This document shows positions 1 to 64,000 of a stretch of DNA of 64,000 bases, one piece after another. The notes under the pieces were generated by a model. The model was not told the DNA's origin. It saw nothing but the letters and a program-made list of their open reading frames with translations, and made no database searches. A program made the translations under genes and the position numbers. The DNA is from Diplosphaera chodatii (taxonomy: Eukaryota; Chlorophyta; Trebouxiophyceae; Prasiolales; Stichococcaceae). Position 1 is the stretch's first letter, and every line of letters begins with the position of its first letter. The stretch is from contig JAALGY010000033.1 of assembly GCA_032358165.1 (NCBI GenBank), positions 3,100,001-3,164,000 on the forward strand, written 5' to 3'.

Positions 1-399
1 AGGGTAGATGGACTTGCCGCCGCGGCCAGACCCTGTCGGGTCACCCCCCTGGATCATGAAGCCTTTGATGTTCCTGCACACAGAGTCGTCGTCGGCATTT
101 AGCTTCCGTCTGCAAGCCGCTGATGATCTGGCGTGGTACTGGTGACATGCAGCTATGCAGGCCTGCACCTGTGGAAGATTGTGCCATCATAGTAGTTGCT
201 GGCGCACAGCGCCAGAAAATTCTCTGCAGCCTTCGGCACCTGCGGACAAAGTGCCAGCCATGTTGACATCCACTATCTTTTTCTCAAAGCGCAGGCAAGG
301 CTTATGAGCGCAGTCAAGCTCCCAGAGCACAGATCTGCACACCGATTCGCAGTAGAGCTCAAGTTTCAGGTCGCCCAGCGTAGTGTGCAGCGTCACTGC
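1..399 (-). CDS. PPIL3: PPIL3-type cyclophilin (peptidyl-prolyl isomerase), partial
   Basis: Single-domain cyclophilin that isomerises prolyl bonds; the PPIL3 subgroup is spliceosome-associated (family knowledge). Read on the minus strand, three exons join in phase: 399-343 ([19 protein letters not shown]), 239-169 ([19 protein letters not shown], then TIFHR) and 73-1 ([19 protein letters not shown]). The run [22 protein letters not shown] is the classic cyclophilin active-site stretch, with the catalytic Arg in FHR. The short VTLHT..GD N-terminus with no leader is typical of PPIL3 rather than of secreted or mitochondrial cyclophilins. The initiator ATG is not resolved: it must lie in a small exon upstream of 399, and a candidate near 455 does not keep phase. 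The 3' half runs off the left edge of the window. Confidence 0.85.
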
Positions 400-1131
400 C
401 TGCACCCCAGCAAACAATGCTGTGTACACGTCAGCCGTTGATCTCACCGCAAATGGACCACATGACAGGGAGCATGGGCTCTTCAACTTACCATGAGGGT
501 GGCAACGTGTCACGGTCTGCACCGCATGAGTTACTGGTTTCGATCCTGCTGCTCCTCTCCCAGGTTGTACCACGGCAGCAGTCTTGGAATCCGTACCGAA
601 TCAGCAATTATTACTTTGCCTCCGCACTTCCGTCAGCAAGTAAAAGCACCGTGAGCAGGAGAATGCGGGATCCTGGCGCAACGAGCTACAAGACCCCTGG
701 AGCAGAAGCCAATTTCAGGGCGCACGGCCGTCTTGGTGACATAGGTTGTAACTTGTAATGCTGTTGCTCAACTAGACAGTGGCAAACGCAGGAAATGAGG
801 TGTGAGGTGCACCCTACACTCCAGTTGCATGCTGCATCCACCTGCATGCATGTGACAGGACAGCATAATCGGTGTTCACATTCCTCCTGCATCGTCCCTC
901 AACGCAAGACCTGACTGCAGCATTGCTGGTTGTGGAGATGCATATTGTACTTGTGCTGCAGACTTGAACATTGGTCACCTTGCATCGCCTCCCGCACCAT
1001 GCGCTGTGCACCAGACTGTCAATGCTCATATCTGAACGACCGGCTGGCATGAGCGAGGTTCAGCAAGGGCACACGTTGAATAACCTCAATATCAATTCTG
1101 GCTTGTTGCAGTCGACTGCTGTGAGGCGATC
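400..1131. other. Intergenic region between divergent genes
   Basis: This stretch lies between the 5' side of the minus-strand cyclophilin and the plus-strand GHMP kinase. It should hold both promoters and the small first exon of the cyclophilin. No further gene, RNA or repeat is visible. Confidence 0.4.
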
Positions 1132-3208
1132 ATGGGCGCCACAGGCCCGACAGTACATGAAATCTTTGTGCCGGGCAGACTGTGCTTGTTTGGCGAGCAT
1201 TCCGATTGGGCTGGCAGTCACTGCAGGCGAGAAATCGCAGGCTTGTTATGTCATGCTGTGCATCGCAGCATCCGCGCAGCACGCTGCTACATGCCTCTGC
1301 ACTCTGCCTCAGTGGCGTCATTCCTGCAGGGCTGACTGCAGCGTGCGGCCAGGCCGCACGATCGTCGTTGGCACGGATGCCGGGCTGTACTGCCGCACGC
1401 AGATCCTGCCGCAGCCGCTCCTGATCTTCAGCTCTGTCGACGAGCATGGCAGCCGGTTGGGCGAGCACCGCCTGGACCTCAGTCAGCCACGGCAGCTCCT
1501 AGAGTGAGCAGATATGATCATTCACCGCACAAGTTGATGCACCATACGTGGAGGGCGCATTTCACATCGCATCCGTGCTGCAGGTGACTGATTGCCAATG
1601 CCTGGCAATCGTTCATGCGCCTCGCCATGCTTGCGTGCATGCAGGGAGGCAAAGGCCGGCGGCTTCTGGGCACACATCGCCGGCACCGCGTACAAGATGG
1701 TGGTGGAGCACGCCGTGGCGGGCCTGCGCATCGACAACTACAGGACGACGCTGCCCTTCAAGAAGGGCCTCAGCTCCTCAGCGGCCGTGTGCGTGGCGGT
1801 GAGCCACCAGGCACACGCCAGCTGCTGACCCTGCCAGGCTGTCGGTCCACAACATGGTCACACACCGGCTGCGATTTTATTTGTCGCAGGTGGCCCGCTC
1901 CTTCAATCGGGCATATGGGCTGCAGCTCAGCACACGGGGCGAGATGGAGTGCGCCTACCAGGGCGAGCGGCTCACCCCCTCTTTGTGTGGGAGAATGGTG
2001 CGCCCATGGCGCACAGCTGCAGTCACATCCGGGTCATTCCCATACACCAGCGTATCTGACCAGCTCGGCCTCCGTACGCTGACCCTGCAATGACACCGGG
2101 AAGCGGACGTGCAGGACCAGTGCTGCGCATTTGGGCGGGTGCCGCTGCTCATGCTGTTTGAGGGCGAGGCCCTGACGTGCCAGCAGCTGTGCCTGGGCGC
2201 CGCCCTGCACCTTGTGCTGGTGGACCTCAGGTGGGACCCCGGTGCCGTGGACCCAAGATCTACGCACCTACATGTAGTTGTTTATGTGCTGAGGTAGCAA
2301 CCCAGGATGTAGAGCGTGAGCCTGTGCAGCAGCTTGCACTGCTGCATCCGAGCCAAAGAGGACCGCGTGACACCGCTGCTTGTGGCTGTGCAGGGCGGGT
2401 AAGGACACGATCCAGATCCTGGCGCACCTGCAGGCGGCGTACCCAGAGGCAGCCACGCCACAGCATGCAGCTTTGCACGACCTGCTGGGCGCCACCAACG
2501 AGCGCATCACGGGGACTGCGGTCAGCCTGCTGGCAGCTGGGGATGCACAAGGCTTGGGTATGCACAAGATCTAGATTTGCCAGGGTTCGTCAGGATACAA
2601 GCAGAATAAACCCAGCACTGCTGACAGCATGGCAGGATCACTTGCAAGCCGCCATGCTGCGCACATTGATGTTGCCTGCGCTGCAACGATGCAGGTGCTC
2701 TCATGCGGGAGGCGCAGCACGAGTTCGACGCCAAAGCAATGCCGGTATGCCCGGTGCACCTCACTTCGCCGGTGCTACATCGTGTGCTGGCATATCAGCC
2801 CATACAGCAGCATGTGTGGGGCGGCAAGGGCGTAGGATCACAGGCAAGAGCTGCAGCATTTGGCAACCTACATTGCTGTGTATGTCTGGCCCTGGCATGG
2901 TTGCATTGCAGGCTTACACAGTGCAGCTCGGTACTGATGTCGTCTGGCGCCATGCTCAGGGCGATGGCACAGCGCAATTCGTCTGCCGCTCGGCAGATGA
3001 CCAGACAGCGGTGTGCAGCATGTTGGAGCGGGATCTGGGCTTGCACTGCACGCCACTCACGCTGCAGCCAACCTCCGGCAACATGCACAGCGCATCAGCT
3101 GCAAAGGTGCAATGCCGGCGGCATCAACAGCAAATCACTTGCATGTTGTTGCTGGTCACGTTGCTGCGTGCCATTGGGTATGATGTTGCCCATGCGGATA
3201 GCCCCTGA
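1132..3208 (+). CDS. GHMP-family sugar kinase (galactokinase-like)
   Basis: Predicted small-molecule kinase of the GHMP superfamily that phosphorylates a sugar or similar metabolite; the substrate is unknown. Eight exons join in phase to 403 aa: 1132-1240, 1341-1503, 1645-1798, 1890-1997, 2115-2230, 2394-2557, 2695-2843 and 2960-3208. The N-terminal motif VPGRLCLFGEHSDWAG is the substrate-binding signature. LPFKKGLSSSAAVCV is the glycine/serine-rich ATP loop. LCGRMDQCCAFG and DLRAGKDT follow, and GGKGVGSQGDGTAQF is the third GHMP motif. The introns after 1240 and 2843 appear to start with GC; the second is needed to keep the GVGSQGDG motif intact. Some bacterial relatives carry a fused nucleotidyltransferase; none is present here. 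The last 40 or so residues are the least certain part. Confidence 0.8.
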
Positions 3209-3614
3209 TGCGCTCGTGGATGTGCTACAGGAAGTGCAAGCAGACAAGGCGCCACCTGATAGAATAGGGTCTTGAAGGCGCAGCGTGAGGCGTTGCTGAT
3301 GCAGTTGGCAGCGGTGGACTCGCAGATCTTGGCGCTGCACCCTCCAAACAATCTCTGCAACGGCCAACATCGAACTGCTGATTGAGTTGCTGCATACTTT
3401 GTTTTATTTTGGTAATGTTGAATGGGACCAGCCCTCGTCTGTTCAACACGTGCCCATTCGGCAGCCGCCCTGTAGAGATGAGTCCCTACGGAGGTCCAAG
3501 GGGAATATAACATCCATCCCCTTTGCCAAGTCTCGGTCGGGACCTCGGTCGGGATGTACACTTCCAAGCACAGCGGCGTTTGCTGGCGTGCTTGCGGGGC
3601 CGGGTCTGGCAGCC
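3209..3614. other. Intergenic region
   Basis: Contains the 3' flank of the GHMP kinase and the promoter side of the first fasciclin gene. A short frame here reads ALVDVLQEVQADKAPP, but nothing connects it to a gene. I see no repeat or RNA. Confidence 0.35.
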
Positions 3615-5990
3615 ATGAGGACGCTGCTGGTCCTGGCGCTGCTGGCCAGTGCGGCTGTGGCCGTCAGCGGCCAGGTACGCTTGAATATTTGGCCTGATCT
3701 TCAACCTAGCCCGCACGAGCAACCCTGCGGCAACCCCTTTTCTGGGCACCTCATGCACATTGCGGTGTAATGCGAGTGAGCTCCGTTAGAGGCTGAGCTG
3801 AAGCCACGCAGCGTCTTCACTCGACTTGCATGAGGCCCCTTCGTCTTTGACACACTACGCCAGCGAGCGATGCCGACATCAAGTGGCTGGAGGTGCCATC
3901 GGGATCTGCTGATAGCCGTCACATCAATGTAGCGTCACGCTATAACGGGAGCCGGATGGCCCGCGCGGACAAACAGCTCTGTGCAGCCGGCTCCCTAGGC
4001 CGGCAACATGATGCTTTTGATGTCGATCCATCAGACGCAGCCAGACAACCAAGCAAATACCCAGCCACCCGACCCCACCATTGTTGCAGTAGCTGCCAAC
4101 GGTCTCATCGGCACCCGTTATCACGCTGTTCGTGCACGCAGGGATGTGCTGGCATGCATGTCGTGCTGCCGAGTGCAGGAGCTACATGTCGATGCTGAAC
4201 ATCGTGCAGTTTTTCGTTTGCAGACCTGCAGATTCCCTTCCTTTCAAGCCATCCTGGCGGACCAGCCGGGCCTGACGATCGTCACCCAGGTGTGCCTGGT
4301 GCAAACAGTGCCGCTGCCATGAAGGCATCACACGGCACATGCACGAGGCATGGTTGCTGTATATAACGTTGCCACTCGCAACACAGATCTTTAAGACGCT
4401 GGAGACGAGCAACCCGACGGCGGTGCCCGCCCCGGCGGATGGCGTCACCCTGCTGGCGCCCACAGATGCCGCCTTTGTCAGTCTCCTGGCCGACTCAGGT
4501 GGGTGTTCGATGTCACGACGTCGCATCACATGACCAGCTGCTGATTGTCTTACAGCCGTGCAACGCCTCACGGTCAGCAGCAAGGAGAAGTTGTGCTTGG
4601 CATCCATGGTATTGGTGCCGCAGTGCCGGTCCACCTACCGCACAGGCCTGACGACAGCGGTGGCGCAGCGCACCCTGGCCGCCAAGGCGCAGTCCATCCT
4701 GCAGTACCACCTGCTGGACGGCGGCGGCTACACGGCTGCGGAGCTGCTGGACAACGCGGCGCTGCAGACCAGCCTGGGCCGCACGCTCGGCAGGCCGCTG
4801 CCGCTGACCTTTGCAGCCGGCAGGACCCGTGGCTCGGTGAGTCTGCCGTGTAGTGAAATAATATGTTATTTACGGCCGAGGATGGAGCACCAAGCATTCC
4901 GCAGTCGCGTCCAGTGCATCGTTCCCCACTCCCCTGTGCAAGTGTTTCTCTCAGGCACGGGGTAAACCACCTGCTGTGGCATTGTAGGTCACAGCATCGG
5001 GCGTCACAGGCGAGGGCACGCTGTCAGCCGCCACGCCCGTGTGCACCAGCACCCTGTACGTCATCGACACCGTCCTGCTGCCCAGCCGCACGCTGGCGAC
5101 TGTGCCGTCGTCCGCAGCAGGTGTGCAGCTGCTGACGGTCGTGAGTCCCCACGCCCAAGCACTTGAGCATGTTGATGAGTAGTTGTGATGCAGTTGCAGC
5201 CATGTTCACCAGCAGATTCGAGGTTTGCTGTGAGTCCCGATCTTCTCTGCGCTGCAGCGGAGGAGCCCGCCACCGCGCCGGCCCTCGCACCCGCGCTCGG
5301 GCCCGTGGCGGACGTTGCCGCCAGCCCCGCGGGGGCCGCAGCAGCCGCGTCAGCGCCGGTGCGCGGCCTGTCACATTTGGAGAGCCGCGTGCACTGCTCC
5401 TAGGCAGTTGCCAGCGTCTGCATCTGACGGCGTGCCTGCCCGGACTAGACGCTGTACCATGTGCGCCCCGGCGCCGCCTCACGTGGGTGCCGCCATGTTG
5501 CAGGGCTCCACGCCGCTGGCTGATCTGGCGCCCAGCGTCGCGCCGTCCGCCCTCCTGGCACCGGAGGTGGCGCCCGCGCTGGCGCCCGGCCCCGGGCTGG
5601 GCCCCGCCCCGCTGGCCGCCCCAGGTGCGGTTCACCCCACCAGCGGCCTCGGATCCGCAGGCTCCGCTTGTCATGTCTTGCGCACCACAACAGCAACCCT
5701 GCCGGCGGGCCACATGACCAAGACCGTCGACTGTGCACTTGATGGCAGCTGTGGTACCTGCTGCAGGGCTGGCGCCCGCGCCGGTGCCCGCCACGGCGCC
5801 CGCGCCCGCCACTGCGCCGGTGCCCGCCGCCGCACCAGTCCCGGGGACCAGCCCGGCCTTCGCCTTTGGCCTGGCGCCGGCAGCCACAGTCACACCAACG
5901 GACCAGGGCGCCGCCATCACTGGCGCCTCGTCCGCTGCTGTGCTCGCGTGCTCCGCGTTGGCAGCTGCAGCACTGCTCGCTGCCCTGTGA
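3615..5990 (+). CDS. Secreted fasciclin (FAS1) protein with Pro/Ala-rich tail, copy 1
   Basis: FAS1 proteins are extracellular adhesion or cell-wall proteins. Exons join in phase to 335 aa: 3615-3674, 4224-4289, 4387-4498, 4646-4836, 4988-5120, 5258-5358, 5504-5624 and 5767-5990. Exon 1 encodes a signal peptide (MRTLLVLALLASAAVAVSGQ). The FAS1 domain follows, with its H1 box (DGVTLLAPTDAAF), the mid-motif (ILQYHLLDGG) and the C-terminal VCTSTLYVIDTVLLP. A long Pro/Ala-rich region comes next (APALAPGPGLGPAPLA). The protein ends in a hydrophobic stretch (ACSALAAAALLAAL) with no charged tail, which suggests a GPI anchor signal. The 4224 exon start and the 5120 donor were chosen by phase. It is followed in tandem by a second copy at 6598. 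Confidence 0.8.
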
Positions 5991-6597
5991 GCATCCTTTT
6001 TGAGAAATGTCAGGGTGGCCAAGTGCAGGTACACCTTGTCACAAGGATAGGGATGCCTGCTCACCCGTGATTGGCTTGGTTACCGAGAACACGTGTGCAC
6101 GGCGGCAGTGTCAGCAGACAGCGTACGGCAACACCTGCAATACATGCGGGTCATCTGCTGTTGCATACGCTGCACTCAGACTTCAGTTCTTGCTAGCTGG
6201 TATGTGCAGCATGGTATTGCCTGATTGTTGCCACTGTTTGCTTGTGGAGTTGTCCTCTGAGCCCTTTGTGTTGCCGGTAAAGCTCTTGCAAGTGTTCCAT
6301 GCCATCAGCACACGCTCGCCGCCGCCGTCTTGTCGCTTCATCAGACCCCCAAAACCTCCTGTGTCTTGCCCCCAGCTGCAGTACGGTTTTGCATGCGCCC
6401 CCAAAGAGCCGCAGTACAACATGGCGCTGGCAGGTTGAACAGTGCACAGCTTGCATGAGCTGCGACATGCCCAGCAAGGAAGACACCCCACAGACGCTCA
6501 GTGTGACCTAGCATCAACATTGCGGGCCTGTGACAGAGCTGTCAGCGTCGCTGGAACGTTTGCCCAAACCAAACTGTAATCACACAACAGGTGCAGC
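5991..6597. other. Intergenic region between tandem fasciclin genes
   Basis: No coding signal that joins to either neighbour. It is expected to hold the 3' end of copy 1 and the promoter of copy 2. Confidence 0.35.
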
Positions 6598-8105
6598 ATG
6601 GTTGGCAGGCACTGCGCAGTCGTCGTAGTAGCGTTGTTGGCGTTGCTGACATCCACTGCAACAGCTCAGCAGGTACCTCACGCCGTGCATGCTCGCCATG
6701 ATTGCCGTTTGACTGCAGCGCCATACACGCTGCCAAGCACTCAAGACATGTAGATGTGCAAGCATCAGTTTCCCTGGCGGGACGAAGACATGGTCCCATC
6801 ACTGCTGTTGCAGTGCAATACTACGTTCTTTGATGCGGCGGCCAACAACCCCAACCTGGGCCTCCTCAGCACCGCTCTGACGTCACTCGCACCGGTGACT
6901 GCTTAGCACAGTGCATGACTGCGGTTACAAGGCTGCACACGCAACAGCAAACGCAACATTGCAGCAGGTCCCTGGCCGCAACAAAGCCATTGGCTACCCT
7001 TGCAGACGGAAGCCGTCAGCGTGGTGCCGTCGCCAGATGCGAACATCACTGTGTTTGCGCCAACTGACACCGCATTTCTGGCACTGTTTCAGTCCTCAGG
7101 TGCAGCATCATGTGAATGTATATTTGAGTTGCCCAGCAGTGATATGCGCTTCTGAGCTTTCTTACAGTGTTGCTATCAACATTTGTCACACACGTCACAC
7201 CGGCATGTCAAGTCCTTTGGCTGCTATGATGAAGCGCCGCGCATGGTGCCCGCAGGGCTGAGCCTGGGCTCGGTGACGCAGCTGCAGAACCAGCTGACGG
7301 GTGTGCTGCTGCAGCACGTGCTGGTGAACGCCACCTCAGTGGCGCAGCTGGTTGCCGCCGGCGAGGTCAACTCGGCGCTCGGGGCCATCCTCAATGCGTC
7401 CTACCCCGTGACCATCAAGCGGTCAGGCAGCAATGTGAGCGCTGTCAGATACAAGCGAGCGTGGGTGGCATGAAAGTCCACAAGTTGACGTGGTCAGCCG
7501 TCTGTGCCACCTGACAGACTCACAGCAGCAGCCAGCCAAGGCGCGCAGGCACTTTGGGAGGACTGCCAACACTGCTGTTGGATGAACCTGCTATGATGTG
7601 TGCAGGTGACGGTCAGTGCCAGGGCCAACACAGCACCGGCGACGATTCAAAGCTCTGAGATGGTGTGCGGCTCGTGGCTCCACACCGTCGACGCGGTGCT
7701 GCTGCCGGTGGCCAACGTCTCCCGGACCCCAACAGTCACCCTTGGTGCGCGCCGTGAACGTACATTCCTTCGCTTATGGCAGCGGTTCAATGCACGCAAT
7801 AATTTTTTCTGAGGGTTGTATGTACTCTGTTGTAGAGAGGCTGCAGCAGCTTTACTGTGCAACGGTGTGTACTGAACTCGCAGCTGCCACCCACTGCAGG
7901 CCAGATTGCAGCGTTCTCGTCCCAGTTCAATCTCACGTCCGCCGCCCCAGCGCCAGCGCCAGCGCCGTCAGGTGACAGCGCAACAGCAGCAGCGAGCCCC
8001 GCGCCGGCGCCACCGCCGCCGCCCAACGCTGCGCATCTCGCCTGCAGGCGCTCTATGATGCTGTTTGTTGGGGCCGTGGTCGCAGCACTAGCACTGGCGT
8101 ATTGA
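6598..8105 (+). CDS. Secreted fasciclin (FAS1) protein with Pro/Ala-rich tail, copy 2
   Basis: Second FAS1 protein in direct tandem with the gene at 3615. Six exons in phase give 257 aa: 6598-6672, 6814-6894, 7006-7099, 7256-7434, 7606-7744 and 7900-8105. Exon 1 is a signal peptide (VVVVALLALLTSTATAQQ). The domain shows FFDAAANNPNLGLL, the H1 box ANITVFAPTDTAF, LLQHVLVNATSVAQL and the closing CGSWLHTVDAVLLPVANV. The tail is Pro/Ala-rich (APAPAPAPSGDSAT), and a hydrophobic C-terminus (LFVGAVVAALALAY) looks like a GPI signal. A TGTAA, the usual green-algal polyadenylation signal, lies near 8122, just after the stop. Layout and splice phases parallel copy 1, so tandem duplication is likely. Confidence 0.8.
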
Positions 8106-8641
8106 TCTGCTGTTGGCCTGGCTGTAAAGAGCATACACGTGCTCCGTGATATGTTTACCCTGCACTGCACTACCGTGCCCGTAGGCTAGAATTTTACCGT
8201 GAAAAGTAGCTCGCAACAGATCAGGCAATGGATTCCGATCCTCACTCATACCACGCTCTGATCACTGCTACATACAGTCCTCTGCCTTTGCCACTCTCAA
8301 ACGCTTGCACGCTACCTGAACACGCTCCTGAACATGCTGAACAACAGCGCTGTGCAACTGACTACTATACCCATACCCACCTATCACAACAGCTGCAGCC
8401 TGCAAACCGATCAACACCTGCGTCCTATTCACGATGGTGCATGGGCACGGCCACGGCAACTGCTGCATTACTGCTGAGAGCCTGGCCCTGCTGCTGCATG
8501 AGCCTGCTGGCCGCGCGCAACTGCATGCTGGAAGGCCTGTGAAGTAGCATGGGCAGCACAGCTGGTCAGGAGATGCCAAGAAGCGATCATGCGTTGGCAC
8601 AGTCAGGAACTTGCAGCAGAAAGGTTGTTGGTGTCTAATAT
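8106..8641. other. Intergenic region between convergent genes
   Basis: 3' flank of fasciclin copy 2 and of the minus-strand ankyrin/TPR gene. I see no supported gene here. Confidence 0.35.
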
Positions 8642-11600
8642 CTAGCACACCTGAGTGAAGTCTGGGGTGTCTGGGTTCAGGCGGAATGCCTCGAAGTACG
8701 CCTGCGCAGCTGGCTCCCAGCGCTGCAGGGCCTCATGCGCTGCTCCCTCCCTGTACCAAGCCTGCAGGAAAAGGGTGGCCATGCAGTGTGATGCAACACA
8801 TCCTGGTGAAAGCAGCCTGCGTGGCGCAGTCCAGTGCTGCAGGCGCTTTGCAGCAAGTGCTGGTGTTGCGAAGCCAATGCTACCCACTGCACCTAGCTGC
8901 AACATGCTGAACCCGGTAGGCAACTGCACACGGGCAGAACAACGATCAAGATGACAGCTCCGTCGTGCGAAGAGCGACAGTACGTCACGCACTGGCAGCT
9001 GGCGACCTGAAGCTGAGGGTTCACCTTTGCTCTTCGTGCACATCGGCGCACTGCAACCTGCATTCTGAACCCTGCCAGGCGCCCCGCACCTTGGCGTAGG
9101 CGGGGTCCACGGTGCGGGCGATGCGGGCGTCCTCCAGCGCCGCCGCCGCGTTGCCGGCGGACAGGTGCGCCGCCGCGCGGTTGGCCCACACCCTCGCGTC
9201 GTCCGTCCGGCCCTCCAGCGAGGAGCTGTACGCGTGCACCGCCGACTGCGGTCCGCAGATGCAGGTGGTGCGTGAGGGGCTGCGGTCATCCATGTGCGGA
9301 CGTCCGCTTTGCTGCAAAAGGGCGTCTGCCGATGCTGAACAAACAGGATCACAAAGGCAGCAACATGTGCTGCAGGGTTTCACCTCATACAGCCCCGCAC
9401 GATAGGCGGCGTCGCCCTTGAGCTTGTGCTCAGCTGCGGCTGCCGGGTCGTCGCGCTGCGGCGGCGGCACACTGGGCCCCTGCATGGCGGACGCCGGGCC
9501 CTCATGTCCTCACCACTCCGGCTCTGCCGGACCCAGCAGCTGCACCTTGCCAGTCATCAGCCACCTCAGACTCCAGGAAGCCTTGCACACCTGGGTGGCG
9601 GTCTCTGCACTGTCCTCCTCAGCTGCAGCAGCTGACGGCGCGTACTTGTCCATCAGCGCAACGGCGCTCCACTCGCCGGTCCACCCTGCACGCCGGGGAC
9701 CGCAAGACGCTGACCAAGGGGCGGCGCCCCCACGTGTGTGCAGGCGGCGCTGCACTCTGAGTGCCAGCCTGCCAAGCAGGAGGGGGCTTGCCAGACAGCA
9801 CCTGCCGGCGGCTGCGTCAGCGGCAGCAGGGTCTCCACCACCTCGCGGGCCTCTGGGCCCGCCTCCGCCGCCGCCTCCACCGCCCGCGCCCCGGTCTCAT
9901 CCGCCGCGCTGGCGTCCGCCCCCGCCTGCGGGACGCCATTGGCGGCAGCATCAGATAACTCTGTGTCCAGGGCCGCTTCGTGTGCGCGCCATAGGCGGGA
10001 TCGACACAGAGCACTTGGTGTCACATAAAACAGGACGCACCTGCAGCAGGGCCAGCACGGTGGACAGGCTGCCAGTGGCGGCTGCTGCGTGCAGCGCAGT
10101 GGCGCCGCCGTCCACTGGGAGGTTGGGATCCGCGCCAGCAGCCAGGAGCAGCTCCACCACTTCCTGGGAGCCTGGTGAGCGCAATGCCCACGGTTGGTCG
10201 CATGCCTATCAGCCCAAACAGTGCTCTACTGGGGCACGTCCGCACCCCGAACAAGCTGACTTCCTCCCTGTAGCAAAGTGTGTCAGAGAGACGATGGGTG
10301 CATGCACGGCTGCCTGTGTCACCTGAAGCTGCCGCCATGAACACGGCAGTGATGTTTCCGGGAGCAACTGCAGCAGGCTTTGCCCCCGCCGCCAGCAGCG
10401 CCCTGACAGCCTGCGGTATGTGACACCGCCTTCTTGCACAAGGGTGCACATCACCCGATGCGCCTCTGGTCCAACTCCTCGACAGTGGCACACCATGCAG
10501 AACCACTACTGCTGTGACAGCAGTGACTACCTCAACAGCGCCACTGCCAGCGGCCCAGAGCAGCGGCGTGCCCGCATCGCTGGCTGCCTCCACATCCGCG
10601 CCCGCTTTCGTCAGCGCGTCCACCACAGCGGCATTCCCTGCGGAAGCAGGGCAGACAGCAGAGGTTGCAGCAGACACGAGCACCTCCACTGTGACGATCC
10701 ACCACAGCCCATATGCCAGCCTGCCACCATGCTTTTCAGCTACTGGGCTGACACCTGAGGAGGCGGCTCGGTGCAGGGGCGCTGCGCTGCCGGCCGAGGA
10801 CAGCCGGGGGTCAGCCCCCGCCGCAAGCAGCAGCTCGACGGTCTCCAGCTGGCCGGCGCCCGCCGCCAGGGACAGCGGCGTCTCCCCTGCAGCATGCAGC
10901 TTGGTATGGCTTCAGGATCGTGGACGCCTCTAAAGGCCTGATGTGCAGTGTGCCGGCAGAGCACAAGTCAAAACAGGCCCCACCGTGGTCGTCCTGCACG
11001 TTCACGTCCACGTGCTCCCGCTCCAGCAGCAGGCGGCACATGTCCAGCTGCGCCACCTGCGCCGCAAAGTGCAGCGCGGTGCGGCCGTTGCCGTCGCGCA
11101 CCCGCCCCACGCCGGCCTCCCCAAAGTGCCGGGCCACCGCCTGCGCCCAGCGTGACTTTTTCGATTGGTCGCAGCATGCGTGCGGGCCGTCCACCCAGCA
11201 CATGGGTGTCAGTGTGCCAGCGCTGTACATAGCTAATGGCAGCAGGTCTGCGTGCTTCCGTCGGGTCTGGCAGGCACACACGATCTACTTACCGTGAACG
11301 CTGCCAGGTCGCCGTCGTACGCGGCCTTGAGCAGGTCCCGCACCCGGCTGCGCTCCTGCAGCGCTGCGCCCGCACCCTCCGGTGCAGCGGCTGCCTGCAC
11401 ACGGAGTCAACCATGTGTCCTCGATCAGGAAGCTTCACAGTGAACGACATAGTCCTGATTGGCAGGTCACGGCAGGGCCTGGAGTGGCGCGGGGCCACCA
11501 CTGCTGCTACGCCGGGAAATGGCCGTGAGGTCCTGTGCATGAGGTCCTGCACACAGTGCTGACCTGCTGGTCCGGCTGCTCCTCCCTTACTGCATGCAGG

Positions 11601-11881
11601 CTGGTCCAGGCCAGCGAGGGGTCCCGCTTGTGCAGGGTAACGACCAGGCGGCCGTCCTCAACCCGGCGGCGCGTCCGCTCCGGATCGACGGTGCTGTACA
11701 GCTGCAGCACCTCCAGCAGCGGCTGCGGCTGGCCGTGCGCTGCCACTCGCAGCGCGTCGGCACCGCCGAAAATGCTCAGGTCATGGTCTGCAACCCCAGG
11801 TGGCAGGCCCAGCATGACGTCCACGCTGTCGCCGCGATCCACCATGTGCACGGCTCCTGACGGCGCCGCATCTTCCGACAT
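8642..11881 (-). CDS. CS domain - ankyrin repeat - TPR protein
   Basis: Probable co-chaperone or scaffold. Twelve exons join in phase to 543 aa: 11881-11591, 11394-11293, 11140-10984, 10886-10755, 10637-10531, 10410-10323, 10171-10041, 9958-9802, 9685-9591, 9479-9384, 9245-9090 and 8761-8642. Residues about 10-95 look like a CS (p23/NudC) fold: VDVMLGLPPGV, then VEDGRLVVTLHKR and AWTSL. Ankyrin repeats follow (NGRTALHFAAQ, GETPLSLAAGAGQLETV, ASDAGTPLLWAAGSG, GGATALHAAAATGS). TPR repeats close the protein (HKLKGDAAYRAGLYE, ANRAAAHLSAGNAAAAL, WYREGAAHEALQRW). The ankyrin+TPR half resembles plant TPR10-like proteins; the N-terminal CS-like domain is an addition I do not recall in that family. 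It is divergent from RPB3 across about 520 bases. Confidence 0.85.
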
Positions 11882-12402
11882 GTTGTTTGAACGTTCGTGG
11901 ATTCTCTGGCACGGGCCGTTTGTACCCGCATGCAGAGTGCGACTCTGTGAATGCGACTGTCCTGCAGGATCCAGCGTGCAAACAACTGTGCATCAGCAAA
12001 CCATCAACATGCACCCTGCTCCTCAGGCCCCCCTTGAGGGCTTCACTTCGGTTCATGTTCAAGTGCGTGCAAGGTGCAACGTGCCAGCATCTAGTGCTTT
12101 GCACGTTTCACCCACTCACGACACTCTCGCGTTCCGGGATCAACGGTCGGCTGAGTGTGCACGTAATTGCTGAGATAATGCCTGACGCAGCCTTCCAATC
12201 CGCCATGCCACATGCACCATCAGTATAGGCACGGCCAGCCTGCCTCAGTGCTGACACGACCGTTGCATCGTAATAGAAGTCCGACAGCGTTTCCAGCTTT
12301 ACAGTTGTGTGCACACCCTCTGGCCAGTTTGATCATTGGCGTCAGCGGCGGTGAGCGGCGGGGCGGGGCGGCCGCAGCAGCCAGCCCCGGCGCAGGTGGC
12401 CC
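11882..12402. promoter_or_regulatory. Shared 5' region of two divergent genes
   Basis: 521 bases separate the start codons of the CS-ANK-TPR gene (-) and RPB3 (+), so both promoters must lie here. I found no convincing TATA box or repeat. Confidence 0.4.
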
Positions 12403-14121
12403 ATGGCGGCCGCGCTGCGGCGGCAGCCCACCGTGGAGCTGCGCACCCTGACGGACGACTACTGCGAGTTCGTGCTCAGCAACACCGACGTCAGCGTGGC
12501 CAATGCGCTGCGGCGCGTGATCCTGTCGCACGTCCCCACCATCGCCGTGGACCTGGTGGAGATCGACGAGAACAGCACGGTGCTGAACGACGAGTTCCTC
12601 GCGCACCGGCTGGGCCTCATACCCATCGTCTCGAACCGGGTGAAGGAGATGAAGTCCCCGTTCGAGTCGGAGGCCGACGATGACTTCACCGACGTGGAGC
12701 TCGGCATCGACGTTAAGTGCACGACCGACGAGACGCTTGACGTGAGAGCAGTGAAACCTGTGCAGACCCTGGTGACGGGGCTTCTGAACATATCATCGTG
12801 CAGAAAACTGAGCCCAACATAGCGGCCACAAGAAGGTTATGGCCATGCCCTGCAGCTTACATAGGGAGTCTGGTAAGGTGTGAATATGCTGCCGGCAGGT
12901 GACGTCAAATGACTTTGTGCTGGACCCGCGCTTTCCAGACATCGCGCCGGTGGGCTTTAATGCGGGCGGCATCGAGGCAGAGCAGAAGGGCATCCTCATC
13001 GTCAAGATGCAGAAAAACCAGGTGCACCCTTCTTGGCAGTGACACCTTGCTGCACTCGCTAACAGGCGTCACAAGTTGTGTGCGATGAATAAACACTGCT
13101 GCACTGACCACCGGCCTCAAAGTATGAGGGTGGAGTTTGTGTTGCGAGGCAGACAGCACACCAACACTGTGTTTTACCTGCATACTGCAGGAGCTTCGGC
13201 TGCGGGCAATTGCACGCAAGGGCATTGGCAAGGACCATGCCAAGTGGATACCAGTCGCCACGGTGATGCGTTCAATGAAGCACTGGCAATCGCATTGCTG
13301 CTGTCCGTCAGAAGGCCCTGTAAGTGCTCACTGTGGCACATCATAGTGTCCGGTTGACTGCGCAGTGGAGTGCACCGCTGAAGCATGCTGGCGTGCATGA
13401 CTGCAGGTGTCACTGCAGCACATGCCGGACATCAAGCTCAACCATGCGCTGCTGAGCACCCTGACGGATGCGCAGCGCGAGTCGTGGGTCAACTCCACAC
13501 CCGGCAGCGAGGTCTTCCGCCTGAACAAGGCCACACAGCAGGTCACCATGTCCTCTGAACTCACGGCAGATGACTGACAACCCCTCAGCCCAGCCGGTGC
13601 ATGCACAGCTGGAACATGTGTACGAGCAGCCTATGCGTCACACCTCACTCGAAGCTGCAACAGCAGGCGGTTGGTGCACCGGCTGTTGCTGCGGACGATC
13701 ACACCTGACCCAGCTGCTGCATGCCAGCAGGTCGAGGTCGTGTCCCCAGAGGCGTATGCCTATGACGGCGAGTGCATCGCCAAGGCAGAAGAGCTGGGGA
13801 AGCCCGGCATTGTAGACATCAGGCCGCTGCCGGTGAGTGCAGTCCCTTCTGCACGTACAACCCTATATACAAGGTCTTTCAGTATTTGATGGATGCCGCA
13901 GTGTGGCTCCTTTGCCGTGTTACACCTGCCGTATTCTGAGCACCTGATGAATATGTGGTGTGCAGGACACGTTCATTTTCAGGGTAGAGTCCACTGGGGT
14001 GCTGCCGCCAGCTGATATCGTGACCACGGCACTAGAGGTGCTTCAGAACAAGCTCAGCACAATCAACGGGTCACTGCAGACGAGCAAGGATGCAGGGGAC
14101 GACCCCATGCAGGTCGGCTGA
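12403..14121 (+). CDS. RPB3: RNA polymerase II subunit RPB3 (RPAC40-like fold)
   Basis: RPB3 pairs with RPB11 to nucleate assembly of RNA polymerase II in the nucleus. Six exons in phase give 308 aa: 12403-12741, 12899-13021, 13191-13262, 13407-13541, 13731-13832 and 13966-14121. The alpha-like motif is clear (NALRRVILSHVPTIAVDLV, then HRLGLIPIVS). The plant-type core ELRLRAIARKGIGKDHAKW follows, then VEVVSPEAYAYD and FIFRVESTGVLPP near the end. Length fits the family (human 275, Arabidopsis 319). One oddity: the segment between HRLGLIPIVS and TLDV, which in plants and animals carries a zinc-binding cysteine cluster, here reads FESEADDDFTDVELGIDV and has none of those cysteines. All of that lies in one uninterrupted exon, so it is not a splicing artefact. 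Confidence 0.93.
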
Positions 14122-14552
14122 TACAGCAGGGTTCTGTGTCTCTGCAACGACTGGATGACAATGGAAGTTGCTACTGTCAGTTGCAAACACAATGCTACAG
14201 CTGTCAAGGCAGCATGTTTCGCAGTCAATCAATGAGTGTCGCGTTGATCAGCAACAAAGCGTCAAAGTTCTGCACTACCACAGCAAGCAGTAGGAAGCCT
14301 GTCAAACTCCTAACACCCTACTAATACACATGCTCAACACCTACTGAGACCTGTCTGTCTGGTCAAGAAACCCTGCTTAGCACTCCTGCTCGACTCTCTC
14401 GCTGGCAGCCAATGGGCTGCGGCCTGGCTGTAGGAATAGGTTCACAACAAAGCAGAGGATGGTGACCATCCACAACTGATCCCGACATTGTATCAAGAGA
14501 GGGCCCGTTATTGCAGCGTACTGCAACTCCCAGACTGTCAAGGTTTTGGAGC
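14122..14552. other. Intergenic region between convergent genes
   Basis: 3' flanks of RPB3 (+) and the lipocalin-like gene (-). Nothing else seen. Confidence 0.35.
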
Positions 14553-15398
14553 CTAGCCGTCATGTTTCCTGTACACCTGAAGAGTGGACTCAGTCTGGCC
14601 ATTGATAGTTGTGAAGGACTCAATGTGCAGCACGCCATCCTCTGGCACGCGGTACACCTCACGGAAGCAACCTGGGTTCGGCTCATCCCATGTAACAGTG
14701 ACTTCCAATTCGCCGTCTGGCGTTGTGCCGACGACTGCTGTCTGCTGGCCCTTCTTCTGATCGCGCCGGCTCATCAGGGATGGCCCCTTGAAGCTGTACA
14801 CCTCAGTCGGCCGCCACTGCGGGACCTTGGTGACGAACTTGGTGGTGATGGCAGAGTCGTCCTGGATGATCTCCACGCCATCCATCATGACCATTGCAGT
14901 CCTCTTCTTGATGCCGTGGATGCCCATAAGGTCCAGCGACTTGCCATAGCCCTGCATGTCGCTGGCAGATTTGTCCTTATTCCATCTGCCTTCGAGGCGC
15001 AGCCTGGGAACCTGGGTTTCTGCAACCATGTTGCTGCGCCCGCCGCTGATCAGCTGCTTGCCTAGTTTGTCCAGATGTTGCGACAGACCCCCGATGCTTG
15101 AGATCAGGCCCTGAGACAAAGCTTGCAAGTTGAGCCCGGGCCCGCTGCCGAGGTGCCGACCAGGCGTGCTGACGCTGCAGCCCTGAATCGTCCTGTATTG
15201 CACACCAGGCGAGGGTGATTGCGCGATGTTTTGGCTCGACTGCCCGCGGAGATGCAATTGTGGCGGGCTCATCAAGCGCAGGGCCGACATGACCGACTCG
15301 GATGGCAGCTGAGCGACACCTGCAACTCCAGACCGGTCATGCTCGCAAATGGCGGGTTTTCGGGCTGGAGTCTTCAGTTTTGTGGAGACTCCGCCCAT
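14553..15398 (-). CDS. Lipocalin/FABP-like beta-barrel protein, intronless, copy 1
   Basis: Single-exon frame of 281 aa in a neighbourhood where almost every other gene is multi-exon. The first 130 or so residues are low-complexity and basic. The C-terminal 140 or so look like a small calycin barrel of the fatty-acid-binding type: LEGRWNKDKSASDMQGYGK near the start of the domain, alternating strand pairs (AITTKFVTKVPQW, ELEVTVTWDEP), and a C-terminal strand ending TLQVYRK. The fold call is inference from pattern; no ligand can be named. It is clearly related to the gene at 32255-32959 (shared GxWxKDxxASDMxxYxK, MxRRDxxxGQQT and REVY). The start codon is the first ATG of the frame. It is divergent from the sterol glucosyltransferase, 198 bases away. 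Confidence 0.65.
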   Translation of the reverse strand: MGGVSTKLKTPARKPAICEHDRSGVAGVAQLPSESVMSALRLMSPPQLHLRGQSSQNIAQSPSPGVQYRTIQGCSVSTPGRHLGSGPGLNLQALSQGLISSIGGLSQHLDKLGKQLISGGRSNMVAETQVPRLRLEGRWNKDKSASDMQGYGKSLDLMGIHGIKKRTAMVMMDGVEIIQDDSAITTKFVTKVPQWRPTEVYSFKGPSLMSRRDQKKGQQTAVVGTTPDGELEVTVTWDEPNPGCFREVYRVPEDGVLHIESFTTINGQTESTLQVYRKHDG

Positions 15399-15596
15399 CT
15401 GCGGGAAGCTGGCCTGCTTCTGATTATGTCAGGTGAGGCGCATCGGATGACCACGCATCGCGTTGCGCCACCAACTTCCGTACTGCAAATGCATTCATGA
15501 TCGCGATGCTCATATGAAATGCAGCAATGCATTTTCCATGCACCATCAGTTTGCACCAACGCGCTCCTCATATGACCACCAGCTGACAAGGCCAAC

Positions 15597-18500
15597 ATGA
15601 ATGTCCTTCTGCTGGTGAGATGCGACCTATGCCTGTCAATGATGCAAATCACTTGTCTGTTTAGTGCTATTTGGCATGTCAAGTGCCTCAACAGTGACCA
15701 CCGGGCATTGCCTTGCATGCATGCACATGCCACCATGCCGGCATGTGCACCATGCGCATGACAGAATTCAACCCCACCGAGATTGCACATACCCACGTGG
15801 GCGAATGATAGTCATGCTGCACAGGAGATGCTATGCCTCTGAGCAACCTACTGACGCTGTCTTCGCACATGCCATGCAGGCTATTGGCACACGCGGCGAC
15901 ATCCAGCCGTTCATTGCAGTCGGTGTGCGGCTGCTCGTGGCAGGGTACCGGGTGCGGTTGGCGACGCACGCGCTCTTTCGCACATTTGTGACAAGTGCGG
16001 GCCTCGAGTTCTACCCATTGGGAGGCGACCCCGTCAGCCTTGCACGCTGCGCCGCCCTGACCGGTGGTGGGTCCTGCAGCGGCTTCCTGCATGTGAACTC
16101 ACGAATGAACGCGCCTCGATGCCAGCTCGCACTACGCTTTTTGCATGCATCTCCTCAGTCTAGTCCAGTCTCAGTTCCAACTGCGCAGGCATTTTTCCTC
16201 CGCGAAACTTCAAGGCCGTTGATGAGCTAAGGCGGCAGGTGGGTCTCACGACCCACAGCACTCTTGGCGCACGTCCATCATGGATCCACTGGGGTCGCAC
16301 TGCTTGAGTAGCACCATCGATCCCTCAAGACTTCGTTGCACCGTGCAGATACGGCTGTATCTGGAACATCAGCTGGATGCCTGCAGCCAGCCAGACCCCG
16401 ATGCGCCCAGCGCACCACCCTTCAGGGTGGGTTCGGCTCATAGCACGCCTGCAGCCTCACCTGCTGTCTCAGACCCGTTGTGATCTCACTGCCTACAGCA
16501 AACGCCTTGTGAACATCCCAAGCATTTCTCCTGCAGGCGGAGGCCATCATCGCCAACCCCATCAGCTACGGCCACATCTCACTCGCGGACCACCTGGGCT
16601 TGCCGCTGCACTTCCTGTGGACGCAGCCGGAGACGGCCACCAGGGTGAGCTCCCACTGCTTAGACATGGCACGACGCCGCTCGCAACTTTTCCATTGCGC
16701 CACCCGTGGCATCACCCTCACTGGTGTAAACGCCTGTCATGCAGGCCTTCGCACACCCCCAGGCTCGCTTCCTGTACGAGAAGATGTGGCAGGTGTCGCC
16801 TCGCAGGAGCAGCGTCGGCGGCCGCCTGCTGGGCCGCATCAACTACGTGTCCTACGCCGGCATCCACTCCGCCATGGCAATGGGCGTGGTGCGTCAGACG
16901 GCCTTGCTCGCCGCTGTTGCATCTGCTGACAATATGCAGTATGCTGCACGCAATGACCATGGGCTGCCGCAGAACCCCATCCTCGATCGATCCAAGCAGA
17001 GTGCTGCTGCAGGGCGACTTGCTGAGCAAGTTCAGACGAGAACAGCTGCACGCGCCGCCCCTGTGGCAGTTGCAGCACTACCACAGGTGAGTCTCCTTCG
17101 GTATCAATGGCAGTGGATGTCAAGCACTCTCGACCGGCATAGTCTAAGTCTGTAAAAATCGTGGATGCTTCTATCTTCCTCCTGCAGGCTATTCGATCCG
17201 CCTGTGGATAAGCGCAGCGCTGGGCGTCAGCAAAGCCGGTCCCTGCCCATCCCATCATCCTATGTCTACAGCCCCAGCCTCGTGCCACGGCCGCAGGACT
17301 GGCCAGACCATGTGCAGGTGCGCCACTCATTGCTGACGATCGGACTGCAGAGGGCGGAGACTAATTGCTGATCTGTGCATGCCGCCCACCTGCATGACAG
17401 TAGAGATGGACCGCAAGGTTTCACTGCAGTGACTTGCAGTCTTGTGCACACTCCGCAGGTGGCAGGGTATTGCCACGCGCCAGCACAGAACTTCCAGCCG
17501 CCGCCGCAGCTGCAGCAGTTTCTGGAGGCGGGGCCCCCGCCCGTCTACTTTGGCTTCGGCAGCATGCCGGTCAACAAGCCAGAGGTGACACGCTGCGCAG
17601 GGACACAACGTTGAGGGTGCATGTGGGCCTGTGCCTGTTGGACAACGGTCAGTGAGCTTTTGAAATGTCAGAAGCGCCGTATGACCACAGCTGCCTGTGC
17701 CCCGCAGAGGGTGCTGCAGGATATATGTGGTGCTGTGACCGAGACTGGGCAGCGCGCACTCCTGCTGGCAGGTGGGAACTTGCCCTGGCAAAACTGCGCA
17801 GTGAAAGGGAATGTGATTCATGTTTGCAGCGGTGCCCAGCAATGCTCATAAATACCCTGTTGCAGACTGTATGCCTGTCATTGTGAGGGCAGCCGCTTCC
17901 CTGTGTCGCTTCTGGTTGATGTTCAGGACATTGGCACGGTGGCTGCAGATGACTGGGGGGAACACGCCAAGCTGATTGCCAAGCAGCACGCGGAGCAGGT
18001 GCTGCTGATCGGCCAGGTGCCGCACAGCTGGCTGTTCCCGCGCTGCGCGGCGGTTGTGCACCACGGCGGAGCAGGTAGGGGTTTAGGGTTTGCGGTTTGG
18101 CAATCATCCAACTGTAACATATCCTTCAGGATGGGCAAAGTCCAGCTGCAGATGCAGCTATGCAATTTCTTCGTAAAACTCATGTGCATTGCCCACCGCT
18201 CGGGCCCAGCAGATGTGCTGGCTGCATCGGCTTGCTGAACTGCAGCGTTGCCGTACTGCAGGCACCACTGGGGCCGGGCTGGCTGCTGGGAGGCCCACCG
18301 CAGTGCTGCCAGCCTTTGCCGACCAGGCTTTCTGGCCAATATTCGTCAAGTGAGTGTCCCTGCCGACAACCAAGGTTCCTGTTATGCCTTGCTGTGGTCT
18401 TGCTGATGCCCAAAACGTCCTTGGCGCCCGCCTGTCAGTATCTCGTTGATATGTGCTCTGCAGCCGGGCGGGGGCGGGGCCGCGGCCTGTGGCGATAGAG

Positions 18501-19623
18501 CGCGTGACGCGGCGCCGCCTCGTGGACATGCTTACCTACCTGGCGAGGCCCGATGTCATCGAGGCAGCAAAGGTGCGGCATCGTCAGCTGCTCAGGCACT
18601 GCTGCTTGCCTTCTGTCAAGCCTGTTGATCCTATGAGGCCATCTCAAGTCACAATGTGGTCATGCATGCTGTCGGTTGGCAAGGGTGGTGTGACTGTTCT
18701 GCTCAGCACTCAGATCAGTGACTTGCGCCTGGTCACGAGTGTGCACTGTGCGCTGCAGGCGCTGGGCGCTCGCATAGCAGCAGAGCCTGATGGCGCACTA
18801 CAGGCAGTGCAGCACTTCGAGCGGCACCTCGCGCTCTGGCGGCAAGCGCAGCCGCCCAAGCTGTCTGCACAGCAGCTGCAGCAGACGGAGGCTCGAGTCT
18901 CACAGAAGTCCAGTGTCCACAGCGGTCAGTTGCAGGCTATCGCCATCGGCAGTGGTAGCGGCACTGCAGATCAGCTCTCAGCAGGCGGTGGCAGGACCAG
19001 CAGCACTGGTCACAGCGCACTCAGCAGCAGCACAGCGGCCGTGAATCCTGTGCCCAGCCACAGCGGCAGCGGCAGCGAGCCCCAGGCTGCAGCGGTGGCA
19101 GCGTCGGTGGCCAGCAGCCCCATCAGCAGCGGCCGCAGCCTGGGCGGGCGTCGTGTTGCAGACAGCAGCAGCGCTTCGGGGCAGCTGCATGTCAGCACTG
19201 CAGGGCAGCCCGCAGTCGTCAGCGTCCGGGCGTCTTCGTCGCTGATGGACGACATGGAAAGCGGCTGGAGCAGCTCCCGCAGCATCCAGGTGACCCTGCA
19301 AATCGCGCAGAGCAAGATCTGGGAGCCACCATGTGAGGATCTGTGGCACAGCGACTTGAAAGAGAGCTGGCATAGCAGGCGATTGGGCCATTGCACCTGC
19401 AGCCTGATGAAGCCTGGCATTGCCGCAGGTGCAGCAGGTGCAACAGGGGCAGCCGCGCCCGAGCAGCAATGGCACCGTGCCAGCCTCAGCGCGATACTTC
19501 CGGCTGAAGCGGGCGCCGCGGCTGTCCGCCTGCATCGAGGGCTGCAAGGCGCTCGGCCAAACGCTGCTGCTGCCGCTGATCTCCATGGCTCCCTGCAATG
19601 GCGTGATGCTGAATGGCGAATGA
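15597..19623 (+). CDS. UGT80: UGT80-type sterol 3-beta-glucosyltransferase
   Basis: Transfers glucose from UDP-glucose to the 3-hydroxyl of membrane sterols. Fifteen exons in phase give about 674 aa: 15597-15614, 15880-16066, 16189-16238, 16349-16426, 16537-16644, 16745-16885, 17013-17086, 17188-17317, 17459-17584, 17708-17771, 17949-18074, 18262-18349, 18464-18572, 18759-19289 and 19429-19623. The first exon encodes only MNVLLL. AIGTRGDIQPFIAVG is the N-terminal family signature, with FYPLGGDP after it. EAIIANPISYGH and PPPVYFGFGSMP follow. The donor-binding C-terminal part has PHSWLFPRCAAVVHHGGAG, then TTGAGLAAGRPTAVLPAFAD. A Ser/Ala/Gly-rich insert of about 150 residues follows the catalytic domain (18.85-19.29 kb), unlike the short tail of plant UGT80. 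The exon 2 donor could instead be at 16063. Confidence 0.9.
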
Positions 19624-20001
19624 TTGAGAGGCATGGTGGGTGCCCCATCTCGCAGGGCAATAACCTTGCAGGATAGCATGCGGGACACAATTGAATGTAT
19701 CTGACCTATGGTGTAGGTGGTAGGACGCTCAGATATGCATGCATTGTGCGCATCTGCGAAAAGACGGAATGTACTGCATATATTCGATTGGTGGTTTATC
19801 ACCCGGCAGGCCCTGACTTGCATGACTACAGTTTCACAGCTCTGTCTTGTATATGCTTTGTCACGACTGCTGTTGCTTGGATGCGGCATCTGCAGGAGGT
19901 CTGGTGATGTTGTTGTAACAGACTAACTGATGTTGCACTGCTTGTACATTCCTGGCCCACCCCACACAATCTTTGTCTCTTGAATGGGCGATGACATCTC
20001 A
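19624..20001. other. Intergenic region between convergent genes
   Basis: 3' flanks of the sterol glucosyltransferase (+) and the GT1/GT4 glycosyltransferase (-). No gene is supported. Confidence 0.35.
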
Positions 20002-22776
20002 CTATGCTGCAAGGCGCTGCATGCGGAATTCGATGGCTTGTAGCCGCTGCACCACCAGATCTGCCACCACAGCCGGTGCATACCTGCTGACCATGGACTG
20101 CCGTGCCTGCCTGCGAAACAAAGCATCCACCGAGCCTTCTTGGCACGACTCGACCACTGGAGTGTCTTCGGGACTTTTCACACGCCAGGGTCAGGTGGAG
20201 TTGGCAGTGCTGCCTTTGCAGGGCCGCAGCTCCCCTGCTGAGTACACGACTCAGGCGTTTACGGTCGTGCACACAACACACTGTCTATTCTGGGTGCCCT
20301 GCAGGTCACCTGCCACGTTCAGCGGCCTCTGCCGGGTGTGTCACCACCCGCCGCAGCAGCTGCTTCAGGTGCGCGACGGACGGATGTGCCCAGTGGTGCC
20401 CCACGAAAGGGCCCTCCCTCACCTGCACATCTGGAAGGACCCCTTGTCAGGTGCTGCCCCTGGTCTCAACTCGGCTTGTATGTCCCGTCACAGATTCCTC
20501 AGTCACTGAGCACAACCCGCGGCTGCATGTACAGGATGACCGTGACAACAAGGTCTGGCAGAGCAACAGCTGATTGATTGGTATTACTGTTAGAATTTAG
20601 CGAAAACAAACCGGCGTCAGGCCTGTGATGGCCAGCGGGTACGAGTTGCTGGCGTCCATGAACGCTGTCGGCCCCGACCAGTTGGTTGCGATCACTGCAA
20701 AGAGCACAACAGGCTCCCCATCCTCAACGCTTCTGCCGCCCACGACCAACAAGTGCGCCAGATGTGCCGGCAAGCACGACCATGGCAAGTGTTTGGCCCG
20801 CTCTTCTCACCCGGCAAGCCCATACTCATGGCCTCAGCGTGCGGCCTGCCCCAGCCTTCACCCCTGCATCGTCACACTCAATGTCAAACCATCGTGCTGA
20901 ATAGGTTTTCGATACATGCTGCGGTCATACTGCGGCAGCACAACGACAGTGGACTGCCAGCCAGCTCCCGCAACCACAGTGCGCCACCTGGAGGGCAGCA
21001 CAAAGGCGTCGGCGGCCCGGTACAGCCGCCGCAGATCCCCATCCGAGATGTGCCCCGTCAGCACATACACCGTTGGCAGCTGCGCACGCTCAGCAGCCCC
21101 TGCGACCGAGCAGTTGGGTGAACGCCTGCTATGTCAATGGCTTGCAGAGCGCGTGCAGCTTGCAGCTGTGGTTTGAGCGGCTGCGGCAGCCTGTGGCACG
21201 TGCGGGCAGCGGACAACATCTGTGTGGAGCTCACCTATCATGCCCAGCGCCTGGCGCGCCCACGCGTGCATCTTGCTGGCGAAGTCTGACGAGCTATGGT
21301 ACGGCTGGGTCAGCAGATACAGCGCTGTTGGCGTCTGTGCGCCTGCTGCCCGGGAAGCAGAGGCGGGTGCAAACTCTTCCAGGTACGCCGCAAGCAGGAC
21401 ATCCCAGGCCTTACGCTCCTCCCACTTGAAGATCTGCCGCAGCATGAACGGCACGGTATGAGACTTGCTGCGTTTTCCGCTGCGCACTTGCAGAGCATTA
21501 CATCAGGCGTTCTTGGTCATAGCGCATGCTCGGTGAGAAGCTGATGTCAAGCCTACCGACAGCAGCTTGGTGTGCGGCTCCCCCTGCGCCAGCGGCTGCC
21601 CAAATACCAGCTGCCCTGCCGGCAGTGGCAGTGGCTCGACACCGTCCGGACTGAAGAAGCCAACATCCACAGGCTCGGGGACGGTGCTGATAGGCACTGT
21701 CACGCCCGCAGCCTGAAACACATCCTGCATGCATGCAGGGCATCACGCTGAGGCAGGTGTACCCATCATGTGCACCTGGACAGCACCAGCAATGGCTCAT
21801 TCGACAGGTGTGCAGCAGTGTGAGAACCTTCGCCACAATGCTCACATGTCTTGTCAGCACAGCACGCGCATACTCGCCTTGCTCCACTGGGACGGCACCC
21901 AGATCTCGTCCATCGCATTGCACCGCCGCACATACTCCGCCGGCAGCCGGTCGGTCTCGAACATGGTGCGTCCGACGACGAAGGCGCTTGCTCGATCAAC
22001 GCCACTGGGTGGGCATGGAGTCGTATCAAAGGCTGGCTTAGGCGCGGCCCAGGCCAGCGGGCCGCTGTGGCAGATGACGATCGTCGGCCCTGGCACATGG
22101 CCACGCTGCACATTGGCCATCAGCCGCTGCAGGGTGCTCCACGATGCCAGATCCATCGTCTGCAACATGCATGGCATGTAGATCACAGGCCTGTGTGTGC
22201 ATGCGCATGCCGGGCTTGGCAGAAGCGGCGAGCCGCAGTACAGTGACCAGCTGCCGCAGAGATTTGCAGCTGCGCACCTGCACCACGGTTCTGCTGACGC
22301 CGTCGCCATGCTGGCTGATCCACAAGTTGTGCGGCTGAAGGGCCGATGAATGCGACAGCGCCGCTGCAAAGGCCACCGCCTCGGAGCTGTAGCCTCCACC
22401 GGACATGAAGGGTGCCATCCACCACACTGCAGCGGCGCATGCATGTCCTGGCGAAGGAGTTGAGTCTATGATATTGGAACCCACTATCTGGCAGGCAGAG
22501 ATCTACAACAGGCTCTGGTGCACTGCTAACAACAAGGGCCACCCGACCTCGGGTGCTGAGGGTGAAGTTGCTGGCAGGCATGTCAACAGCGGTGCCGCTG
22601 TCTGCGTGCAGCGCAGAGCCCGCATGGCTCTGCGCTGCTCCATTGTTTCTCAAGTGCAGCGCTACTAGTACGCTTGCAACGCAGCAGAGTATGCAAATCA
22701 GCACATATGAAGGTCGCAGCCCTCTGTCAAGCTTCTCTGACGTCCTGCCTGCGCGGCACAGTTGCGCAGTGCCCAT
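20002..22776 (-). CDS. Membrane-anchored glycosyltransferase, GT-B fold (GT1/GT4-like)
   Basis: Ten exons in phase give 498 aa: 22776-22548, 22426-22278, 22159-21878, 21724-21557, 21433-21235, 21099-20988, 20863-20811, 20694-20612, 20422-20310 and 20110-20002. A single hydrophobic segment near the N-terminus (YVLICILCCVASVLVALHL) suggests a type II Golgi protein. The catalytic part shows WWMAPFMSGGGYSSEA, MDEIWVPSQWSKDVF, the hinge FKWEERKAWDVLLAAY, TGHISDGDLRRLYRAADA and the donor-site signature GEGWGRPHAEAMSMGLP, then ATNWSGPTAF. The intron after 21878 seems to start GC, since AAG before GCGAGT is the only in-phase donor. The start is the first ATG before the membrane segment. Acceptor sugar unknown; protein N- or O-glycan or wall polysaccharide roles are possible. 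Confidence 0.82.
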
Positions 22777-23370
22777 GCCAGACTGAGCGGAACCACATGA
22801 CACTCATACGTCAGCTTGCATCCTTCATGACATGTCAGGCTGCTGTCCTGGCTACTGCGAATGTGTGTTTGCTCGCACTAAGCATGTGGCATGATGATGT
22901 AGCTGTGTTTGGCACATCCTATAAAAGGCTGTAGCTGACACCGGCTCTATATGATGCGAATGCGCTGAAACCACAAGTTAATGGCTAGGACGTGCATCTG
23001 CCTGCTGATGTCATTAGCTTGAAGCGAACTGTCGAGTTGCACCGCATTGCTGTCGGCGGCGAATGCGCACATCATACCAAGCTCCCAGCAACCTTGGCGC
23101 TGGTCATTGGGTCATGACCCGAGCACCACCCCGGAGCCACCCCGTGAGTCAGTAGCACTTGCGGGCCGGTTTCTTAGAATTGGCATTGCGGCTGTGGCGG
23201 TTGCCAGTTGCTGCGGGCCGATCAAGCTGCAGAAAGCCAGCCTCCGGCGAGCCTGCCAGATTGCTGCCGAGCAAGCCTGCAGCAGCAAGGGGCAGTCTTG
23301 TCTTCAGCAGTGTGTGCCACCATCACAGGCCATGCCAGTGCTGAACGCTGCCAGCAGCTAGCATCTGCTG
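22777..23370. other. Intergenic region with TATA-like element
   Basis: Upstream of the minus-strand glycosyltransferase and downstream of the next minus-strand gene. A plus-strand frame 23047-23361 (104 aa, no recognisable domain) follows a TATA-like box at 22920, but codon quality is poor and I do not call it a gene. Confidence 0.3.
22920..22928 (+). promoter_or_regulatory. TATA-like box
   Basis: The sequence TATAAAAGG reads on the plus strand. No convincing plus-strand gene follows it for about 3 kb, so it may be chance or drive an unrecognised transcript. Confidence 0.2.
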
Positions 23371-24833
23371 TCACGTGCAGCAGGTGAAGCTCTGCAGCTC
23401 ACGTGCTTTGTCGAGCAGCGCAAAGTGGTGCTCGAACCACACGGCCAGCGGGTCGTGCGGTGCTTTCAGGCGTCCCGCACGACTGTCGCCACGCCGCTCG
23501 CCGCGCTCCTCGGCGTCCTGCAGAGACGCCTCGTTGCCGCCGCCATAGCGTGGGCTGCCGCTGCTGGCTGGCGAGTGCTTTAGCCGCTTGCGGGGCGACG
23601 CCACATCGGGCTCCTCGCCTGCCGGTCCCACGCAGAGCCGCTGAGGGCGCGTGCGTGAGGTGTCGCAGGGTGTGCAGCACCCATGCCAGAAGACAGAGTG
23701 ACGATGCCATCAAACAGCAGCACCCGGCAGCGGCATGGCGTCACCGGTGTGGTCGTGGCGGCTGCCGCCGGGAGCGGCCTCCGATCTGGCGGCGCCGCCT
23801 GTGCCTGACCCGGTGGTGGCCGCGCCGGTGACGCCGCCGCTGCGCTTGCCGCCGCTGCCCACGCCGCCGCCTGTCTTCCGTGTGGCGGCCTTCCTGCTGC
23901 GGCGTGACGACTTTGAGGCCTTTGGCGCCCAGGCCCCCTGCGGCGAGCCGGTGTGTCAATTGAAGTCCCATACACATCATATTGACCATCCCAAGACGCT
24001 GTCAGCAGCTGGACAAAGACGGGACCCACTTGGCTGCTTGGCGTACACACCTGCGAGAGGTACTTCCAGTCGCGCCCCGCCATGGGGCCGCGCCAAATGC
24101 GGCTGCTGGTGCGCAGCACCCACTCCTTCTTGGGCTGCCGCCCCTCCGTCGGCGCTGCAGCTCGAGCACACTGCCTGTTGCCACGTTGTCGAACATGACG
24201 GAGAGCAGCACCTTCGTCAACGCTGTGACGTGCTGCAGCATGCAGGTCACCTGGAAAGAGAACTCGCAGCTTTGCAGCTGTCGCCTGCAGGATGTGAGCC
24301 TGGTACCACACGTTGGACCCAGCCACCATCTCCATCATGGGCTGCAAGGCGTTGGGAGTCGGCTAATGTGTTGATGATGTCATGTGCATCTTGCAGCAAA
24401 CGACAGCTAACGACAGCATCACACTGTTGACACCACTCTGACCTTGTCCAACTTGGCCGGGAATGCTGGCAGATCGACGTGCTCGCCTGACTGTACCACA
24501 ACCTCGCTGCCTGCACGATCCTGTGAGGCATGGCAACACGGGGCTCGACATGGTTTGCCAATGGCACGGTGCGGATGCGAACAGCAGTCTGCAGGGCCAT
24601 GTCGCCATCTAGGGTGTGCAACGCTCACAGAAGACTCGGAGGATGAGCTGTCCGACACAGCCCCGGACCCCGAGGCTTCCACCACGCCGCTTGTCCGCTC
24701 CACAGCCTCCTGCGCATGGGTGCGCCACATGTGCAGGAGTCCTGAAGCGCTGCTGAAGCTGGCAGCACTTCATTCGTCACCATGGACAGCTGCTGCGGGC
24801 GGCAAATTCGGCTCACCGAGTCGTGCTCCGCAT
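23371..24833 (-). CDS. Nuclear protein with tudor/SAWADEE-like module (tentative)
   Basis: Weakly supported gene. In-phase exons are 24520-24443 (ends VDLPAFPAKLDK), 24341-24251 (PMMEMVAGSNVWYQAHILQ, ending KLRVLFP), 24154-24051 (KKEWVLRTSSRIWRG) and one from 23937 (GAWAPKASKSSRRSRKAA). A Ser-rich acidic exon (SGAVSDSSSSESS) ends at 24629. A terminal segment ending 23371 carries a nuclear-localisation-like PRKRLKH and DPLAVWFEHHFALLDKARE. The pattern of aromatic and Val residues before EWV resembles chromatin-reader barrels (tudor, agenet or SAWADEE), but I cannot assign a family. The start (24833 by phase) and the last exon junction are uncertain. Confidence 0.4.
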
Positions 24834-25853
24834 CAGCCTGCGCAGGCCCTGCTGTGGCGCTGCGGCTGCGCTGTTTTGGGCTGCCCCCCATCGTAGCTTT
24901 GCGATCGGTGTGATGCGATGAAGATCTCAGCTATAGCCTTCGAATAACATTTTGAGGTGCCTGTGCTGCCTGTCAAACGGTTCTCACGCGATGCCGCATG
25001 TACATGCAGTTCGTCGCTATACAACAGCCAAGAGCACAGCTATGCTGGGTCGAGTCATTAAAAGCAGCTGCTGTAACCTTGATGCTTCCAGGCTGCTCAG
25101 AACAGACTGTCGCGACGGTCTGTTCGCCTACTGCTAGCCCAGATCAGCAAAAAACTTGCAGTCGCAATGAAAGACTCATGTGCGGAAACACTTCAATGCG
25201 AGGTGTCTGTCTTAATATGAACCAACGTTGAACGCACTATGCACCCTATGCAGCACCTCCTGACGACATGACGGTATCGGCAGCATTATTGCGCTCTGCA
25301 TGGGGCCTTAATTTTCCCACCCCGGAGTGAAGCCAGCTCAGCGATGGCAGGATTACCCGTCACGCGGTATGCAAGGTGCAGCGCCAGAGCAAGCGCTTCA
25401 AAGTTGGCTGACGCAGGAACGTCGCCTCGATACACCGATCGTTATTGTTGCCAGCGTCGTGCGAGGCTGCAGGTGCTTGCATGCACCGCCAGAAGTGCTT
25501 CTGACCCCGGTTACGCACAGACACTCCAGTCGCCTGCAACTCTTTTGCATGTTACAGCAATCTACTGGATGCATCCTGCGTAGACTGACATTTGTGTCAG
25601 CCTCTCTCCTGCCAACATGCTGAGCACCAGCAGACCATCAGCATAGGCGACAAGTACAGCTAGTACACTCGAAGACTGCGGTTTCTTACGACAGGCATAC
25701 CTGCCATCAAACACGGAATAGATCGTGACTTGGAGGCTCGTGCCGAGCAGCAATAGCTGTCAGAGCGTGTGTGAGGTCAACCTGCCTCCCAGCAGGGGCT
25801 GCCCCCATGTGAGGGCCAGCCTGTGAGCCTGCAACAGGCAGCAGGGTGGCACC
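24834..25853. other. Intergenic region, about 1 kb
   Basis: 5' side of both the minus-strand tudor-like gene and the plus-strand receptor kinase. Both frames are full of short unsupported ORFs, and the base composition is lower in GC than the coding parts. I see no RNA gene or mobile element. Confidence 0.35.
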
Positions 25854-28800
25854 ATGGCCAGCAAGGCAGCTGACGAGGACTTGGAAGCAGGCCAGCCCGC
25901 TGCAGAGTCATCGGCATCAGCAGCGATCAGCCCAGCGGTGCCAGAGGCGTCCGCACCCAGCGGCAGCAAACCAAGCGGCGGCCTGCGGACTGGCAGCACC
26001 TACTTGTCACAGTTTGAGGCGCGTTACACCTGAAGAGATGTTTTGTGCAATCCACCAGGTGTTGTATGACGGATTCGGTGGGCAATGGGCGTGTACGAGT
26101 GATGGCTCATGAAACCTGCAGGAAGGGGCGCCGTTCAAAGATGGCTGGCGGGAGTTCTTGTCGTCACTGCCGTGGACGTCTTACGTCTTTGTGGTGCTCG
26201 CGTTCATTGACGTGTGCCTGGTTTGGGCGTACTGCGGCTGGTCCGTCAATCGCCCGGGCGGCTCCATTGAGGAGTCCCTACACATCGCACTGGCGCTTGC
26301 GGTGAGATGCTGATGTGCTGCCGCTGTAGTCAGTGTCGTGTGCTGTGCAGGTCCGCATTGCATGTCATCATGAGTGGCGACTGTTGTCAGCCTGAAACGA
26401 CAACTTTGCGGGTTACAGATCACAGCGGCATTCTTCTTCTACTTCGTGGTGGATGGCATCATCACCGAGAACGTCTTCGAGCTGCTGGCAGCGGTGGTGC
26501 TGGATGCGCTGGTGCTGGCGCGCGTGCTGTTCTACGTGATCGCCAAGAAGCGCAAGGAGTTTCCGGGGCGGATAGTGCTGCTGTCGGGCATCACACTCCT
26601 GCAAGTCCTCATTCTGGTGTGCAGACCGCCTCCCTGCCTGCTTGTGCATCATCCATACAGGCCACACCCAGCACGTCCTGGGTGGACGTGTTCATTTGGC
26701 CGCATCAGCTGATACACTGCTGCTGCTGGCCCCGCAGTTCCTGACATGCTGGACCATCCTGCAATTTGGGTGGCGCATATTCAGCCGGCAGGCGGTCGAC
26801 TTTCGGAAGAAGGATGCCAAGGAGCGCATGCGCTTGTACCTGAGCCGCGCCATGTTTCTGACAATCGAGAAGCTCGACTTTCAGTTCCTTGTGAGCTTGC
26901 TCCCGAAAGAGCTGCATCGTCCTCGCAAACAGCTGCTTACGCCCTGCCACCACAGTGACAGAAAGTGACGGTCTTCCGGGCGGCTGAAGCGGTTTACTTC
27001 CTGCAGATCATCATGACCACAGTGGCGATCGTAATCTGGATCAAGAATGCAAACTGTGCCGTCTGCCGGCAGCCGACATGGTTCATCTTGGGGTACAACT
27101 GCGTTCTGTTCGTGGTCAACTTCCTGATTGCGGTGGCGGCATGGTTTGTGCTCAAGTACCCCAAGAAACTGCAGAGGTGAGCCGACTGGCACGGCAAGTG
27201 CGCACGCTGCTCACGGAGTCAGTCTTCATTTCAACTTGCCTATGTTGCGCCACCCCGTTGCGCAGGACGCTCTGGCTGGACTTCCCTTTGATGCCATTTT
27301 CTCTGGTTCAGCCGATTGCTAACATCTGCTGGGAGTTCAAGCGGCACGAAGACATCCAGAATGCCAAGTGAGCTGCCGCTGGCACACATGTAGCAACCAG
27401 TATCAACACTTGCTGACGTTGCACCTGGCGGCTGAGCGCAGGGCACACTGTGCTTTGATTGCTCATTTGCGCTGCAGGGCTTCCATGGCTGTCGTGTGTG
27501 CGCTGTTCATTGTATCAAGGATTGGCCTATGGGCTATGATGCACCTGGTAAGGCACACCTGTGGCGTATGAGAATGTGTTCGTACAATGCAGTCCCCAGA
27601 TGCTGGCCTTTGGTGGCCAGTCACATCGCAGCCCTTCCAACACAGTCTACTGCGGTCTCCAGGTCAAGCACTATGCACAAGTTGTCAAGCGTCTGGACCA
27701 GGGCGAAGCGGGCAACCTCGCAGGTGAGTGCTAGGAGTGGCCCATCATCCCTGCCCATGCCAAGGCTGCATCTTGAAGGACGGTCCGAGGCACAGCAGTG
27801 CACAGGCAGAACACCAGGAGCTCGGTGTCCCATGCAGAGAAGGATCGCAGTGTGCTGCCCCTCGTCCGGGGCGCATGGCTGGGCAAGCCATCGAAGCGGA
27901 AGCCCTTCAAGCGCCGCTTCTTCCAGTTGTCAGCTGATGGCGCCTCGCTTCGGTGGTGGGCCTGCCTGTCGTTTTGGCTGCCACTCTCTTCGACATTGGC
28001 TGGACTGCACAAGCGCTGCCCTGGCACGCCTGGCACTGGCAACATCCCTTCAGCCGCAGAGGCGAGACCATCAGCTCATGTCCTGCTGCAGGTCCTGGCG
28101 CAAGTATGTGCGCCTGTTCTACCTCGAGTCGATGGACGTCAACCGCCGGGAGCTGACGCTGACGCTGCGCTTCCTGACGGATCCCGACCTCACGCTGAAG
28201 TTTCCCAACAAAACAAAGTGGGTGCCAACGCTGAAGTTTCCCAACAAAACAAAGTGGGTGCCAATCTTGCTGCCGACTGCAGGGTTTGCCCTGCTCTAGA
28301 TGTGATCCCACGCAGGAGACAAATCTCATGTATGCATGAGAAAGTTGAAGGCAACAGGCAACAGGCATGGTAGCAGGGTGGCAGTAGCAGACAGGGTACG
28401 CCGTCGGCATCAGTCCTTCACATGGCCCGCCTGCACAAGCCATGCATGCTCAGATGACTGACTCGGCACGGCGCTGCAGGTTCGTGGCGTGGCAGCAGGG
28501 CCTGGAGGCGCTGGTGGGCAGCCTGATGAGCCCCGGGGCAGCGGGCGCGGGGCCCAAGGGGCCCAACCTCGCGCGCCCCAGCTCCTTTGGCGGCCCGGCC
28601 GCGGCGGCCGAGGACCGCCGCGCCAACCGCAGCTTCCTGTCGGACATGCTGGGCATCAAGATCCGCGACCGCAGCCCCAGCGGCACGACCACAGCGCAGA
28701 CACGTGAGCTGCACGGCTGTCGCCTCCAGCTGCTGGCTGTCCATGCACTTGACCGAGAAGACTACTCGGGCTGCATCCTGCAAGCATGCTGCCTGCAACG

Positions 28801-31712
28801 CACCTGCAACGCACTACCTGACAACAGATACACGGGTAATCAATGAACTACTCCAGATGCGACAACGGACATGTCCTCAGGTCGTCATCGCCAATGGGAA
28901 GAGGTTGCCAAGCTCGCCTGAACGCCGTTTCTGTGCAGGCGACATCGAGGCTGCGCTGCCGCCGGCCAAGGAGGGGCTCGAGCTGCCGCCTCCGCCGCCG
29001 CGGTCACCCAGGCGGCCGGCGCTGGACGACCTGTCTTCAACGGATGAAGATGAGGACGTGGCGCCCGCTGCGCCGCTCAGGAGCGTGCTCACACAGGTGC
29101 AATGCAGCACGAGGCGCATTTCTGCGCCTGCTGCCTGCTGCAGCGTTTGTACCCCCATGTGCTTTGCTGCAGTGTACGTTGCTGCCTGCACGCCTCACCA
29201 CGTTTGTCGGCTGGCTGACCAGGAGGAGAGGAAGGTGGAGAAGAACGTGTCGTTCGACCCCAACAAGCTGTTCGATGATGCCTTCTTTGCGCCAGGTGAC
29301 CAGCAATCATGCAGCACCTGCTTGCCCACCATTCCACAAGATCTTCTCTGCATGCATCAGCTCCTGTCTGCTGCCTAGTGTGCCAGCTCATGTCCCCACA
29401 ACGTGATAGCCTGCTGCAGAGGGCGGCGTGAACCTAAAGCGCCTGTCGAGCAAGAAGCCCAGTGGCCTGTTCTCGCTGCCGTCGGGCGTACGCGGCGGTG
29501 TGTTGGAGGCCGTGGCCTACGAGGACCTGGAGTTTGGCAAGCTGCTTGGTGCGTGGTATGCTGATCATCGATCGCAGCAGCCCACGCATATCCGTTCGAC
29601 GCTGAATGCTGGGACGTTCAAACCCATTTGCACGCTTATTGATGCAAGGTGTTGGCTGCCGCCAGGGCCTGGGCACATGGCGCAACCAGCCCTTCCTCGG
29701 TCGTGTCACCTTGGGTGCACTTGCAGGGGCGGGTGCGGAAGGCGAGGTGTATGCTGCCTGGTGGCGGGAGAGCATGGTTGCCGTCAAGCGGTTCAACAAG
29801 GCATCGGACTCGATCCACGAGCTGCGCATGCACACCGCCGTGGGCACAGCCGGCAACGACGACTGCATCATCCCGCTGCGTGGCTACTGCCGTCGCGACA
29901 ATGCCGTGTATCTTGTGATGGAGTACTGCCCCAGGTGCACCGTGCGGTGGTGATAGTACTGAATCTGTGCAAGCACCAGTTTGACCAGCAGATGCACGTG
30001 CAGCTGACATACCCCTGACATGATGAGCCCAAGCTGCAGGGGTACGCTGGATGTGCTGATCCACAACACGTCCAGCCGCGCCTGGGGCATGGACAAGCTG
30101 CTGCCGATGGTGCGCTCCACAGCGCAGGTGAGCGGCAGGCGCCACCGCAGGACTGCAGCGTGCCCATATGCTCATGTCCTCCTTCTGCAGAGCGTTCCTT
30201 GCATCAAACAACGAAAGTCAGTCAACAAGTGTATCCGCGGCCAGCAGCATGAACGTCTTATGCGCATGCTGTCCCGAGTCAAGGTTTCAGAGGGACCTGG
30301 ATGTGCATCACGTGCAGGGGGTGCGGATGCTGCATGCACGGGGGCGGCCGGTGCTGCACCGCGACCTGAAGCCAGGCAACGTCTTTGTCGGCACCGGCCA
30401 GCTGCTCAAGGTCGGCGACTTCGGCATGTCGCGCTACGTCGACCTGACACCGGCAGCAGGTGTGCTGGGGCATACCCTCCCAATAAGTGCCTGCTGCACC
30501 CTGGCATGCTGTTGCTGCGGAGGGCACTGGCACATTGATCAGCGGTCATGTGCAGGGGAACCTGCAGTGTCTGCTGTCTGCACCCCTGCATCTGCAAATC
30601 GGAGCTGCTCTCTGGGCTCCATGACCATACACAATGCTACATCACGGTATGTGATGCTACCTCCACTGTGCATCAGATTGGCTACCATTCATGATACAAT
30701 GCTGTCGGTTGTGCGCAGAGGGCGGGCCGCCGCAGCTGGCGCGGCTGACGCCCAATGTGATCGGCACTGCGCAATATGCTGCGCCAGAGCTCATGAACGA
30801 GGATTTGCTGGAGACCATGAAGCCCGACCAACGGTATCTGCAGGTTTGTTGTCAAGGGCTGCTCCCCTGCAGAAACGCGCAGCAGTTGGAGTGTGTTACT
30901 CGTCGCACTCCATCACGTAGACCCAGCTGCCTGCCGACACTGCTTGCTGGCAGTCGCCAAAGCTACACATCTGCCTGCAGGCGGACGTCTACTCGTTTGG
31001 GGTGACGCTGTGGGAGCTGCTGGAGCGCAAGCGGCCGTACAAGGGCATGGACCCCTACCAGATCCAGGTCTGCCCCCTGTCCGGCTGCAAGTTTCACAGA
31101 GGGCACATCCCATCTGCAACGTGATTGTATACGGGTTCTGGTGGCGCTGTCAACTTCCTGCACCTTCAACAGCTCCAAGTCTGGACAAGGGCTTTCTCAG
31201 TGATCGTTGCAAGGCGGTTTTCGGCATGATCTCATGAGGTCTCGCTGAGCTCGCAGACGATGAGCATCATCAACCCCGAGGAGCTGAGGCTGCCGGCGCC
31301 CAAGGTGCCCGACTCCATGAAGGACGGCGCCTCCCGCGCCGCCTTCACGGCGCTTGCGGCCCTGGTGGATACCTGCTGCACCACCACCGCCAGCGAGCGC
31401 CCCACCATGGAGTGCGTTTCATTGCAGCCTACTGCCAGTCTCAACCTGCAATGTCAGCACCTTCAGGGCAGCAGAGCCAGCTGCTTCCAGTCCAGCGAGG
31501 GGCTCATGCTGGGATGTGCCTCATGTAGCAACGCTGGTCATGTGTGCTCGAGTGCTGCGCATGCCGACCACACTTCAACCCTACGCCTCAGCAGGACATT
31601 GCAGCGGCGCGACAGCATAGAATCTGACATTGAGCTGTGTTGCCACAGGGAGGTGTACACCATCATCTGCCAGATTGAGCTGCAGTACAAATCAGCGCAG
31701 GAGGACGCCTGA
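25854..31712 (+). CDS. Seven-pass membrane - PH - TKL protein kinase, copy A
   Basis: Predicted membrane signalling kinase of 946 aa. Twenty-one exons keep phase throughout: 25854-26018, 26122-26301, 26419-26616, 26738-26890, 26962-27176, 27266-27367, 27478-27547, 27663-27723, 27838-27955, 28092-28217, 28480-28703, 28939-29096, 29223-29295, 29420-29548, 29727-29934, 30040-30127, 30318-30459, 30719-30843, 30981-31067, 31257-31411 and 31649-31712. About seven hydrophobic segments span residues 70-365 (SYVFVVLAFIDVCLVWAY; AAFFFYFVVDGII; YFLQIIMTTVAIVIWI; VLFVVNFLIAVAAWFVL). A PH-like domain covers about 385-475 (RGAWLGKPSK, RRFFQLSADGASLRW). A disordered Pro/Ser/acidic linker follows. The kinase (about 647-940) has GAGAEGEV, Lys678, HRDLKPGN (Asp772), DFG (Asp790) and APE, and looks catalytically competent. 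Paralogue of 33506-42215. Ligand and substrate unknown. Confidence 0.85.
28192..28263 (+). repeat. Two-copy 36-bp tandem repeat containing a splice donor
   Basis: The unit beginning ACGCTGAAG and ending GGGTGCCA occurs twice in a row, the second copy starting at 28228. Each copy carries AA|GTGGGT, the donor that ends the PH exon. The period is 12 codons, so using the second donor would add 12 in-frame residues. Confidence 0.9.
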
Positions 31713-32254
31713 CATAGATGGTTGACCACCTCTGGGCGGATGGCATCTTTTGCAGCTGCTGCTCGGCGTGGCGGCGACAGCACGCACCATTTGTTGACTG
31801 GAACAACAATGGCAGAGCAATGCACATGGCAGACTGCAGAGGGTTTGTTTGCAGCGCTTTGAGCTGGCCGTGCACCACCTGATAACTGGGCCTTGGATGC
31901 AGCGTTTCTGCTGCATCGGCACGATCACTAATTGGGTTTCATCTCAGTGTACAGTCGAGAGCATGCTTGCATACGGCAAGCTGGCGCCAGGGGTTGTGCT
32001 TAGCGGGTCCCGCCGCCTCTGAATATCACTTGTTGGTTCACATATTGGCTGCGCATCATTGCGTTAGAATAGCCATCAGGCACTTATATCGCATGCGCAG
32101 GCGCAAGTTGGGTCTTCAGGCAGCCTTCAAGACGTCCATCCTGAGGTCTCAGCCAGGCTGTCACTGTCACTGTCACTGTTGACTTCTTGATCAGCTGCCC
32201 TGCGACTTCCATATGCCAGCCCGAAGGCGCACCTGAAGTGCGACACGGGAGTGC
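31713..32254. other. Intergenic region
   Basis: 3' flank of receptor kinase A and 5' flank of the second lipocalin/FABP-like gene. Apart from a short TGTCAC repeat at 32159, nothing is evident. Confidence 0.35.
32159..32179. repeat. Short TGTCAC microsatellite
   Basis: Just over three perfect copies of the hexamer TGTCAC, about 75-95 bases upstream of the intronless gene. Confidence 0.8.
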
Positions 32255-32959
32255 ATGCTGACATTGCACGTACACACCGACGCCGCTCCGATCCGATATC
32301 CAGCACCGGCCAGCATGCCTGATACTTCCGAAAAGCTTGCTCAAACTTCCAGCGGCACTCTGCTTTCATGGTGGCCGTGGGGTTCTGGCAACTCCAAGGC
32401 ATCGCAACCAGACAGCACCAACGTGGGAAAGCAAGAACCGTCGAGTGAATCAGGACCCACAGCAGCGGCAGCCGACAGCAAAGATGCATCTCAGAGCGGT
32501 GACGGGGTCTCAGACTTCAACGGGCAATGGGAGAAGGACACAGCAGCCTCAGACATGGACGCATACGCAAAGCAAGTGGAGATGTTGCACATGTCCAGCG
32601 TTCAGACCTACGCCGCCCTCCACTTCATGTGGGGCCTGAACATCAAATCCGATGATCAAGGTTTCACGCTGAGGTTTTTGGTCAAGAGGGTGCCGGCGTT
32701 CGTGTTCAGGGAGGTGGAGCATTACACATATGATCAGCAGACCAGCATGGGGCGGCGCGACCGGCGCTCCGGGCAGCAGACCGGCGACCTGTCGCACGTG
32801 GATGGTGGCGTGCAGGTGGACATCAAGTGGGGCGACCCGTACGCAGCGCACACACGGGAGGTGTACACCCTGCAGTCGCCGCGGGTCATGCACCTCGACT
32901 CCACGGTGACTGTGGGCGACCAGACCGTCTCCGGCGTGCAGGTGTACAATAAGAAGTAG
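32255..32959 (+). CDS. Lipocalin/FABP-like beta-barrel protein, intronless, copy 2
   Basis: Uninterrupted frame of 234 aa (214 aa if the second ATG at 32315 is used). A low-complexity N-terminal part (Ser/Gln/Ala-rich) precedes a domain of about 140 residues that parallels the gene at 14553-15398: FNGQWEKDTAASDMDAYAK, then GFTLRFLVKRVPAF, MGRRDRRSGQQTG, VQVDIKWGDP, REVYTLQ and the closing VQVYNKK. The strand pattern suggests a fatty-acid-binding-protein-like barrel able to hold a lipid; this is inference. It sits between the facing 3' ends of the two receptor kinases. Lack of introns in an intron-rich region suggests retroposition or an old intronless family. Confidence 0.65.
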   Translation: MLTLHVHTDAAPIRYPAPASMPDTSEKLAQTSSGTLLSWWPWGSGNSKASQPDSTNVGKQEPSSESGPTAAAADSKDASQSGDGVSDFNGQWEKDTAASDMDAYAKQVEMLHMSSVQTYAALHFMWGLNIKSDDQGFTLRFLVKRVPAFVFREVEHYTYDQQTSMGRRDRRSGQQTGDLSHVDGGVQVDIKWGDPYAAHTREVYTLQSPRVMHLDSTVTVGDQTVSGVQVYNKK

Positions 32960-33505
32960 TGTTGCAGGCACTGCAGAGTTGGCAGATGTGGTTGCTGCTT
33001 CCCCATGCTATACAGATTGCCTAACAGTGCGTGTGCACCAGATCTAGCCGTTTGTTACATGGGCACCCACGACAACGTCGTTGTTGTCGGCATAGCACTG
33101 TACTGTGGACATGTTTATTCCTTGCGAGCCTTGCAGAGTTTGTTGTGTGCACAGCAATGACGCTGCTGTTCAAATCCTGAGGTATTGAAACGGCAACAAA
33201 CCAAGGCAAAGTATCCCAAACCTGCACAAGTTTGACAGTTGGATGCCAACCCGGCATATGCACACAGCTACACATAGTTCCTGCATACAGCAATGTAAGA
33301 GGCGCACAACATTGGGTAATGGCCATGACTCGGCTCTCTCTCACGCTCTCGTCTCTCGAACTCATTACTCAGTGCTTGGAGCTAATGTCAATCATGCCGC
33401 CCCTCCAGCAGCAGCCAGTGTAAACCGGTTTGCACCCCGGCCCAGCAGCAGCAGGAGCTGCTGCCATCCCTCCTGGTGACCTCAAAACACCAGGCCCGAC
33501 GTTCG
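32960..33505. other. Intergenic region between convergent genes
   Basis: 3' flanks of the lipocalin-like gene (+) and receptor kinase B (-). No gene seen. Confidence 0.35.
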
Positions 33506-36500
33506 CTATCGCCCCAGGTGCGACACGGAGCCCTGCCGCGAGTGCGACACCGAGTGCGACGCCTCCGACACGCGCTCCAGGTCGGGCACCGCCGCCCTGC
33601 TGAAGCTGCCCTTGCGGCTGCGCAGGCAGGCACACATTTGAGCGGCACAGGACCCTGTTGACCATCTTTACATCGTCAATCGTCCCCTGACAGATCAAAA
33701 TGCGCAGGCAGCCACTTTACTCAGCTGAGATGGCGCCACGGCGTGCTGTGGGCCCCTGCAGAGGCGCTGCTGACAGGCGCGCCTGCCTGCAAACCCGCTG
33801 ACGCATGCAACACTGCAGGGTGGGGAGCGCACGAGTGGCCGCGCAGGAGCTGCGCGACGCCGCCGCGCGGGGGCGTCTGCCCCAGCAGCGCGCCCGCAAT
33901 GCGGTTGGGGGACGCCTCCGCCAGCGTCGGCCGCGCCGCCGCCGCCGCCGAGAACGTGCTCCAAATTTGGTCCATTGTCTGCACATTTCGGCACAGCAGG
34001 CTCCGTCGGGCAGGCTACAGTGGGTTTGCTGCGGTGAGCGCTGCTGGTAGCGTGCACCGGGCGCAACGCGGGCCTGTTCGCAAGTCGCTGCACCAAAGCA
34101 AGCAGCATCCCAGTGGCGGGTGAGCTCCATGCGGGCGGCGGCTGTGCACCTGGAGGATGGCGGCGAAGGACGGCCGGTGGTCCGGGCTGAAGGCCGTGCA
34201 CTGCACCACCAGGTCCGCCAGGCCGCGGATGGCCGCCTGCAGGCAGCACGTCACGTGTTGGCTGGACACGGTGCAAGGGACGGGAAACGGCTGCAGGGAA
34301 GTGGCTGCTCAGTGCTGGCACGGCACGCGGTGCCATAGCCTGGAAGCAAGCGGGCGGGGAGGCGCCGGGCCCCACCTTCTCGTGGGGCAGCATGTCCTCG
34401 GGGATGCGCACCGGCGGCAGCACCAGCTCCTCCGGGTTCAGCAGCACCATGCCCTGCGGCGGCGCCAAACGGGTGTGGGACAGTGCGCACCCACTGCTGA
34501 TGAGCAGTGCGGCACGCATGCTGGTGCGTGCTGCTGTGTGCAGAGGGCCCACATCTGCGATCAGGGCTGCGGCGGCTCACGCAGCCGCACCTGGATCTGG
34601 AAGGCGTGCAGGTCGCCGTGGGGCCGCTGCTTCATCAGCATCTCCCACAGCGTCACACCAAACGCGTACACGTCGATCTTCAGGTGGCGCATGCCCGACT
34701 CGTCCTCCGGCACGCCCTCCTGTGACAGTGTGACAGCGCGTTGGCAGTCGAGCAGCCTCATCTGATAGCTTGGCACCTCCGGTGACACAAGTAACAAGCC
34801 TTCAGCTCATGGCGCCGGTTCCTGTCTGTCAGGGCCGCGGATGCTTGCCACCAGTGGGTGCAGCCTTTGGGCTGACGTGCTCCGGCCCAACAGCAGCGCA
34901 CCAGCAGCTCGTCGTTGAGCATCTCGGGCGAGGCGTAGTGCGCGGTGCCGATGATGTCGACGGTGAGGTTGCGGTTCAGGGTGCGGCGCCCGGTGGCCGT
35001 GGCCACGCTGTCCGCGCCCACAAAGCGCGACATGCCGAAGTCTCCGATCTTGATCGTCTGCAGGAAGTGCATCGCAGGCATCGCACAATGCTTCTCAGCA
35101 CGACTCAGATGCCTCATGTAGCATGCAACAGCAACTCTTTCAAACAGCGCCGCCACAGTAAACTCTCGCCGACTCATGATGGCGGCCCGGCACCAGCACA
35201 GCCTGACGTGTCTGGAGTCATCACGCGATTGACGACCGTGCCCATGGCCGGGCCCGCGCCGCACCTGGTTGACGCCCACAAACAGGTTGCCGGGCTTGAT
35301 GTCGCGGTGCAGGATGGGCGGGGAGCGCGTGTGCAGGTACTGCACCCCGCTCGCGATGGAGCGGATGATGAGCAGCAGCTTGGCGGTGTCCCACCGCTTG
35401 GCCGCCGTGTGGTGCAGCATCACCTCCATTGTGCCGCGCGGGAAGAACTCCTGCGGCCAGCACAGTGTGGCTGGAGTCGGATGGCAGCAAGCTACACCAC
35501 AGCGTCGTCATCGGCGATACTGACGGCCTGCCATGGGCAGCGCCGGCTGCCGAGGTGAGCTGCCAGAATGGTGTACATCCAAACATAACAACAGCGGTAA
35601 GTGCAACCGCAGCCGGGGGTCACAAGTCCTACAGCAACGCAGCTCACCATGACCATATACAGCGCGGCGTCATGCTGGCAGAGTGCACGCAGCTCCACAA
35701 CATTTGTGTGCTGTCCCGCGCACAGGTGCATTTGCACCTGCACATACGGGCCAACAGCAGTCGAGCAGGCAGGGCATGACACTGCAGGCGTGCTAAGTGC
35801 AACGCACTCCAACCCCCCGACAGCAGATGCTGTCGATGAATCCTCCAGGAAGGCCTGCTGACAGCAGGACGACAGGCAGACGCGCCTCGTGCACCGCGTC
35901 TGCGGCCCGAGCAAACTTCTTCACGGCCACCGGCTTGCCGCGCCACCACGCCGCGTACACCTCGCCCTGCGCTCCCGCACCTGCACGCGCGGCGCACCAC
36001 GCTGGTCTGGCAGTGCGATAGCTCATAAGCATTGAAGCCCATGTATTCCCTGAAAGCTGCGGCACTGCAGCAGGGCTTGCAGCGGCCGCACGACTGTCGG
36101 CTGAGTGGACCCTGGGGCAGCCGCATCAGATGCACACTCACCCAGCCGCCGGCCAAAGCGCAGATCCTCCCGGTCGATGATGTCCACCCAGATGGAGTGC
36201 AGCACCGAGTCGACGGTGGGCGAGGGCGCCGTGCCCGGGGTGGACACCACGCCGGGGCTCGCGCCGTCGCCGTTCTGCTGCAGCTGCCCCGCACCGCTGG
36301 GCGTGGAGATGGGCGGCGGGTGCGCCACCTGCGGAGTGGAGCTCGGCGCTTGGAGACACCAGGACATCCACTTCCTGAAACCTCCCTTTTGACCCATGAC
36401 ATTACAACGCTGTCGAATAACCGGCGTTGGATGCTCAACAGCCGTGCCTATGTAAGGCCAGCACTGCAGGATGCCCAATACTCCCAACAGCACACAGCTG

Positions 36501-39500
36501 CTGGAAAAGCAGGGAGCCCCTGGGCTGCTTGCCAGGGCGCGGAGGTGAACAACATACAGCAGGTGCCCCAGCGACCCACCTGCTCCACGACGGGCTTGCC
36601 GGACTGCAGCAGCGCCCACATGTCGGTGATGGAGCGGCTGATGGGGGCCTCCCCGGGGGCCAGGGGGCGTGCCTCCGGCACCGGCGTTGCCCCCAGCGCC
36701 CCGCCCGCAGAGGGGTGCGGCGTCTTCGGCGCCACGTTCTCCTGGTCGGCTGCACCGGCCCCCGCGGCAGCGTTGCGCTGCAGCCCCAGGCACGGCACAT
36801 CAGTGTCCTTGCTTGTGTCTCAGGTGGTGAAATGCTCGGGCTGTGCCCAGCACAGGCGGGACATTCTGAGAGCACAGCACAGGATGGCTGCCCATGTGTA
36901 GCTCATGGTACTGCAGCATCAGCATGCTGAAATCGACACGCAGACACGGCCAGCATGGCTGCCAGCAACCGCACGCAGGCCGCCGACCTCACCGCGGTGA
37001 TCTGCGCCCACACGGAGGAGGCGGTGGTGGCGAGGGGCGCGGGGCTGGCGTCGGGGCTGCCGGGGCGGGGGGCGGCCTCCGCGGCGGCGCGGCTCTGGAT
37101 GCGCGCCCACACCATGCTGGGCGTCTCCAGGTCCGGCCGGCTGAGCGCCTGCCGGATCACGCCCAAGGCTCAGCACGGAGACGCCACGAAGTTGCAAGCA
37201 GAAGTCAGTGCCGGACGCGGACAGCTTGCCATGCTGCTTCCTAAGTGCACACTCTTGCAGAACACGCAGGTAGGACAGGGCTGTGCAGGGCACTGGGACC
37301 TTGCCTGCGGGCTGTCTGGGGCTGCGGCTGGGGCGGGCGGCGGCCGCTGCCGGCCGCGCCCCGGCTTTGCTGCCGACGACGGCAGCTGGGCAATCTCGTC
37401 CAGCTGCCTCGCCTCCGCCGCCGCCGCCTCCGGCGTCTTGTGGCCTGCAACCTCGTTGCGGGCTGATCAGCCATCAAGCAAGGGCTGCTACAGAGCCAAA
37501 CATGAGCCCGGTGTTTGTCCTCACAAAGTGTGCACAGTCACCGCTGCGCAAAATGCCGCAGCCAAGGTGCACGCCTGCATTCAGGACCCCACCATTGGGC
37601 ATGCCCTGGATGTCTGTGAAGGGCGGCGCCATGGACTCGGGGGGCGGCGCCACCGCCCGACGCAGCGCATCCAGGTAGTGCGCCATCTGCATCCGCCGCA
37701 CCCGCTGCAGCCGGTCCACCCGCACCTGCAGCAACAGCACGGCAGCACTCAGCTACCGAGATGCCCAAGGACCACGGCTGCGGGATGCAGGACAGGTGGC
37801 AGTGGCCCCCTCAATAGTCATGGTCAGTGCACGGCCAGTGGTTGGTACTTCGTCAGCGCTCACCTCTGTACGGGGGCTGAGAGGTGTGGCTGGCGCATCG
37901 CCGGTCTGCCCCCGCCAAAACTGCCAGCGGCTGTCTACCTTTGGGCTGCGCTTGGCGCCGTCTGTGCAATAGCAGTGGGCGTGCGTGAGCACTGTTGTGC
38001 CTCCCCGCAGCTAAGGTGTGTGCGATTGGCTTTGCCACCACTGCACTTGCACATGAGGACACACAAGGCCAGCTTTCCTGCGAAGCGGATCACACCTGAG
38101 GAGCGGTTGCGGCCCGGGGCATTGCTGCCACCCATGCGTGTGAACGTCACGCCCAGCGACTGCAGCACACGGGACCGTGTGCCACACCGCGCTGTGCCTG
38201 GAATGTCCATTTTGCTGCCAGACCTGCATGTGACACGGCACGGTGAAAGGTGCTCGATCAGCCCACAGCTGGACCTCCAACAGAGCCGCTTAACTGCACA
38301 GACTGACAGATTTGCACAATCCTGATCGTTCACCTTGCCCTCATCAAAGCCAGGGTAGCAGAGCAAAACTGCGGTGTACATGTCATCGTCTGGTTGTGCA
38401 GTCATCTTGATTGTTATCGAAGGCAGTGAGGGGGGCGCACTCGGTGCGGATCATGCCGCCGGAGCCACCGCCGTCGCGCAGCAGGGATCCGGGCGTCTCA
38501 GGGCCCATGCCCCCCGGCCCCATCAGCATGCTCAGCGCCCGCTCCAGGCCCAGCGACCACACCTGGAACCTGCGCAGCGGGCAGGCATGTGCATTCAGTT
38601 GGTGCTGCAACACAGCCGATGCAAATGTGATCAGTTGGCAGCTGGGCAGGCGTGTGGGGCAGCCAACATGATACCATCAGGTTCCACGAAGATGCTCACT
38701 GGCCACGGTCGGCAAACTGCAGGCGCAGGTCGCGGTCGACCGTCATGGTGATGGTGATCGTCAGTGCAGAGTCATTGCAGACGATCTCGTCCACATAGTA
38801 CAACCGGACGAACTTGTTCCACGACCTGCAAAGATTGGAGAGGTAGGTTGACACACCACCAGTCCCAGTTGCCGCCATCCTGCAATATGCTACAGTTCTG
38901 TCTTGTCATCAACGGGCACGTGACAGGTACGCTCACCAGCGCAGTGTGGAGCCATCAGCTGACAGCTGGAAGAAACACCGCTTGCGCGGGGACGCGTGAC
39001 TGGGCTTGCCCAGCCAGGCACCCCGCAACAGCGGCAGCAGCTCCTCGTGCAGATCTGCACGAACACCGATGGCACCATTACTAGGTGTAACGACCTCAAG
39101 CTTCAAAGACGGCGCAGATGCAGCTCTCAGAGTGTGGATCAGCAGCGACGGCTCGCGCACGGCAGCACATGGTTGGCAACCAAAACATAGGAGCCGCAGG
39201 GAGCAGCAGGGAGACGCACGGGCATTTTGGCGCAACAGGTCGGCATCGTCATCGGTGGCCCCCGCCAGGCCATCCAGCTTCTTGATGCGCCACAGAATGT
39301 AGTGCATGCAGATCCATACCTACAGGTGTGCAGGGTGGCATGTGAGCACTCTGTCCAGTCTACATCGAAGCTTGCAGCACTCAGCTGTTACTATGCCAGC
39401 ATTAAGAACAATGTGCATGCACACCGCGGCACGGCTGAAGATGAGGAGCGGTGCTGACACGATGAGGCTGTCCCAGTAGGAGGCGTTCCATTTCTCCCAG

Positions 39501-42215
39501 CCGTTGGATGTGACCAAAGCAAGTGTGAGCGCCGGCTGCAGAAAGCTGATGGGCATGAGGATGTCCACGAGCGGGTACAGCCTGCAGGGAAGGCTTGCCA
39601 GGTGAGCACCCAACCAGTGTCTACTCAATATTAAAATGCTGTGATGCTTGCAGCTCTAAAGCAGTCTGGTTACAAAAAACGGAATTGATACAGATGGACA
39701 AAGCCATACGTGCGGAAGGTGCGGTGGCGGACAACGGTCCAGGCGCCCCAGCCAATGATGAGGTTTGTGAACAGCCCCGTGAGGTTGATGGCCAGCAGCC
39801 GCTCCGCCTGGGGCATGTTGCTCTGGTGCGCCTTGGCCAGTGCGATGGCCACCGCCGTAAGTGAGATCTGCGGCACGGGGCAAGCAGCATGATGGGCCCC
39901 AGCAGCCTTGCGGGTGCTGCACTGCCAGCACCTTCCATGCCAGAGCCAGATTCTTCCACCGCATACGCAGTCAGGCCTGTGCCAGTTTCAGCTGGACTGC
40001 TAGGCATGCAGGGAACAGATGGGACGGGCCAGACCTCCCACATGACGTCGAACTTGATCAGCGTCACAAACACCGCCTGCGCGGAGTACACGTGCCGCCG
40101 CTCCAGGGCACCCTTGCGGCGGAAGTCCACACCCAGCCTGCTGTGCAGGCGCCACCCAAAGTCCCTCCAGGTCAGCAGAGCCAACACCTGCAGCATGCAC
40201 CCGTGTTTGGTCGTCACCTTGTCTGGGCGAACAAGAGCATCGAGGAAGAGCAACAGGAGCATGTTGGGCACCATTCAACGAGCGTGGCCAGGTGCATGCA
40301 GAAATTTCAAGGAGGAGCGGTAAGGAGAACTCGAGGCTCTCACAATGGTGACGGCGTGCATGATGAGGATGAACCAGCCGACGGCCTGGCCCTTGAAGTT
40401 GAGCGTCTCCTTGCCGACGGAGTTGGACACGATGCGGGCGGCAGAGATGGCCAGCGCCAACAGCATGCTGGCAAACAACTGCGTCGTGTTCTCCAGCAGC
40501 ACAGCGTCCCACACGAGGTATGTCAGGAACACGCCCGTGATCTGCAACCAGTTGCCGACCATGATACTCAGGTAAACTCACAACCCACGTCATCATGCCA
40601 AGCTCACAAGCAGCAGCAGGCAGATATCCTGCAGCGAGTTTGCAATGTGAACGAATGCGCTCACCAACAGCGGGAAGATGAACTGCTGCTGTGTGCCGGT
40701 GACAAGCACGGTGGTGGCGTAGATGACGATGAACACCGCCTCCAGCAGCACCCACACCAACAGCACACGCGCGCACCGCGGCAGGCTTTGCCAGACATCC
40801 CGGAAGCTGACAAATGGATTCTGGTTCTGCACACAGTTGGGGCAGCACTGTCTGTCAGTGGCAGCAGCACTAGCCTGCTGTGATGCACATGAGCAGCAAG
40901 ATCTGGTGTGCACAGCTGAGGTGCAGACTCACTGCAGCTGCACAGCTCCAGCACAGAGCCATGCTGCAGCCAAAACGAACGAAAAGGAATGCGCTTATGG
41001 ACTTTTGTAACTGCGCACCCATTTGAAGACGTGAGGCCCAGCCTTGCCACCAGATGCTGCCTGGTAGGCGGGGCCACCCACATGGGGGATGCGCAGCCCG
41101 AGCGCATTGCCAATCAGCCCCGGCAGGCTGCTGGTCTTGGTCTGGCCTGCGTAAGCATTCTCTGGGTCCACGTCGCCATACGCCGAGCCCCGGCGGCTAG
41201 TGGCTGGGTCCAGATCGCCAGAGCCCTGCATGTCCAGCGTTGCCGTTCGCTCACGCTGATCGTGTCACAAGCCCCAAGACTATGCACGGGGACATGTGGC
41301 ACTCGCGCTACTCTCGCGTTCTCAAGGGCAGCAAGCACACACCAGCCTGCAGAGCCGCATCCTCACCTGCTCGCTGATGTGGCGCACCAGCGACCCGGAG
41401 CGGCCCAGCGCCTGCGGGTCGCTGCGCTGCCGCTGAAGGTCGCTCAGCTCCCTGGCGGCACTGCCGTCACGACTAAGGCTGGAGCCGCGACTGATGCTCC
41501 CATTGAGAGCGGCCGCTGGCAGCGGCTCCGGCTGCTGCGGCGGCTGCGCTCCGCCGTTCACGACCCTCTCGCCGCCTGTCTCAGGGTCCAGCGCCTCCCA
41601 TGTGCTGCGTCTCGAGTTGCGCAGGCCAGCCAGGAATGGAGCGGTGTGGCGGCGCGGCTGATCGTCTGTGCGGGCATGCACAGAGGCTGACGGTGCTGCT
41701 GGCTGCACCATCCTTGCCGGCTGTGCAGCCGCAGCACTGGGCTGATGTGGCACTGCCAGCGAGCTGCTTTCCTCACGCTGCCGCCGCTGAACGTCCCGAT
41801 AAACCTATGGTGCACAGGTACAGGAGTCCCACATGAGCAGGCATGACTTGCCAGGCGTAGCTTCATGTCCTGCAGGGTGTCATGCCTTGCGGCTCACCTG
41901 CTGCGATGCCAGCTCGCGCTGGTGCCAGGACAGCTGCCGCGGCAGCAGTGACTGTGGCGTGCCGGCGCCAGGGCGGCTGTTTGGATGACTGCTGCCATCG
42001 GGGCTGCCGCCGGAGCCGCGTGGGGTGCGGGTGTGCGGGTTGGGCAGCGGCAGGTCCGAGGTGTCGCCCCAGCCTGAGGACGTGCGCCAAGGGCCGGGCC
42101 CAAGCAGGTTGGCTGTGGGCGTGTCGCCGGGCGTGTCTGTAGGCGCTGCAGACGAGCCATTGGACGGCTGGTGCTGTAGGCTCAGGGGTGCAGAGCCCCA
42201 GGCTGGGCTCACCAT
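33506..42215 (-). CDS. Seven-pass membrane - PH - TKL protein kinase, copy B
   Basis: Paralogue of copy A with a long Ser/Pro/Gln-rich N-terminus; about 1,440 aa. Main exons: 42215-41898, 41786-41367, 41225-41019, 40826-40665, 40541-40344, 40187-40035, 39867-39710, 39581-39410, 39319-39220, 39054-38937, 38825-38700, 38569-38441 (end uncertain), 38159-38096, 37961-37864, 37725-37593, 37444-37305, 37148-36993, 36777-36580, 36328-36142, 35980-35874, 35737-35648, 35450-35265, 35057-34902, 34719-34591, 34453-34376, 34236-34150, 33978-33833 and 33617-33506. Membrane segments include LLVWVLLEAVFIVIYATTV and LFTNLIIGWGAWTVV. The PH-like part is RGAWLGKPSH and CFFQLSADGSTLRW. The kinase shows GAGAQGEV, VAVKKF, HRDIKPGN, DFGMSR and SPE, then an Arg/Ser-rich tail. 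The junction near 38.2-38.5 kb is unresolved. ATG 42215 overlaps a possible donor, so the start may lie upstream. Confidence 0.8.
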
Positions 42216-43189
42216 GTGGCGGCAGCGTCACACGAGCCCGGGCGGCAGAGCCTCATCGCAGCTGCAGAGCTGCTGCGTCTGCATGCTCGTTGCTGGCCGC
42301 ACGTCGGGGCGGTATTGCACGGGCGCCTGCCACAGCGTGCCAACTGCAGTGCTGCGGCGCGGAGAGGCCGCAACGCTGTCAACCTGGCTGATTCTCAGCT
42401 GCCAACCGCGCCCCGTGCTGATGTCAGACCGTGAGTGTTGTCACAACCAGCTGCTGAGCGTGACTGTCGTGTCCGGCGGACACAGTGACACCTGCAATGC
42501 CACAGAAGGTCACCATTTTCTGCCAGCTGGATCTGGGCTGTGGACGGCAAGGTGGCCAAGGGGCGCGGTGCTTCAGCTGTATGTTGCAGTGTTTGAGCCT
42601 GCTGCTCGATACTAGCGACTGTACGATCCCAGTCCAGCGTCCGAGGTTTTCCTCGAAGCCGAGTGGTGACATACACATGCAGGGAGCTGCTCTGCAGCGC
42701 TCGCACAGGCAAGGTTCTGCACGCAGGTGGCTGCAACAGTGTGTCAGGGTTGACACAGAGATCGTCGGGATGAGGTCATGCAGGGAGCACACGACCCGGC
42801 TAGTGAGGGTGGGGATGGGCAACGGAGGAGCACGAACCTGATATCCGTGGGTGGCTGCCCTGCGCTTGCGCTCTGTCCAACGGCAGCTGGTGCTGTTCTG
42901 CGATACTCATTTGCTGAGATGGAGGTCTGCCTCGGGTTGCAACATGAGCCAGATTAGCGTCGTCCATGTCGGCATGCCTACCACGATCAGCTGCTGCAGC
43001 GAATCATAGTAGCTGCTCGACCCAAGATTTGCGCGCCAAACGTTGATGTAGGCAGCAGGGGGCGGAAGGGGAGCCAGCAAGCGCACGCAACTGTGCTACA
43101 GCTCTTGAGACTGTCCTGCAGCGCTGCACTGGCATGACGAGGTCGAAGGCGCGGCCGCCGTGACGGCTGAAAAGGCACCCTGCTGCAGC
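42216..43189. other. Intergenic region between divergent genes
   Basis: About 970 bases between the 5' ends of receptor kinase B (-) and BLD10 (+). It could hold an upstream exon of kinase B. No domain or repeat was seen. Confidence 0.35.
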
Positions 43190-46100
43190 ATGGGCGAGCT
43201 GCTGCGGCGCAAGCTGGAGGCTTTGGGCTATGGGGCACACGATGCGATGTTGGTGGACGAGCATTTGGTGGGCAGGCTGGTGTCGGACCTCATACAGGCG
43301 TCGCAGGCGGGCGACAGCCTACGGCGAAAAGCGTCCGACACAGCACTGCAACTGGAGCTGGCCAACGACAAGGCGAGGCCGCATCCGCACTTCAGCCACA
43401 TGAATTTGGTACATGAGAACGTAGATGTACGCGTACAGAAGCATGCACGCCATGCATGCGGAAGTGTTGCGCACGCCTCAAGCGACACATCCGGTTTCCA
43501 CTTTGCGGCAGGTGGAGGTGCTGACTCGCGAGGCGAGGCGGCTCACGACCGAGAACAACCACCTTCACACGAAACTTGTCGCCGCTGCGGACAAGCTGGA
43601 CCGCTTTGAGCGCACCACGCAGCAGGTGCACAGGCGGCTCGAGCAGCGTGTGTCAGAGGCGGTGCAGGAGAAGCAGGCGGCACTGGCGGCCTGCAAAGCG
43701 CTGCAGAAGGAGAAGACCGAACTCCAAGACCAGCTTCCGAACGGTCCACGCCAACTAGGTCTGCATCTGCTTGCTGTCGGCTGGTGCTCTGGCGGTGCTG
43801 CTTTCCCTGTCATGCATCGAGGTGTTCCCTGAACACGGACTTCATGGATCGCTCCACCTGCCTCAATTTGTGTTTCCTCGTGCAGCCTGCAATGGCATCG
43901 AAGGCCACAAGCCCTGCCGCCCAGGGCAGCTGATCTCGCCACTGCAGAATGGCCTGCCGACCTTCGATGCGCTCAACACGCATATGGACAGCAGGTGCTT
44001 GTTCTCCTTGACAGCACAGCAACAATGAACTCGCCGACTGGTTGAAAGCAGGCCGACTGTATGCACGCCGCTTCACAGTGACATTTTGGGCGTGCAGGGT
44101 GGCAGAGCTCGAGAAGGTTGTCTTGGATCGGACAGCAGACATTGACCTCGTGAAGGAGGAGATCAACCATGCTGAGGTGTTGACAGCTAATAAGAGCCTC
44201 AGCATGCAGTCATGCATCTCGGCAGCTTTGCCCACGGACTATAAACTCGGACTGCTGTCAAATACATGATATACTGCCTGCTATCAATGGACAGCAACAC
44301 GACTCTGGTTCTTGTTGGTCCCACCAGGCGGGCATCCACCGGCGCGATGAGGAGATCGCCAGGTTGGCAGCACGCCTGGAGGCGGTCAAGCCGGGCAATG
44401 CCGAAGCACTGGAGCTGCGGGCACGGCAGCAGACCGAGTCCATCGTGCAGCTGCATGACAAGCTGGAGGAGGCAGGGTCACAGCTTGCAGCGCTTGCTGC
44501 CACAGCCGAGCGTGTGTCTGCTGCAGAGGCGGCAACCCAACAGGCAGTCACAGCTCAGCAGGTATGCCTGCAAAGGGCCTTTTGTAGCTTCCATACTGAC
44601 AATGCGGCAGACGTGCATTGTATACCGTTCAGCCACGCAGTAAGCGTTTGCACCTTTCAGACATCCTCCACAATCATTCATGACTGCAGGCAGCTGAGCG
44701 TCGGGCTGCGCAGGCGGTGGCAGACAACGCAGCCATTGCCCAGGAGGTGGAGCACATGCGCTCAGCGCTCGCACGGCTGCAGGAGGAGCACGACAAGGTT
44801 GCTGCTGCAAGCAGAGACCCGCAGTCCTCACAGCACAAGGTGGTAGCTGGCTCTGAGGTGACATCGGTTGTCACACAGCACAGGCCTGGACAGGCGCACC
44901 AAGCTGCTGTCTCCAGCAAGGTATCCGCCATGCCTGCTTCCTGCAACTGCGCTCACCTTCCTTTTCATGCTGCGATGTTGCAGGCCATGCGGAAGCGCAC
45001 CAATGGTGCTGCACCTGCCAAGTCGGGTCGGAACGGCTTCCATCATCATGGTGACACAGCGGCGGCCAAGGACGCTGCGTTGGAGGTGTGCAAGGCTGGA
45101 CGCTGCATAGCCTGTCTTTCGTCGTTTGTGGTCTGCGACCTTGCTTAGCCAACAGCGAGAGAGGCATGGAGTCCATGGCATTGCCTACCTGCAGGGCGCT
45201 GTCAAGCTCCTACAGTCTCAGGCAGAGGAGGTTGCTCACACAAGGGATGCCCTGGCAGAGGAGCGCAATGCGCTGGCAGCAGAACGTGATAGCCTGGCAG
45301 GCCGACTTGAGGCGGCTGCAGCCGAAGCAGCCGCTGTGCAGAAGGAGCTGCGCCAGCAGCTGGACGCCGCCTGGCAGGATGCTGCCAACAAGGCAGCCCA
45401 TGCTGCAGACCTCGAGCTTCTGCTGCAGGTATAGCTTGCAGGCGTAAGTAGGTTGCAGCAACCATGGCGGCTTTGCTTCTCGATTACCCAGGGCCTTTAA
45501 TGTGCAGAGGCAGCATTTGCGGGAAAGGTATTGAGTGCAGCTGTTTACAGCATGTGTTCCGCAATGCAGGGGGCACAGCAAGCACAGTCCGCCAGAGAGG
45601 CGATGCTCCAGGGGGTCCAGCAGCAGCAGGACAGCTCAGCACAGGCCGACCAGCAACAGTCCCCCAGCTGCAAACCCGATGCCACCAAGCTGCAGCAGCA
45701 GGTTGTATGGCTACATCTCGCTGTGCAAGGACCCTTCACTGCTGTCAGCCTGAGTGATCTGCAGCTGACTCGCTTCATCCTGGCGCCTTGTGGCAGGTGG
45801 TTGATACCAGCGCTGAACTTGCGAGAGTCCGCAGCGATCTCAGGCGTGCCCAGGCAGAAGCTGAGTCTCTCAGGTGGTCACAGTGGCATATCGTTCATCC
45901 ATTGCTCCCACTATTCTACCGATGTTCTGCGGAGACTAGGCAGCGCCACTGTAACATCTGGACCACCTCTACAGGAGGGCTGGAGAGCAGGGTGAGGCGG
46001 CAGTGTTCAGGCTGCATGAGGTGCAGCTGCAGCTGGATGATGCACACGGGTCCCTGGAGGCCCTGCAGCGCCAGCAGCGGGTGCAGCTCTATGGGACTCC

Positions 46101-49100
46101 GCACTCTGACGAGCACCCCGGAAGCGATATGCCACGGCCGCAACAGCTGCCGCCCCTGCTGCGGCAACGGGCCGCGCTCAGGCCACCAGCTGCTGACAGC
46201 ACCGCAGATGCCGACGCGCTGCGTGCTGCACGGCTGCAGGTGTCAGCACAGGCCCGCCAGCTCACCAAGCAGGTGCGCCATGGGCTTTCACATGACCTTC
46301 GCAACTACACTGCCAGATTGATCGCGCTAACAATTCATTGTGATGGTTGTCAACCCTTGCACCCGCCTGGCATCCGCTGAAATGCACAGCATGCAATGCT
46401 GTGACAGGCACGTAGCATCAACTAGCTCAAATGGGGTCTTCATTGGGCAAGATGCTGACGGCATGCACTTCATGCAGGGGGAGGAACTGGAGCGGCTGCA
46501 GGCCCAGGCCTCACATGCGCACGCAGCGGCGCGGGCTGCCCGCCAGCAGGCGCTGGACGCGCAGGGTGCGGCAACCGCAGCCAGGGAGGCGGCCAAGCGT
46601 GCTGGCGCAGAGCAGCAGCAGGCGCAGGCCGAGCTGGCTGAGCTCAGGTGCAGAACATGAATGATACGGATGTGACCCATGACCCAAGGGCCCAGGCGAT
46701 GGGGTCCTCGTGAGCGCCACCCCGCATGAAGTGTGATTGTGTCATCAAGCAGTAGCCGGACCGATGCACCAAGCGCTATGTCTGGAGAATGCATACTGGT
46801 GCTGCATGTGCAGAGCGCAGCATGAGGACGAGCGAGCTGAGGCACGTGCCGCCGCTGACAGCGTTGCAGCTGCCAAGGAGGAGGCCGCCTCTGCAACGCG
46901 GGAGCTGGAGGAGCGGGTGGCTGCGGATCTTGCGGGAGGCGCGGAGGTGGTGCAGCTGCAGGCGAAGCTCAAGGTATTTACTGAACATAGTACAGAGTTC
47001 TGGGTCAGCAGGATGCATGCATAAGAGAGCACCTTGCCACTGGCTTCTGTGATGCACAGCTGCAGTCCTGCAAGCTGCCCAACGAACGCGGGGACCCAGC
47101 ATGATGGTGTGGCGGTTCAATTGCCCTACAGTCAAGTGCCCACAAGTCACCTGCACTGCGCTGGTGTGAACAGGATGCAGATACCCAGCTGCGGGCGGCC
47201 CGGCTGCGTGAGGCGGAGCAGGAGGCGCAGCTGGAGGCAGCGCAGGACCAGGCCAAGCAGTCTGCTGAGCAGGCCGCCGCACTGCAGCAGGTGCTCGGCT
47301 GACTGGCCGATGCGAATTTTGCGTGCAGTCATGTGCATGCTGCAGTTGATGCCTGTAAGAATGTGCCAAGAAACGATGCCATGATGCTGGCAGGCCATCT
47401 GTAGCCGACAAGGGTGGCATTCATTCCGCCTGACCCGTGGCTCCACACTACTGCAGGCGTTGACCGAGGTGGGTGCCGAGCGGGACCAGCGGCAGCGGGA
47501 GCTGACGGCCAACGCGGGCCGCAGCGCTGCACTGCACCAGGACATATCGCGCCTGGAGCAGCACCTGGACGCCTGCCAGCGGTCCGTCTTCAGCTGCTAT
47601 GAGCTCAGTCAGCAATGATGATACGTCTCACATCTTCTCTATGTAGCATAAAGCAAACTTCAGACAAGGTAAAAAATGCAGCAAGTCCGACAATGTGTAT
47701 GAGCAGAACGAGAAGTATCTACGTGTCTCCATCACAGGGACGCGGCCACAGCGGAGCATCTCGCTGCTTCACTCGAAGCGCAGCTTGCTGAGCTGCACGA
47801 GCAGGCGGCGGCAGCGCAGCAGCGTGCAGAGCAAGCGGAGGCGCAGCTGGCGGAGCTGCGGTCGGCCCACGAGGCGCTGCAGCAGGAGTTTGGCCTGGTT
47901 GCCGACGACCTCACCATCATGGTCCGTGAGAACCAGGTGGGCTGCGGAACTGTTGGGAGTATCAGGTCTCTGCGATAGAATGTCGGGTGCTCGGGTTCAC
48001 ATAGCATGGCTCGAGTCCATGGCCTGACATGCCCCCCATTTGCTGCACATATGCCATATGTGGTTGCACGTGCGAGCATCCGCGGTGCACTGATGCGGGT
48101 GTGGTTTGGGACAGGCCATGGCGCGGGAGGGGTCGCAGGCGGCGGGCGAGCGGGACGAGTGGGCGGCGGAGGCGAGGGCCGCCCGCCGGGCAGCGGCAAC
48201 CGCCGAGCAGCTGGCGCGCTCCCACGCCGCCGAGCTCGCCGACGCCCGCAAGGCGTACCAGGTGAGACCAGTACATTGCCCACGCTACTGCCAAGCATGG
48301 GGCATGGCAGCAGACCTCACCTGTCTGCTGCTGAGCTTGCCACATTCTGCGCCTCGAGCACACGGATGCAAACGACGTCATCGACAGTGCAAGGCCGGCT
48401 GCCCTGGTCTGATAATCCAGCTGCCAGGCACCACTCACGAGGTCGCCCGCAGCAGCACACCACATTGTCCACACGACTGCCGCTGATCAAAAGCCGGACA
48501 ACGACAGATGCTTTGCTGTGCCCTTGCCGCAGGGCCTGGCTGGCGAGGCGCGGCGGCTGTCGACGACGATCGCAGCGCAGGAGCGGGAGGCTGCGGCCCG
48601 GGAGGGCGCCCTCACCGCAGCCGCCGAGGAGACCGCCAAGGCGCAGTCGGAGCTGGCCGAGTCGCAGCTGCACCTGCAGCAGGCCATTGCCGACGTGCAG
48701 GTGTTGCCTACACCTTGCTTGCTGGTGTATGTGTTAGAGCAGCGCTTTGTGACATATTTGGTGGATATAATAGTGCCATGCTGTCATGAGTGTAGTAAAG
48801 GTTGTAGAGGCTCATGTCGAGGCTCTGGTGCACAGGCGTACGAGCGGCAGGTGGATGAGCTGACGCGGGCGCTGACGTGCGGCGACGAGAGCCGGGTGGA
48901 CTCTGCCAAGGAGCGCGCCGCCCTGCTGCAGCAGCTGCACGGCGCCGAGCAGGTCAGTGGGCACTCACACGTACCCAACCTGCTGACACTTGCTGCTATC
49001 GCATTGTCTTTGTAACAGCTGCTGTTGGTCGCACGAAGTACTGCACGCTGTGCTCAGCTTTTAGGCTCGTCGTGTTGCAGGTGCGCTTTGAGGCGGAGCG

Positions 49101-52100
49101 GGCAAGGGAGCAGTCGCAGCAGCAGCTGGCGGCGGCGGAGGGCCGCGCCGCCGTCCTGCAGACGCGCCTCGACGACGTGCTCGCCAACAACAGCGCCCTG
49201 AAGCACAAGGTGTCGTGTCAGATGGCAGGCTCAGCATACTTTGCCTCGTCAATGATCCATCATGTGGCCTGGCTGTAATCCAGCCTTGTTGCGCTGCGTC
49301 TAGCAGACACACGAGTGTGTCCCATCGCCTTACTGGCCTTTGACACCCTGCATTGCTGCCGACAGGCTGGGCTGGAGGAGACGCGGGCCTCGCAACTGGA
49401 GGCGCTGGTGGGCAGCCTGCGGTCGGCGGCATACCGGGCAGCCGCAGACAGCCAGGCGCACGGGAGCCGCGCCGTCGGTGCTGAGTGCCGCTCGGCGCAG
49501 CTGCAGGCTGAGGTGCCCGCAGCTTTCGTGTCTGCACCTACAGACATGCCGTTGTGACGGCCCCCATACAGGAACGAAGGGTTTAACAGACACTTGGAAG
49601 CGACATGCCGTTGTCGTCTTTGCATGTTTGTGCAGCTGAGCCAACTGCAGCAGCACACTGCGGTGGCGGAGGCTGAGGTGCAGCACCTCCGCAGCACGTC
49701 ACCCGCGTTGCAGCAGCGGCCGCGGCCCACCTCTCACGCTGGCACTGTCACAGACGCTGCCGCTGATGCGGCGCACAGCTCGTCGATGGACCCTGATGGC
49801 AGCACCCCGCAGCGGCAGTCGGGCGGCAGTGCGTCTGCAGCAGCAGACCCCGGGCACCTTGCCCCCGCCAGCAGCGGCAGCAGTCCTTGTGCTCAGGTGG
49901 TGGTGTCCAGCGCAGCCCATGGCCACAGCGGATCCGACGACTGCAATCTTACAGGCCCCGCGGAGATGGTGGCTTTGAAGCAAAGGCTGCAGGAAGCGGA
50001 GAGCGAGGCAACGGCGCTGCGAGCGCAGCTGCGGCAGCTGCGCAGTGACCACGAGGCAACCTGCACGCAGCTGGAGGAGGCCCGCGGGACTGTCCGGGAG
50101 CTGCGTGAGGCTGTCAGGTATACGTGTCACATGCACCCTTGCTTGCGGCTGCCCTGCACCAGCACCCTGACTGCCAGAGCAGAGAGACACCACCATAGGC
50201 CACCTGCCAGCAGCCGAGACTCTGGTTATGTGCAATCAGGATGGCAGAGCGAGCAGCAGAAACCGCTCTCAGAGGCGGCAGTCAGGATGACGGCAGTCAA
50301 CCCAGGTGGGATTATGGCTGTATCATCTCGACCGTCTTTTTCGTGACCACCCTCAGTCGCACGTTGGGAGTTGCAGCAGCAGGGTGCAAGTCAATGAGAC
50401 CTGCAAAGCAAGCTGCTGTGCGATGATCACCGTCAATGCCCGCCATGTGCAGCTGGGAGGCCCTGGGCAAAGCAGAAGCGCAGCGGGCAGCATTGCAGGA
50501 GGCTGCAGACGCCGCACAGGCGGGTGTGTTGGCTGCCACGGCTCAGCTGGCAGACTGCCAGGCGGCGCTTGCGGAGCAGCGCAAGGTCAGACACAACAAT
50601 AGCGCCATGTGCTGTGTCATCTGGACAGTGTGTAGGAACTTTTATGGACGCGGCCAAAATGCTGCAAGTTCAGGGATTGCCTGCAACATCAGGAGGAAGT
50701 GACTATGCCTTGGGGCGCAAGCCAACGCATCGGCCAGTGATTTCTGTGCAATGTATTCTGTGTCCTGGTATGTGTATGGAGCTTCTGCTCTGAACTTGCT
50801 GCTGGGCTCGAGTGATGCATAACATGCATTAATACTTCCCGGGAGATACTGCCCGGTGGTGCTTGATAGATCAGCTGAAGGCATGTTGTTGGGGACTGCA
50901 GGATGGCCAGCGGCTGGAGCAGCTACTGGCGCGGGCGCAGCGGGCAGCGGAGGACGCGCACTGCGATGCAGCACGCGCCAATGCAGCCGCTGCAGACGCC
51001 CGCGCGCAGCTTGCCGCCCAGCCACCCGATGCCCGTCAGGCAATGCTGCTGTTTGGAGCATCACTGCTCGCATGCAGGGCTACCTGCACGTCATGTTGTC
51101 ACGTTGGCAGGCACACAATACGCATTGACATGCCAGGCTGGGCATGTAGGTGATGCCAGATCCGGCGGCTAGCAGCCAGGAGCGGCAGTCCGTGGCACAG
51201 CTGCAGGCGGCGCTTGACAGGGAGCACGCTCAGCGGAAACAGGTGGGGATGATTCTTACACAAGCATGATGCCTGGCCTGGTAATGTCTGGCGGTTCCTG
51301 GATGGCTGTGCCGACCATGACGTGCTCAGCGCATGGTCATACAGGCCACGCCGAGCCAATGCGCTGCCGCCGGAAGCTGACCACCTTATCTGTGCTCATG
51401 CTATTATCTACAGGCGGAGGCTGACTTCCGAGAGCTCGTGCAGTCGGTGGACAGCCTGCAGCTTGCCACGCAGCCGCAGCAATGTGCACATCAGCCGCAG
51501 CTGACGCACCAGCCACCAGCTCCGCCTGGGCGGTCGGGCAGCCGTGGGTCACATTCGGCGGAGGAGGCAGCCGGCAGCGACGCTGCCTCGCCGTCCGTAC
51601 CCTCATCCGACGAGCAGCAGCAGCGGCACGAGGCCCAGGCGCGGGCGGAGGCGGCTCGGCTGGCGGCGGACAACGCAGCGCTGCGGGGCCGCCTCGCAAA
51701 GACGCACCGCCTCATTGGCGCCATGCAGGTGGATGCTCTGCCGTGCCTTCTGTCTGGGACATGGCGCATGTCATACAATGCACAAACTTGCAGCCGTGGT
51801 GCAGTTGACAGCGCTCGCACGAGCCCTGTGTGTGACAGTCGTGCAATGTCTGTCTGGGAGATGGGATCCGGCATGCCTGACTACCTGTGCCTCAGGACGA
51901 GCTGGCACGAGCCCGCAGCGGCATCCTGCTGCACCGCACGGCGTCTGGGGACCAACTGGACGCCCTGCCACTGGAGCGGCATCGGCAGCAGCCCGCTACG
52001 CCACGGCAGCTGTCTCGGCGTCACAGCAGCGACGGCCGGCCTGACAGCCTGACTGGCAGTGTCCAGAGTGGGCAGGAGGGCCAGCCCTCAGATGAAGCCA

Positions 52101-52108
52101 AACAATGA
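43190..52108 (+). CDS. BLD10: BLD10/CEP135 centriole cartwheel coiled-coil protein
   Basis: Structural protein of basal bodies that links cartwheel spokes to triplet microtubules (family knowledge). About 26 exons give about 1,540 aa. They include 43190-43372, 43512-(about 43750), 44098-44176, 44328-44561, 44690-44920, 44984-45085, 45195-45428, 45570-45701, 45797-45873, 45975-46272, 46478-46647, 46814-46973, 47174-47290, 47457-47581, 47738-47936, 48115-48261, 48533-48700, 48836-48952, 49081-49209, 49366-49512, 49636-50117, 50453-50585, 50902-51039, 51180-51242, 51414-51728 and 51896-52108. The N-terminal LRRKLEALGYG followed by LVGRLVSDLIQ matches the CEP135 head. DEEIARLAARLEA and ADDLTIMVRENQ match internal conserved blocks. 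Almost everything else is Ala/Glu/Gln-rich heptad coil, with a Ser-rich spacer near 49.7-49.9 kb. The exon 2 to 3 junction is unresolved. Size lies between human CEP135 and Chlamydomonas BLD10. Confidence 0.82.
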
Positions 52109-52549
52109 CAGTAGGCATGAGCCCTCAGATCTTTACATCCTAGTTGGGTGTTTTGTCACTGCTGGACTGCAGGTGAACATGGATCTCCAGCATTTATGCA
52201 CGACTGCATGATCATGCTGTTGGGCTGCTGTTGCTTGATGTGGTTTGCGGGTGCACATTTATACGTGGTTTTGCCTGTTCCATTTGGGTCGCCGACATGA
52301 CTTTGGTGGTTTGCAATGAATGGTGCGGGGACGGACGCTCTGCAGGAATACTACGTCCGTGTTCCAACAAGATCAACTCATGGCGCAGAGCCCTCAGGCA
52401 GCTGCCCAGATGGCAGCAACGCAAGGGCAGCACGAGTCATAGCACACATGTATGTGTGTACAGGTGTCAATGGTCATGTATACATCATGTAGTGACAGGT
52501 CAGCGAGCCTAGATGTTGCAGGACCTCGGCCCAAACAACTGCTTGTGCA
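52109..52549. other. Intergenic region between convergent genes
   Basis: 3' flanks of BLD10 (+) and the FAF2-like gene (-). No gene supported. Confidence 0.35.
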
Positions 52550-55500
52550 TCAGTCATCGTCAGCAGGCTGCACGAAGAGCAGCGCCTGCGGTGAAAGCCC
52601 CAGCTCCAGTAGTGTCGCAGAGCCGTGCTCCTGCACATGCAGCCGACAGGAGGTCAGCCCAGTGCAAGCACCATGCATATGGAGCAGAAGGTGCCATGCT
52701 TAGGAGTGAGCTGTCCCATGCTGATTGTTTGTTGGTGCTGCCATAGCAGGCGGTGCTTGCACCTGGCAAGTGAACACGCGGCGCGGGAAGTTTGACGCCA
52801 GTGAGTAGCTGGCGGCTGCGTTTTCCTGCTGCGCATCTGCAAAGTCGAAGACCAGCTGCAGCGCATCTCCGGCCTGGAACCTGCACGCAGAATGACACGG
52901 TTTGGTGCCATGCTTCCCACAAGGCCCTGGAATGAGTAATCCAGACAGGTATTGCACACATGCATATCAAGCTCTGCGGCAGTCTATCTGCCTGGGCAGA
53001 CCTGACTTACAGTCGTGGCTATGATGTGGTTTCGATGACGACAAGCAGGCATGAACACCAGACTGCACAGAGGGCGTGCAACACAGGATAGTCTTGCTGC
53101 TGATTCACCTTCGCTGGAAGTTGGTACCGCTGGGCAGCCGCACACGCACAAGAGAGGTGTCAGCCGAGCCGGCAGGCGGCTCTGGCAGCGCCGCCATGCG
53201 CGCGGCTGCTTCCTGCTGCCTCCTCTGCCGGCTGGCCTCTGCATTGGCGGCCGCTGCTGCAGCAGCCTCCTGCTGGGCCCTGCATGCAGGCACACAGGGC
53301 ATCACGACGCCTGTAACAGACATTTTGATAGCAGCACGGATCCCAGCATGGTACAGCATCCTGCAATTCGATGTTGGTTGATATGTGCAGTATGCTGCGG
53401 AGCCAAAGTGACATCGGCATAATGCGGCCTGCACCACACAACTGCAGCTGACAGAGATGTCTTGTCCTTGCGAAGCCGGCTGAACTCCTCTGCATGCCCA
53501 AATGCTCGGCAGGGCTCCGTACCTGGCCTGTGCCTCCTCACGAGCCGCCTGTTCGGCGGCAGCTGCCTGGCGCTCGGCTTCTGCTGCAGCATCCGCCTCC
53601 CGCTGCCTGTCTGCCTCCAGGGAGCGCTGGAACTCTTCATCCTGTTCCTCCCGCAACCGCCGGGTGTAATCCTGCACATGCCGTGCATTGCAGTCGTTCA
53701 GCGCAGGTAGACTGCCGTGCCTTCAGATGTGGCCAGTGGTAGCAGTGCAGCGACTGTTGGGTGTCCACCACCAGCTGAAGCTGTTTCACATCGAGGCTGC
53801 AAGGTCGTTGACAGAGATCTGGCGCTCACCCGAGCACTTGCGTCGGCCCGGTCTGCAACAAACTCTGCACCATGGGTCTCTGCAGCGGCCGACAGCGCAT
53901 GGACCATCTCTGCTGGCCCCAGAGGTCCCTGTGCACATACGGAGGCAGCAACGTCTCAGCCATGAGCCGGACAGCAGTACATGCACTGAAGGTGACTGCT
54001 GTACTGCATGAGCAGCAGTGTATGCGCTGGGCAACAGTGGTAGCAACTTGCATTATGGCCAGTGCGCTGGCTCTGCTGCTGGCACTGCACCTGGATCGCC
54101 AGGACCAGCCGTGTGCGTGAGCCAGAAAAGGCCAGCAGGCCCACGAAGGGGTAGCCCGTCGCGCGCAGGCTGTTGCTGAGCTGCAATGCAGTCACCGTGG
54201 AGCGGAGTGAGGCCAGATTGCAGGAGCAGGACAGCATGGAAACATTGTGCAGGATGTCCCTCTGCAGTGCACGGAGTGTCAAGGCACGCCACCCAGCTCA
54301 CCCTGTATGCATCTGTGTACCGGATGTCGCCACCCCACGCTACAAAGTTCTCGTTTACATAGTCCACCACCTGCATGCCCGACGGTGCCAGAATTGTCCG
54401 AGTGCAGTCAGCCTGTAGCATCCCTGTGAGACGAGCTGCATGAAGCCAGATGGGTCCGCTTTCAGTCTGTCACCATGTATGGTCCTTACACCTCACGCCC
54501 CACCTCGGGTGCTGAGAGCGTCTCACGGCAAAACTTCGGGGTGTCATCATGGCCCGCCGCATGCAGATAAACCATGAGAAACTTGTACTGTCGGGCAGCT
54601 GCTGCTGTGGCATCCTGTCACATGGAGGAGCAGTGGGTTGGGCGACGAAATCGGTACATGCAGATGCAGTGGACAAGAGCAAACATTGACAAACGCTTGC
54701 GATCTCGCTTGGACATATTGACGCTTTCAGAGACTACAGTCGGTAAAACCAACCTGCCACCCGCTTTCTACCCAGTCGGGGTGCACAATGCCATACTCAG
54801 CGGCAAACGCACGCCTGAAGTTTGATGCGGCTGTGCGTGGGTCAACTTCGGCCTCGGCCTGCGACAACGCCCGCGCTGCACCTGATGTCAACCAGGGTAA
54901 ACAGTGATGCGCTGGCCTCCAATATCATGCTGCCAGTAGCTTCCCGCCGCATCAACGCCTTTACTTCAGTGGCAGGCACAGCCACGGTGGTCAAGGCAGA
55001 ATGCCGGAATGTCCCCAGGGCGCTGCAGCTGACATGCCCTGGTCTCACCCTGCAGGCGGCGCAGCATCGGCGGCGGCAGGGTGCGGTGCGCAATGAAGCC
55101 AAGCAGGGAGACGCCCACGTTCAGCACGCCCAGCGCCAGCTGAAGGGAGCCGCGGACCACATTCGCTGGCATCACCAGCAGCTGCGTGAAGCATGAAGAT
55201 GACACCAGGGTCAGCTGGGAATGCAGCAGGATGCCCTGCTGCGCACTTTCAGGCGGGCCATCGCGCAGCGTGCATGTGCGTCTTGCGTGCGAACTGCAGT
55301 GATTGCAACATCTGCTGTGTTACTGACATCAAGCTGTATGCCAGCCACCTGCTGCAGAAGGCCGTGTCGGCGGGCGACTGGCCCATTGCGCTGACCAGCA
55401 GCTGCATGCGCTGCAGGGGCTACCGGCCGCGGCGGCAGATTGCTCACGAAGGGTTGCTGCGCTGGCTGCGGCGCAGCTTGCTCTGTGCAGGCAGGTCAGG

Positions 55501-55792
55501 GTCATCACCGGCGCAAGATGCGAGTCACAGCATGCAAAATGGGCCGGTCAAACGCGGTGTGAAACACTCGACCAGTTTTCGTGACAGTATCGTGGTCCCA
55601 GGTGGCACCCTGCTGCTCACCATAGAACAAGGTGACTGCACGCTCAAAACCGCCTGCGGCCTGCAAAAAGAACTGTGCTTGTTCCGGCGGGCAGTTTGTG
55701 ACCGCCACGAAGCGTGCGACGCTGTCACTCTCGTCATCCGGACCGTGATCGTTTGCTGCGTCCGTCGGAAAGGACTCTGCGCTTCCCGACAT
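52550..55792 (-). CDS. FAF2: FAF2/UBXD8-type UBA-UAS-UBX protein
   Basis: Adaptor that recruits the p97/CDC48 ATPase to ER membranes or lipid droplets in protein quality control. Reading minus, exon 1 (55792-55609) gives a UBA domain (VARFVAVTNCPPEQAQFFLQ, then GGFERAVTLFYGE). A Pro-rich linker follows. Exon 55181-55049 encodes a long hydrophobic hairpin (LQLALGVLNVGVSLLGFI), the membrane-insertion signature of UBXD8. Next come the UAS thioredoxin-like domain (FLMVYLHAAGHDDTPKFCRE, VVDYVNENFVAWGGDIRYTD, TGYPFVGLLAFSG) and a charged coil (RRLREEQDEEFQRSLEADRQ). A C-terminal UBX domain ends the protein (VRVRLPSGTNFQRRF, SYSLASNFPRRVFTC, LGLSPQALLFVQPADDD). Domain order and length match FAF2. 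One UAS exon junction near 54750 is uncertain. Confidence 0.88.
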
Positions 55793-56109
55793 GATCAGTC
55801 AGGCGAGACCTTCACATTCATGGAAAGTTTGTCCAACAAGTGGCAACGGTCTGCGATGGCTAGTGAGGGATTTGATGACGGTACTCAGTTGACAGGGCTG
55901 AGCATGTGCCGCGAACCATGAATGCGGGAACAAGCAAGAGCACTGAATGCCGAGAGTGTGCTTCCTGGCTGCTTCCACTTCAGGCGCTGCCGCTAGCTAA
56001 GTGATGGGTACGTGAAAGTACGCCTCAGACAGGCCAGTGTCGCTGGTTTGCCACTACAGTAGCCAACAACAGTATCGATTTGCTCTCTACCGGCGATCTG
56101 AACACGTCA
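55793..56109. other. Intergenic region between tandem minus-strand genes
   Basis: About 320 bases holding the FAF2-like promoter and the UBC9 3' end. No other feature. Confidence 0.35.
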
Positions 56110-57231
56110 TCACATGACGTTGGTGCGATACCGCTGCGCCTGCTGCCGCACCCGTTGCCTGTAGGTGGCATTGTTTCTCTTGTAGATATTATATGCCGCC
56201 TCCTGCAGATGCAGCGTTCACATTCATGCAATCGATAGGTAAGATGTGCAAATACTGTGAGAGTCAGTCGACGTGTTTGAAGTCGGTCGCCGGACCTGCG
56301 CTGGGTCGGCTGCGTTGGGGTTCTCCATCAAATCTTGGATGCCAACCAAGATCTGTACAATCAGGAGAGTCGCGTCAGACTTGCCGCATAGGGCATCGCA
56401 CAGCCCGCGGGCATCAGCGAGAGCACATCGCTGACTGTGCAAAGGTGCGGGCAGAGACACCAAGCGCCACGGCCTGGCTGCGCACCTGCTTGATTGTGAT
56501 GGACGGCTTCCAGCCTGCCTCGTCATTGACGATAGACAGGCACACCTTGCCGCTGGGGTATATGTTCTGCAGCAAATCCATCCGGACCAGTCAAGCTTGC
56601 ACTCGTGCTTGCACTGTAGCCTGGCAGCTGACAGCTTGAATGCTTGCTATGTGCTCATTGTGCAGGCATGTGTGCAGGTGGTGGTGTCCACGTACTGGGT
56701 GAAAGAATCCCTCCGGCATGCTGCAGTCCAGAGACAACTGTCATCAATATTGTGCAGCATCTTGCGGACTGCCATCATGCAGGGGCATGGGGTCGCTTTC
56801 GAAACGTATGATGCAGTACTCACTGGCATTCCGGCGACTTTGACGGATAGTTCGCCGAGAATCTGATGGTGACCGGGTAGGTGCCGCCCTCCCAGTCTGT
56901 GCCCTTCTTGCCAGGGAACGAGCAGTTCCATGTCATGAAGTCCGTGGAGCCTGCGGTACGGCAAGATGATGTCACAGCAGATTGTTGCCGCAGCGCATAG
57001 AATGAGCGCGAGCACATGCCCAGGGAGAGGGGTCCTGCTGCAGCAGTGGGTTTGCACCATCTGGAAGCGTCTGCGGCCGAGCCACGAAACCAAATGGGTG
57101 GTCTGCATGCAAAGGGAACCAAACGTTAGCATTTGCTCAGAAGAGCCAGCTGACTGCTAGCCAGAAGTATAATGCACACTTCAGGTTGGTCACCTTTGCG
57201 CCAGTTTTTGCGCTCTTGCGCCAACCGGGCC
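56110..57231 (-). CDS. UBC9: SUMO-conjugating enzyme E2 (UBC9), first exon not found
   Basis: Accepts SUMO from the E1 and passes it to lysines of nuclear proteins. Seven exons join in phase: 57231-57194, 57102-57058, 56950-56824, 56720-56696, 56566-56486, 56352-56296 and 56202-56110. The chain begins [20 protein letters not shown] and continues [19 protein letters not shown], then [10 protein letters not shown] and EGFFHPNIYPSG. The catalytic Cys lies in [32 protein letters not shown] and a C-terminal basic helix ending RYRTNVM follow. [11 protein letters not shown] and QILVGIQDL identify UBC9 rather than a ubiquitin E2. The usual FPPGFFHP is MPEGFFHP here, spread over a 25-nt micro-exon. 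The ATG must lie in a short exon upstream of 57231. Confidence 0.93.
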
Positions 57232-58374
57232 CTGCATGAGTAGGCAGTGGAACAACATTTGGTCTCATCAGTACATGTCCTCCAATGCAAGCGACCAGGC
57301 TGATGTGCCGGCATCCAATGCCTCTGACAAGTGTCTCACTTTGCGACACCGGAAGCTGCCATCGCGTCTGCAAGCGCTATCAGAGAATCTGTTTCCAGTC
57401 TGAGATGGCTGGTGAGAAGCCCGATGGCAGGCTGGCACCGAGTATGAGGGGCTGCTTGCACTTGGACGCCGAGGTAGCTAGCCTTGAATAACAGAATCAC
57501 GCACGGTTGGCAAGAGTCAGCTGCAGCTGCTTATTGCATGTATGCCCGTGTGCTAACAGCTGCAAATTGCGCGAGTATGGAGTTGTGCATGCGTGCATTT
57601 GACTAGGCTGTGATTTGCATGCTGCGATCTTGTCCAGCTCACCTTGCATCTCCTCAACGACATGCTCACACGCTTGCCAGGTAGTGCTGCGCGCAGTTGC
57701 ACAGCTTTCTGCCATCTCGATCACAGGCGTTTGAAGCACTCGATGTGCATTGACCGTGCCGCCTGCGTGACCCGCTGCCGAGCGACCTTCTGGTAACAGC
57801 AGGATCATAACATGTAAGTCCGGCATCGTAGCGCCGTCGGCAAAGGCCTGCAGCGATCAAGATGTAGACCGCCCTGCATGCAGCAGCAACTGACATGCAA
57901 CATGTGCCCGCGCTGCTGGCAACATGCCTCTGGCTTGCAGCATCTGTCAGCGCTGGACCCGCAGCGGCAAACTACAGCGTCTACCACACAAAGTAATCAT
58001 GCAGCCTCTACTCACGAGCTCATCTGCTCAGCGTGTAGTCACGTATGCTGTGCTGAACTGTGTTGGCGTTCAGTATGCGGGCGGAAGATGGTCCTTCCAA
58101 CCTAGCCTGACCGTCCTCAGTACATAGTGCAATGTATTGTGCACTGCATCGCAGGGATGGCATCTTCCAGACTGTCCACGATGTCGTGGGCACCCAGCAG
58201 CAGCCGAAGTCCCTTGCGGTGGGAATCCTCGCGCTTATCGTTGGGCGGTACACATTCCTTGCTTGACCGCATGTGTGCGATCCGCAGATGCTGATACAGC
58301 CACATGCAGGTACATATGTTGCACAGCCCACTGCAGATCACGACGGAAACAAGGGCTGATGGCAACTACAGCAG
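57232..58374. other. 5' region between divergent UBC9 and carboxypeptidase genes
   Basis: Should contain the first exon of UBC9 (-), the first exons of the carboxypeptidase (+) and both promoters. I could not assemble these exons. One minus-strand stretch near 58150-58260 (RKGLRLLLGAHDIVDSLED) reads like protein but joins to nothing and faces the wrong way for its neighbour. Confidence 0.35.
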
Positions 58375-60569
58375 TGAGATGACAGTGGTCACAGTCGAGC
58401 CAGGCGGGCTTGCTGGGCAGGATGAGCAGAAGATCCGCATGCTGTTGGTGTGTCACTGTGCGAGGACTTGATTGCATTCTGTGCTTGGCGACAACATCCC
58501 GCACGGTCCTGCGGTGTAGCTTGCATGGTAATGTTCGAGCATCGAGTGGCATTTGTCTGACAACCGCAAGTCCTGCCTCGCACAGAACTTTGGGCAACAT
58601 GGGAGGGAGCTCATCACCAGCGAGGTGGCGGTGCGTCTGCTGGCTTTGCTTGCCAGCGATGCGAAACTTGTGAAGTTTTGCGAGCTGCAAGGAATTCACG
58701 CGGCGCGCCTGCTCGCCAGTCTGCAGCATGTTGCCATGAAGGTGGGGAATGCAATAACACATGTTCACCAGCTGCATTGTGTCTGCCTTGCAGTGCGACT
58801 GCAGTCCTGGCTGTTGCTGTCACAGCCCTGATGGCACCAGTGCAGGCATGCTCCTGTCAAAGTCATGCGCCTACTGACGGTGGACCACTGGGTTCGGATG
58901 CCAGGTGGTGCCGATGGAGAATGTGCGGGGGCGGGAGCGGGTGGAGGCGGGGGAGGCGTGCCTGCGCAAGAATGGCCGCGGGGTGGACACCAACCGCAAC
59001 TGGGCGGTGCACTGGGGCCACAAGGAGCGGGACTACGACCCCGAGGAGGAGTTCCCCGGCGCCCGCCCCTTCAGGCGCGGGGTGGCCCAATGCGTGCGGC
59101 GCACCACGACCTTGACTGGCCCGTGATCACGGCGGGTACTGTGCAGTTATGGACCGGGCATGTCAGCCGGGCGGATGACATGCCCAACCTGCGCTCGAGC
59201 CTGCAGTGAACCCGAGGCCGACATGCTGCGGGCGCTGGCGGCAGGCTGGAAGCCGCACGTGTGGGTCAATGTGCACAGCGGCATGGAGGCGCTGTTCATG
59301 CCATATGACCACCGTGCCGAGGTGCTTTCGGTCTCGCCGCAATGCATGGGGTACAACGTCGAGCTGTGTGATACTGCCAACCAGGGTGCCTGAGCCGGCG
59401 CTTACCTCATGCACCTGGCACTGTCCATGGTGTGCTCCTGCGATGAACAGCTTGAAGGAGACATGACCCCTGAGATTAAAACATGTCCTGGGCAGGTGCC
59501 AGAGGGGCCAGGGCCAAGCGCGGCCCTGGCCATCCTGCAGGAGCTGAATCGCACGGCTTGCGGCGGCCGGTGCGCCGTGGGCTCTGGCGGCAAAGCCGTC
59601 GGGTGCACATCTGCTCACGAAATTTCCTGTACACTGCAACCCGCCCTTGTCAGCAGGAGCAGCAGGATGGGCTGTGCTGGCATGACATCAGACCAGCTGA
59701 CATCTGTGCATTTGCAGGTACTTGGCTCATGGCACTGCCACAGACTACATGTTCCAGGAGCTGCACGTACCAATGCCCTTCACCTGGGAGATTTACGGCG
59801 ACGAGGGTACAGCATGTGCTGCGTCTTGTCGACTGCTGTCATGCCTCCTCACTGGTTGTGCACCGTGACGGGCATCATACCGCACCTGACTCACATCCAG
59901 TGTGTCTCGTGTGCAGGTGCTGGGTATGCGGAGTGCTTCCGCATGTTCAACCCGAGCAGCGCTGCTGAGGTGGCGGCGGTGGTGGACGCCTGGACGGCCG
60001 CCTTCCTGCGTCTGGTGCTGCTGCTGCCGCAGCACCCCGACGTCGTCCGGGATGTACCCGCCATGTGAGCTTGCGGTTGAGCGGAGCGCGTCGCCAGGCT
60101 CATCTGCCGTCAGCAGCTGACATGCCAAAACTGCAAGTGCATGCATGGACCACAGGACGCCACTGTTCGGGCTCCTATGATCAGGCACAGTTGACACACA
60201 GGGTGTCAAGGGGACCAGATCTACCCAGTGTGCAATGCACCCTGCAGGGCGGCAGTTGGACAGATGTCGACAAGCGATGATGCTGCTGCTGCTGCCAACG
60301 AGACTACAGCAGCAGCAGGTGTGCATGCGCTGAAGCGTGACGGGGCCAGCGCCGCAATCCAGCATGAGGCAGCGCGGACAGCGACGCAATTGCCAGGTGC
60401 CAGCTGGGCCTGGGTCCTCGCCAGCAGCATCAGCAGGACAGCAGCGTTCGGTGCCCTTGCAGTCGGTGGTCTCGCAGTGCTGTTGGTAGTGCGACGGCGG
60501 AGAAGACTTGCGTCCCGTGGACGAGCAAGTACTGGGCGAACTCGCCGGCAGCCTTCCTTGCCGGTGTGA
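58375..60569 (+). CDS. M14 zinc carboxypeptidase with C-terminal membrane anchor, 5' end incomplete
   Basis: Plant-type metallocarboxypeptidase, close in pattern to Arabidopsis At5g42320. Exons in phase: 58375-58447, 58586-58741, 58905-59074, 59207-59321, 59496-59602, 59718-59806, 59917-60064 and 60248-60569. FGQHGRELITSE carries two zinc ligands (His and Glu). GRGVDTNRNW is the substrate-binding Arg/Asn motif. VNVHSGMEALFMPYDH holds the third zinc His, YLAHGTATDYM is in the S1' region, and the catalytic Glu is in FTWEIYGDE. The exon end at 59074 must use a GC donor to make the conserved FSEPE. A canonical GTGAGC donor at 60064 adds a last exon with one membrane segment (GALAVGGLAVLLVV) followed by five Arg, giving a tail anchor. 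The N-terminal exons lie upstream and were not found. Confidence 0.85.
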
Positions 60570-61010
60570 CTCCTTGGTGTGACGTTGACTGTCTGCATGT
60601 GCTCGTTGATTCGTCTGCAACAAGCGCTGTCAGCTATTGAGCATCGGTGTAGAAGGGAGGTGGTGCAGCAGTCACAAGATGCCAGCCACCTAGAAGGTGT
60701 AGCGAAAGCCGAGCACGCAAAGCCGGCACAAAGACCTCCGCCACACGCAAATACAACAGAACACCAGGATGTACTAGTAGTACAGTCGTAGGCAAGTGCT
60801 GCAGGCCCTTGTACTGCACACTCCTGATGCAATGCAAAGGCCATACAAGCGCACATCAAAACAGAGTTGCCCTTGTGCTGCCCTTGCCCAGCCCTCCCCA
60901 AACAGCAATATTTATGGTCGAAGCTGCGCATTTACTGCAGGCAAGTGGTGGTCGTTCCCCCATCATTTTACAAAAGCATGTGAAATGCTGTGGCGGCTGG
61001 CAGTGCCAGC
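60570..61010. other. Intergenic region between convergent genes
   Basis: 3' flanks of the carboxypeptidase (+) and the nucleobase transporter (-). No gene supported. Confidence 0.35.
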
Positions 61011-64000
61011 TCACACCACCTCGCGACCGTTGGCCACGGTGGTGCCCTGGGGTCCCCCATGGGGTCCTCCCTTAGCAGAGTCGTCATATGCGGGCTCATC
61101 ATGGTACATCTCGTGCTTGTGTCTGCGCGAGTGTTGGTCGATATCAGCAGTCAGTGTTTTATTTGATTGCACATGAAAGTTGAGCACGCATGTATAGCAT
61201 GGACAACAGCCTCAGAGAGCCATGGCTGCCAGCTGTCCAAGTTCAAGAGCGGTGGGCAACTCACGGTGCGAGGCCCTGATCGTAGCTGTGCGGCCTCTCG
61301 CCATGCTCAAAGGCCTCCCGGTCTGCTGTAGTGCCATGGCGTGTGGGATCTGCAGGGGATGACAACAACATGGGCAAAAAGCATAGACCTTTTGCAATAC
61401 TGTGTCTCCCACTGTTGGCAGCAGCCGCTGGAGAGCAGCAGATGAGGTTGTCTCGAAACAACTCAGAGGTGGCTGATGCCTGTTGGCAGCACGCAACGAT
61501 GTGCACATGCACGGAAGTCTGAAGCGCACCTTGTGCGACGGCGTGCACATACTTGTCTTCGCCGCCCTCCTCTTGCTGCAGCCATGCAGCACGGATATCA
61601 GCAAACGGCCCAGAACCATGAACATTCGCTTGCTGACGCCATCCTGTAGATTGGCATGTCACTCACCGGCAGGATGAGGTGCAGCGCAATGGCGGTGAGG
61701 CAGCCAATGGTGAATCCATTGGACAGAATCTGCATCAATCATACCGTCAGCCAGTCAGGGTGTTGTGCAGTTGCGTGCAGGCTGACATGTCAAGCAAAGG
61801 GACAGTCTCCGTGAAGCAGCTGCGCATTGGGTTGCACAAGTCTGGCGCTCTGCTATCAGTCGATCGCCTGCCAACACTGCACGGCACATGTACGCACCAG
61901 GATGATGGAGTCCCGGAAGCTGCGGACGCCGTCAGACATTCCATCGGTCACTGGCCAAAGATTATTCTGCAAACGAGCACCCAATATCCAATTGAGCACC
62001 CAACATCCATCACAGGACAGAAGGCCATCACAGGAAGGTTTGGGACAATATTGGAGATCAGTCTCACCTCTGCCCATCCGGGCACAAGTGTCACGCCCAG
62101 TCCCAGACCCAGTGAGACCGCCAGGATGAACCGGTTGCGCCGTGCAAAGCCGTCAATACTGATGACCTGCACTCGAAAGCTGTACATCAAGACCAACCGC
62201 ACAAGTTGTGCAGGGATGGAGCAGACGCAAAAACACAGCAACGCGCTCCTCTCTCTCTCTCTCTCCGCATTACAAAATGGTGCAAACGAATGGCTGCCAG
62301 AAGATTGGTGAGGGGGGTGATCAAGCCCACCTTGAAGCCGGAGACACACACGTTTGCAAATAGGAACCTGCAGAGTGCCAAGGTGAGCAACAGTTAGGGT
62401 ACATTCAGAGAAGACACTGCGACATGTGATGACAGGCGGTCGACATGCTGACATTCAAAGGGGCACTGGCACAGTAGTCAATCAGGTCGGGCACGTACGT
62501 CGTCATCCCACCCAGGACACAATCTGCAGACATCAACAAACACTTGCATCGTTATTGTGGTAGTACATTACAACGATCAGCTGCCAGTGCTGCTGCTAGC
62601 AGTGCAAATGAATCGCAGTGTTGTGGCTCCTTGCTGCACATGTGGGAAGAGCAGTATTGCGGCCACTGTGCGCCACAAGCATTCTGGAGCAGCAGACAGG
62701 CTGCAGCTGCCAATACCGCATCACCTGGGATGGTCGTCACCCAGCCGCCGACCTTGGCCAGCACGCCAAAGATGATGAGCCAGATGCCGCAGGCTATGCC
62801 GGCCCAGCGCGAGGCGCACCGCGTGAGCGCGATCACACCGTTGTTTTGCGCAAAGGTGGTGCTCGGCAGCGTCATCGCGATGGCGCCGAAGAAGGAGTTG
62901 CAGCCTGTCACGCATGTTACACCATAAATCAGCAGAGGCGCTGATGGTGCTTGTGACCTGAAGGAAATACCTTGACTGATGACCATGGCAGGGTGCGCTT
63001 TTAAATGGAGCAATCTGCTTCACGCACCGTCCGCGAGGATGCCACCCTGGATGCGCCGGGCGTGCATGGTACCAGTGGTCGCCAGCATGGACGCCTCCTC
63101 AGTGGCCTGAGGCCGCATCAAAGCGTGTATCAGCAGGCTCTAGCCATCCCTGTAGCCTTGCATCTGCACAGTGCCATGGAGGCCCCGTGCTATGCCAGCA
63201 TCTCCACTCGCAACAACAGATTGGCATTTTGGAGTGTCATTCAACAAGACACGCACTGTGATGTCTCCGATGCCCTCCACAGCGACAACAATGAAGGACA
63301 CGATGAACGCTGCAGCGCACAGAGCTGAGATGAGGTTCTGTCATTGACAGCAAGGTGGTCCGGGACACAGCAGGGGTGACATGGTTTCCAGACTGGTTGG
63401 CATGCTGATACCATGCGCATGGCGAAGGAATCAAGGGGCTTACGCAGCAGGGCAGGCGCATAGAAGCCGATGCCGAACCACTTGACCCACAAGCTGCAGA
63501 CATAATGAGCACAGTTTACCTAAGCGTGCATAAGAGCATCGTGATAGGGTTGACGCACAACGACTGTCTATTTGATGTGAGCAGTTGGAGCATTGGCGCA
63601 TCGCTCACAATGTGATTGACTTTGCAGAGTCAATCTTGTCGTTGGTCACGAACTTCATGCCGTGGTCTCTTGCCAGCCATGCGACAAAGTACCTAGAGCA
63701 CGCTCACACCATCAGGTTATATGTACCATGTGCTTTTGGTAGGACGAACATGCAGGTGCGCAGAATGGCTACTGACCTGCACTCTTTCAAGTGAGCACTT
63801 ATGCAGGTAAACTCACCCGAACAGCAGTGCGATGACAACCTCGATATTGCGCAAGAAGGGCGACCTGCGCATGTGTAGGACTACCCATTGTATCGTGCTT
63901 ATGTGACCACAGTGCCAGAGCAATGGAGCGACCGCGACCATGCATCACTGCAGCATATGTAGGAAGCGCACCCGAAGAGCTCGATGAAGACGAGCATGGC
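61011..64000 (-). CDS. NAT/NCS2 nucleobase (xanthine-uric acid type) transporter, partial
   Basis: Multi-pass proton-coupled nucleobase permease of the nucleobase-ascorbate transporter family. Coding exons read on the minus strand from the right edge to a stop at 61011. Recognised pieces, in protein order: VKWFGIGFYAPALL (63.4 kb); GCNSFFGAIAMTLPSTTFAQ with the NAT signature QNNGVIALT (62.8 kb) and GVLAKVGGWVTTIPG; VLGGMTT (62.5 kb); FLFANVCVSGFKVGL (62.3 kb); RRNRFILAVSLGLGLGVTLV (62.1 kb); NNLWPVTDGMSDGVRSFRDS (61.9 kb). A hydrophilic C-terminal tail ends KHEMYHDEPAYDD and GNGREV-like residues. The N-terminal third is outside the window. The signature fits purine rather than ascorbate transport, but specificity is inference. 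Exact splice sites were not fully worked out. Confidence 0.82.
62248..62265. repeat. CT dinucleotide microsatellite
   Basis: A run of nine CT-type dinucleotides lies in an intron of the nucleobase transporter; on the transporter strand it is a GA run. Confidence 0.85.

Follow-up and report, generated by a model that had tools for sequence, protein, structure and literature searches.

The window analysed here, a stretch of 64,000 nucleotides from the green alga Diplosphaera chodatii, holds two genes on opposite strands whose products appear to link a membrane module of several passes to a PH-like domain and a TKL kinase, and it raises the question of whether such chains really exist and, if so, what they might do. 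The ATG-to-stop limits of both gene models coincide exactly with those of the original prediction, and the motifs quoted there (RGAWLGKP..FFQLSADG..LRW, GxGxxGxV, VAVK, HRD, DFG and (A/S)PE) were all recovered. Each gene had been described as keeping one open phase; every junction is indeed in phase, but the frame is continuous only once the many exons are spliced (Table 1). Donors are GT in 19 of the 20 gene A introns, with one GC, and GC in two of 27 in gene B.

Table 1. Positions in the window of genes A and B and of their parts.
Feature	Position	Strand	Exons	Remarks
Gene A	25854-31712	+	21	931 aa; membrane module, PH-like domain, linker, TKL kinase
Gene A membrane module, DUF7789-type	26122..27723	+	2-8	aa ~66-350; eight helices predicted
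Gene A PH-like domain	27838..28560	+	9 to early part of 11	aa ~368-465
Perfect 36-bp tandem duplication	28192..28264	+		spans gene A exon 10 donor
Gene A linker	28480..29295	+	11-13	Pro/Ser-containing; exon 11 shared with end of PH-like domain
Gene A TKL-type Ser/Thr kinase (putative)	29420..31712	+	14-21	Pfam match aa 636-915
Gene B	42215-33506	-	28	1460 aa; module order as gene A, N-terminus and linker longer
Gene B membrane module	39220..40826	-	4-9	
Gene B PH-like domain	38441..39054	-	10-12	aa ~631-735
Gene B long linker	36142..38223	-	13-19	kinase starts within exon 19
Gene B TKL kinase (putative) and short tail	33506..36328	-	19-28	

Both genes are highly split and were modelled from genomic DNA alone, a situation in which a neighbouring membrane-protein gene and kinase gene could be fused by mistake. 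Against such an error stands a second copy of gene A (P0004) in a collinear segment of contig C26, which is intronless and reads as one stop-free frame of 940 amino acids. All 21 gene A exons align to this copy in order, with neighbours adjacent within a few bases, all 20 junctions of the model are consistent with it, and the protein alignment contains a single gap, of five residues, inside exon 1. Because the intronless copy carries the whole protein, the modules of gene A were once joined in one mRNA. A fusion artefact was rejected on this ground and, since the paralogues are two and several genera have orthologues, retains only a negligible probability; the original prediction had argued against it from the shared order in two diverged copies. 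The C26 sequence also bears on two splice sites: the tandem duplication in gene A creates two possible in-frame donors for exon 10, of which the model takes the first, consistent with the intronless copy, while a GC donor at 34340 was rejected as the end of gene B exon 25, the gene B copy on C26 retaining only the GT donor at 34376.

In blastp alignments genes A and B share 33% identity over the membrane and PH-like parts plus some of the N-terminus (7e-60) and 40% identity over the kinase plus some of the linker (2e-83); the first match scores 205 bits, against at most 25 bits for any of 100 residue shuffles. Several membrane and PH exons have equal lengths in the two genes (198, 153, 118 and 126 nt). 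We interpret A and B as inverted paralogues, a reading that forms part of the overall explanation graded below. In unrooted trees, support around gene B ranges from 49 to 96, and the order of the A/B duplication is not fixed by them.

Orthologues with the same module order were found in, at least, Myrmecia, Trebouxia and Symbiochloris, and in a protein labelled Picsp_1, by three protein searches, each capped near 8000 candidates (7995, 7997 and 7999 scored). The full order is present in eight proteins (A, B, P0004, P0001, P0005, P0006, P0007 and P0008), of which P0005 stops inside the kinase C-lobe. Judged by these matches, the module order is conserved across several trebouxiophyte genera. 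Beyond the algae, none of 30 pattern matches in viral contigs and none of five in prokaryote genomes were confirmed as relatives; phage records gave 24 matches, and among the five matches listed the kinase part alone aligned.

The membrane module, which had been reported as unrecognised, corresponds to the Pfam family DUF7789 (PF25044). It lies just above the curated 25-bit cut-off in gene A (25.2) and its C26 copy (25.1), above it in three orthologues (P0005, 30.7; P0006, 31.6; P0008, 27.3), and below it in gene B (8.2 bits) and the Myrmecia protein P0001 (16.5 bits); the Pfam scan of P0007 did not list DUF7789 among its matches. A stand-alone protein, P0016, also carries DUF7789 above the cut-off and has neither a PH nor a kinase match. 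Profiles of the membrane module and of P0016 align with 95% hhalign probability (E 2.3e-8, 154 columns), the motifs DAI..EN, FG and KLDxQ are kept in P0016, and the residues F, G, K, L and D of FG and KLD are invariant in a 12-row alignment that includes it. With lax thresholds, Pfam placed two DUF7789 stretches each in P0006, P0008 and P0016; the idea that the module arose by internal duplication was considered and not supported, half against half giving an hhalign probability of 0.8%. The literature searched contained no paper on the family.

About seven hydrophobic segments had been proposed, and hydropathy profiles gave seven peaks in A and eight in B. Eight membrane helices are instead predicted, by our own reading, in both structure models of the Trebouxia orthologue P0006, from which the gene A helices were projected. 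The low quality of the first full-length model (pTM 0.34) limited its use to the helix count; the second reached pTM 0.61, with helices mostly at pLDDT 70-89. If the basic loop that links helices 4 and 5 is cytosolic, the kinase can lie on the same side only with an even number of helices. Counts of positive charges are inside-rich in P0006, P0007, P0008 and B and about equal in P0001 and P0005, while the density is reversed in A and its copy (A: inside 18/104, outside 9/39). The predicted arrangement is of two four-helix bundles connected by a basic cytosolic loop, with both protein ends in the cytosol; an invariant FGWR motif is predicted to lie on that loop, with K-L-D opening helix 5, and invariant charged residues sit in or near the membrane.

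Between gene A and its C26 copy, dN/dS is 0.067 overall, 0.032 in the membrane module and 0.065 in the kinase, and the PH-like part has no amino-acid change at all (0/0.31); the gene B values are 0.027 for the membrane part and 0.048 for the PH-like exons. Purifying selection thus acts on all three parts of gene A, most strongly on the membrane and PH-like parts, and a conserved membrane module is supported. Constraint of this strength argues against the membrane part being a mere anchor, which matters for the most serious competing account: that DUF7789 acts as a transporter or scaffold of endomembranes and places the TKL kinase at one organelle, with no sensing of its own and with regulation by other proteins. 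The occurrence of DUF7789 alone in P0016 speaks for this account, implying that the module can be of use to the cell when no kinase is attached, and so do the fold comparisons, in which the nearest matches were generic helical bundles, four-helix membrane proteins among them, that give a receptor no support. The membrane plus PH sequence found no PDB relatives at E <= 1. None of 524 Foldseek matches had E <= 0.001, and with VIA-align most matches were to generic bundles (coverage with the first P0006 model being of the kinase only). However, dN/dS in the membrane module is lower than in the gene A kinase, and invariant charges in or near the membrane better fit specific binding or coupling; we consider a non-sensing anchor unlikely, though worth keeping in view.

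The kinase part belongs, on sequence grounds, to the TKL group and is a Raf/CTR1-like, putative Ser/Thr kinase, in agreement with the original assignment. The Pkinase match in gene A has an E value of 5.5e-37, and Pkinase and PK_Tyr_Ser-Thr matches across A and B range from 6.9e-35 to 9.7e-38. Among the best 60 of 2174 PDB matches, Arabidopsis CTR1 (3ppz), B-Raf and MLT rank high, behind one EGFR entry. The catalytic Lys, alpha-C Glu, HRD and DFG are present in all eight sufficiently long kinases (A, its copy, B, P0001 and P0005-P0008), a count that leaves aside P0002, P0003 and P0009, whose kinases are cut short or interrupted. CTR1 acts at multi-pass ethylene receptors, and both it and Raf are proteins in their own right that lack membrane helices; in A and B, by contrast, a kinase domain of the same group would share one chain with its sensor.

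The PH domain of the original prediction is probable and falls short of proof. PH_12, which we take to be the ELMO-type PH family, was listed in seven of 13 PH-bearing proteins scanned, each time below the 27-bit cut-off (best 16.8; E 0.0097-0.11); elsewhere in the genome it gave two weak matches, none within genes A or B. At E <= 10, the only PDB matches of the PH profile were two ELMO1 PH sequences (3a98 and 2vsz), which are weak, at E ~0.5 not significant alone, and extend mainly across the second half of the domain. ELMO1 has neither a membrane part nor a kinase; a basic beta1-beta2 loop is the other point of likeness. In this loop all 10 aligned rows carry K11 and K19 and nine of them R21, matching the K-x(n)-K-x-R pattern of phosphoinositide binders. 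The second P0006 model shows strands followed by a helix (390-408), the first strands having pLDDT below 50 and the fold searches having barely tested this part. The sequence signals, though weak, point consistently to the ELMO type.

An N-terminal multi-pass membrane domain with a C-terminal TKL kinase recalls the GPCR-TKLs, or GPCR-bigrams, of oomycetes and Amoebozoa and the GPCR-TKL/K proteins of acanthoecid choanoflagellates (PMC6033456, PMC5784254, PMC12716839). In PMC5784254 no evidence is reported for GPCR-TKLs outside oomycetes and Amoebozoa; PMC12716839 adds choanoflagellates, plus kinase fusions in early-branching metazoans, and according to the papers 7TM-kinase fusions were not found in other eukaryotes. 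As far as these accounts go, the membrane part of GPCR-TKLs is a 7TM GPCR, whereas A and B have a DUF7789 module with eight predicted helices and a PH-like domain between membrane part and kinase; a DEP domain was not found in A or B. Pfam scans of A, B and their relatives gave no GPCR family match, and the Foldseek and VIA-align searches for a GPCR fold gave no significant match either; we regard a green-algal member of the GPCR-TKL class as improbable. P0016 shares with A and B the membrane module, without PH or kinase. The literature searched contained no DUF7789-PH-TKL architecture, and the original prediction had likewise not recognised the order.

We favour the explanation that A and B are membrane-embedded, receptor-like Ser/Thr kinases with the membrane module as sensor, and assign the whole of it, inverted paralogy included, a probability of about 0.55. 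The module would sense a small molecule, a lipid or the state of the membrane through its conserved charged residues (R of helix 3, K and D of helix 5 and R of helix 8), and the change would be relayed through helix 8 into the PH-like domain directly after it. This domain, supposed in the original prediction to hold the kinase at phosphoinositides, might sit on acidic inner-leaflet lipid by its basic first loop and position or restrain the kinase, which would be tethered by the linker, taken as disordered in gene A from low confidence in the orthologue model. Once activated, the kinase may phosphorylate its own linker and downstream targets.

More tentatively, and at somewhat less than even odds, the family may represent a new receptor-kinase class, known to date from trebouxiophytes, lichen photobionts among them, whose sensor is a non-GPCR, eight-helix DUF7789 module. 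Receptor kinases of the plant lineage typically have one membrane pass, and the A/B family extends multi-pass kinase fusions to green algae, where the membrane part is of another kind. As the family is present in Trebouxia, it is a candidate for sensing in lichen algae; its occurrence in Myrmecia bisecta and Symbiochloris irregularis, both listed as non-symbiotic, means that no role specific to lichens follows. If the reading as a new class is true, it would provide a first function for DUF7789, as a sensing domain that could be assayed through the kinase on the same chain, and the fused kinase would offer a read-out for this family of membrane proteins.

The models of the two paralogous genes, A and B, were built manually from splice signals and from the likeness between both copies, and their ends agree with those of the original prediction. 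The host genome comprises 85.6 Mb in 55 contigs, with the window at C27:3100001-3164000. The two genes are convergent and flank a small ORF, for which no Pfam match at E ≤ 1 was found. Exons of 198, 153, 118 and 126 nt occupy equivalent positions in A and B, and the encoded proteins show 33% similarity across the membrane module and PH-like domain (7e-60), and 40% for the kinase (2e-83); the match of the membrane and PH-like part scores 205 bits, while 100 shuffles reach at most 25 bits. If the second donor of a tandem duplication in gene A were used, the PH-like domain would gain 12 in-frame residues.

Features of the kinase gene pair and its collinear copy on contig C26
Feature	Window position	Strand	Remarks
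Gene A	25854-31712	+	21 exons, 931 aa
Gene B	42215-33506	-	28 exons, 1460 aa
Small ORF	32237-32959	+	stop-to-stop, 240 codons, uninterrupted; counterpart on C26 interrupted by four stretches whose ends look like splice sites
GC donor	26018		
GC donor	35886		GT in C26 copy
GC donor	37305		GC in both copies
Tandem duplication	28192-28264		perfect, 36 bp, across gene A exon 10 donor
Gene B exon 22 stretch	35450-35265	-	one-base insertion in C26 copy, just before HRD motif
Collinear segment	12093-43792		C26:1027212-1056694

Genome searches with DUF7789 (Pfam PF25044; 2 places) and with the membrane and PH-like part of gene A (18 places) yielded only genes A and B and one C26 copy of each, in an exon-wise comparison that could miss divergent split genes. 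Across the ~30 kb compared, the segment on C26 keeps the order of the window collinearly, matching at ~77-83% in long blocks outside gene A and mostly at 84-96% in gene A exons. Several kinase matches elsewhere in the genome likewise occur as pairs of equal or nearly equal score on different contigs, and the assembly resembles a combination of two divergent sets of chromosomes, e.g. those of a hybrid or allodiploid.

The C26 copy of gene A (P0004) contains no introns, and a single stop-free frame of 940 aa spans membrane module, PH-like domain, linker and kinase; the fusion claimed from the same module order in two genes is thus genuine. C26 DNA matches all 21 gene A exons in order, with neighbours within a few bases, and the two proteins differ by one alignment gap of five residues within exon 1, so that all 20 junctions are checked, including the GC-donor intron 1. 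In the C26 copy of gene B the kinase may be broken by its insertion, or the insertion may be an assembly error. The absence of all 20 introns from the C26 gene A copy, which lies in its collinear place, and the opposite pattern in the adjacent ORF fit cDNA-mediated gene conversion.

Gene A and its C26 copy share 884 of 926 aligned residues (dN 0.021, dS 0.319). By part, dN/dS was 0.22 in the N-terminus, 0.032 in the membrane module, 0 in the PH-like part (dS 0.31), 0.18 in the linker and 0.065 in the kinase; in gene A the membrane and PH-like parts are therefore under tighter constraint than the kinase. For gene B against its C26 copy, the three parts compared gave 0.137 (N-terminus), 0.027 (membrane) and 0.048 (PH-like exons).

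Relatives were sought in three protein searches; with 7995, 7997 and 7999 candidates scored, these gave 3, 8 and 5 proteins, respectively. Proteins with the full module order come from Myrmecia bisecta (P0001), Symbiochloris irregularis (P0008) and two Trebouxia (P0005, P0006); a fifth, P0007, bears the label Picsp_1 and is presumably from Picochlorum, a trebouxiophyte genus. Every named relative is a trebouxiophyte. In three metagenomic predicted proteins (P0002, P0003, P0009) the first helices and a portion of the kinase are missing. P0010-P0015 are short, at 115-271 aa, and in P0016 (452 aa) DUF7789 stands alone, with neither a PH nor a kinase match found.

In Pfam, DUF7789 scored above cut-off in gene A, its C26 copy, P0005, P0006 and P0008, and below it in gene B (8.2 bits) and P0001 (16.5 bits); it was absent from the match list of P0007. 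Two AlphaFold models of P0006 (pTM 0.34 and 0.61) give, by our reading, eight predicted membrane helices, the seventh split in two, rather than the "about seven" hydrophobic segments originally proposed, with short helices ahead of the first. Positive-inside counts were mixed overall; in 8/8 sequences the helix 4-5 loop holds more Lys/Arg than any other inter-helix loop, though its length is also the greatest. With this loop inside, the four further helices would place the PH-like domain and kinase in the cytosol, which seven passes would not. Invariant over ten rows are R (helix 3), FGWR and D-R (loop), K and D (helix 5) and R (helix 8); FG and KLD persist once P0016 and fragments are aligned. 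Fold searches found no significant match.

The PH-like domain is strongly conserved (mean column identity 63%, 10 rows), and its last helix carries a W. PH_12, the ELMO-type Pfam family, was listed in 7 of 13 scanned PH-bearing proteins, above cut-off in none, and at E ≤ 10 a profile search of the PDB matched just two sequences, each of them an ELMO1 PH (E 0.5, weak). Because the equivalent β1-β2 loop conserves K11 and K19 (10/10 rows) and R21 (9/10), lipid contact is retained as probable, for which "acidic phospholipid" seems preferable to the "phosphoinositide" first suggested. Catalytic motifs are complete in all eight kinases long enough, with HRD[LI]KP[GA]N, the Ser/Thr form. Among the matches listed, the best PDB relatives were an EGFR entry, then CTR1, B-Raf and MLT.

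GPCR-TKL fusions are recorded from oomycetes and Amoebozoa in a paper that reports "no evidence" of them in other organisms (PMC5784254), and from acanthoecid choanoflagellates, in a 2025 survey whose proteome list covers Chlorella variabilis and Coccomyxa (PMC12716839); transmembrane TKLs are described in the Phytophthora kinome, with one to nine predicted passes among its kinases (PMC3019232). No literature on DUF7789 and no description of the membrane-PH-TKL order were found in a search with most subscription papers out of reach, the latter judged by title and abstract start except for these three papers. The receptor-like kinase architecture of A and B is real and conserved, and apparently undescribed so far: a variant of the known multi-pass membrane/TKL fusions, with a DUF7789 membrane module. 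We infer that these proteins would sense a signal, contact lipid and act through kinase output.
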